Source: a virus. Taken from it: DNA of 34,595 bases. Positions 1 through 34,595 of this stretch are shown piece after piece (position 1 is the stretch's first letter; every line of letters begins with the position of its first letter). The notes beneath the pieces were generated by a model. That model saw only the letters and a program-made list of their open reading frames with translations. It searched no databases and was not told the DNA's origin. The DNA lies in IMG/VR virus record IMGVR_UViG_3300045959_000108, positions 1 to 34,595 of that record, one strand, 5' to 3'. Both the position numbers and the translations under genes were made by a program.

Positions 1-1
1 A

Positions 2-3000
2 GTTGAAGAAGCTCAAGCCCAAGCGCAAGTAAAGAAGCGGAAGCCTCTTCAGTACAAGCTGCCATTGCGAGCTTCCCGCAGGAAGCGCAAGAAGAGTAAT
101 AGTGAGCTCATTGAAGCTGTGTTGGTGGATGCTGATACCGATGCAGTTATCGAAAGCACTACTGGTGCTGAGCAGGCTGCAGCTCTTGCTCGCAAGGAAG
201 AGCTCGCCCCTGTGGTAGAAAAGGCCACAGCGGCTGTCGAGAAGATGACTGATGAATCCATTGCTGCTCGAGTTGAGCAGGCAAAGGAAGGCGACGAACA
301 AGCCCAGCTGGTCGTGGAAGCTGTTGGTCGTACTGACATCACCCGTCTTCCCGATGAGGTGATTGCTGAAGAAGATCAGCCAGTCGTTAAGGTACTTCGT
401 GATCTCAAGGACACAAAGATCAACGACACGTCCAATCAGATCCTGGAGGAGGGCTTCAGTGGTACCAAGAACAGTCGTGGTGTTCGTGGTTATCTCCAAG
501 GCATTCTGAATCATGCGCGCACGGTGGGTGACACACAGAATGAAGCGGCCACTAACCTGGCACGCTTTGTGGCGCATTTGGCGAAGAGGGCTAATGCCTT
601 CCAGGAGGCGTTGAACCAGCCAGGTGATGTGGTTGAGGTCGCTGGTACCAAGACCCGGGATGCTGAAGGCAAGTTGACTGAGAAGCCTTTCATCATCCGC
701 AAAAACAACCAGAATTCAATGGCTGTTGTGAATCGAGTGCTTGAAGACGCCGCTCGTGCACAAAATGCCTTGGCCATTGCTAAGCAGCGGTTCCCTGAGA
801 TGTTCAAGGGTACTGAGGAAGCGCCCGTCGCTGACGCTTCGCCTACGCCTACGGCTACGGCTCGCGTCGCTCCGGTCGCAGAAGAGCTTTCTCTGGTGGA
901 GGAAGAAAATACTCCTCCGCCTACTCAGGAAGATTTCACCGACAACGCTCCGGGCGAGGAAGGTCTGTTCCCGGATCAGTACAAGATGCCGAACAGCACT
1001 CGCTTTGAAAGCGAGACTGGCTTGATTGATGTCGACATGACAGGTGACGTCTGGCAGATCACTAACACGTTCACTCCGGAAGCTGCTCGTAAGTCTGGGG
1101 CTGGTCGTGCACGTATGTTGATGGTTGCTCGCATGGCCGCTGAGGCCGGAAAGCAACTCAATGGTGATAACTCAGTTCATCCCAGCGCATTGCGCATGAA
1201 TCTGCGTATGATCGACGCTGGTCTGATCACCGCTGAGTTTGATCGTGCAGCAGTAGAAGCAGCCATTGAAAACAACAGTACACTTCGCCGTGATGATGGA
1301 GTGTTTAGGAACATCAAGCCGGTTGAAGAGACACCTGCACAAGCAGCAACTGCTCCTACTACGGAATCCGTAACGCCAGCTCCCGTTGAGACAAATCCTC
1401 TGATGGATGAAACTGGCTGGATCAGCCCGGCCTTCATGACTGCTTTTGAAGTGGATCCTGAAGCGTCGATCGGCAAGACCCTCGAGGGCCTCAGCGTAGA
1501 AGATCAGCAGAAGCTTCGTGCAGCTGCCAAGAGCGTGCTCAAGGCACTCAACTCAGTCCTGACTGCAGGTATTGAGAAGAACGCAGCGAAACTGGAAGAA
1601 GCTCTGACGAAGCCCTGGGGTGTGTGGGCTCATGCGTGGGTGAAGGAAGGAGATGGATATGCTGTCCAACAGCAGCTCCGTCAGGCATTTGCAATTGCAG
1701 CTGCGCTTCACATGTTCCGTGCTCCTAGCCGGTACGACGAGACAACCATAATCCAGGATGGCGAAGTAAACCGCGCAGCTACTCCTCATGCTTGGGCAAG
1801 AGAGATTGCGCGTGACGCAATGCTGTTGCTCGGTGTGAAGCCGAACACCCGAGAGAGTGAAACTATCACTCAGGGTCTGATGCTTTCACTTGGCTTGAGT
1901 TCTGTTCAGGCACTCGTGAATGACAACAACGCAACAGTCGAAAAGGTGCAGATGGCCGATGGTCGTACCTTCAATGTGCTGATGCCCACTCCAGAAATGG
2001 CGCAGGAGGCAACAAAGCGCGAGACTCTTGGGTTCGTTGATCGTGTGAATCAGGCAATCAAGGGTGAGCGTGAGTTTGGTGCCAGTCTCGAGCCAGTCAC
2101 TGAAGTCGCACAGCGCGTCAACTACAGCCAGACGCCAACGAGCGATAGCCAGAAGACGTCGCTGAACAACCGTAACAATGTGCCCCACTTCCTGAATCCG
2201 ACCTTGGCCAAGTTCCTTGGCAAGATTGGGGAGAATGGCATTCGTCGATTGCTGATGGGAGCTCTCCCGCGCAATGATATGCCACCGGCTGTCCAGGAGA
2301 TTCTGGAAGCCCAGCAGCGTGGTATCGACCTTGAGATTGCTGCTCTGAACCACTACTCGGATCTGCTTGGAGATAACGTCGAGCAGGCTCTGTACTGGGA
2401 ATACGGAATGAGCATCAACGGTCGTACCGTTTCGAAGCTCGGTCCCCAAGGCTACAAGATTCTTCGTGACCTGTTTTCCTCTGCCAAGGCGTCGCTCAAC
2501 CTCAATGAAAAGAGTCAGTTCGACGCACTGAAGATGACCATTGCTCAGGCATTGGGTGCCAAGACGGACATCCAGAGTCCTGCAGCAGTACTTGAGGATT
2601 ACAAGAAGCTTGCTGAGCTCTGGGGCGAGAAGGCTATTGCCCTTGTGGATGCCCTCGAGAGTGGAGAGAAGGTGTACCCACTACTCGAGCGTGCAGAAGC
2701 CTATTCGCCTCGTGAGCTCAATGGACTACTCACTCTGGGTCAGCTGCTGAAGTATGAGCAGCAGCACAAGTTGAAGCGGCCGGTTGATGGTCGAATCTTC
2801 AAGTTGAATGCTCCCGAGTTTGTCAGCTTCCTGCCGTTTGAGATTGACGGCAAGACCAACGGTGCATTCAACACTGAGATGTTGTACGGCTTGGCTGAGA
2901 TTGTTCCAGTCAACCTTGAGCAAGGCGGTTTATTCCTGGGCAAGTCAGGCACCACCTGGGGCGAAGAGTTCGCCAACATGGTGACCAAGTACGGGAACAA

Positions 3001-6000
3001 GGACCTATATGAGCGAGTGGCTCGTAGAGCGATTCCCGTGCTTCACGCCAACTGGGCCAAGTTGCTCAAGAAGTTCCCTGGTCTGGCATCCAGCATCAAG
3101 GAAAATGAAACGCTCCTCATCTTGTCTGGGATGCTGGCTCCAGATGGCAAGTCGTTTTTGCGCGAAGCGTCCAAGACCGCTTCCAACCCGATCGTCTATG
3201 GCGCAGGTGTGGGAGGTGTAGCTAACCAGCTGAAGAGCGATATGAAGCTCAACCTCGTAACTGAGTGGTTGAAGCTCGATTACATGGTAAGCAAGGATCC
3301 CACTAACGCTAAACTTCGCCTTGAGCGGGACAAGTACGCACATTGGCTTGGCGTGGATGAGTCGACGTGGGACTACACGGCTAAGGCCGCCGCTGAAGCT
3401 TTGCTCGAAGCCTATCGCAGTGAGAAGCCAGTTGTAACAGCTGTTACCGGATTGATGGTGAAAATCACCAATCTCGGTTATGCGGTGAAGAAAGCCCAGT
3501 GGGACAGCCAGCACAACAAGGCATTAACTGCTGCTGAGCGCAACAAGGACCTTACCGAGAAGCAGGCCAAGTGGGCGCTGTCTCGAGCTGAATACCAGCG
3601 CATTAATGGCAACACGCTGTCGATGACCTTCAGCACAGCTGCCAGCGATGTGGGCGTCAACCTGGATGACGTTGAGAACCAGCCAGATGCTTTCCGAGTA
3701 GGAGGTCTTGGTACATCGTTCCAGGCATCCCTTGACCTGCCTCAGCCGTCAGTTCCTGGTGTACGAATCCTTGCATTGCTCACACAGGCAGCTGGTGACG
3801 GTGCCATGGGTAACGAGTTCCTGCAGCAGTTCCGCGCAGTGACCGACGTCTATGACGGTATCGAGTTCAAGGTGAATGAGTTCATGCAGGGTGGACAGGG
3901 GCTCAATGCCGCCGTCTGGAAAACTCTTCAGCATGACGTGCTTCAGGATTTCGTGACCGTCAGTGAGCGGATCCTCAATGACATCGCCAACATTGGGGAG
4001 ACGGAACAGAACCTCATCCTGGAAGCGTATAACAGCACCATCCCGAATGAGAAACACCACCTCACGAGCTGGAAACAGTTCCTTGGTGAAGTCGGCACAG
4101 TCGACCGCAAGATTCGTGAAGCCCATACGGCTCAGAAGGAAGGTCTGGCTAAACTGAAGAGCCAGCCCAATACCGTGCTGCAGATGGGTGGTGGCGAAGG
4201 CTACACCACAGATGTGGTCACCCGAGATAACGTGCGTCAGCCTGACTTCCGTCTGAACTGGAATAAGGCTGTTGGTGCCGTATTCGAACTCAACAACGGT
4301 AAGTTGGACAGAACCAACATCATTGCGATGATGGATGGCGTCAAGTGGAAGAACCCCATACAGAAGCTGGTGTGGAACCGCCTGCGTAAGTTACTCCCGG
4401 CTGGTGTAACGATCAGCTTGGCGAAGAACCAGGCTGAGTGGGAAGCCTTTGGCCTGACTAATAGGCCATATGGCACGGTGAACGGTGTTGCTCGTGGTGA
4501 CCAGATCTATATGGCAACCGCGTCACCCGCCATCATGTTGCACGAGCTCTTCCATAGTGTATTCAGCACTACGTTGAACCAATACTTCGCTAACATCAAT
4601 CAAGTGCCGGTAGAGCTCCGTGGTCCGATCAACGACCTGGTACAGCTATTGAATCGGTTTAAGAGCCTCTCAGGCATTGAAGTAGAGCGAGTGCAGGCAA
4701 TCATCCGCCGTCATGAGTTCGTCGGTGACACTGCTCGAGCCATCGATGAGCTGATGGCTTACAGTCTTACTGAGACAACGCTACTCAACGAGCTTAGCCC
4801 CGGCTTCGCTTCTCGCGTGATCAATCGGATCAAGCAGGTGTTGTGGGGGTTGATTGGCAAAGATGTGCCCAGCAGCTACCTGGATGAGGTGCTAACTGTC
4901 TTTGAGAATCTGTCAGGAGATCTGGAAACGGATGTAGTTGAAACAACCGAGATCCGAGATCACGTCAACCCGCTCGAGAACTTGACGGCCTCGGCATTCG
5001 CTGCCCTTGCCCAGAAGATTGCTCGTGGTCAGCGGTACAAGACTCCCCCGGCCAACACCAGCCACCTGACTGAAGTGATGCAGAAGTACAGCCTGACTGC
5101 CGATCAGCAGATGCTATACAACCGCGTCTACACCTTACTGCGAATGGAAACTCGCCCTGCGGAGCTGGAGCAGTTTGTCTCGACGACTCTTTCCTCTCAC
5201 CCGGATGCGAATCTGTTCAATGGGGCCAAGGATGTAGTGGCCTCTGTCATGGCATTGGCTGCAGTGGAACCCAGCTTCAAGGCACAGTTGGAAAGCATTG
5301 CTTTACAGCAGCAGGGTGTACCAACGATTGCCAACCAGCTCATTGAAAAGGCTCTTGGGACTTCATCTTTGACGAGTGTCGATGAGATGTTGTCTCGCAC
5401 GTTCAGTGAGATGATCCAAGACAGTGAATACAAGATGTCATTGCTGGGTACCGTGTTGAAACGCGGTGACCGCCTTGGTAACACCTGGCTCGAGAAAATT
5501 GGTGAGAAGTCTTACCAGGCTGCACAAGGAGCTCCCCGTGGCGTATCCGATGTTCTTAATGGCATCTACGCTCTGACCACTGAGACTGGTTCGACTGCTT
5601 TTGGACGAACCCTGATCACGGCCGTCAATGAATTTACTGATCAGCGATGGCTGCAGGATCTGATGGCCGCATTGGTTGGATCGCAAGACGATACCAACAC
5701 TGTGTACCGTCAAGTAAACACAATGAAGAGCAACATTGCTCAAACCCGTTCAATGTTCACCACCACGCTTCCGCTACAGCTGCGTAATCTCTTTCCAGAG
5801 AGCTTTGACGGATGGAACAACTTGTTCAAGCACTTCGGTCGGCTGGACGTGTCCGTACTTGGCGAGAGTGCAGCTGAGATGTACAGCGATGATGCCGCAC
5901 GACGTCGCATGATCACTGCACTGAAGTCAAAGGTGAGCAACTGGCGTGATGCCGAAAATCTTGGCCACTACATGGCTCACGGTAAAGTGGTTCCTGGAAG

Positions 6001-7963
6001 CACGCTTCCTTTGCTTCGTAACGCCCGAGCAATTGCAGATGACCTGAATGGCAGAAAGAGAGTTGCCTCAGATAGCCTGGTGGCAGATGTAGATCAATTG
6101 GCAACACTCTTTGCCATTGAGTTCCTCAATGAGTCTGACCGTACGCGTATTGCTGGCTATTACGCCCAGCATCCCGATGCCATGAGTCATCTCAGTGGAA
6201 TGCTTAAGAAGATCAATGAAGAAGACGCAAAGCAATACCGTAACGAGTACCGTTACACCTACTGGAAGGGCAACCTGCCCCTGACCACAGATCCCCGCAC
6301 TTCCATTGTGTTGGCTGGAACAGTGAAGGGAGCTGCCCTCGAGGCCCTTGGCTACACGCGAGGTAAGAAGTACGTCCAGACTGCGGGAGATCCCGCAACG
6401 GATATGTACTACTACACACGCAAGTATGCACCGCCCCCGGTATTCACGCAGGGCATCCTCAACACGGTTCAACAGACCGCGATGGGCATCAACTACACCA
6501 CAGCAGCGACCATCACTCCTGAAGTGGGCACAATGATCACCAGCCCGCGTCTGGTTCGGTACATTCAGAACAACCAAGGCAGAGATAGCACCTTGGTTCC
6601 GGTGTTCAACTTCGATGGCGACATCGTGGCCTATGAGCGTCTGTTGGACAGAAAGCTCGTACAGGAAGTGACCAACGGCGAAAACACCATGCTCCACCTT
6701 GCCATCGGCTCAAAGCTTGGCCGCATCATGGAAGAGCGATTGGCTACCCGGTTCAACCAGGCAGCTATCAACATCCTCGTTCAGCAGTGGGAGAAAGGAA
6801 AGGCGGAAGGAGAAGAGGCTCAGTACGAGGCTGTGAATAGCACTTCCGACAAGCAGGTTGCTCGAGCATGGGAAGTTATCCCAGCTGTGACCAAACGTGC
6901 CCTAGAAGATGCGTTTGGTGGAGAGGTGATGATCCGAAAGGATCTGATCGCCAACACGTTGGGCTACCACAAGGTAGGCGTGGGTGATGTATTCACTGGC
7001 GACGCATCTCTGAGCGATACGGCTCGCAAGGCGATGTATGGTCTGGCTCAAACCTTAATGGGGCCTGGAGCTGCCAAGATTCTCTATGCCGCTGAAAGCG
7101 CCATTAAGGAAGGTGTTGGTACTGCAAGGGACTTCATCATCGTTAGGTCTCTATCAGTTGCCATCAACAATGCGATGGCTTCGATGCACCTGGTTCTGGC
7201 GAATGGCGTACCGATAGGTGAGCTCATCAAGAGCTACCGGGAAGGAATGCGTGACGTGAGGGCCTACGGAAGGCTCCAGAAGGAGATCATCGAGCTGACG
7301 GTCAAGATTGCGGGGGCTACTGGAGATGAGCGCCAGCGTCTCCGTACGCTCCAGGACGGCAAGCGTGAAGCGATCCGTCGTCTGGCAATCTATCCGTTGA
7401 TCGAAGCAGGCGAGCTTAATGACCTTCCAGAAGGCTTAACGGAAACCCCGAGTCACACCTACCTTGGTGATTTTTCAGGGTGGCTTAATAATCACCTCAA
7501 GAAGATTCATCCAAAGGCTCCGATGGCTGTAGCCAATCTGGCCATTGCCAAGGACAGTGAATTCCATGATGCCCTGTCCAAGGCAATTCAGGCTGGTGAC
7601 TTCCTGGGTCGGTGGGCGGTATACAAGCATATGGTCAAGAGTGGGGCCACTCCTGAAGTAGCTCGAGATGTGGTGCGGGACGAATTCGTGTCATACACAA
7701 CGAACCCGGGTAGGTTCAGAGGTGCCCTGGAGGACTATGGTTTGGTTTGGTGGACGCAGTTTACGATACGAGCACAGAAGGTGCTCCTGCGACGGTTCCG
7801 ACGTAACCCGTTCTCATTCTTTGTATCTCAGCTTGGTGCTGATGTAGCAGGCAGCGTTGGACCACTGGATGGGTCCATTACGGAACGTGGGTGGGATAAC
7901 TCTACGGGACTGGATCAGGCGATTGGATCTCCGAGTGCTCATATATGGGCGAAGGTCTTTTAA
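2..7963 (+). CDS. Giant virion RNA polymerase, N4 vRNAP-like (5'-partial)
   Basis: The frame is open from the first bases of the window, so the N-terminus is missing; 2653 residues remain (numbered here from nt 2). T7-type single-subunit RNAP motifs are present: a T/DxxGR equivalent SINGR (R808) followed by a GPQG stretch as in T7; motif A EIDGKTNG (catalytic D949); motif B R1054-x3-K1058-x7-YG with Y1066; motif C YDGI (D1285). The R-to-D (141) and D-to-K (109) distances are close to those of N4 vRNAP rather than T7. Acidic and Pro/Ala/Thr-rich linkers lie near 273-310 and 440-467. C-terminal to the polymerase is HELFH (1514-1518) with a possible third zinc ligand E1583, suggesting a metallopeptidase fold. 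By analogy with N4 it would be packaged in the capsid, injected with the DNA, and transcribe early genes. The role is inferred from motifs; identification as a T7-type RNAP is strong. Confidence 0.87.
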   Translation, partial: VEEAQAQAQVKKRKPLQYKLPLRASRRKRKKSNSELIEAVLVDADTDAVIESTTGAEQAAALARKEELAPVVEKATAAVEKMTDESIAARVEQAKEGDEQAQLVVEAVGRTDITRLPDEVIAEEDQPVVKVLRDLKDTKINDTSNQILEEGFSGTKNSRGVRGYLQGILNHARTVGDTQNEAATNLARFVAHLAKRANAFQEALNQPGDVVEVAGTKTRDAEGKLTEKPFIIRKNNQNSMAVVNRVLEDAARAQNALAIAKQRFPEMFKGTEEAPVADASPTPTATARVAPVAEELSLVEEENTPPPTQEDFTDNAPGEEGLFPDQYKMPNSTRFESETGLIDVDMTGDVWQITNTFTPEAARKSGAGRARMLMVARMAAEAGKQLNGDNSVHPSALRMNLRMIDAGLITAEFDRAAVEAAIENNSTLRRDDGVFRNIKPVEETPAQAATAPTTESVTPAPVETNPLMDETGWISPAFMTAFEVDPEASIGKTLEGLSVEDQQKLRAAAKSVLKALNSVLTAGIEKNAAKLEEALTKPWGVWAHAWVKEGDGYAVQQQLRQAFAIAAALHMFRAPSRYDETTIIQDGEVNRAATPHAWAREIARDAMLLLGVKPNTRESETITQGLMLSLGLSSVQALVNDNNATVEKVQMADGRTFNVLMPTPEMAQEATKRETLGFVDRVNQAIKGEREFGASLEPVTEVAQRVNYSQTPTSDSQKTSLNNRNNVPHFLNPTLAKFLGKIGENGIRRLLMGALPRNDMPPAVQEILEAQQRGIDLEIAALNHYSDLLGDNVEQALYWEYGMSINGRTVSKLGPQGYKILRDLFSSAKASLNLNEKSQFDALKMTIAQALGAKTDIQSPAAVLEDYKKLAELWGEKAIALVDALESGEKVYPLLERAEAYSPRELNGLLTLGQLLKYEQQHKLKRPVDGRIFKLNAPEFVSFLPFEIDGKTNGAFNTEMLYGLAEIVPVNLEQGGLFLGKSGTTWGEEFANMVTKYGNKDLYERVARRAIPVLHANWAKLLKKFPGLASSIKENETLLILSGMLAPDGKSFLREASKTASNPIVYGAGVGGVANQLKSDMKLNLVTEWLKLDYMVSKDPTNAKLRLERDKYAHWLGVDESTWDYTAKAAAEALLEAYRSEKPVVTAVTGLMVKITNLGYAVKKAQWDSQHNKALTAAERNKDLTEKQAKWALSRAEYQRINGNTLSMTFSTAASDVGVNLDDVENQPDAFRVGGLGTSFQASLDLPQPSVPGVRILALLTQAAGDGAMGNEFLQQFRAVTDVYDGIEFKVNEFMQGGQGLNAAVWKTLQHDVLQDFVTVSERILNDIANIGETEQNLILEAYNSTIPNEKHHLTSWKQFLGEVGTVDRKIREAHTAQKEGLAKLKSQPNTVLQMGGGEGYTTDVVTRDNVRQPDFRLNWNKAVGAVFELNNGKLDRTNIIAMMDGVKWKNPIQKLVWNRLRKLLPAGVTISLAKNQAEWEAFGLTNRPYGTVNGVARGDQIYMATASPAIMLHELFHSVFSTTLNQYFANINQVPVELRGPINDLVQLLNRFKSLSGIEVERVQAIIRRHEFVGDTARAIDELMAYSLTETTLLNELSPGFASRVINRIKQVLWGLIGKDVPSSYLDEVLTVFENLSGDLETDVVETTEIRDHVNPLENLTASAFAALAQKIARGQRYKTPPANTSHLTEVMQKYSLTADQQMLYNRVYTLLRMETRPAELEQFVSTTLSSHPDANLFNGAKDVVASVMALAAVEPSFKAQLESIALQQQGVPTIANQLIEKALGTSSLTSVDEMLSRTFSEMIQDSEYKMSLLGTVLKRGDRLGNTWLEKIGEKSYQAAQGAPRGVSDVLNGIYALTTETGSTAFGRTLITAVNEFTDQRWLQDLMAALVGSQDDTNTVYRQVNTMKSNIAQTRSMFTTTLPLQLRNLFPESFDGWNNLFKHFGRLDVSVLGESAAEMYSDDAARRRMITALKSKVSNWRDAENLGHYMAHGKVVPGSTLPLLRNARAIADDLNGRKRVASDSLVADVDQLATLFAIEFLNESDRTRIAGYYAQHPDAMSHLSGMLKKINEEDAKQYRNEYRYTYWKGNLPLTTDPRTSIVLAGTVKGAALEALGYTRGKKYVQTAGDPATDMYYYTRKYAPPPVFTQGILNTVQQTAMGINYTTAATITPEVGTMITSPRLVRYIQNNQGRDSTLVPVFNFDGDIVAYERLLDRKLVQEVTNGENTMLHLAIGSKLGRIMEERLATRFNQAAINILVQQWEKGKAEGEEAQYEAVNSTSDKQVARAWEVIPAVTKRALEDAFGGEVMIRKDLIANTLGYHKVGVGDVFTGDASLSDTARKAMYGLAQTLMGPGAAKILYAAESAIKEGVGTARDFIIVRSLSVAINNAMASMHLVLANGVPIGELIKSYREGMRDVRAYGRLQKEIIELTVKIAGATGDERQRLRTLQDGKREAIRRLAIYPLIEAGELNDLPEGLTETPSHTYLGDFSGWLNNHLKKIHPKAPMAVANLAIAKDSEFHDALSKAIQAGDFLGRWAVYKHMVKSGATPEVARDVVRDEFVSYTTNPGRFRGALEDYGLVWWTQFTIRAQKVLLRRFRRNPFSFFVSQLGADVAGSVGPLDGSITERGWDNSTGLDQAIGSPSAHIWAKVF

Positions 7964-8090
7964 CGATTTTTTCCTGTGCCCAGCGTTGATGAGTTTCCTG
8001 GAATTCAGCTTCGTGCTCTGGGCAGAGTTTTACCCAGGCTTCACGATGTAACTCAGACAGACAGCCACACTTATGCTTCACTGTCTTCAT
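7902..8090 (-). CDS. Small Cys/His-containing phage protein (62 aa)
   Basis: This is the last gene of the leftward block. The start ATG overlaps the stop of the preceding 69-aa gene in an ATGA junction, which supports translation. The N-terminal half has a CGC motif and a CPEH motif about 12 residues later, suggesting a small zinc-binding knuckle, followed by a charged helix. Its last 62 nt run antisense into the 3' end of the virion RNA polymerase gene. Function is unknown. Confidence 0.6.
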   Translation of the reverse strand: MKTVKHKCGCLSELHREAWVKLCPEHEAEFQETHQRWAQEKIVKRPSPIYEHSEIQSPDPVP

Positions 8091-8296
8091 CGAAGATCTT
8101 CTACCTGGCAGTGGATTTCGTAACGAATCTTAGTTCCGTCGCTCTCATAGGCTTTAGTGATCCAAGTGAGAGGATCCCATCGGAAGACCATTCCTTTAGT
8201 AAGATGTTTCCACTCGCTCAGAGTTCGGGACTTGTACTGTCCATCACTCAGATCGATGCCTGGGATGAAGTCTCCCAGGCGTCGATTTATGCCCAT
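8087..8296 (-). CDS. Small protein of unknown function (69 aa)
   Basis: This short frame lies between the Gp49-like gene (stop 2 nt upstream of this ATG) and the 62-aa gene (ATGA overlap). I see no strong Shine-Dalgarno, so it probably depends on re-initiation from the upstream gene. The protein is mixed charged/aromatic with several Trp and no membrane segment or recognisable domain. Support comes only from the gapless packing with its neighbours. Confidence 0.6.
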   Translation of the reverse strand: MGINRRLGDFIPGIDLSDGQYKSRTLSEWKHLTKGMVFRWDPLTWITKAYESDGTKIRYEIHCQVEDLR

Positions 8297-8298
8297 GA

Positions 8299-8844
8299 TC
8301 AGGCTGCCAGTCGGCTATCGGCCAGACGGAAGCCCAGGAGCGGCCACACCTGGCGAACAGCATCCTGGCGAGCAATCCGACGACCAATGTCCGGATCGAA
8401 CAGTGCACCGTCGACACAGGCGCTCTTGCCCACGACGGTATAACCGTTGTTGAGAACCAGAATGCATAACGTCAACTGACTGAGTGCCCGGTCATTGCTC
8501 AGCATGTACTGACCAGGAACGAAGAAGTGCTCGCTACGAATGTTCTGTTCCACTTCGCTCTCAGTGACTGAAGCAGGAGGACTGGTGAGCATCGGTTCAG
8601 CTTCCTCTTCACCACGAAGCTGTCGCAGTTCAGCTGCTGCGTCAACGTCGTCGAGAAGAGCTAGACCTGGCAGACCGCCCTTAATGACAGCCGGACGAAA
8701 CACATGTTCGAAGTCGTTGATGAGCTCGTTGAGCTGTTCGTATGTCGCGGCACTCGGTACGATACCGATGATCCGGTCAAAGCTGGCTCGGCGGTAGTTA
8801 TTGTTCACCATCCACTGGAGAAGCTCGATAAGGAGAGAATGCAT
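8299..8844 (-). CDS. N4 Gp49 / Sf6 gp66 family protein
   Basis: The frame extends further upstream, but ATG at 8844 has a GAGG 6 nt before it and avoids overlapping the previous gene, giving 181 aa. Residues about 126-171 carry the family signature: a hydrophobic strand, NNGYTVVGKSACVD, then FDPDIGRRIARQDAVRQVWP. The N-terminal half (about 1-55) looks helical and an acidic, Pro-containing linker joins the two. In N4, gene 49 lies beside the virion RNA polymerase gene, and here too the genes are tail-to-tail neighbours. The biochemical role of the family is not established. Confidence 0.85.
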   Translation of the reverse strand: MHSLLIELLQWMVNNNYRRASFDRIIGIVPSAATYEQLNELINDFEHVFRPAVIKGGLPGLALLDDVDAAAELRQLRGEEEAEPMLTSPPASVTESEVEQNIRSEHFFVPGQYMLSNDRALSQLTLCILVLNNGYTVVGKSACVDGALFDPDIGRRIARQDAVRQVWPLLGFRLADSRLAA

Positions 8845-8866
8845 GATTGCCTCGCTGGGTCGGTTG

Positions 8867-9136
8867 CTAGTAATCGTCGTCGTCGCAGTAGTCACGATCA
8901 GGTTCTGCATCGTAATCTTCTGCGACTTGATCACGGAGCAGTTCAAGCGTGTCTTCCGAAAGCGCGTTTAAGATGTTCACGCCTCCAAGCATCACACGAT
9001 CAATCTGAAATTCGGGTGGTTCTGCGGGCTGACCTCCACATGAATAGGTCGGTCCCTGTGCTGGGTATCCTCTTGAAAGCAGGGTGTACTCAACCTCTAC
9101 ATCGAGTACAAGCTCGGTATTGATTGTTCCGCTCAT
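8867..9136 (-). CDS. Hypothetical phage protein with acidic tail (89 aa)
   Basis: The chosen ATG at 9136 forms an ATGA overlap with the stop of the DUF5664 gene upstream; the longer open frame would overlap that gene extensively. The protein starts with beta-type sequence, has a CGGQPAEPPEF segment followed by GGVNILNALS, and ends in a strongly acidic D/C/Y tail. Similar short proteins with a PAEPPE-like segment occur in many phages as far as I recall, but I know no function. Confidence 0.7.
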   Translation of the reverse strand: MSGTINTELVLDVEVEYTLLSRGYPAQGPTYSCGGQPAEPPEFQIDRVMLGGVNILNALSEDTLELLRDQVAEDYDAEPDRDYCDDDDY

Positions 9137-9561
9137 TTGATAGGCTCCAGTCGAGCAGCAGGAGCTAACGGTTTGTTGCCCAACTTCTCGTGCAGTTCCT
9201 GGGAAATGGCAAGTGAACGCCACGCAAGAGCATTACACTCGATAAGAATCGCTTCTTCGATAGGTAGATCAAGCAACTCTTCTGCCTTCTCGTCAAAGTT
9301 GTAGACGTAGGTGGGAACAGTTGTTTGACCTCGCTCTCGGGCGGCCAGCAGATCTTGCATATCCATCAGATGACGTTGTACACAATCCATGTGCTGTGTT
9401 GAAACGTAGCGAAGATGAACCAAACCCCCATCGTTGTATTTGGCTCCACCGATGTAAGAGTGTTTGGCTACACCTGCCAAAGCAGCAGGAAAATAAGCTA
9501 GACAGCCACTCGAGACGGGGTAGTAATACCGCGTCTTCGAATCATCAGGGAGAGTTTTCAT
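9133..9561 (-). CDS. DUF5664-type dATP/dGTP pyrophosphohydrolase-like protein
   Basis: The protein of 142 aa opens with KTLPDDSKTR followed by a pattern of a conserved hydrophobic YFPAALA-VAKHS segment and GGAKYNDGG, then a helix containing HMDCVQRHLMD and a final helix ALAWRSLAIS. This matches my recollection of the all-alpha domain annotated as dATP/dGTP diphosphohydrolase (DUF5664), related to MazG/MazZ nucleotide pyrophosphohydrolases. The reaction would be dNTP to dNMP plus PPi. It follows the HD phosphohydrolase gene by a few bases, has an AGGG ribosome site, and is coupled to the next gene. Assignment rests on pattern recognition only. Confidence 0.72.
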   Translation of the reverse strand: MKTLPDDSKTRYYYPVSSGCLAYFPAALAGVAKHSYIGGAKYNDGGLVHLRYVSTQHMDCVQRHLMDMQDLLAARERGQTTVPTYVYNFDEKAEELLDLPIEEAILIECNALAWRSLAISQELHEKLGNKPLAPAARLEPIK

Positions 9562-9568
9562 GAGAGCC

Positions 9569-10114
9569 CTACACAGAAAGAGGGATGCGTGGAGCAGGAT
9601 GATACGTCTGAAGCTTAATGTCCGCTAGTGTTTCAAATCTGCTCAAGAACCGGTGGTAGATGGTCTTGGGCTCATACTGGTAGATGCCCGTTTCCATGCC
9701 ATCACGTACATTCATTTCGAATGCTGCAGCTTCACGATCATAGTGCTTGACGATCGTATCCATGAGCTCAGGATTGCAGCCGAAGTGCTCGATGATCATT
9801 TTGCTGGTTGCGTGCTCACGGCGGTTGTACTCCGCCAGCTCTGGCAGACGCTTGAGGTGATAATTCACATCACCAAAGACATACTCAGCTGCATCATGTA
9901 ACAAGCAGGCCAGCTGAACTTCTTTGTTGTGGTTATTCACCATGGCCATGTCAGCTACAAGGATGCTGTGTTGAGCCACACTGTAGTGAAACGGGAAAGC
10001 TCCGGTATAACGACAGAGCAGAGAGAGGTTGTGAGCAATATCCCTGATGTCGAGGTCAGTTGGCTGAAGATTGAGAGGATCAACGTGCTTCCCTGACATG
10101 TAGAGCTTCAGCAC
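9569..10114 (-). CDS. HD-domain phosphohydrolase (DatZ / YfbR-like)
   Basis: Of 181 residues, the metal-binding HD motif is complete: H43 and H49 in FHYSVAQHS, HD at 73-74 in LACLLHDAAEYVFGDV, and a late Asp in ETLADIKL near 160. This HYSVAQHS...LLHDAAE arrangement occurs in phage YfbR-like nucleotidases and in DatZ, the dATP triphosphohydrolase of 2-aminoadenine phages. GTG at 10114 is preferred over ATG at 10099 because GAGG lies 7 nt upstream of it. It overlaps the preceding 41-aa gene and sits beside a DUF5664 protein, consistent with a dNTP-pool function. The exact substrate cannot be read from sequence. Confidence 0.83.
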   Translation of the reverse strand: MLKLYMSGKHVDPLNLQPTDLDIRDIAHNLSLLCRYTGAFPFHYSVAQHSILVADMAMVNNHNKEVQLACLLHDAAEYVFGDVNYHLKRLPELAEYNRREHATSKMIIEHFGCNPELMDTIVKHYDREAAAFEMNVRDGMETGIYQYEPKTIYHRFLSRFETLADIKLQTYHPAPRIPLSV

Positions 10115-10233
10115 TTGAGAACCTCAACAGGAGAGGCAGGCTGTTCTTTAACCTTCTTGGCCTTCTTGCGCTTCTGTTGCTGACAGTTGAGCGCAATACG
10201 CTTACGCCAGGCCGACGTGCCATCTTTCTTCAT
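10108..10233 (-). CDS. Small lysine/arginine-rich protein (41 aa)
   Basis: This fills the 130-bp gap between the metallophosphoesterase and HD genes. ATG at 10233 has AAGGA 7 nt upstream, and the stop overlaps the GTG start of the HD gene. The product is highly basic in its middle (many Lys/Arg from residues 10-29) with a C-terminal PASPVEVLKC. It could bind nucleic acid, but that is inference from charge only. Confidence 0.6.
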   Translation of the reverse strand: MKKDGTSAWRKRIALNCQQQKRKKAKKVKEQPASPVEVLKC

Positions 10234-10243
10234 GGTTGAATCC

Positions 10244-11743
10244 TTATAGCCTAAATTTACCGTCGATGTAGTCAATTAACTGACCTTTACCATCGGCATT
10301 TGTCAGGCCATCTGCGTTAGTCCAGGAACTAGGACCATGAGTGTAATCAGCGAAGAGGCGTGTTGCTGTCCCAACTCTCTTGGCCCCTTCGAAAATCTCC
10401 TTCGAATGACCGTGGCCAGTCCAGGACTTTACGCCAATGCGTGCCAGGTTGCGTACGGAGCCGCGAGAACCATTTGGACCGCTGTCTCCATGCATGGCAT
10501 GTTCAATGCCACCCAACATCAAGGAATCACGTCCTGTAAGAATATGGACCCTCTTACCGAGGTTCATTTTGCTCAAATGAAGGGCCAGGGCATCCGGATA
10601 GCTTGTCCCCCATGGTTCAAGGGTACAACCCTCGGCCATCTCAGCCACCGTATGCCCCAGCCAAGCCAGGTTCACAGGAGAAACATGTGGAATGGCTTTG
10701 AGACCGCCCTTCATGAACGCCAGGGCAGCTCGAGTTGCCATGTCGTCATGGTTCGAAGCCACCACGTAGATGTTCATCTTCGGGTAACGATCCCGGATAC
10801 CTTCTAGATACAAACCGCATTCATCCATCTCTTCACCGATGGAGTCCTTCTGGGCCAACCGAGTGGCCAACCAGATCATTGGATTCTTCTCGTGATGTGG
10901 ATTACAGCTGTACGCATCGAGCAAGTCGTGCTCAATCCAGTTCTGGCACTGAATGGTGTCCAGGAAGCCGCCCTCACGATGACGAGCGTTGTGCACCATT
11001 GGATCAATGAAGCGCACATGAGTGTCGCCACCGATACCAGCGATGGCAGGCGGAGCCTTGGTATGGCCGCTTACATAGTAAGCATCATCCAGGTCCAAGA
11101 TGCGACGAGTCGAGTTCTTGTAGTAGAGCTGACGCAACCAGAACTGTCGACCGTTGTCAGCAAGTTCGACAAGCAGAGCTCCGAGAACATGATGGAACTC
11201 AGCCGTTTTGCCAGCCCTGCTGGCTGTGTAGTTCTCGACGGTGCAAGCACCAGTCGTGGTGATGGTCTTGGCCATTTTGCTCTGCGGCGTAGCCACAGAA
11301 CGTAGGCGCATCTTGGTGTGTCCAAAGATGCCGGAGAAGTCTCCACTCACGCCATCCATGCCAGCCAGAGGATCGACAGCCGTTGGCTGCAGCTGATAGT
11401 CACCCATCACAACGAGGTTGCGATTGAGTTCGAGCCGCTGATTCCACAGATACGGAGTGACAACGGGTGACCACCATTCAAGATTGCGTTGGCTTCCTGA
11501 AAACATCGATGTCGGATTCTTATACCGCATCGGGATAACCAGAATTTCAGCCTTGAGATGTTTGGCTGCAACTTGGAGACAGGACCAGAAGTCTTCATGT
11601 ACGGGAGTACCGTTCTGGGCCGCAGTAATGATGAACCGATTACACCCTCTTCGCAGATCCCTGGATAGGATTGTTTGGGGGGTCTGCAGAACGTAGGCTG
11701 GATTGAATTGCTGATCTACGTCATCGAGGGTGAGTTTGGTCAT
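10244..11743 (-). CDS. Calcineurin-like metallophosphoesterase, T5 A1-like
   Basis: The 499-aa protein shows a spread metallophosphoesterase motif set: GDYQLQP (114-120), GDTH (239-242), NHDD (331-334), HGDSGPNG (about 415-425) and GHGHS (443-447). A similar arrangement in a protein of about 550 residues is found in phage T5 A1, the nuclease/DNA-transfer protein that degrades host DNA, and such proteins are often labelled A1-like. The N-terminus LTLDDVDQQFNP resembles the N-terminus of the 101-aa gene directly upstream, with which it is coupled by an ATGA overlap. A nuclease role in host takeover is inferred; the fold call is firm. Confidence 0.75.
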   Translation of the reverse strand: MTKLTLDDVDQQFNPAYVLQTPQTILSRDLRRGCNRFIITAAQNGTPVHEDFWSCLQVAAKHLKAEILVIPMRYKNPTSMFSGSQRNLEWWSPVVTPYLWNQRLELNRNLVVMGDYQLQPTAVDPLAGMDGVSGDFSGIFGHTKMRLRSVATPQSKMAKTITTTGACTVENYTASRAGKTAEFHHVLGALLVELADNGRQFWLRQLYYKNSTRRILDLDDAYYVSGHTKAPPAIAGIGGDTHVRFIDPMVHNARHREGGFLDTIQCQNWIEHDLLDAYSCNPHHEKNPMIWLATRLAQKDSIGEEMDECGLYLEGIRDRYPKMNIYVVASNHDDMATRAALAFMKGGLKAIPHVSPVNLAWLGHTVAEMAEGCTLEPWGTSYPDALALHLSKMNLGKRVHILTGRDSLMLGGIEHAMHGDSGPNGSRGSVRNLARIGVKSWTGHGHSKEIFEGAKRVGTATRLFADYTHGPSSWTNADGLTNADGKGQLIDYIDGKFRL

Positions 11744-12045
11744 ACGCCTAGACGCTCCCGCACCTTACGTGCAAACGCTTCAGTACCACACCATAAGGTT
11801 TTTGGCTTGCCGCCGTCACGAACCACCACTTGATGTTTTTCGAACATCTCAGAGAACTGTGCAAGCTGTACAGTGGTGACGTTAGCTTCATGCTGGAAGT
11901 TCATCGCAGTCATTGCGTGATCTCCTAGCTTAGCCAGACCGGCACGAATTCGAGCGGGAATGATTACGTTCGGATTGTACTGCTTGTCCAGATCTTCCAA
12001 TGTCAGGGCAGCAGTAGCTTTCGCTTTCTTTGCCTTAGAAGTCAT
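11740..12045 (-). CDS. Hypothetical protein sharing N-terminal motif with the phosphoesterase (101 aa)
   Basis: After a Lys/Ala-rich leader the protein reads LTLEDLDKQYNP, a near copy of the start of the following gene product (LTLDDVDQQFNP). The rest is predicted helical and ends in a basic segment, TEAFARKVRERLGV. A GAGGA ribosome site lies immediately upstream, and its stop overlaps the next start (ATGA). Comparable short proteins occur before A1-like genes in other phages as far as I recall. It may be an adaptor or DNA-binding partner of the phosphoesterase; function unknown. Confidence 0.72.
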   Translation of the reverse strand: MTSKAKKAKATAALTLEDLDKQYNPNVIIPARIRAGLAKLGDHAMTAMNFQHEANVTTVQLAQFSEMFEKHQVVVRDGGKPKTLWCGTEAFARKVRERLGV

Positions 12046-12051
12046 AGGTCC

Positions 12052-12474
12052 TCAAATGAGTTGCTTCTCAAAATAGTGCACATTAGGTCCATACCCATAC
12101 CAGCCTCGAGGAGTCTCTGCGAAACGAAATCCACACCGCAGAAGATTCATGATGCTGGGATAGTTGTGCAGCAAGGTGTACGTTACAGCGTAGATTGCGC
12201 CTTGGCGTTTGGCCCACCTCAGTCTGTGCTGAATCAGCCTTCGTTGCAGGCCGTTGGCCTGGTAAGTCGGCATGATAATCGCGTAGCTGAGATAAACATA
12301 GCCTTTTTCAGGGCGAAATACAGCTGACGTCAATGCATGATGGTCTTTGCCATCTGTTAAGACCCAGTAGGAATGATCATCTCCAGGCCATTTGTCTTCC
12401 GTGTTCTGGGCGAGTTGAAACTCATCCCAGATCTCGTGCGCTTCATCAATGTCATCCAATAGCTGAATGCGCAC
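12052..12474 (-). CDS. GNAT-family N-acetyltransferase-like protein
   Basis: This is a 140-aa protein with GNAT architecture: an N-terminal helix pair, a central strand YVYLSYAIIMP, the acetyl-CoA-binding turn YQANGLQRRLIQ (normally Q/R-x-x-G-x-G/A), and a C-terminal LLRCGFRFAETP segment typical of the last strands. I chose GTG at 12474 because GAGGAG sits 7 nt upstream; the longer TTG frame would begin inside that ribosome site. The ribosome site lies in the 3' arm of a 7-bp hairpin, so translation may be structure-controlled. The substrate is unknown. Confidence 0.78.
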   Translation of the reverse strand: MRIQLLDDIDEAHEIWDEFQLAQNTEDKWPGDDHSYWVLTDGKDHHALTSAVFRPEKGYVYLSYAIIMPTYQANGLQRRLIQHRLRWAKRQGAIYAVTYTLLHNYPSIMNLLRCGFRFAETPRGWYGYGPNVHYFEKQLI

Positions 12475-12480
12475 TTTAAT

Positions 12481-12500
12481 GCTCCTCAAAGGTGAGGAGC
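12481..12500 (-). promoter_or_regulatory. Hairpin burying the ribosome-binding site of the GNAT gene
   Basis: The arms GCTCCTC and GAGGAGC pair perfectly (7 bp, 6-nt loop). On the transcribed (minus) strand the 3' arm contains the GAGGAG Shine-Dalgarno of the GTG start at 12474. Melting this hairpin, or processing of the upstream RNA, would be needed for efficient initiation. Directly visible as a structure; regulation is inferred. Confidence 0.55.
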
Positions 12501-12515
12501 AACTGTACTTAGACT

Positions 12516-12584
12516 CTCCTGTGTTGGGAATTAAGGACTGGGGGTCTTGCGACCCCCTGCCCTACCAGTCGCCCAGAGTAGGAG
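12516..12584. ncRNA. Nested long hairpin, candidate structured RNA
   Basis: Four helices nest co-linearly: CTCCT 12516-12520 with AGGAG 12580-12584; TGGG 12525-12528 with CCCA 12572-12575; GACTGG 12536-12541 with CCAGTC 12565-12570; GGGTC 12542-12546 with GACCC 12551-12555 around a TTGC loop. That gives about 20 pairs in 69 nt. An alternative core pairs GGGGGTC with GACCCCC (12540-12557). The strand that is expressed is unknown; the flanking genes read leftward. RNA status is a hypothesis. Confidence 0.4.
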
Positions 12585-12794
12585 TTAAGGCTCTGCCACT
12601 GGCTCTACGTGTTGCATCTTGGTTCAGGGTCCACAACGTAGTAGGACAAGCACCGCATTGCGGTTTTCCTGCCGAGGTGATGAGCCTCGGTGGTTATCGC
12701 TTCTTCCTCGGCCGTCCTACATAATGGGTCACGAGAACCCGTACGACGGTCGTGGCGACGGATACCAATACCGCCCTCCCCAGATATGCCCACA

Positions 12795-13124
12795 TCAACT
12801 ACCGCCGAACAGCGGGGCTGCAGGGAGCTCAGGAGGGGGTTCTTCGGCTGGCGGGTCCTCGAGATCGAGAGAGTTGGGATCGACAAGCGGCTCAGACTGC
12901 GGTGAAGGCTCTTCATCAACGATGATGGGAGATGTCTCCACAACAACCTGGGTCTTTGCCGGCTTGGTCACCTGTGCTTCAGCCAGCTCCACTTCCGCGA
13001 ATACTGTGTACGGAACACGGGTATAGCGGAAATCCACCTGCAAGATGTCGGATTGAACTCCGACACCCCGCAGATGGTTGATCACGGCCTTGGCCAAGGT
13101 AGCTTGGTCCAGGGTGATCTTCAT
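12795..13124 (-). CDS. Acidic, proline-rich protein downstream of ssb (109 aa)
   Basis: The start lies 3 nt after the ssb stop, so the two are certainly cotranscribed. Residues 1-50 look folded (helix then beta strands); from about 60 onward the chain is Pro/Glu-rich and disordered. The final residues PLFGGS resemble the end of the SSB encoded just upstream (SLFGGG). It may be an SSB partner or modulator. I do not recognise the family. Confidence 0.72.
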   Translation of the reverse strand: MKITLDQATLAKAVINHLRGVGVQSDILQVDFRYTRVPYTVFAEVELAEAQVTKPAKTQVVVETSPIIVDEEPSPQSEPLVDPNSLDLEDPPAEEPPPELPAAPLFGGS

Positions 13125-13127
13125 GGG

Positions 13128-13850
13128 TTAGCCTCCGCCGAACAGCGACGGCTTACCTGCTGCAGGAGCTGCAGCACCCGGAGCCGCAGGAGCAGTGGCA
13201 ACCGGACCCTTCGACGTCTTGTCGATGGTCTTGCCGAGAAACTCCTTCACCCACATCCCCATGAACTCAGCCGGAGCCTGAGCGTTGTACTCAGCTGCCG
13301 TTTGGTTCGTGGCAGGATGGAAGACACGAGTGATCGTGTTGAACTCACGCACGTCGGCCGTGGGGACGTAATTGCCCGTCTGATCCTTGGCCCGCTTGTT
13401 CTCACGATGGAGCTCAATACCGAGCTTAACCTTCTGACCGGTCAGTTCGACGGCGACATCCACCTCGGTCGGGAGCTCCTTCTTCTGCTCCCAGTTGTAG
13501 ACCTTCACCAGCTTCTTTTCGAAAACAAGCTGGGGGATCTCCTTGCCAACCGTGAGCTTGGCGAGAGCATTGATCAGGGAGTAGCCCGGAAGCGGATACT
13601 TCTTGCCGTCCTTGGAGTACGTCACACCGCCCTCGCGGTTCGTCACGTAGATGGTCTCACGCACTTTCTTGCCGTCGACATCGACGACCAGATTGAATGC
13701 ACGAGCACCGCCAGAGGACGTGGTGATATACGCCACGTCAAGCGTGCCGTCATATACGTTGGTCTGGAGGAGTGAACGCCCACCAAGGACGTCTTTTTCC
13801 TTCTCAGTACCCTGCAGCTCAGCAGCTGCGTTGCCAAACAAATTGGACAT
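13128..13850 (-). CDS. ssb: Single-stranded DNA-binding protein, N4 gp45-like
   Basis: The 240-aa protein is beta-rich with alternating charged strands over about 1-200, then an Ala/Pro/Gly linker and a short tail GKPSLFGGG. Position is the main evidence: it directly follows the RecA-fold ATPase gene, as N4 gp45 follows gp44. N4 SSB coats single-stranded DNA in replication and recombination and also activates late transcription by host RNA polymerase. The ribosome site GAGG lies 5 nt before ATG. A typical acidic SSB tail is absent; the LFGG end may take its place. I did not identify an OB-fold by motif, so the call rests on synteny and composition. Confidence 0.75.
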   Translation of the reverse strand: MSNLFGNAAAELQGTEKEKDVLGGRSLLQTNVYDGTLDVAYITTSSGGARAFNLVVDVDGKKVRETIYVTNREGGVTYSKDGKKYPLPGYSLINALAKLTVGKEIPQLVFEKKLVKVYNWEQKKELPTEVDVAVELTGQKVKLGIELHRENKRAKDQTGNYVPTADVREFNTITRVFHPATNQTAAEYNAQAPAEFMGMWVKEFLGKTIDKTSKGPVATAPAAPGAAAPAAGKPSLFGGG

Positions 13851-13862
13851 GCGAACCTCGCG

Positions 13863-14579
13863 TTACTTGTAGTAGTCAGCCAAACGATCCAGGACATATT
13901 GAATATTGTTGTCGATGAAGGTTTCGTCCTTCGTCCACATGTCCTGGGGGGAACGAATCTTCTCGCCCGCACTTTCTTTGGTCATGCGAGTCTGGAAGAC
14001 GTACTTGACGCCTCGCTCCTTGTCATCGTCACTGACATTGAGCATAGGATTACTGAAGGGCTCCACGATGCGTAGAGGCACTTGCTTTGCCATAACTACG
14101 GTAGTGAAGAAACTCTCCACACCGAGATTCTTCAAAGCACCCTTCACAGGAACTGAGGTCGTCTTCATCATGGCCTCTTCATCGAGCACAGTGTGTGCAT
14201 GAGCCAGGACGATGTACTGCTTGGAGCTATTAGCAATATACACCTGCATCAGCTCCTGGAAGTAGGTGAAGTAATCACCCCACGCCTTTTGGCCATTGAC
14301 GGCCTTCTTGATAATGTTCGTTTCGAACATAGTCATCAGAAAGTCGAGGGTATCGATCACCACCGTATGAACAGATTCGGTCTTGTCGGCGTACTGAATG
14401 CCTTCATAGACCTGGTACGGATCCGTGATGCTGTAGCACTGAAGTTTGCCAGGCTTAAACGGCAGGCGCTTATTCTCGCAGTTGAGATAGATCACGCCCT
14501 CCGGCTCACGAAGATGGGATAGTGAGAGCGATTTACCAGATGCCGACAGGCCCTCAATCAAAATGAGTTGTTCAGACAT
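13863..14579 (-). CDS. RecA-fold ATPase (Sak4 / N4 gp44-like)
   Basis: The 238-aa protein begins with a Walker A LIEGLSASGKSLS, has Walker B TVVIDTLDFLM near residue 75-85, and a sensor-like strand KQYIVLAHAHT. This compact RecA core matches phage Sak4-type single-strand annealing/recombination ATPases, which usually travel with an SSB as here. N4 gp44 occupies the same place. Its ATG overlaps the stop of the ATPase/primase gene (TAATG). It probably acts with SSB at forks or in recombination. Confidence 0.8.
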   Translation of the reverse strand: MSEQLILIEGLSASGKSLSLSHLREPEGVIYLNCENKRLPFKPGKLQCYSITDPYQVYEGIQYADKTESVHTVVIDTLDFLMTMFETNIIKKAVNGQKAWGDYFTYFQELMQVYIANSSKQYIVLAHAHTVLDEEAMMKTTSVPVKGALKNLGVESFFTTVVMAKQVPLRIVEPFSNPMLNVSDDDKERGVKYVFQTRMTKESAGEKIRSPQDMWTKDETFIDNNIQYVLDRLADYYK

Positions 14580-16741
14580 TACTGTTCCCTGGCCTTACGG
14601 GCCATTGAAGTGAAGACGGTACGACGTAGTTCATCGACAGTCAGAGGATTCGGAAGCTTATTGTTGAATTCTCGTACGATAGCCTCGGCTTCAACATAAG
14701 GCTTCCCTTTTGACATTAGCATGGTGCCGTAGCGGAACATGTGATTGTTCCGGCCACCGCCCTCAGCAATCTGGTTAGCAAACCAACGCTCGAGGGCAGG
14801 CAGATTGGAGAAATTCTCCATGCTCTGCATGTAACTGAGGTTACGTCCAGTACGCGGGATGAAGGGCAAGACATCTAGAAGTTCGCCTTCATTAACGTAC
14901 TGCTGACCATCGAAACTTTCCCATTTCCTTGATCGCTGCCAAGTGGCTTCATCCATTTCGAACGGTGCCCACTTGGCCAAATTGACCATGAACTGGGTAT
15001 AGTCCTTTGCATCCAGCTTGAGCTCATGGCTCATAGGTAGGATGACACGGAAGCGGTGGTTCGTATCCTCATTATGACGCTTAGTCGTGTAGATCCGATA
15101 TGTGTAGGGAGCTAGTAGCTCAATAGCTTCAGGCAACTGCATTCCGGTATCGACATCGAGAACAATGAGATTGAACCCAGCTTTGCAGTTTTCTTCCGTA
15201 CGGTGCCCTTCGCCATTCTCGCCAGCAATCAGATGATGGTTGACCCAATGCAAGCCATTGGTACCGGTGAGACGGCCCAACTGACTCCAGGGTGCGTACT
15301 CATTGCGGTAGTTGTAGGCAACATGGGTTGACCAGGCAATCGGCAGCTTCTCGAGATTCGTTGGCTTTAGGGTCTCACCGCGAAAGAACTCAATTCCATC
15401 AATGATGGTTTTGCGAATAATGATGTTGTTGCGATAGCCCCAGGCCGAAGCCATCTGGATCATCTCGTTCCTGGACGCATTACCGCCCTTGTAGAACGGC
15501 AGTTCATCCATCAGGTCTGCATGGGTCATGTCATTCGGACACTGCGCCAGGAACTTGCTCAGGCGCATGTACGGACGCTCACGCTGGAACAGGCGAGCGA
15601 AGGCGTTACCACTCTCTTCAACAAGTGTCATAGCCTGGTGAATGTGGTGTTCGTCAACGCGATTGGACATATCCAAAGCTGCATAAACACCAGCCAATTT
15701 CAGACATTTGAAGTAACGGTGATTGAGTTCGGTCTTTGCCAGCTCTTCATGGTCACCCATTTCCTGAGCTCGCTTTTCGCACCAAAGACGGTAACGCAGC
15801 AGCTCAATGCTAGTAGAACGGGGAACGACAATGATGCTATTGGCGTACTCAGCAGCGCAGAGCTCTTCCAACCGTTCTTTCCAGGGGTCCAAAGCATTGT
15901 CATTTGCTGCCGTGATCATCAGATCAAACAGTTCTTCTGGAGAACGGTCATCGTCTGGCTTTTTTGGATGACCCCAGGCAAACAGACAACGGCGAGCATA
16001 ACCTGCTTCGAGAAATTGAAAGAAGTTGTCCTCGGTACTACTTCCATCGAGGAGCTTGCTTGGCGTACCGAAGAGAAGGAGATTGGCTGGTGAACTTCCA
16101 GTGAGCATGGTGCCGCGATTCTGTTCACTCGTGTTCTTGATGAGCTTATCCTTGGCATAGCCAAGATCGTAAAGCTCCAGGAACAAGTTGAGCAGCTCAG
16201 TCGACTGAATCAAGTTAGATCCAATCTCATCGACCTGCAGATTGATTGCACCGCAACCCATCATGAGGATCTTCTGACGCAGCTGCTTCGTAGCTGGCAC
16301 CGTGCCGCTATCAAAGCTGAACAAGTAGTCTCCGCTACGAGCATGTTCATCTCGCAGTTGATCTTTGATGACTCCTAGATCTTGCTCTGTTGTAGCACTG
16401 AGGGCCTTACGAGTTGCAATCTCGTGAATCGTCTCCTCTGCAACAAGAGGCATGATCTCGCCACAAAACTTGTTGGCGAAGTCACCGAGCAAGTTGTATT
16501 CGAGTGTATTGACGGAATAGCCTTTGCCAGCACCTGATGGCGCAAGAGCAATGACATACGTATTGATCGGAATGATGCCTCTATCTTGCGTCTGCATACT
16601 GATGCGCAGACTGCTGACACATTTGGTAAGAAAGTAGGCGGTCATCACTCGAAAGAACGGGGCATCGACGTTCTGCGTCTTGGTGCAGAGATACTGAGTA
16701 ATCTCCTCCAACGCAGGATGGTGCTGGTTCAAGTAGTCCAT
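14579..16741 (-). CDS. ATPase/primase replication protein, N4 gp43-like
   Basis: The 720-aa protein has an N-terminal P-loop ATPase: Walker A ALAPSGAGKG (K73) and Walker B INLQVDEIG (170-174), similar to DUF3987-type primase-helicases. The C-terminal third carries an archaeo-eukaryotic-primase-like Asp pair LDVDTG (near 529-531), then YRIYTTKRHNEDTNHRFRVI, where the HRFR strand resembles the third primase motif. N4 gp43 lies in the same position between the nuclease and the RecA-like ATPase. It likely primes or unwinds at the fork. The domain order, ATPase first and primase last, is the reverse of many primase-helicases. Confidence 0.72.
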   Translation of the reverse strand: MDYLNQHHPALEEITQYLCTKTQNVDAPFFRVMTAYFLTKCVSSLRISMQTQDRGIIPINTYVIALAPSGAGKGYSVNTLEYNLLGDFANKFCGEIMPLVAEETIHEIATRKALSATTEQDLGVIKDQLRDEHARSGDYLFSFDSGTVPATKQLRQKILMMGCGAINLQVDEIGSNLIQSTELLNLFLELYDLGYAKDKLIKNTSEQNRGTMLTGSSPANLLLFGTPSKLLDGSSTEDNFFQFLEAGYARRCLFAWGHPKKPDDDRSPEELFDLMITAANDNALDPWKERLEELCAAEYANSIIVVPRSTSIELLRYRLWCEKRAQEMGDHEELAKTELNHRYFKCLKLAGVYAALDMSNRVDEHHIHQAMTLVEESGNAFARLFQRERPYMRLSKFLAQCPNDMTHADLMDELPFYKGGNASRNEMIQMASAWGYRNNIIIRKTIIDGIEFFRGETLKPTNLEKLPIAWSTHVAYNYRNEYAPWSQLGRLTGTNGLHWVNHHLIAGENGEGHRTEENCKAGFNLIVLDVDTGMQLPEAIELLAPYTYRIYTTKRHNEDTNHRFRVILPMSHELKLDAKDYTQFMVNLAKWAPFEMDEATWQRSRKWESFDGQQYVNEGELLDVLPFIPRTGRNLSYMQSMENFSNLPALERWFANQIAEGGGRNNHMFRYGTMLMSKGKPYVEAEAIVREFNNKLPNPLTVDELRRTVFTSMARKAREQ

Positions 16742-17664
16742 GAAGCTCTCTGCTGGCAGATGGTTGAAGCGGCGCAGTACTCACAAGCTCTGGGCTCGCC
16801 CTTGCGAACATCAATTCGCCCCACTCCATTCTGCGTACCTTGATAGGTTTGGGCCTCGGCCATCGTGTCGAAAATACGTGTGGCTCGTGCATTAGAAGCA
16901 GCGTGGGGATTCTTATAGTACGCGAATTTGGGCGGATCTAGCCACAATTCTTCGTCAGTACAGAAAGGAAGCTCGGAGTCATCTGCCGACATTAGGCGGT
17001 TGAGTTCTGCGATCCGATCTTCAAGCCTTTGTTTACATTCCTCAACCGTGCCAATTGGCACCAGCATCGTTGGACAAGGACTCTGCGGATAATTCGGATC
17101 CTTAGCTCGAGCTTTGCTCCAGTCCTTTAAGATGAACTGAATGGTGGCTACGTTGTCAGTGATGAAATCTCTTGCTAGGTAACGGTAAGTCGTCAGCTGC
17201 CAAAGATAGTCAGCAGGCGTTTTCTTCTGATACAGGAACACAGAAGTGCTCTTGTAGTCGAACAATCGACCATTCAGGATCATGTCAGGTGCACCGGACA
17301 ACACACGACCCATGAAGTTTTCTTCGTATCTCTTCTGGATGTAGATCGGTGTCTTCCCTGGAGTTTCGATTACTGGGTTGACGTCGTACTCAAACAGGGG
17401 ATTGAAGCCCGCCAAGCGGACATACTCCATCAGGCGCTCGCTTTTCCAAGCGGCGTCAATAGCGTCGTTGATGGCATTTCCGAGCCTGGCAGCCAATACC
17501 TGAGACAGATCAATATCGTGTTCTACACGACGGCTCAGGACTACCTGACGATTGCTGCGAGCAAGCTCGCTACCACTAATGTATGACGGGTCACGATCAT
17601 ATAGATCTCTAGCCAGCCATACCGCAACTGAAAGAGGAATGTTGCGTTGATTAGTGTATGCCAT
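16729..17664 (-). CDS. PD-(D/E)XK nuclease, RecB/Cas4-like (N4 gp42-like)
   Basis: Of 311 residues, the nuclease core is GAPDMILNGRLFDYKST with D127 and D136-x-K138, followed by the helix residue Q156 in LWQLTTYRYL, the RecB-type order. Near the C-terminus is C294-x2-C297-x5-C303, the triplet that in Cas4/AddB holds an iron-sulfur cluster together with one distal Cys. It overlaps both neighbours by about 14 nt within the replication operon. Expected role is exonuclease or resection in replication and recombination. Confidence 0.78.
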   Translation of the reverse strand: MAYTNQRNIPLSVAVWLARDLYDRDPSYISGSELARSNRQVVLSRRVEHDIDLSQVLAARLGNAINDAIDAAWKSERLMEYVRLAGFNPLFEYDVNPVIETPGKTPIYIQKRYEENFMGRVLSGAPDMILNGRLFDYKSTSVFLYQKKTPADYLWQLTTYRYLARDFITDNVATIQFILKDWSKARAKDPNYPQSPCPTMLVPIGTVEECKQRLEDRIAELNRLMSADDSELPFCTDEELWLDPPKFAYYKNPHAASNARATRIFDTMAEAQTYQGTQNGVGRIDVRKGEPRACEYCAASTICQQRASWTT

Positions 17665-17887
17665 CGGTCTGTCCCTCGTAATTTTCGAGATAATTGCAGT
17701 CCCGGATCTCTCTACCAGTTTCCTGGATAATGTCTGCTATCTCTTCCAGGGTATGAGTACCCCATTCGGTTCCATCAAGAAGTTTATGGATTGCTTCCAG
17801 AGCTTCAATGTCTCGCCGGGTGTTCTCACGCTTAGCGCGGCGTTTCTCTGCTGACAACCAGCTAGGGCTGTTTTTTCGAGATGCCAT
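17651..17887 (-). CDS. Small charged helical protein (78 aa)
   Basis: Located between the DNA polymerase and nuclease genes and overlapping both (26 and 14 nt). AGGAG lies 9 nt before the ATG. The N-terminus is Lys/Arg-rich; the rest is helical with heptad-like Leu/Ile (DIEALEAIHKLLD, EEIADIIQE). No family is recognised; small genes occupy the equivalent N4 position. Confidence 0.7.
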   Translation of the reverse strand: MASRKNSPSWLSAEKRRAKRENTRRDIEALEAIHKLLDGTEWGTHTLEEIADIIQETGREIRDCNYLENYEGQTDGIH

Positions 17888-20243
17888 TGAGAAGATCTCC
17901 TATTTCTCCATAAGAGGCTCGATTAGGAAGTCTGATTTCAGTTGCCCAATCAGGAGAGTAAACAATCAGTTCACCACCTAATTTGACTGTCTCGTGCTGA
18001 AGTTCGGGTAACTCATCCCATTCCATTTCAGGAATGAGATTGTCATTGACCCATTTGACGAGCTTCACATCTCGTCGTACCCAGTAGTATTGAGCATCGT
18101 GAATTTGAGCAGCAGGCTTGATGTCATTCCACAACTTGGCTTCGATCACTCGGTCCATGAAAGCGTGAGCTGCTCTGGAATTGAGGAGTCCGTAACTTTG
18201 TCCAAAAGCGTTACCTGCGGATCGCTCTTCAGCAGCTGCTTCTGATGGACGGGCGTCTCCTCGGACTGATGCGTGAAGAACTGGACAAAAGAGCCGAAGT
18301 CCAAAAGCAAGGGTGGTATATCCGTCTCGAGCGGCTCGAGCAAGTTTAGCTGCGTTCCACTCGTCGGAGACTTTGTAGAGTTCATGATAGTTGGTCTCAA
18401 TTTGCTTGGCCATCTCTTCAGAGAAGCCACAATTAGTCATGAGTGTCCTGTACGTACCGAAGTAAGTCAGGGCGAATGTAGGCGCTTTGCCTTCCTGTCT
18501 CCAATGCTTGTATTTTGTAGCAATGGAATTGATGCTCTCGACAGTATTTTCGATGTCGGGCATTTGATCTTTGAAGTAGCCGTAGGCTCTTAAGCTGTGT
18601 CCATCGTAGCCATCGGTATACACCTTCAGCTTGTTTGGATCACGGGTTAACAATGCACTAATCTTGTCCTCAAGTGCATTGAAATCAGCGCCAACGAAAA
18701 GCCAACCCTTTGGGGCTCGTACCATCTGTTTGATGTACTTGGCGAATTTGTTGCCGCTCGATGGTAAATTTTGCTGATTCGGGTTGTCGCTGCTGAGTCG
18801 GCCGCTCTGAGTCCCGCCAATGTTGTAGAACCCATACAGACAGTGGTATCCGTCCACTGCTGGGGCGTTCACGAAGTGCGGCACGAAGCTGCTGAGCAAC
18901 TTGTCGACCTGAGACAGTTCGATGAACCACTCGAGTAACTCCTTCTCCTCAGTTTGATGAACCAGGGCTTTCAGAGTATCGCCATCAGTTGATGGCTGCT
19001 TGCTATCCGTATAGCTAATAATTGGTAGCTCCAGGACCTCATATAGCAACGCCTGTAATTGAATATGGCTGTTGGCATTAAAGGCTTCTGTACAGTCATT
19101 GGGTTCGACACGCTTTTTCTTGAGCTTGCTATTGCGTTTCTCTGCCCATCGTTCACGATGAAGAATCATGTACTGCTCTACAGCACGATGATTCTCAATC
19201 AATAGAAGTAATTCAGCTTTGCGTCTACGGAGAATGTCAGCATTACGCTCTGCTACTTCATTGTCGATTGGTAGACCACAGAGCTGCATCCAGACAATTT
19301 CACGGAGATAACTGTTCAATCGCTCATAGACATGCCTGAGATCACCGAGCTCAGCCATGTGTTTATTATAAAGCCACAGGGTTGCAGCACAGTCTTTGCC
19401 GTTGTACTCAATTACTTCCTCGAGTGGAGCTCTCCATGGTTCTGCGATACCGTAGTCACCATACTCACGTTGTGTCTGTTCCTTCAGGCCCAGTTCATTA
19501 CCTGCGCAAGTATTGGTCACCACATAGCTCAGGATCATGCTGCAATCAGTCTTAGACTGCAGATGCATCAATCCCTGATAAATACCGTCTGTATCGGACA
19601 GCTTCTTCATGAAGACTTTGTGGATCAATTGAGTAAGATCAAATGCACCTTTGTGCATCACAAACCGACCAGAGTAGTTTTCGAAGAACTTTTTCAAGTG
19701 GTTAGCTACGGTCTCCCACTCGAATACAACTGCCTCTTTGTCTGAGAGACCAAAGCCGATTGTGCGTATGGCGCTCTCATAATGTTTAAGTCCCGTGGTT
19801 TCAAGATCCACTGAGAGCCTTGACGTCGCCAGCAGAACTGATTCCCAGTGCTCCCAGGAGGATGCAGTATGAACGGTAACCGTTCGTGTGCTGCCGGGTT
19901 CGACATAGCGCCCTTCAAGGTGTGCTTCAAGAGCCTCCAAGGAAGCTCGAGCTTCATCTCGAACTCGTTCATCAAGGGTAATGGATTTGAACGGCGGAAT
20001 GTAGCAGACATGGTAGTTGCCGAATTTGGATTTGAAGACATACCCTGCGGTATTGGTGACGCGATTACGGCCGCTTAGCTTTTTGAATAGCGTAGCGTCC
20101 TGGACAGCCAGGTGCGTCACTTCCCCATTGCCGATCACTAGCTCATTAAACCAGTCGTCAGGGATCTTCTTTCCCAGAGGTAAAGAGATCTTCTGGCCGA
20201 CCAGTGCTGGACAGCTTCTGGGGCAGATGTATGCAATAGACAT
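17862..20243 (-). CDS. Family A DNA polymerase with 3'-5' exonuclease (N4 gp39-like)
   Basis: The 793-aa protein has a proofreading domain: SVDLETTGL (D146, E148), the Exo II-like MHKGAFDLTQL, and YNGKDCAATLWLY for Exo III. The polymerase domain follows with motif A VGADFNALED (D520), motif B K586-APTFALTYFG, and motif C QIHDAQYYW (D716). Length and lack of a 5' nuclease domain fit phage replicative family A enzymes. The gene overlaps its upstream neighbour by one base (TGATG). It is the replicative polymerase of the phage. Confidence 0.95.
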   Translation of the reverse strand: MSIAYICPRSCPALVGQKISLPLGKKIPDDWFNELVIGNGEVTHLAVQDATLFKKLSGRNRVTNTAGYVFKSKFGNYHVCYIPPFKSITLDERVRDEARASLEALEAHLEGRYVEPGSTRTVTVHTASSWEHWESVLLATSRLSVDLETTGLKHYESAIRTIGFGLSDKEAVVFEWETVANHLKKFFENYSGRFVMHKGAFDLTQLIHKVFMKKLSDTDGIYQGLMHLQSKTDCSMILSYVVTNTCAGNELGLKEQTQREYGDYGIAEPWRAPLEEVIEYNGKDCAATLWLYNKHMAELGDLRHVYERLNSYLREIVWMQLCGLPIDNEVAERNADILRRRKAELLLLIENHRAVEQYMILHRERWAEKRNSKLKKKRVEPNDCTEAFNANSHIQLQALLYEVLELPIISYTDSKQPSTDGDTLKALVHQTEEKELLEWFIELSQVDKLLSSFVPHFVNAPAVDGYHCLYGFYNIGGTQSGRLSSDNPNQQNLPSSGNKFAKYIKQMVRAPKGWLFVGADFNALEDKISALLTRDPNKLKVYTDGYDGHSLRAYGYFKDQMPDIENTVESINSIATKYKHWRQEGKAPTFALTYFGTYRTLMTNCGFSEEMAKQIETNYHELYKVSDEWNAAKLARAARDGYTTLAFGLRLFCPVLHASVRGDARPSEAAAEERSAGNAFGQSYGLLNSRAAHAFMDRVIEAKLWNDIKPAAQIHDAQYYWVRRDVKLVKWVNDNLIPEMEWDELPELQHETVKLGGELIVYSPDWATEIRLPNRASYGEIGDLLNGISKKQP

Positions 20244-20443
20244 CAGTTGAGTGTAATGTCTTCTGGAACTGCAGCTTCTATCAGCGTTCGACCAAGCATT
20301 CGCATGGTTTTGCTGCTCATGTTGCAGGTGATAATTTGGAAATGAGTATCGGAAGTCACGGCCACCATACCCACCTCAATCTTGTGCTTCTCCATGAGAG
20401 CTTCAAGATCTTTCGTTAGTAGATCATTCCATTGGTCATCCAT
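20243..20443 (-). CDS. Small protein between helicase and polymerase (66 aa)
   Basis: ATG is preceded by AGGAG at 6 nt, a strong site. The product has an acidic helix at the start, then alternating strands (EVGMVAVTSDTHFQIITCNM) and a final helix, a compact alpha/beta protein. It is coupled to the polymerase start. N4 also has a small gene (38) in this place. No function is apparent. Confidence 0.75.
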   Translation of the reverse strand: MDDQWNDLLTKDLEALMEKHKIEVGMVAVTSDTHFQIITCNMSSKTMRMLGRTLIEAAVPEDITLN

Positions 20444-20455
20444 GGAGAACTCCTA

Positions 20456-21622
20456 TTAGCTAACTAGGTACAGTCGGTGACGTGCCCTCGAGCAAGCTAC
20501 GTAGAGCAGCCTACGACGTTCATTGGGGTCTCGGCAAGTGAAAAGACTGCTGAGATCCACGAACACTGTATCAAAGGTGCTTCCTTGTGACTTATGAATT
20601 GTCAGTGCTTCAGCATGACGAAGATCGATAAACGATTCTCGTAGTTGAAAATACAGGTTCCAATCCTTAGCAGCAGCTGCTTTAGTAATATCAGCTTGCA
20701 ATTTAGAATTGTCTTTGTATGTGATCAGGTCGCCTATGTCCGTATGAGCCACAATTAGATGTGGTGAAGATGGAATAGGTGAGACTCTCAGGATCTCAAC
20801 CATTGAATCTGTTGGAATCCATTCTTGCACCCCAGGCGAAGGAGAATATCTGAACGCCGAATTGACGATTACAACATCACCTGGAATGAGAGTAGGAGGT
20901 TTATTAGCCGCCCCTCTAATTACCTTGACAGCTGCAGCAGTACGGGCGTTCGTATACGACAGCAGAATGCAGTTGTGCCACTGATCTTCACGAACTAGAC
21001 GAGTCACCACTTCATGTGCAGTCTGGCTGTTGAGTCGACAGATGGCTGGTGGACGTTCACTGATGCTGATATTGTTACCACTGAAGACAGCAGCTCGTAG
21101 AGCAGTTGAGAGCTCAGTAAGTACTGGAGTCTCCAGAGAACGCATTACCTGATTCAGATTAGCTGTCGGCAAGTCCAGCTTGAACACTGAAAACCTACCG
21201 CTTGAGACTGGCGGAAGCTGTGCATCGTCTCCAACCCAAATGATTTTGGAATCAGCACACATTTCCTTAGCAACAGCATAAAGTTGCTTATCGACCATTG
21301 AGGCTTCATCAACCACGATGATGGCATTTCGAATTGGAGATGCTTTGGGATCTCGTACCAAAGAGGTTTTCCCAGTACTGAAATCATTTCGAACAGTAAG
21401 GTGCAGCAGGCTATGGATGGTCTGTGCATGGCCTGTCAGCGTTCTAAGAACACTTGCTGCCTTGTTTGTTGTCGCACAGTAGATCGCTGTTTCTCCCAAA
21501 ATGGAGTACAGCATGTAGGTTTTGCCGGTACCTGCTTGGCCGGTCAGACAAAATTCCTTGCGATCAGATGCAAGAAAGCAACGCAGCTCATCCGCTGCGT
21601 TCATCTGGTCTTGGTTGAGCAC
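20456..21622 (-). CDS. SF1 DNA helicase, Dda/RecD2-like (N4 gp37-like)
   Basis: The 388-aa protein has the SF1B helicase set in order: motif I GQAGTGKT (28-35), motif II VVDEAS (103-108), motif III GDDAQLPP (131-138), motif V TIHKSQGST and motif VI LLYVACSRAR near the C-terminus. This is the size and layout of phage Dda and the N4 gp37 helicase. Start is GTG, with AGGG 8 nt upstream. It probably unwinds DNA at the fork and removes bound proteins. Confidence 0.92.
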   Translation of the reverse strand: MLNQDQMNAADELRCFLASDRKEFCLTGQAGTGKTYMLYSILGETAIYCATTNKAASVLRTLTGHAQTIHSLLHLTVRNDFSTGKTSLVRDPKASPIRNAIIVVDEASMVDKQLYAVAKEMCADSKIIWVGDDAQLPPVSSGRFSVFKLDLPTANLNQVMRSLETPVLTELSTALRAAVFSGNNISISERPPAICRLNSQTAHEVVTRLVREDQWHNCILLSYTNARTAAAVKVIRGAANKPPTLIPGDVVIVNSAFRYSPSPGVQEWIPTDSMVEILRVSPIPSSPHLIVAHTDIGDLITYKDNSKLQADITKAAAAKDWNLYFQLRESFIDLRHAEALTIHKSQGSTFDTVFVDLSSLFTCRDPNERRRLLYVACSRARHRLYLVS

Positions 21623-21627
21623 GAGAA

Positions 21628-21720
21628 CTACCCTACACGACGGGCAATGAACCAGAGAACTCCTGCAAGGAAAACAACAATTGCAAGGAGAAGAGCAAGG
21701 AAGATCTGAATCTCAGTCAT
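21628..21720 (-). CDS. Single-pass membrane microprotein (30 aa)
   Basis: The 30-codon frame starts with an ATGA overlap on the upstream gene and ends 6 nt before the helicase start. It is almost entirely one hydrophobic helix (IFLALLLAIVVFLAGVLWFI) followed by ARRVG. The positive C-terminal end suggests N-out topology. Its position in a chain of coupled genes supports translation. Function unknown. Confidence 0.6.
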   Translation of the reverse strand: MTEIQIFLALLLAIVVFLAGVLWFIARRVG

Positions 21721-21983
21721 GATGGCTCTCGTTCAGGCGATTCCATCAATACTACCTCATAGTTATGATGGTCGACATTTGCATGTGCCCAGTTGTCACC
21801 CGCCATCACAGTTGGAAAAGGTCCGAATACATCGAAACCTTTTTGATCCGGTCGTGTGATGACAAGCACAAACTGATATTTCGGAGGTTTGGGGGGTTCA
21901 CCAAAAGGACGCATCCTGGAACCACATCCAGAACATATCTCTGGCTGTTGGGCTTCAGTGCCACAAACTGCACAGATCCACAT
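21717..21983 (-). CDS. Zinc-ribbon protein (88 aa)
   Basis: The N-terminus has CAVCG and, about 10 residues later, CSGCG, forming a clear four-Cys zinc ribbon. A Pro-rich linker leads to a beta-alpha domain (YQFVLVITRPDQ...GFDVFGPFP). AGGGG lies 7 nt before ATG, and the stop overlaps the next start. Likely a small nucleic-acid or protein-binding factor; no family recognised. Confidence 0.72.
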   Translation of the reverse strand: MWICAVCGTEAQQPEICSGCGSRMRPFGEPPKPPKYQFVLVITRPDQKGFDVFGPFPTVMAGDNWAHANVDHHNYEVVLMESPEREPS

Positions 21984-21994
21984 GGTGTTTCCCC

Positions 21995-22189
21995 TTACTT
22001 GACAGATCGAGGCTTAGCCAACCAGGGAAAAAGTTTGGCAAACTCTCTTGGGTGGAGTTTACTTTCTTTGACTTCGATTGGCTCTTCAAGAATGAAGGGC
22101 ACAATGTCTTGGGGGAGAGGAACGTATCCGGTGGTCTTGTCCTGTTTCTGACGTTCCCGGTATTCGAAATAGGACAGCGTGACTTTCAC
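21995..22189 (-). CDS. Small hypothetical protein, GTG start (64 aa)
   Basis: The GTG start overlaps the stop of the 55-aa gene in a GTGA junction. The product is charged with an aromatic N-terminus and a C-terminal helix FAKLFPWLAKP. No domain recognised. The tight coupling with both neighbours is the main support. Confidence 0.62.
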   Translation of the reverse strand: MKVTLSYFEYRERQKQDKTTGYVPLPQDIVPFILEEPIEVKESKLHPREFAKLFPWLAKPRSVK

Positions 22190-22353
22190 GCCTCCGCCTT
22201 GGGAGGCACTCCCGTAAGCGGATTCTGACGAGCGTAGTTCATATAGAAACGCACGCCGTCATAGAATGCCTGACGAATCAGGTGCTCAGCCATACGCTGG
22301 TTGTTCTTCACCGCCTCATCAGCGGCCTTCGTCAACTGTTCGCGGAAGTCCAT
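22186..22353 (-). CDS. Small helical protein (55 aa)
   Basis: This frame fills what would be a gap. ATG at 22353 has GGAG 7 nt upstream. The chain is one long amphipathic helix (residues 4-44), then PLTGVPPKAEA. Its stop forms a GTGA overlap with the next start; its 5' end overlaps the zinc-ribbon gene by 35 nt. Function unknown. Confidence 0.62.
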   Translation of the reverse strand: MDFREQLTKAADEAVKNNQRMAEHLIRQAFYDGVRFYMNYARQNPLTGVPPKAEA

Positions 22354-22519
22354 TGTTCATCTCCACTGCGCATTTTACGCAGTAATATGCTTTGAAAGGT
22401 GGACCATCAAGGTCCGCATAGATTGGTGGCTCAGCTTTACTGAGTACCATTCGTTTACCGCAGACTACGCAGGTGAAGTACACCCGGTAGATCGACGGCT
22501 GCATGATCTGCAGGTTCAT
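22319..22519 (-). CDS. Zinc-ribbon protein (66 aa)
   Basis: CVVCGKR and YCVKCA form a four-Cys zinc ribbon with about 27 residues between the knuckles. AAGGA lies 6 nt before ATG at 22519; an alternative ATG at 22504 has no site. It overlaps both the 74-aa gene upstream (65 nt) and the 55-aa gene downstream. Unknown function. Confidence 0.65.
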   Translation of the reverse strand: MNLQIMQPSIYRVYFTCVVCGKRMVLSKAEPPIYADLDGPPFKAYYCVKCAVEMNNGLPRTVDEGR

Positions 22520-22679
22520 CGTTAATCCTTATTGGTGTGAGAACCACGGGATAACGACGAGAATCTTCTTCTTCACGACGCTGCTGCTCCAGCTCTTCCT
22601 GATGGTGGAGTTCAGCAAGCATGAGATCAAGATCATCGTCCTCATGCCATTCCATGAACCATTCACCCATGCGGCTCAT
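22455..22679 (-). CDS. Acidic coiled-coil protein (74 aa)
   Basis: The start is an ATGA overlap with the membrane protein gene upstream; no strong ribosome site, so re-initiation is likely. Residues 10-35 are very acidic (EWHEDDDLDLML), then Glu/Gln/Arg-rich helix, then a Pro/Ile segment. The C-terminal 21 codons overlap the next gene, which lowers certainty about the true end of function, but the frame is intact. Confidence 0.55.
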   Translation of the reverse strand: MSRMGEWFMEWHEDDDLDLMLAELHHQEELEQQRREEEDSRRYPVVLTPIRINDEPADHAAVDLPGVLHLRSLR

Positions 22680-22972
22680 GTGGTTATCGCCTTTGGTCGG
22701 AAGAACCAGCCACGGTGTAACACCCACTGGCCGCCTTCAATAGTGGAATAGCCCCACACTTTGCGATAGAGCATAAGAAAGAGATTGAACATCACGCCGC
22801 CAAAAAGCACGGCCAGACGCCCTTCTCCATCTCCACCCAAGAATGCTTGAAGCAGGATGTGAATGGAGATGTCTGTCAGCAGGCCAAAACCCACAAGACG
22901 CTTACGCCACTTGGTTCCGAGCCACATGAACATCATGCAAAGCATGATGAACACAGCAAGTCCGTTAATCAT
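22676..22972 (-). CDS. Small multi-pass membrane protein (98 aa)
   Basis: ATG at 22972 overlaps the thyX stop and has GGAG 6 nt upstream. There are two clear hydrophobic segments, MINGLAVFIMLCMMFMWLG and LAVLFGGVMFNLFLMLY, and a possible third between them (FGLLTDISIHILLQAFLGG). Similar small membrane proteins accompany thyX-like genes in other podophages as far as I recall. Function unknown; it could interact with the host envelope. Confidence 0.72.
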   Translation of the reverse strand: MINGLAVFIMLCMMFMWLGTKWRKRLVGFGLLTDISIHILLQAFLGGDGEGRLAVLFGGVMFNLFLMLYRKVWGYSTIEGGQWVLHRGWFFRPKAITT

Positions 22973-23705
22973 CGAGGTCTCCAAAAGTCTGTTTTGCCCA
23001 CAGGTGGAAGGTGTGTGGAAACACCTCACCCACAATGTGAGCTACAGCATCAGCGAATACCCTGATTTCATACTGCGCATTGGGTGCACAGCGAAGTGTC
23101 ATGAAGGCCAGCCAGTTGCGAAGATTGGCCGAAGCACGCATTTTTGAGTAGTGATCTACTGGCATCTTCTTCCTAGCCAGTTCTTTTGGTACTCCGATGC
23201 GAATCCCGGCCTTGTAATGATTTTCAAGACGACGTTGGATTTCGAGATCATTAGCAACCCAGTCGGTGATTGCAGCTTTATCGACTGTACCTGCTCCTTG
23301 AGCTTGTTTATTAGTCGTCACAGTCTGGGCTCTGGCAATCACGTCATCAACGTGGCAATGGTAGTAGAGATCCGGCAATGCCGTATAGCGAGCACTCATC
23401 TCGTTGTACGACTGCGTACGATGGCGTTGCCATTCTCGAAAGACAAAGAGTGGAGCTTGTACTTCAATCACCATGCCAGCAAATTCAAAAGGAGTGCTGT
23501 GCTGGTTTTCGTACAAGTATCTCAATAGCTTCAGATCGTTTTCCCAGCCACGGAAATTACCCTGGGTACTCTGGCGGGCAGCCTCAATGATGCCCACTTC
23601 GTAGTCCCAATGGTCTGGATCTTCGCCTATATCGCCTTCAGTACCTACGCCCCAGGCTTCAATGAACTGGACATAGCCATGGTCAAGGACGTCGATCTTC
23701 ATCAT
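22965..23705 (-). CDS. thyX: Flavin-dependent thymidylate synthase ThyX
   Basis: The defining ThyX motif RHRxxSxNExSARY is intact at residues 94-107 (RHRTQSYNEMSARY), with downstream RNWLAFMTLRCAPNAQYEIR, the second conserved region. It converts dUMP to dTMP using methylenetetrahydrofolate, FAD and NADPH. The first ATG (23705) has GGAG 6 nt upstream; the longer TTG frame has none. At 246 aa it is of normal size. With dCMP deaminase and dUTPase in the same block it completes a route from dCTP/dUTP pools to dTMP. Confidence 0.96.
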   Translation of the reverse strand: MMKIDVLDHGYVQFIEAWGVGTEGDIGEDPDHWDYEVGIIEAARQSTQGNFRGWENDLKLLRYLYENQHSTPFEFAGMVIEVQAPLFVFREWQRHRTQSYNEMSARYTALPDLYYHCHVDDVIARAQTVTTNKQAQGAGTVDKAAITDWVANDLEIQRRLENHYKAGIRIGVPKELARKKMPVDHYSKMRASANLRNWLAFMTLRCAPNAQYEIRVFADAVAHIVGEVFPHTFHLWAKQTFGDLDD

Positions 23706-23820
23706 CTTCAACTCCAGGCGGCAGAGGGGGATTTATACGTGACCAGAATCTGGACCAACCGCAAATGAATACTGGAATGAAAATGAGATAGCCGAGGACA
23801 ACCCATATCCACCAGTCCAC
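23683..23820 (-). CDS. Small membrane protein overlapping thyX start (45 aa)
   Basis: This short frame fills the gap between the 126-aa gene and thyX. GTG at 23820 is preceded by GGAG 7 nt upstream. The product is a single hydrophobic helix (WWIWVVLGYLIFIPVFICGW) followed by a short basic then Pro-rich and acidic tail. It overlaps the thyX start by 23 nt. Positive charges after the helix suggest N-out, C-in topology. Confidence 0.55.
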   Translation of the reverse strand: MDWWIWVVLGYLIFIPVFICGWSRFWSRINPPLPPGVEDDEDRRP

Positions 23821-23823
23821 GGC

Positions 23824-24204
23824 TTAGCTCCAGATCACGAAGGTAGACGTTCCGGCAGTACCGGTGACATCTTCGACCTGGAAACCACGCTTGGTCAGAG
23901 CCGCACGCACATCTTCGGGGAGTTCGCCTTCGAGCTGCAGCTGGCTTGCGCCCTGACGTGCCTTCATGATGATGCCCACAAGAACGGCCCACAGGCTGTT
24001 GGCCTGTACACCCTGCGGCTGGGTGAGACCAGCGGCATCCTTGGCAGTCAGGCTGACAGTGCCTGAGACAAAGGGCAGTGCATGAAACAGTTCGAAAGTC
24101 TGCATCGCCTGCTGCTGAGTGCGCTCATCAAGAGTGCGAATGTCGGCAGCGATGTCACGGACATCTTCATTGATGCCAAGCCAGGTACGAAAAATGTTCT
24201 TCAT
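23824..24204 (-). CDS. Hypothetical phage protein (126 aa)
   Basis: ATG overlaps the stop of the upstream gene (ATGA). The N-terminus is a helical, acidic/charged segment (INEDVRDIAADIRTLDERTQQQ); the C-terminal half has an ELPEDVRAALTKRGFQVEDV stretch followed by a beta strand ending TSTFVIWS. I do not recognise the family. Confidence 0.7.
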   Translation of the reverse strand: MKNIFRTWLGINEDVRDIAADIRTLDERTQQQAMQTFELFHALPFVSGTVSLTAKDAAGLTQPQGVQANSLWAVLVGIIMKARQGASQLQLEGELPEDVRAALTKRGFQVEDVTGTAGTSTFVIWS

Positions 24205-24980
24205 AAGGTGATACCTTGGTTGATGATGGTTTCAACCAGTCCTGTATCCGGATTATGAGTATCCGGGATAGGCTGGTTACCTAGAACAGAAAAGTCGAAA
24301 TATGGAAAGCGCACGTTGTCACGTAAATAGCGCGTTCCAACTTCCCCATACATTCGAAACTCGGCTGGAGCTCGGGTCAATTTGTAGTAACCGAGTTCGT
24401 TCAGCTTTGTCACAAGCAGGGGATCACCAAACAAGCGGATATACCACTTGTCATCAGTGTTAACGATGGTCCTGGCTACAATGGAATTTCCGCCTGGAGC
24501 ATACAAGACAGCAAGAGCCAGCTTGTTCTGGGGATGACAGTAGCATCGCACCAGAATGGAATTAGTCATGCAGCTCTCAACGCCACCGCTAGTATCTTGA
24601 TAGGCGGCAATCCAGTCTTCTGGTCGAGTGAGAAACTCAACTCGATAAGCTGTGAGTTCGTGCTGCAGCTGTTGAATGATGATTGGGTCGATGAACCTCT
24701 GGAACAAGTTCAAGAACTTATCGACCGGCAAACTCCTATTTGGAGTGTCAAACAACCTGAAGTTGTGAAGATCCGGATAATAGCGAATGTTTGTGCGTTT
24801 GTTCGGATCAAATTCAGCTAGACACGCGACTCGAATAGGCTCAGGAATGAGCTCCGGTGCACGATCAAAGCAACGGTGATACTTGGCAAGCAAGTCACCA
24901 TCTGGATCTTCCTTGGCTAGAAGTCGCATGACGACTTCTTTGCTAGGAATCTTGGTGTGCTTCTTCTTGAATTTCTTCAT
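24201..24980 (-). CDS. Hypothetical protein, paralogue of 25920-26744 product (259 aa)
   Basis: The C-terminal part reads SGGVESCMTNS, then NKLALAVLYAP, ARTIVNTDDKWYIRLFG and LNELGYYKL. The same SCM...LAL.Y...R.IVN...K.Y.R.Y...LN..GY sequence occurs in the protein encoded by 25920-26744. I recall this Cys-containing domain from other phage proteins of unknown role. The basic N-terminus (KKFKKKHTK) differs between the two. The gene is coupled to the peptidase gene upstream by ATGA. Confidence 0.72.
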   Translation of the reverse strand: MKKFKKKHTKIPSKEVVMRLLAKEDPDGDLLAKYHRCFDRAPELIPEPIRVACLAEFDPNKRTNIRYYPDLHNFRLFDTPNRSLPVDKFLNLFQRFIDPIIIQQLQHELTAYRVEFLTRPEDWIAAYQDTSGGVESCMTNSILVRCYCHPQNKLALAVLYAPGGNSIVARTIVNTDDKWYIRLFGDPLLVTKLNELGYYKLTRAPAEFRMYGEVGTRYLRDNVRFPYFDFSVLGNQPIPDTHNPDTGLVETIINQGITL

Positions 24981-25933
24981 TCGAATCTCTTGAAGATCTT
25001 CTGTGAGAGTTCCAGTGCCTCGTCTCGGAGATCACGAGGCAATACGCTGCAGTAATCAAAGAGCAGATCTGCCAGCTCGAGTGCACCTATTTCAGGTGCG
25101 TCATCGAATAGTTGACCAGGAACACCAAAATCCATGTAACCGCGTGAAACAGGTGATACAACAACTGGATCAGGAGTCGGCGGAGTGTGGTCTAGTTGGC
25201 CCCAGTTTGCTGTCAGCAAGCTATCAAGCAGAGCTTCGAGATAACTCTTGTTAAGTGTTTCTTTCTTACTGTGCTCGTTTTCGTAACCGACAGAGATGTT
25301 TGTGCAATTGGGTACAATGTCGAAGAACTCGGCTGTGTCTGTGTAGATGCCTGTTGGATCAAGTTTGTGCCCCAGCTTCAGAATGTCGGCTAAGCTCATG
25401 CCAAACTCATCACTGCAGCCACGACCCCGGCCCTGGTGGGTAATGATTGATTCTGTGCCACGTCGATCAAATGCGATGGCACAATCAATACCTTCAAATA
25501 GGTCTTTGCGGTACTTGGCACAGAAACTTGAGCCAATGCCACCACGCTCTTCGCCCCTGAAGAAGGCATAGACACCTGGAATTCGTCTGGCAATCATGTG
25601 GAACATGAGCCAGTTACCTGCAGCATCATCCGCCCCAAGGGGCTGGTTGTCTTGTTTGCAGTAGAGATTGCCGTTAAGAACAACATCTTGATAGACGTGT
25701 TCCGAGTTCATGTGAACGGTGTCGACATGACTCGTGAACATGATGTTGCTTTTGCCTACATACACGAAGAAAGCCATTACTTCATCAGTGTCAGTAGCAA
25801 TGATTCGAGGCTGGAAAGGCTGAACATGCTCCTTCACATATTGCTTCTCACCAATAGAGTTGTGAGCCCTACGGTAAGAAAGAAGTTTATGAAGGTGAGG
25901 ACCTTTGAGACGATGTTTCTTAGTACTCATCAT
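24977..25933 (-). CDS. Zn-dependent aminopeptidase/deacylase (M20/M28/M42-like)
   Basis: The 318-aa protein has the co-catalytic zinc set of MH-clan peptidases: SHVDTVH (H69, D71), the bridging Asp in GADDAAGN (102/103), catalytic Glu in GEERGGIGS (128/129), then FDRRGTESI and YTDTAEF further on. ATG at 25933 is preferred (GAGG 6 nt upstream); a second ATG follows directly. Enzymes of this group remove N-terminal residues or acyl groups from peptides or small molecules. The substrate is not predictable. It lies between two paralogous unknown genes and overlaps both. Confidence 0.82.
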   Translation of the reverse strand: MMSTKKHRLKGPHLHKLLSYRRAHNSIGEKQYVKEHVQPFQPRIIATDTDEVMAFFVYVGKSNIMFTSHVDTVHMNSEHVYQDVVLNGNLYCKQDNQPLGADDAAGNWLMFHMIARRIPGVYAFFRGEERGGIGSSFCAKYRKDLFEGIDCAIAFDRRGTESIITHQGRGRGCSDEFGMSLADILKLGHKLDPTGIYTDTAEFFDIVPNCTNISVGYENEHSKKETLNKSYLEALLDSLLTANWGQLDHTPPTPDPVVVSPVSRGYMDFGVPGQLFDDAPEIGALELADLLFDYCSVLPRDLRDEALELSQKIFKRFE

Positions 25934-26744
25934 CGTGATCCTCGTCATGGCAGCAGCCACAATAGATGTCCCCATTGCTGTAGTTCATGCTTTCTCCGTC
26001 AGAGCCAATGCGTCCAACCATGGAGTTTGTCTGCAACACCAAGTCGCAAACTCCATCTAGGTAAGGACCTACCAAAACATCTCGGCCGCAGTCATCACAT
26101 TCACGCCAGTCCAATGCAATAGGTTCATCAAAAAGTGTCTCATTGTCTTGGCGATAGCCAGCCTTATTCAAAGCAGCGACAAAGTAGTTGATGTCCAAAC
26201 CGTTGGAATAAATTCGGAGATATGTCTTCCTAGCTTGGTTGACGATGACGCGATGAGTAATCTTGTCGTTGGTCTCGATGTAGCAGAGTGCCAGGTTGCT
26301 CCCTTCCACAGCGTACTGTCGTACATACTGGCTACCAGCCATGCAGCTGCCTGGACCGCATTCATAGACGTTGTACCAGCCATCTGGATCATCATTGTTA
26401 ATGAACTTCAATGTAGGTAGCGTCTGCCCAAGAACTTCAACAGCCCATGCTGTTCTGATTTCCTGCGGAGCATGAGTCAAGGTTCTCTGCAGAAACATTT
26501 CTGGAGAAGTGCGGGTTATCCGATTAGCAACCATGTTCGGGACGTTCTGGTAGTACGCCACTTTACCCGGCACATTGGCACTGAGATGAATCAAGCAATT
26601 GTTGAATAAGGGGAGGAGGTCGGAAGACCAGGGAAATCGCTGCTTACAAACCTTGGCTCGTGCGCGATAAATTTCACGCTCTGAAGGCTGTAGATGAAGC
26701 TCCGGATTGAAATCTGCAATGAACGCTTCCGGCGTGAGAAACAT
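25920..26744 (-). CDS. Hypothetical protein with SCM domain and zinc-like C-terminus (274 aa)
   Basis: GGAG sits 6 nt before ATG. Residues about 130-210 match the product of 24201-24980 (CGPGSCMAGS, LALCYIE, HRVIVNQARKTYLRIYS, LNKAGY). It additionally has a C-terminal Cys-rich part, ECDDCGRD and YCGCCHDEDHDDEY, which could bind zinc. It is the first gene after the tRNA. Function unknown. Confidence 0.72.
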   Translation of the reverse strand: MFLTPEAFIADFNPELHLQPSEREIYRARAKVCKQRFPWSSDLLPLFNNCLIHLSANVPGKVAYYQNVPNMVANRITRTSPEMFLQRTLTHAPQEIRTAWAVEVLGQTLPTLKFINNDDPDGWYNVYECGPGSCMAGSQYVRQYAVEGSNLALCYIETNDKITHRVIVNQARKTYLRIYSNGLDINYFVAALNKAGYRQDNETLFDEPIALDWRECDDCGRDVLVGPYLDGVCDLVLQTNSMVGRIGSDGESMNYSNGDIYCGCCHDEDHDDEY

Positions 26745-26753
26745 TGGGGACTC

Positions 26754-26771
26754 CGAGAGATGGTGCTCTCG
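26754..26771 (-). promoter_or_regulatory. Alternative hairpin between tRNA 3' end and downstream RBS
   Basis: CGAGAG (3' acceptor strand of the tRNA) can pair with CTCTCG just after the CCA, with a 6-nt loop. The downstream arm directly precedes the GGAG ribosome site of the 274-aa gene. The trailer repeats the tRNA 5' acceptor strand, so two mutually exclusive folds exist. Structure seen in sequence, function inferred. Confidence 0.45.
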
Positions 26772-26873
26772 TGTAGATTCGAACTACAGTCTCTGCTCGG
26801 AAAGAGCAGTGTCCTCGGGAAAGCGGCGGGCTGGTTACTACACGCCGCTCCCTAGCCTCTAGACGACGAGAGC
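26761..26873 (-). tRNA. tRNA-Glu(UUC) with expanded D-loop
   Basis: Acceptor GCTCTCG/CGAGAGC pairs perfectly, discriminator A, encoded CCA at 26761-26763. The T-arm is TGTAG-TTCGAAT-CTACA. The anticodon arm is CTGCT-CTTTCCG-AGCAG with anticodon UUC (26800-26802). The D-arm start TCGTCTAGAGGC and end GAGGACA match bacterial tRNA-Glu closely. The variable loop is 4 nt. The D-loop, however, is 48 nt rather than about 11; the extra 37 nt form their own hairpin (GGG AGCGGCG / CGCCGCT TT CCC, 14-nt loop). Position 37 is C rather than the usual purine. It may be a functional tRNA needing processing, a tolerated insertion, or a degenerate copy. Confidence 0.82.
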
Positions 26874-26901
26874 AGTTGAAAGTGATCATCAACAGTCAGA
26901 A

Positions 26902-27309
26902 TCAGCCGTTTGCTTCTTCTGCTGTTTTGTTATCGTGACATGGACCGCAGAGAACCTGCAGTTGATCCACTGAAACAAGCAAGCGGCTCCAAGCTTCTTC
27001 ATGAGACAGTCCGCTAATGGAGCCCCAGGGCACAATGTGATCCACGAACACTTCCTTACCCATGAACCACTTGCAACAGTGGGCACATTGGTACTCGAAC
27101 TTCTGGCGTGGATTAGAGCCCTTGTAGGGCCTCTTGGCTGCCGCCAGGGCTGCATATCGGGGTGGCCACTTCTGCCACGCCTTGCGCATCGCAGAGCGGA
27201 TGAAGGCCCGGTAACGTGCCATGCTCCAGAGGGGATGACCGGGGCAAGGATCCGTTACCGGGCGCTTCTTTCGGGGAGTCTTGGTTTTCGTTGTTCGGCA
27301 TTTAGGCAT
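26902..27309 (-). CDS. HNH endonuclease
   Basis: The 135-aa protein has a basic N-terminus (PKCRTTKTKTPRKKRP), then YQCAHCCKWF, the catalytic VDHIVP, and VLCGPCHDNKTAEE. The two CxxC pairs hold the structural zinc, and D-H, N(H)-K residues form the beta-beta-alpha metal core. Phage proteins of this form act as homing or packaging-associated nicking enzymes. It ends 28 nt before the odd tRNA. It overlaps no neighbour. Confidence 0.9.
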   Translation of the reverse strand: MPKCRTTKTKTPRKKRPVTDPCPGHPLWSMARYRAFIRSAMRKAWQKWPPRYAALAAAKRPYKGSNPRQKFEYQCAHCCKWFMGKEVFVDHIVPWGSISGLSHEEAWSRLLVSVDQLQVLCGPCHDNKTAEEANG

Positions 27310-27318
27310 TCGTGAAGC

Positions 27319-27537
27319 CTAATCGGGAGAACTTGGGAAGTCCAGTCCCATCCGATCAGCGTAAAACCGTTTCAGATCGTTGTCGCTGAAGTCGGCTACA
27401 TCCAACTTGAGTTCAGCCAACAAGATGGGATGAAGCCAGTTGTGTACATCCTCGTAGTCTCCATCTAGAAGCATCTGCTGAATGGAATTGACTTGATCTG
27501 TAGCTAACTCAACGAGCATGTCGTGACGGGTGCTCAT
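27319..27537 (-). CDS. Small acidic protein (72 aa)
   Basis: Start is an ATGA overlap with the dUTPase stop. The chain is acidic and helical throughout (LVELATDQVNSIQQMLLDGD, VADFSDNDLKRFYADRMG). A DNDLKRFY-type helix appears in several small phage proteins of unknown function. No catalytic motif. Confidence 0.7.
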   Translation of the reverse strand: MSTRHDMLVELATDQVNSIQQMLLDGDYEDVHNWLHPILLAELKLDVADFSDNDLKRFYADRMGLDFPSSPD

Positions 27538-27974
27538 ACGCCTGTGCTCCCGAAGCCACCAGCTCCTCGAGCGGTACCAGGTAGCTCTTTAACGTCCTGG
27601 AAGACAATCTCAGGTACCTGAAGAATGGCGGCTTGGGCAATCCGGGAACCCGGTAGCAGAGCTTTAAGAATTTCTGGTCGGGCGTCAAAGTGCCCAAAGT
27701 TGAACTTCAGCAGGATTTCGCCACGATAATCACTGTCAATGACGCCTGTTCCATTGCGTAGCGTGAGACCTAGTTTGGTACCTGTTCCTGATCGCGGAAA
27801 GATGAACATGCCATAGCCAGGCGGTAAGGCAATAGCCAAACCGGTATGAACTGTGTAGCCCCAGTGGTCTTGTGTAAGGTCGTCAACGTGAAGATCGAAA
27901 CATGCCGCTCCGTCACTACCCTTTACGGGAAGGATAGCAGTGGGGGTTAAGCGTTTGATGGCGACATTCAGCAT
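27534..27974 (-). CDS. dut: dUTPase (trimeric dUTP pyrophosphatase)
   Basis: All five trimeric dUTPase motifs are present in 146 aa: (1) GSDGAACFDL 19-28, (2) PRSGTGTKLGL 60-70, (3) GVIDSDYRGEI 77-87, (4) GSRIAQAAIL 109-118, (5) RGAGGFGSTG 136-145. It cleaves dUTP to dUMP and PPi, protecting DNA from uracil and feeding ThyX. AGG lies 9 nt before ATG. It is divergent from the lysozyme gene with only 42 bp between them. Confidence 0.95.
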   Translation of the reverse strand: MLNVAIKRLTPTAILPVKGSDGAACFDLHVDDLTQDHWGYTVHTGLAIALPPGYGMFIFPRSGTGTKLGLTLRNGTGVIDSDYRGEILLKFNFGHFDARPEILKALLPGSRIAQAAILQVPEIVFQDVKELPGTARGAGGFGSTGV

Positions 27975-28016
27975 GGTAAGCTACCTATGAAGGTGATTGA
28001 AAAGGATTGACTTCCG

Positions 28017-28493
28017 GTGAAAGGCAAAGAGTTGCTCAAATTTCATGAAGGTGAGCGCCTTACAGCGTATCAGGACACTCGTGGGTTCTGGACGATTGGC
28101 GTTGGGCATCTCTTAGATGAGCCTCGTAACCCAAAGTGGCGTGGCTACACCATCTCCAAAGAAGCATCGGATCAGTTATTTAACCTAGATCTGGCTAAGC
28201 ACTATGGTTTAGTGGTCAAATATGCCCCATGGGCACTGGAGTTTGACGAAGTACGTTTCTACGTAATCGTCGATATGACCTTCAACCTTGGCATTGAGCC
28301 GTTTGATGGCGACGGGTTCAAGGACTGGCCGATTTTTGTGCGGCAGTTACGAACTCACGATTGGTCAGCTGCTGCTGCCAATATGCGTTCAACGCTTTGG
28401 GCGCAGCAGGTGAAAGGTCGAGCTCGTAGGCTTGCTCAAATGATTGAAACCGGACAGTGGCCGAGGGAACCCGGTGTTCCCCAAATTGTGTAA
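28017..28493 (+). CDS. Endolysin, T4-type lysozyme (GH24)
   Basis: The catalytic triad is at the same positions as in T4 lysozyme: E11 in KFHEGERL, D20 in YQDTRG, T26 in WTIGVGH. Length is 158 aa, also typical. GTG start, with AAGGA about 10 nt upstream. No signal peptide or SAR helix, so it needs a holin to reach peptidoglycan. The fold differs from the GH108 muramidase of N4 itself, so this lysis gene was probably exchanged. It reads against the surrounding leftward block. Confidence 0.94.
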   Translation: MKGKELLKFHEGERLTAYQDTRGFWTIGVGHLLDEPRNPKWRGYTISKEASDQLFNLDLAKHYGLVVKYAPWALEFDEVRFYVIVDMTFNLGIEPFDGDGFKDWPIFVRQLRTHDWSAAAANMRSTLWAQQVKGRARRLAQMIETGQWPREPGVPQIV

Positions 28494-28505
28494 CGAGGGA
28501 ACATC

Positions 28506-28904
28506 ATGAGTGAATGGTGGCACAACTACATGACTGTCTTGATTCAGGACATTCTAATCATAGGTGCTCTCGTGACAGCAATTGGTGTTGGACTTAAGCG
28601 TGTCTACAAAATGGCTCGAAGTGTCGAGAAGATTCTTGAATTCAACATTAGTGAGAAAGAAGCACGCGAACGAGTAGCAGCCGATCTTCTAGCACACATT
28701 CGTAGCGAAGAGCTTCGTGAAAAAGAAGTCGATCAACAATTGGCTGAGATGGCTAGCACTATTCGAGAAATTGGACGTGAAGTGCGTCCAAACGGCGGAT
28801 CTTCGATGAAAGATGTCTTAAACCATACCGCTGAACGGGTAGGTGACATCCAAACTCGAGTTGCCGTGCTCGAAGAGTGGAAGCGTCACGCAGATCGTAG
28901 TTAG
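28506..28904 (+). CDS. Membrane-anchored coiled-coil protein, possible holin
   Basis: The gene follows the lysozyme by 12 nt with GAGG 7 nt before ATG. One transmembrane helix spans about residues 10-29 (VLIQDILIIGALVTAIGVGL), then a long charged coiled coil (45-85), then a NGGSSMKDVLNHTAERV segment resembling the DUF2746-type phage proteins. Position suggests holin or lysis regulator, but a single TM with a large soluble tail is also compatible with another role. Confidence 0.72.
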   Translation: MSEWWHNYMTVLIQDILIIGALVTAIGVGLKRVYKMARSVEKILEFNISEKEARERVAADLLAHIRSEELREKEVDQQLAEMASTIREIGREVRPNGGSSMKDVLNHTAERVGDIQTRVAVLEEWKRHADRS

Positions 28905-29506
28905 AAACGTAGTCCTACGGTGGCCATTGCAGTGTAGTTATCATCTGGGAATGGTTTCGCTATCTGCAAGCCGACACTGAATGGTCCGACTTTTCGACTG
29001 ACATAGCCACCGATACCTTGTGGATTTTCGACAGGTACAACTAGACCGACTTCCCACTTTGTTTCCTTCACAGCTGTGTACGGTTCCAGGGGAATGTCTC
29101 GACCAGCCAGAATCGTGCCGTCTTCGGCATAAGCAATGATTCTTTTGCCATTGCCCTGGTCTACAACTCCAACATCCACCTTCACTTCCTTGCACTTGCA
29201 ATCAGGTGGAGAGTCTTCAGTTGGCTCCGGCTGAATAACAATGTGAGCTGTACGCTCAAGCTTGCCACCGACTTTCTTAGCTGCCTTTTGCAGTGGCTTC
29301 GGTGGCGGGGGAGCTTCTGTTTCAGGCAGACGTTGGAGCACGGTAACTCCGATTTCCTCTAGTACCTGCTCAGGCTGGGCAGTTTCAATGATCTGGGTTG
29401 GCTTGTAGAGCTTCCAGCCAATAGCCAGGCCAATGCCGATGCCAAGGAGTAAGCACACAACACCAATGATGATGTGTGAACGATACTGAGGGACGTTAAT
29501 GATCAT
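28901..29506 (-). CDS. TM-anchored protein with proline-rich linker and beta C-terminus
   Basis: The 201-aa protein has one N-terminal transmembrane helix (residues about 12-31), a Pro/Lys-rich linker (APPPPKPLQKAAKK), a DCKCKE segment, and a C-terminal beta-rich part ending ATVGLRF. The layout, short cytoplasmic tail, TM, periplasmic linker and beta domain, could suit a spanin-like or envelope protein. It is convergent with the lysis pair (stops overlap by 4 nt) and coupled to dCMP deaminase by ATGA. Confidence 0.72.
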   Translation of the reverse strand: MIINVPQYRSHIIIGVVCLLLGIGIGLAIGWKLYKPTQIIETAQPEQVLEEIGVTVLQRLPETEAPPPPKPLQKAAKKVGGKLERTAHIVIQPEPTEDSPPDCKCKEVKVDVGVVDQGNGKRIIAYAEDGTILAGRDIPLEPYTAVKETKWEVGLVVPVENPQGIGGYVSRKVGPFSVGLQIAKPFPDDNYTAMATVGLRF

Positions 29507-30021
29507 ACGATGTACTCGACCATTTGGATGTTAACTTCAAATGCCAGATTCCAGACACGCTGGAAGGCTTCACCCCACCGCTCTTGTTGGAGTTCATTGG
29601 CCCGATGGAACACAACACGCTTGATTCCAGCTTGGATGACGTGAACGAAACATCGATCACAAGGCATGAACGGCACGGTGTACAGCGTGTAGCCGTTGAG
29701 AGATTCCCTCGCTGAGAGTATGGCATTCATCTCAGCATGAACTACCAAAGAGTATTTGGTTGGACGGTCGTTCAATCGCTCAGGTGTATCAGCTACACCG
29801 CGAGGGAAACCGTTGTATCCCACCGACACAATGGTGCGGTCAGGACGAACGATGACAGCTCCTACCTGTGTGCTGGGATCCTTTGATTTGCGAGCAGCAA
29901 CTGCCGCAATCTGCAGAAAGTAAGTATCCCAGCGTTCGTCAATCTTGGCATCACATTTGCCATCAGAGGAGATGGCACAAGGTTCGTCAGGATGACAGAA
30001 GGAGGAGCAGTGGGGATTCAT
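29503..30021 (-). CDS. Deoxycytidylate (dCMP) deaminase
   Basis: HAEMNA (H95, E97) and PCDRC (C121, C124) form the zinc active site of the cytidine/dCMP deaminase fold; GAVIVRPDRTIVSVGYNGFPRG is the conserved first part. It makes dUMP from dCMP for ThyX. The first 23 residues add an extra Cys/His cluster (HCSSFCH, PC, KC) that may bind a structural zinc, as phage T4 deaminase does. Length 172 aa is normal for phage enzymes. Confidence 0.95.
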   Translation of the reverse strand: MNPHCSSFCHPDEPCAISSDGKCDAKIDERWDTYFLQIAAVAARKSKDPSTQVGAVIVRPDRTIVSVGYNGFPRGVADTPERLNDRPTKYSLVVHAEMNAILSARESLNGYTLYTVPFMPCDRCFVHVIQAGIKRVVFHRANELQQERWGEAFQRVWNLAFEVNIQMVEYIV

Positions 30022-30049
30022 GGCTATTGGTTCCTGTAGGACTTGTCTC

Positions 30050-30373
30050 TCACTCGATCATTTCTTCACAGCTGTGAATGACATTACGAGCTGCATAGAC
30101 ATCACGCACATAGAGTATGTGTCCATTCCAGCCCATCAACGGCTGGTCTGGATGCTTGTGAAGGAAGTCTTCGAGTGGAATGTTGGCCAGTGGCTTGAGG
30201 GCTTCCAACGCATTGGCAAGGGCAGTGACGATGCCTCTCACCTTGCCCACATCCAAAGCCACGTAGCCATCTGCTGCATCTAGCATTCCGAATTGCTCCC
30301 GCCAGTTGTACTCCCCCGGAGATACGTCACCTACCTTGGGTGCCAAGGAGGGCGTGCGTTTGCGACGAGTCAT
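30050..30373 (-). CDS. Hypothetical protein (107 aa)
   Basis: ATG overlaps the upstream stop (ATGA). Basic N-terminus (TRRKRTP), then mixed helices; a run VRGIVTALANALEALKPLANIP forms an amphipathic helix. No recognisable domain. It lies between the RelA/SpoT-like and deaminase genes. Confidence 0.68.
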   Translation of the reverse strand: MTRRKRTPSLAPKVGDVSPGEYNWREQFGMLDAADGYVALDVGKVRGIVTALANALEALKPLANIPLEDFLHKHPDQPLMGWNGHILYVRDVYAARNVIHSCEEMIE

Positions 30374-30798
30374 GGTCTCAGTGCCTGAAGTTCGTGAAAG
30401 AATTTGACGTACCGTTTATGAAGCGAACGACTGATCACATGGCTTCGGCTGGGATCCATGTTGTGTATGAGATCACAAAGTTTTACCTGAACAGCATCAG
30501 GATTGGTCTTTACCTGTGCTTTGTAATCTTCATAGGTCTGTCCAGGAAATCGTGTCAACGTACGAATGCCTTCCACGATTCTGGGCGTGAAGTTCTGAAT
30601 AAGCTCCCCTTGAGTTGTGTTGGTATCCTCAAGAAGATCATGGCCTAGTGCAATACACTGGAGTTCTTCATCAGTCGTGTAAAGCAGATACATCACGGAC
30701 AAGGGATGCAGGATGTAGGGCTGGCCACTCTTATCGAGTTGTCCCATATGCTTGTACGTAGCCAGCATTAGCATTTGGCTAAGCATTGTTCCACTCAT
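30370..30798 (-). CDS. RelA/SpoT-type HD hydrolase (MESH1-like)
   Basis: ATG at 30798 overlaps the SLOG gene stop (ATGA). The 142-aa protein has the (p)ppGpp hydrolase HD pattern: H17 in YKHMGQLDKSGQPYILHP (H31), HD at 53-54 in LGHDLLEDT, and VKLCDLIHN further on. No synthetase domain. Such single-domain enzymes remove pyrophosphate from (p)ppGpp, and in phages could quench the stringent response or an alarmone-based defence. Activity on other nucleotides is possible. Confidence 0.82.
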   Translation of the reverse strand: MSGTMLSQMLMLATYKHMGQLDKSGQPYILHPLSVMYLLYTTDEELQCIALGHDLLEDTNTTQGELIQNFTPRIVEGIRTLTRFPGQTYEDYKAQVKTNPDAVQVKLCDLIHNMDPSRSHVISRSLHKRYVKFFHELQALRP

Positions 30799-31337
30799 GA
30801 TGCTAACCAATCTCGAGTGGTGTTCACTGCAAAGACAGATGGATCAGTTTGTATTCCATCGATGCCTCCGTTTAACAGGAACTGTGGCCAGAAGTTGTAG
30901 TAAGGCTTGCCAACAAAGATGGCGTAGGACAAACAATTAGCCGTCCCGCCATCGGACCCGTTCCACAGGGCAGCTACTACGTCGCAGTCATCCACCATCT
31001 GTTGATTGCGTTGCTGCATGGATGCTTTGGAGTAACCGCCTGTGGAACAGATTTTCACGAGCTCTGCTTTCTCAAGAAGAGCTTTGTAATACAGACGTGT
31101 GGCAGATGGCCAAACTTGTTCTTGGCCAATGAAAGGAATGTAAGCACGGAAAGGGATGCTCAGATTGATAGCGGCTTGAGCAAGTGCCATATCCCATCCC
31201 TGAGCCATGCCACTGATGACTACGCTAGGGGTGTGTGCCTTGAGAACCGCTTCTGCGAAATGCAGGACCTTTTTGGTCGTCTGCGGGTCATAGCCACCGA
31301 GCTTATCAGGGCGATGACCAGTGCCTGCAAGGATCAT
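30795..31337 (-). CDS. SLOG-superfamily protein (YpsA/DprA-like)
   Basis: A longer frame exists, but ATG at 31337 gives the family start MILAGTGHRPDKLGGY and an ATGA overlap with the 29-aa gene. Further marks are VVISGMAQGWDMALAQAA (nucleotide-binding glycine turn and helix) and CDVVAALWNGSDGGTANCLSYA. This Rossmann-like fold binds nucleotides or nucleotide-derived ligands. In phages the role is unclear. It is coupled directly to an alarmone-hydrolase-like gene. Confidence 0.82.
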   Translation of the reverse strand: MILAGTGHRPDKLGGYDPQTTKKVLHFAEAVLKAHTPSVVISGMAQGWDMALAQAAINLSIPFRAYIPFIGQEQVWPSATRLYYKALLEKAELVKICSTGGYSKASMQQRNQQMVDDCDVVAALWNGSDGGTANCLSYAIFVGKPYYNFWPQFLLNGGIDGIQTDPSVFAVNTTRDWLAS

Positions 31338-31423
31338 GACAGCACATAGCCTGTAGCCCATAGCAGGGCTAGAACCACAATTGCTGCAATGAAGTCCGGT
31401 GAAGGGGAATAACCGTGTTTCAT
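31334..31423 (-). CDS. Single-pass membrane microprotein (29 aa)
   Basis: The 29-codon frame is overlapped by ATGA at both ends: with the 66-aa gene upstream and the SLOG gene downstream. It is hydrophilic for 9 residues, then one helix (FIAAIVVLALLWATGYVL). Double coupling makes it likely to be translated. Function unknown. Confidence 0.6.
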   Translation of the reverse strand: MKHGYSPSPDFIAAIVVLALLWATGYVLS

Positions 31424-31620
31424 GTTGCTCGAACCGTGTTGTAGACCCGGGACACTTCGTAGGGAACGGCAGTGTTCGGGTGACCCATGTCTTCGTGGGC
31501 CAGAAACATAATCGGGATCGGACGGCTGTATTCCTGTGCCAAGTAAGCCGCTCGAGCACGAGCCTGGTGGAAGTTGTCGCGGAAAAAGCGACCTTCGACA
31601 TAGTAGCCGGGGCGTTTCAT
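31420..31620 (-). CDS. Small hypothetical protein (66 aa)
   Basis: The start overlaps the preceding stop (ATGA) and the stop overlaps the next start. Basic N-terminus (KRPGYYVEGRFFRDNFHQARARAAYLA), then PIPIMFLAHEDMG. Reads like a small phage early protein; no domain known. Confidence 0.65.
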   Translation of the reverse strand: MKRPGYYVEGRFFRDNFHQARARAAYLAQEYSRPIPIMFLAHEDMGHPNTAVPYEVSRVYNTVRAT

Positions 31621-31799
31621 TCGTCATCCTCCTCAGAGCTGGCTTCCTCGTAGTCTTCCTTGGTGTCGAATACAGATATGCCAAACGGGCTGTCGCCCAT
31701 AAGAGCATCCCGGATATTGGACACCTCTTCATCAGTGAACAGGATGTCCAGGACCTCGCTAGACGCTTCGTCCGCGATGATGATCTTCTTCAGAGCCAT
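31617..31799 (-). CDS. Small acidic protein (60 aa)
   Basis: AGGA lies 8 nt before ATG. The protein has a short beta start (ALKKIIIADEA), then is strongly acidic with a C-terminal run of Glu/Asp (EDYEEASSEEDDE). Acidic phage microproteins often bind host enzymes or mimic DNA; that is inference only. Confidence 0.65.
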   Translation of the reverse strand: MALKKIIIADEASSEVLDILFTDEEVSNIRDALMGDSPFGISVFDTKEDYEEASSEEDDE

Positions 31800-31802
31800 G
31801 AC

Positions 31803-32123
31803 TCAGATCCTGGTAAGTGCGGTTCCAGAGCGTTCGTAAGCGTTCACACGCTCTGGACGACCATGGATGCGATCCCGGATGACGTCTCTGGTACGGAGGG
31901 CCACAGCCTTGTCCAGGACGACATCTAGCGTACACCCGTCGCTAGTCCGAATGAAGTACAGCGGCTGGCCCCGACGCTTGGCGTTCGAGATGGCGATCAG
32001 GTCGGCTTCGTCTGAGGAGGCGATGCTGGTTTCGCCACGACCAGAGCGGATCGGCTGGCAACAGATTGTCTGACGAGTGCCAGGAATAAACATGCGCTCC
32101 TGCTTCTTGAGTGAATTGAACAT
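31803..32123 (-). CDS. Hypothetical early protein, first gene of leftward block (106 aa)
   Basis: The most upstream leftward gene, 92 bp from the divergent tail gene. Basic N-terminus (FNSLKKQER), then GRGETSIASSDEADLIAISNAKRRGQPLYFI and DGCTLDVVLDKAVALRTRDVIRDRI. A good ribosome site is not obvious (GAGAG about 9 nt upstream). No family recognised. Confidence 0.65.
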   Translation of the reverse strand: MFNSLKKQERMFIPGTRQTICCQPIRSGRGETSIASSDEADLIAISNAKRRGQPLYFIRTSDGCTLDVVLDKAVALRTRDVIRDRIHGRPERVNAYERSGTALTRI

Positions 32124-32138
32124 GGATTAGCTCTCGGG

Positions 32139-32167
32139 TTGAAAGGGAATAGAGATTCACCCACAAT
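32139..32167 (+). promoter_or_regulatory. Candidate sigma70-type promoter for tail genes
   Basis: TTGAAA (32139-32144) and CACAAT (32162-32167) are separated by 17 nt; 5/6 and 4/6 matches to the -35 and -10 consensus. It points to the tail gene starting at 32215. N4 late genes use host sigma70 RNA polymerase, so this is plausible. Not proven. Confidence 0.4.
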
Positions 32168-32174
32168 AAGACGC

Positions 32175-32195
32175 GGCCGTTTACCTTTAGCGGCC
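32175..32195. promoter_or_regulatory. Hairpin in the divergent intergenic region
   Basis: GGCCG (32175-32179) pairs with CGGCC (32191-32195) across an 11-nt loop; GCGGCC is also a direct repeat here. It would lie in the 5' leader of the tail mRNA or, on the other strand, upstream of the first leftward gene. Possible leader structure or protein-binding site. Confidence 0.35.
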
Positions 32196-32214
32196 TCCCA
32201 TTAAGGGTGAGCCC

Positions 32215-33465
32215 ATGCCTGTTGTAGACGTCCGAAACATTCCTACCGTAGTCGAGTTTGCACCCGACAACAAGGTAGTCGAATTCACTGAAACGGATGT
32301 CACAGCTCAGGTAGTAGTTGGTCCTACTGTTGTTGAGTTTTCCTGGGGTAGGCTCATTCCTGAACCTGGGCTTCGTGGTGGTGGGGTATTTCAGGGCGAT
32401 GTGCCCATTGGTCCATGGATCCCAGGTTTGCCACTTAACAGTGAACCTGTTGACCCAGAAAATGATTATCTGATGCTCTGGGATGAGAGTGGTCAGAACC
32501 ATGTGAGGGTTCCTGCTCAACTGGGTGCAGGAGGTATTGGTGAGATTCCCTGGGCTACTCGAGAAGAGACAGATGCTGGTGTTCTCACAGATAAGGCCCT
32601 TAACCCCGATGTCGGTGCTTATGCCTACGACCGTTTTCGATGGGTAGGACAACATTCTGCGGGCAAAGGCACGGCAACGGTTGCACTAGCTCCTGTGACA
32701 GGTGTTGTTACGTTAAACGGAGCCTTGTCAAACGTCTTTCGATTGCTGCTTACTCAGAATGTGCAGATGGCCAACCCGATCAATCCGGTGAATGGCCAAA
32801 CCATTAACATTCATTTGAAGCAGGATCCTACAGGTAACCACACGATCACTGATTGGGGTGACCAGTGGACCTTTGTTAACAAGATCAATCCAGTACTTTC
32901 CACAGACGGTAATGCGCATGATTTGCTGTCATGCCAATACAACGAAGTTGATGGAAAAATGCACTGCTCGTTTTTGCCAAACTACGGTGCAGGCTATATT
33001 CCTCCGCCCGATATTCCTTTTGAAGATTTTAACTTCCTGAATGTTGGTGGAGGAAACGAGCTTTTTCGAGATGTTGTTGGCATCGATATTAACTTTCGAA
33101 CTATCGTTGGATCTGGAGATGTAGATGTAACGACGGTTGGCGATACAGTTGTTGTGGCTTATACAGCACCTCCTGTTACTGATTACAGCGAGATGCCTTT
33201 CCTAATCTCTGGCGATGTGACGGAATATCCTGGTCTTCTTTATGCTAGACAGCTTGTTGCTGGAACTGGCATTTTGCTTGATACAGGAACAGAAGGGCAG
33301 ATGATCATTTCATCAGATCTTCAGCCCCTACCTCCTCTTGGAGAAACCGGCCAAGTCTTAGCAAAACTTTCGACCGACGATTTTGATGTGGGTTGGGTTA
33401 ATCCACCTGAAGGTGGTGGCGGTACGGGCGGATACCCGCCTCAACTTGGTTACGCGGGGATTTAA
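32215..33465 (+). CDS. Tail appendage / tail fiber protein
   Basis: The 416-aa protein opens with repeated beta strands (PTVVEFAPDNKVVEF...PTVVEFSW), has EIPWATREETDAGVLTDKALNP, the AT.EE..AG...D+AL.P pattern seen in tail fibers, and then long beta-rich regions with DVDVTTVGDTVVVAY near residue 303-317. It ends in a Gly/Pro-rich tail. It starts the rightward late cluster at this end. Likely a trimeric receptor-binding structure; which part binds the host is unknown. Confidence 0.75.
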   Translation: MPVVDVRNIPTVVEFAPDNKVVEFTETDVTAQVVVGPTVVEFSWGRLIPEPGLRGGGVFQGDVPIGPWIPGLPLNSEPVDPENDYLMLWDESGQNHVRVPAQLGAGGIGEIPWATREETDAGVLTDKALNPDVGAYAYDRFRWVGQHSAGKGTATVALAPVTGVVTLNGALSNVFRLLLTQNVQMANPINPVNGQTINIHLKQDPTGNHTITDWGDQWTFVNKINPVLSTDGNAHDLLSCQYNEVDGKMHCSFLPNYGAGYIPPPDIPFEDFNFLNVGGGNELFRDVVGIDINFRTIVGSGDVDVTTVGDTVVVAYTAPPVTDYSEMPFLISGDVTEYPGLLYARQLVAGTGILLDTGTEGQMIISSDLQPLPPLGETGQVLAKLSTDDFDVGWVNPPEGGGGTGGYPPQLGYAGI

Positions 33466-33467
33466 AC

Positions 33468-33794
33468 ATGGCATTTACTGGCAAAGTACTTGGTGATGGG
33501 CAGTTACCCACAACCAAGGGAACTCTCTATACCGTACCAGCTGGTACTACGACCTATGTGAAACGCATTTCATTCTTCAATACGAATGCGGCTTCTCAGA
33601 CTATTTTGGTTTACATCAATCCTGGAGCTACATCGAGAACATGGCGTAGGTATGTTCTAGCTCAGGATGAAGCAGTAGATCTGTTGGATCATGGAGATGC
33701 TTTGATTCTGCAAGAAGGAGACTTGATTGAGGCTCATACAACTACGGGCAGTGCTGTGGACTATTTTTTGATGGGTATTGAGGAAACGGCATGA
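33468..33794 (+). CDS. Small beta-rich tail appendage protein (108 aa)
   Basis: Begins 2 nt after the previous stop; the ribosome site GGGGA lies in the end of the upstream gene. The sequence is all-beta (TLYTVPAGTTTYVKRISFFNT, SQTILVYINPG, DYFLMGIEE), like the small proteins placed beside tail fibers. Its stop overlaps the next start (ATGA). Probably structural. Confidence 0.7.
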   Translation: MAFTGKVLGDGQLPTTKGTLYTVPAGTTTYVKRISFFNTNAASQTILVYINPGATSRTWRRYVLAQDEAVDLLDHGDALILQEGDLIEAHTTTGSAVDYFLMGIEETA

Positions 33795-34595
33795 GCGAGT
33801 TTAACAGCCAAGGCACAGATAAACAGGTTGATGAAATCAAATCATTTGTTGGCGAAAATGGCATCAACACTGAAGAAATTAATGGAGAGACTCTGATCAA
33901 ATTCACGATCAATGATCTTCCATTGATTACAGAACTAGATCCGGTAACGGATGAGTTGGTGTTTTATGACACCAGTCTTGCTCAGCATCGTCGTATCAAG
34001 CTAATTGATATTCCTACCAGTTCTGAAGAACTCAACACCTTTGAAGTTGATATTCAAACTTTTGGTGGTGGTCAAAATGGTTCAACAGCTGGTGTATTCA
34101 ACTGGAATAAACCAGTTGGTTGCAAAGCTGTATACATTTTGATGTGTGGAGCTGGTGGGGGTGGTGGAAGTGGTCGTGTTCAACCTGCTACTAGCGGTGC
34201 ACGAGGAGGTGCTGGAGGAGGTGCAGGCGGAAAGATGGAACATTGGGTTCCTGCTGCCGCTCTTCCAAGTGTTGTAGAAGTAACTATTGGCGCTGGAGGT
34301 ACTGGAGCTGCAGGAGTATCTACTGACGCTACAAATGGAAATGCTGGTGGTGCCGGTGGATACGCACGTTTTGGCGATGTTTGTTGGGCATCTGGTGGTG
34401 ATGGTGGTGCTGGAGGTATTGCAAGTTCAACTGTTGGTGGAGCTACTTCTGGTGGTATTCGAGTTTGGAACGGTGCTGATGGTGGAGCCGGTAACGACGG
34501 AACTGGTATAGCTGGAACTAATGATTTTTGGGGACCAGGTTCTGGAGGTGGAGGTGGAGGCTTAAATGCCACCTCTGCTACTTCATATTCTGGAG
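33791..34595 (+). CDS. Glycine-rich tail adhesin (3'-partial)
   Basis: The frame is open to the window end (268 codons seen). The first 85 residues are an acidic, linker-like part with NDLPLITELDPVTDELVFYDT. From about residue 95 there is a WNKPVGCKAVYILMCGAGGGGGSG segment, the hallmark of glycine-rich phage tail proteins, and then many poly-Gly stretches alternating with strands. Glycine-rich sandwich domains often carry host specificity at the tip of fibers. DNA here is repetitive (GGTGG triplets). Confidence 0.75.
   Translation, partial: MSEFNSQGTDKQVDEIKSFVGENGINTEEINGETLIKFTINDLPLITELDPVTDELVFYDTSLAQHRRIKLIDIPTSSEELNTFEVDIQTFGGGQNGSTAGVFNWNKPVGCKAVYILMCGAGGGGGSGRVQPATSGARGGAGGGAGGKMEHWVPAAALPSVVEVTIGAGGTGAAGVSTDATNGNAGGAGGYARFGDVCWASGGDGGAGGIASSTVGGATSGGIRVWNGADGGAGNDGTGIAGTNDFWGPGSGGGGGGLNATSATSYSG

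Follow-up and report, generated by a model that had tools for sequence, protein, structure and literature searches.

The stretch of viral DNA analyzed here (34,595 nt; hereafter the window) encodes a 113-nt tRNA-Glu(UUC) gene on its minus strand (26761..26873) that is almost certainly a genuine tRNA with a hairpin inserted in its D-loop. Comparison with related phages shows an extra arm that holds its structure while both its letters and its length turn over freely. The anatomy of the arm is firmly established and apparently has no published precedent: full-text searches, which reach few subscription journals, turned up no account of a hairpin in the D-loop of a phage tRNA.

A complete cloverleaf can be traced, in which the acceptor stem (5' strand GCUCUCG, 26867..26873, pairing at 7/7 positions with CGAGAGC, 26765..26771), the D-stem (5' strand GUCU, 26861..26864; 3' strand GGAC, 26811..26814), the anticodon stem and the T-stem are all fully paired, with 7, 4, 5 and 5 bp respectively. 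The anticodon arm (26793..26809, 5/5 pairs) presents the loop CUUUCCG, with the anticodon UUC at 26802..26800 and a C at position 37 (26799), and is followed by the variable region AGAC (26789..26792), which has A46 and no residue 47, the T-arm UGUAG-UUCGAAU-CUACA (26772..26788), the discriminator base A and an encoded 3' CCA (26763..26761). U8, A14, G18-G19 and the T-loop UUCGAAU are likewise in place. The D-loop is expanded to 46 nt (26815..26860), as against 9 nt in the relative L004, and its 37-nt insert lies 3' of G18-G19, between 20b and A21. The insert forms the hairpin GGGA-GCGGCG / CGCCGC-UU-UCCC (26817..26852, minus strand), that is, GGGA/UCCC, a UU bulge and then GCGGCG/CGCCGC, closed by a 14-nt loop; it is preceded by AGAGGCUA and followed by GA, a register common to all four insert-bearing genes described below. 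The corner between 20b and A21 is a variable part of the D-loop that points away from the contact between G18-G19 and the T-loop, so the hairpin can probably be carried without harm to the core or to the determinants read by GluRS; judged from the sequence, its position leaves that contact, the D-stem and those determinants untouched. The minimum free energy fold of the whole 113 nt is the cloverleaf plus the extra hairpin (-48.0 kcal/mol; z = -3.5; 0/200 dinucleotide shuffles as good).

Neither ARAGORN (also with its intron options) nor Rfam calls the gene, because of the length of the insert, whereas the flanks alone, joined in a script, are called by ARAGORN as a 76-nt tRNA-Glu(ttc). A first-pass annotation of this DNA had the coordinates of the gene exactly, without giving the strand, and its statement that every part of a tRNA-Glu can be placed is borne out by the paired stems and encoded CCA. 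The insert helix that it had drawn (AGCGGCG/CGCCGCT plus GGG/CCC) is the one described above in an equivalent register, and its excess of 37 nt stands (113 versus 76 nt in L004), but the D-loop that it had given as 48 nt measures 46.

The window is a 34.6-kb virus record. Its genes for a virion RNA polymerase, a DNA polymerase of the PolA type, the N4-type primase and a Dda-like helicase mark it as part of an N4-like phage (Schitoviridae). The closest primases of cultured phages are only ~50% identical (Achromobacter phage Axy04, Schitoviridae), and the window and its relatives therefore form an uncultured genus-like group of their own. The relatives L002, L003, L004 and L005 were found by DNA-polymerase searches, and L017 (the same contig as L056) was added by a tRNA-pattern scan; a direct DNA search of phages with the tRNA of the window gave no match. 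In the window, L002, L003, L004 and L017 the tRNA-Glu gene lies between the same two genes. Directly upstream is an HNH endonuclease gene (26902..27309, minus strand; PHROG 1985, E 1.7e-21), a neighbor conserved in all five phages and 64-76% identical in the relatives. In the DNA fetched around HNH homologues from outside the genus, ARAGORN called no tRNA and a relaxed scanner detected none with a long D-loop. Directly downstream is a 274-aa gene (25920..26744, minus strand), whose conservation as a neighbor is seen in tblastn synteny; it matched no Pfam family over the cut-off, and no relatives were recovered by protein patterns in viral contigs or by tblastn in cultured phages. This gene, whose function is unassigned, and a neighboring one on the minus strand (24201-24980), likewise without a Pfam family over the cut-off, look like diverged paralogues, with cross-hits of 27-38% identity in the relatives. 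The tRNA-Glu of L004 (3451-3526) is ordinary in length, with 76 nt and a 9-nt D-loop, and has two U-U mismatches in its anticodon stem. The first-pass annotation had named a normal tRNA with unrelated sequence in related phages as an observation that would refute the element; L004 alone has one, and L002, L003 and L017 carry a hairpin there.

The D-loops of the four genes with an insert share one layout, namely 8 unpaired nucleotides (AGAGGCUA or close to it), the hairpin, GA or AA and the D-stem, and the extra length is 37 nt in the window, 20 in L002, 33 in L003 and 26 in L017. The helices have 7 to 11 pairs, each hairpin is interrupted once by a bulged U or UU, and all four inserts fold better than their mononucleotide shuffles (p = 0.0145 for the window, 0.0065 for L002, 0.0005 for L003 and 0.0005 for L017). 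Pairwise alignment against shuffles found little or no similarity among the insert sequences: over 12 comparisons in all, L002 and L017 share an 8-nt word (local p 0.002), the window and L017 align weakly over their length (global p 0.03), and the remaining pairs align no better than shuffles. Since hairpins at the same spot in the relatives have different letters, it seems to be the shape of the insert rather than its sequence that matters. The primase tree pairs L004 with L005 and sets both the window and the group (L002, (L003, L017)) outside that pair, a topology that would fit either a single origin of the insert with later replacement of its sequence or repeated insertion. Several other sources for the extra sequence were rejected. 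Its best match elsewhere in the window is 10 nt, which is at chance level for a copy; a coding insert is ruled out by length differences that are not multiples of three and by stop codons in most frames; and, against a role as transcription terminator, no terminator-like or promoter-like site was found within 26600-27400.

The cloverleaf outside the insert, as far as the five tRNA-Glu genes indicate, is under selection. Two-sided changes are seen in 15/21 stem pairs, including 5/7 positions of the acceptor stem and 5/5 of the anticodon stem, with the D-stem invariant across all five genes; broken pairs number 0 in the four insert-bearing tRNAs and 3 in L004. The stems vary by paired changes, which makes random decay, already argued against in the first-pass annotation, unlikely. 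The determinants of GluRS recognition comprise U11-A24, U13-G22 with A46, the absence of residue 47, G1-C72 and the anticodon (PMC9976931), U11 and U13 lying in the 5' strand of the D-stem of the window. Kept in the group are U11-A24, U13-G22, A46, the lack of residue 47, G1-C72 and U34U35C36 (C34 in L003). A37, a strong determinant for the E. coli GluRS, is replaced by C37 in the window, L002, L017 and L004 and is present in L003. The first-pass annotation was right to call C37 unusual, given that 37/40 other phage tRNA-Glu(UUC) have A37. It is not tied to the insert, because the insert-free L004 has it too, and its occurrence in four of the five members means that charging may be weak. The L003 gene has the anticodon CUC. 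Within the group GAG use peaks in its phage and GAA use in L004. This match between anticodon and codon use is a weak sign of decoding.

To place the element in a wider context we used a tRNA-Glu pattern that allows 14-43 nt between G18-G19 and the 3' strand of the D-stem. No comparable long-D-loop tRNA-Glu gene was found in 84,980 bacterial and archaeal genomes, in which the pattern matched once; that single match is an incomplete tandem copy adjoining a normal gene. With a normal gap, the core of the pattern finds tRNA-Glu in 78/386 genomes of one phylum, and it is therefore a fair probe. A scan for tRNAs with a TAGCTCA-type D-arm, by comparison, recovered long-D-loop tRNAs in several unrelated phage contigs and, in 386 bacterial genomes, one match, apparently an incomplete tandem copy as well. 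This class has 16 distinct, well-formed phage tRNAs with a long D-loop, 10 of which are tRNA-Lys(UUU), as against 11/138 ordinary tRNAs of the same class (p ~1e-6); counted by nucleotide-level lineage the enrichment is 7/13 (p ~1e-4), and it concerns a single D-arm class in other phages, whose lineages may be distantly related. tRNA-Lys(UUU) is a classic target of anticodon nucleases. Several of the long-D-loop tRNAs of this class have GNRA tetraloops on helices of differing sequence. In still other phages D-loop expansions fall on tRNA-Lys, tRNA-Arg(UCG) and tRNA-Glu. Within the phage of L017 itself, tRNA-Pro, tRNA-Tyr and tRNA-Ile have ordinary D-loops, and the arm is found on tRNA-Glu only.

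In other phages, the tRNA-Lys(UUU) genes of L083, L088, L091, L100, L114, L116, L129, L131, L134 and L157 have D-loops of 21-27 nt, most with a small hairpin and several with a GNRA tetraloop (e.g. GGC-GAAA-GCC). Further expansions (L027, L029, L052, L012, L016, L020, L054, L023, L028, L034, L039 and L049) include tRNA-Arg(UCG) with a hairpin of the ACTCACC/GGTGGGT type and tRNA-Glu(UUC)-like genes with ~22-nt D-loops. In four related large phages (L009, L021, L040 and L045) the D-loop of tRNA-Lys(UUU) measures 41-42 nt and, in contrast to the hairpins of free sequence, is conserved in its letters (TCTTAAAAGAGATACAGAAA...GTGAACGTAG); it could be a different kind of element.

The insert is probably retained in the mature RNA, and we tentatively read the product as a decoding tRNA-Glu that permanently carries a fifth arm at its elbow as an anti-recognition device. 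The hairpin would grow from the D-loop at the elbow and block the docking of a host tRNA-targeting defense, be it an anticodon nuclease or another tRNA nuclease, or alternatively of a modifier that acts on the elbow or D-loop. With docking blocked, the phage tRNA-Glu would survive and sustain translation while the tRNA-Glu of the host is attacked. We infer retention, charging, decoding and shielding alike, and the shielding role itself is put forward with reserve. It is nevertheless the best fit among the three ideas offered in the first-pass annotation (an intron-like element, an arm that hides the tRNA and a non-decoding tRNA), given an arm whose structure is kept while its sequence turns over, the bias toward Lys and the available precedents. 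Thus, AriB of the PARIS system is modelled as touching U16-U17 of the D-loop, and U16C impairs cleavage of tRNA-Lys (PMC12409363); the tRNA-Tyr of phage T5 escapes retron-Eco7 because of its variable loop (PMC13096335); and anticodon-loop changes in phage tRNAs generally are predicted to evade nucleases (van den Berg et al. 2023, PMC10264068). The isotype is itself a target of a known tRNA-targeting defense, the preferred substrates of Cas13a being tRNA-Lys, Glu, Gln and Thr, with tRNA-Glu(UUC) included (PMC11042736). An intact RtcB RNA ligase gene in the phage of L017 (L297:2445-3954; contig IMGVR_UViG_3300048583_000198, a 72-kb relative), situated directly before tRNA-Pro, tRNA-Tyr and tRNA-Ile, is consistent with tRNA damage during infection. 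The group has only four insert-bearing members, and at least one relative, L004, can do without the arm. More speculatively, phages might have gained such an arm time and again on the tRNAs that are attacked most (Lys-UUU, Glu-UUC and perhaps Arg). It would be a general counter-defense, a steric shield that keeps its shape while an arms race lets its sequence drift or be exchanged, and one that standard tRNA finders overlook.

The main rival to a protective arm, which we regard as rather unlikely, is a neutral, tolerated insertion. On this account the corner between 20a-20b and A21 accepts any self-paired segment, and inserts are gained and lost through slippage or illegitimate recombination, with only the non-pairing ones purged, the arm having no function of its own. 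It would explain why the inserts are wholly different in sequence and length and yet paired, it accommodates the insert-free L004, and established tRNA structure places the site outside the tertiary contacts. The same tolerance should, however, apply to bacterial tRNA-Glu, from which, by the pattern used, the arm is absent in 84,980 species, and it is essentially absent in 386 genomes for the TAGCTCA-type D-arm class; nor does neutrality predict the isotype enrichment in phages, the restriction to Glu among the four L017 tRNAs, or stems that are better in the insert-bearing tRNAs than in L004. Protection of a homing site, with the HNH gene cutting insert-free tRNA genes, was also considered; the same gene adjoins the insert-free tRNA of L004, which is mildly against it. 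It is improbable that the hairpin is an intron-like element, excised with the halves rejoined by a host or phage RtcB to give a 76-nt tRNA-Glu. The flanks alone are a perfect tRNA-Glu in all four members, and RtcB is intact in L017 and missing from 68.7 kb of the insert-free L004, but the window fragment is without RtcB too, including the place between g499 and the virion RNA polymerase gene where L017 has it. A PF01974 splicing endonuclease was found in 0/5 phage records, archaeal controls being positive, although a host enzyme might act in its place; a search for T4-type RNA ligases matched neither the phages nor the controls and so carries no weight either way. The insert junctions, judged by eye, have 8 unpaired nucleotides before the hairpin and 2 after it; no 3-4-3 motif was seen, and no archaeal bulge-helix-bulge is apparent. 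The members have no junction or insert sequence in common, and an insert at this position need not be removed for the tRNA to decode. At 20-37 nt the inserts are also too short for a self-splicing intron, the catalytic core of group I and II introns being 200 nt or more. The intron-like idea of the first-pass annotation is thus weak, the RtcB of one relative notwithstanding.

The remaining alternatives are less probable still. Bacterial 23S rRNA has intervening sequences that are cut while the pieces stay together, and a hairpin insert of conserved structure and free sequence is analogous to these; a two-piece tRNA, its hairpin opened by an RNase and its halves held by base pairing, is nonetheless a remote prospect, with bulged helices of 7 to 11 pairs being short for RNase III. 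The third of the earlier ideas, a non-decoding tRNA-like RNA serving as a decoy, sponge or regulator, is very unlikely. The unusual C37 and the extra arm would suit it, but A37 aside, the Glu identity set is preserved, as are the CCA end and, through compensatory change, every stem, and we disfavor it for that reason; the codon use of the L003 (CUC anticodon, highest GAG) and L004 (highest GAA) phages is a weak argument in the same direction. An assembly error, chance fold or decaying gene is hardly credible. Standard tRNA finders do miss the gene, but four independent contigs have the same architecture with strong stem covariation, and the relaxed cloverleaf scanner gave 0 matches in three shuffles of 0.69 Mb; hairpins in the same register in the relatives together with paired stem changes make artefact or random decay unlikely.

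Set against known systems, the tRNA with its proposed fifth arm resembles the nuclease-evading phage tRNAs (T5 tRNA-Lys versus PARIS, T5 tRNA-Tyr versus retron-Eco7), which combine a target isotype with an altered body or loop; these differ in having substitutions in the anticodon or variable loop, and the papers found describe no whole extra D-loop arm. Ordinary bacterial tRNA-Glu(UUC) shares the cloverleaf, the block formed by the D-stem, A46 and the absent residue 47, the UUC anticodon and the CCA, whereas the window has 113 rather than 76 nt, a 46-nt D-loop with a hairpin and C37 in place of A37. The long variable arm of class II tRNAs is likewise an added hairpin of variable sequence that leaves the core, but it departs from the 44-48 region, whereas the arm of the window departs from the D-loop and the variable region has 4 nt. 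Archaeal tRNA introns at non-canonical D-loop positions likewise lengthen this loop in the gene, but need a bulge-helix-bulge and a splicing endonuclease, and here no such gene was found and the motif is not apparent. The size of the D-arm also deviates in tRNA-Sec and in mitochondrial tRNAs, according to passages of a review (PMC7609411); tRNA-Sec differs in its longer D-stem and shorter loop, and those passages mention neither phages nor a hairpin inserted in the D-loop.

What phages gain from carrying tRNAs is an old debate, the leading answers being codon compensation and the replacement of nuclease-damaged tRNAs. An arm of conserved structure and free sequence at a single fixed site, present in phages and not found in bacterial tRNA-Glu, would give the second answer a readable signature, one that if true could be put to a direct test with PARIS, Cas13a, retrons or PrrC. 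Surveys of phage tRNA content would then also prove biased against the most unusual ones, since ARAGORN and Rfam would be shown to overlook some of them. In the relative L005 the DNA polymerase gene (L005:2218-5412) matches in two pieces ~830 bp apart (3664-4491), and the gap is possibly an intron or a homing-endonuclease insertion.
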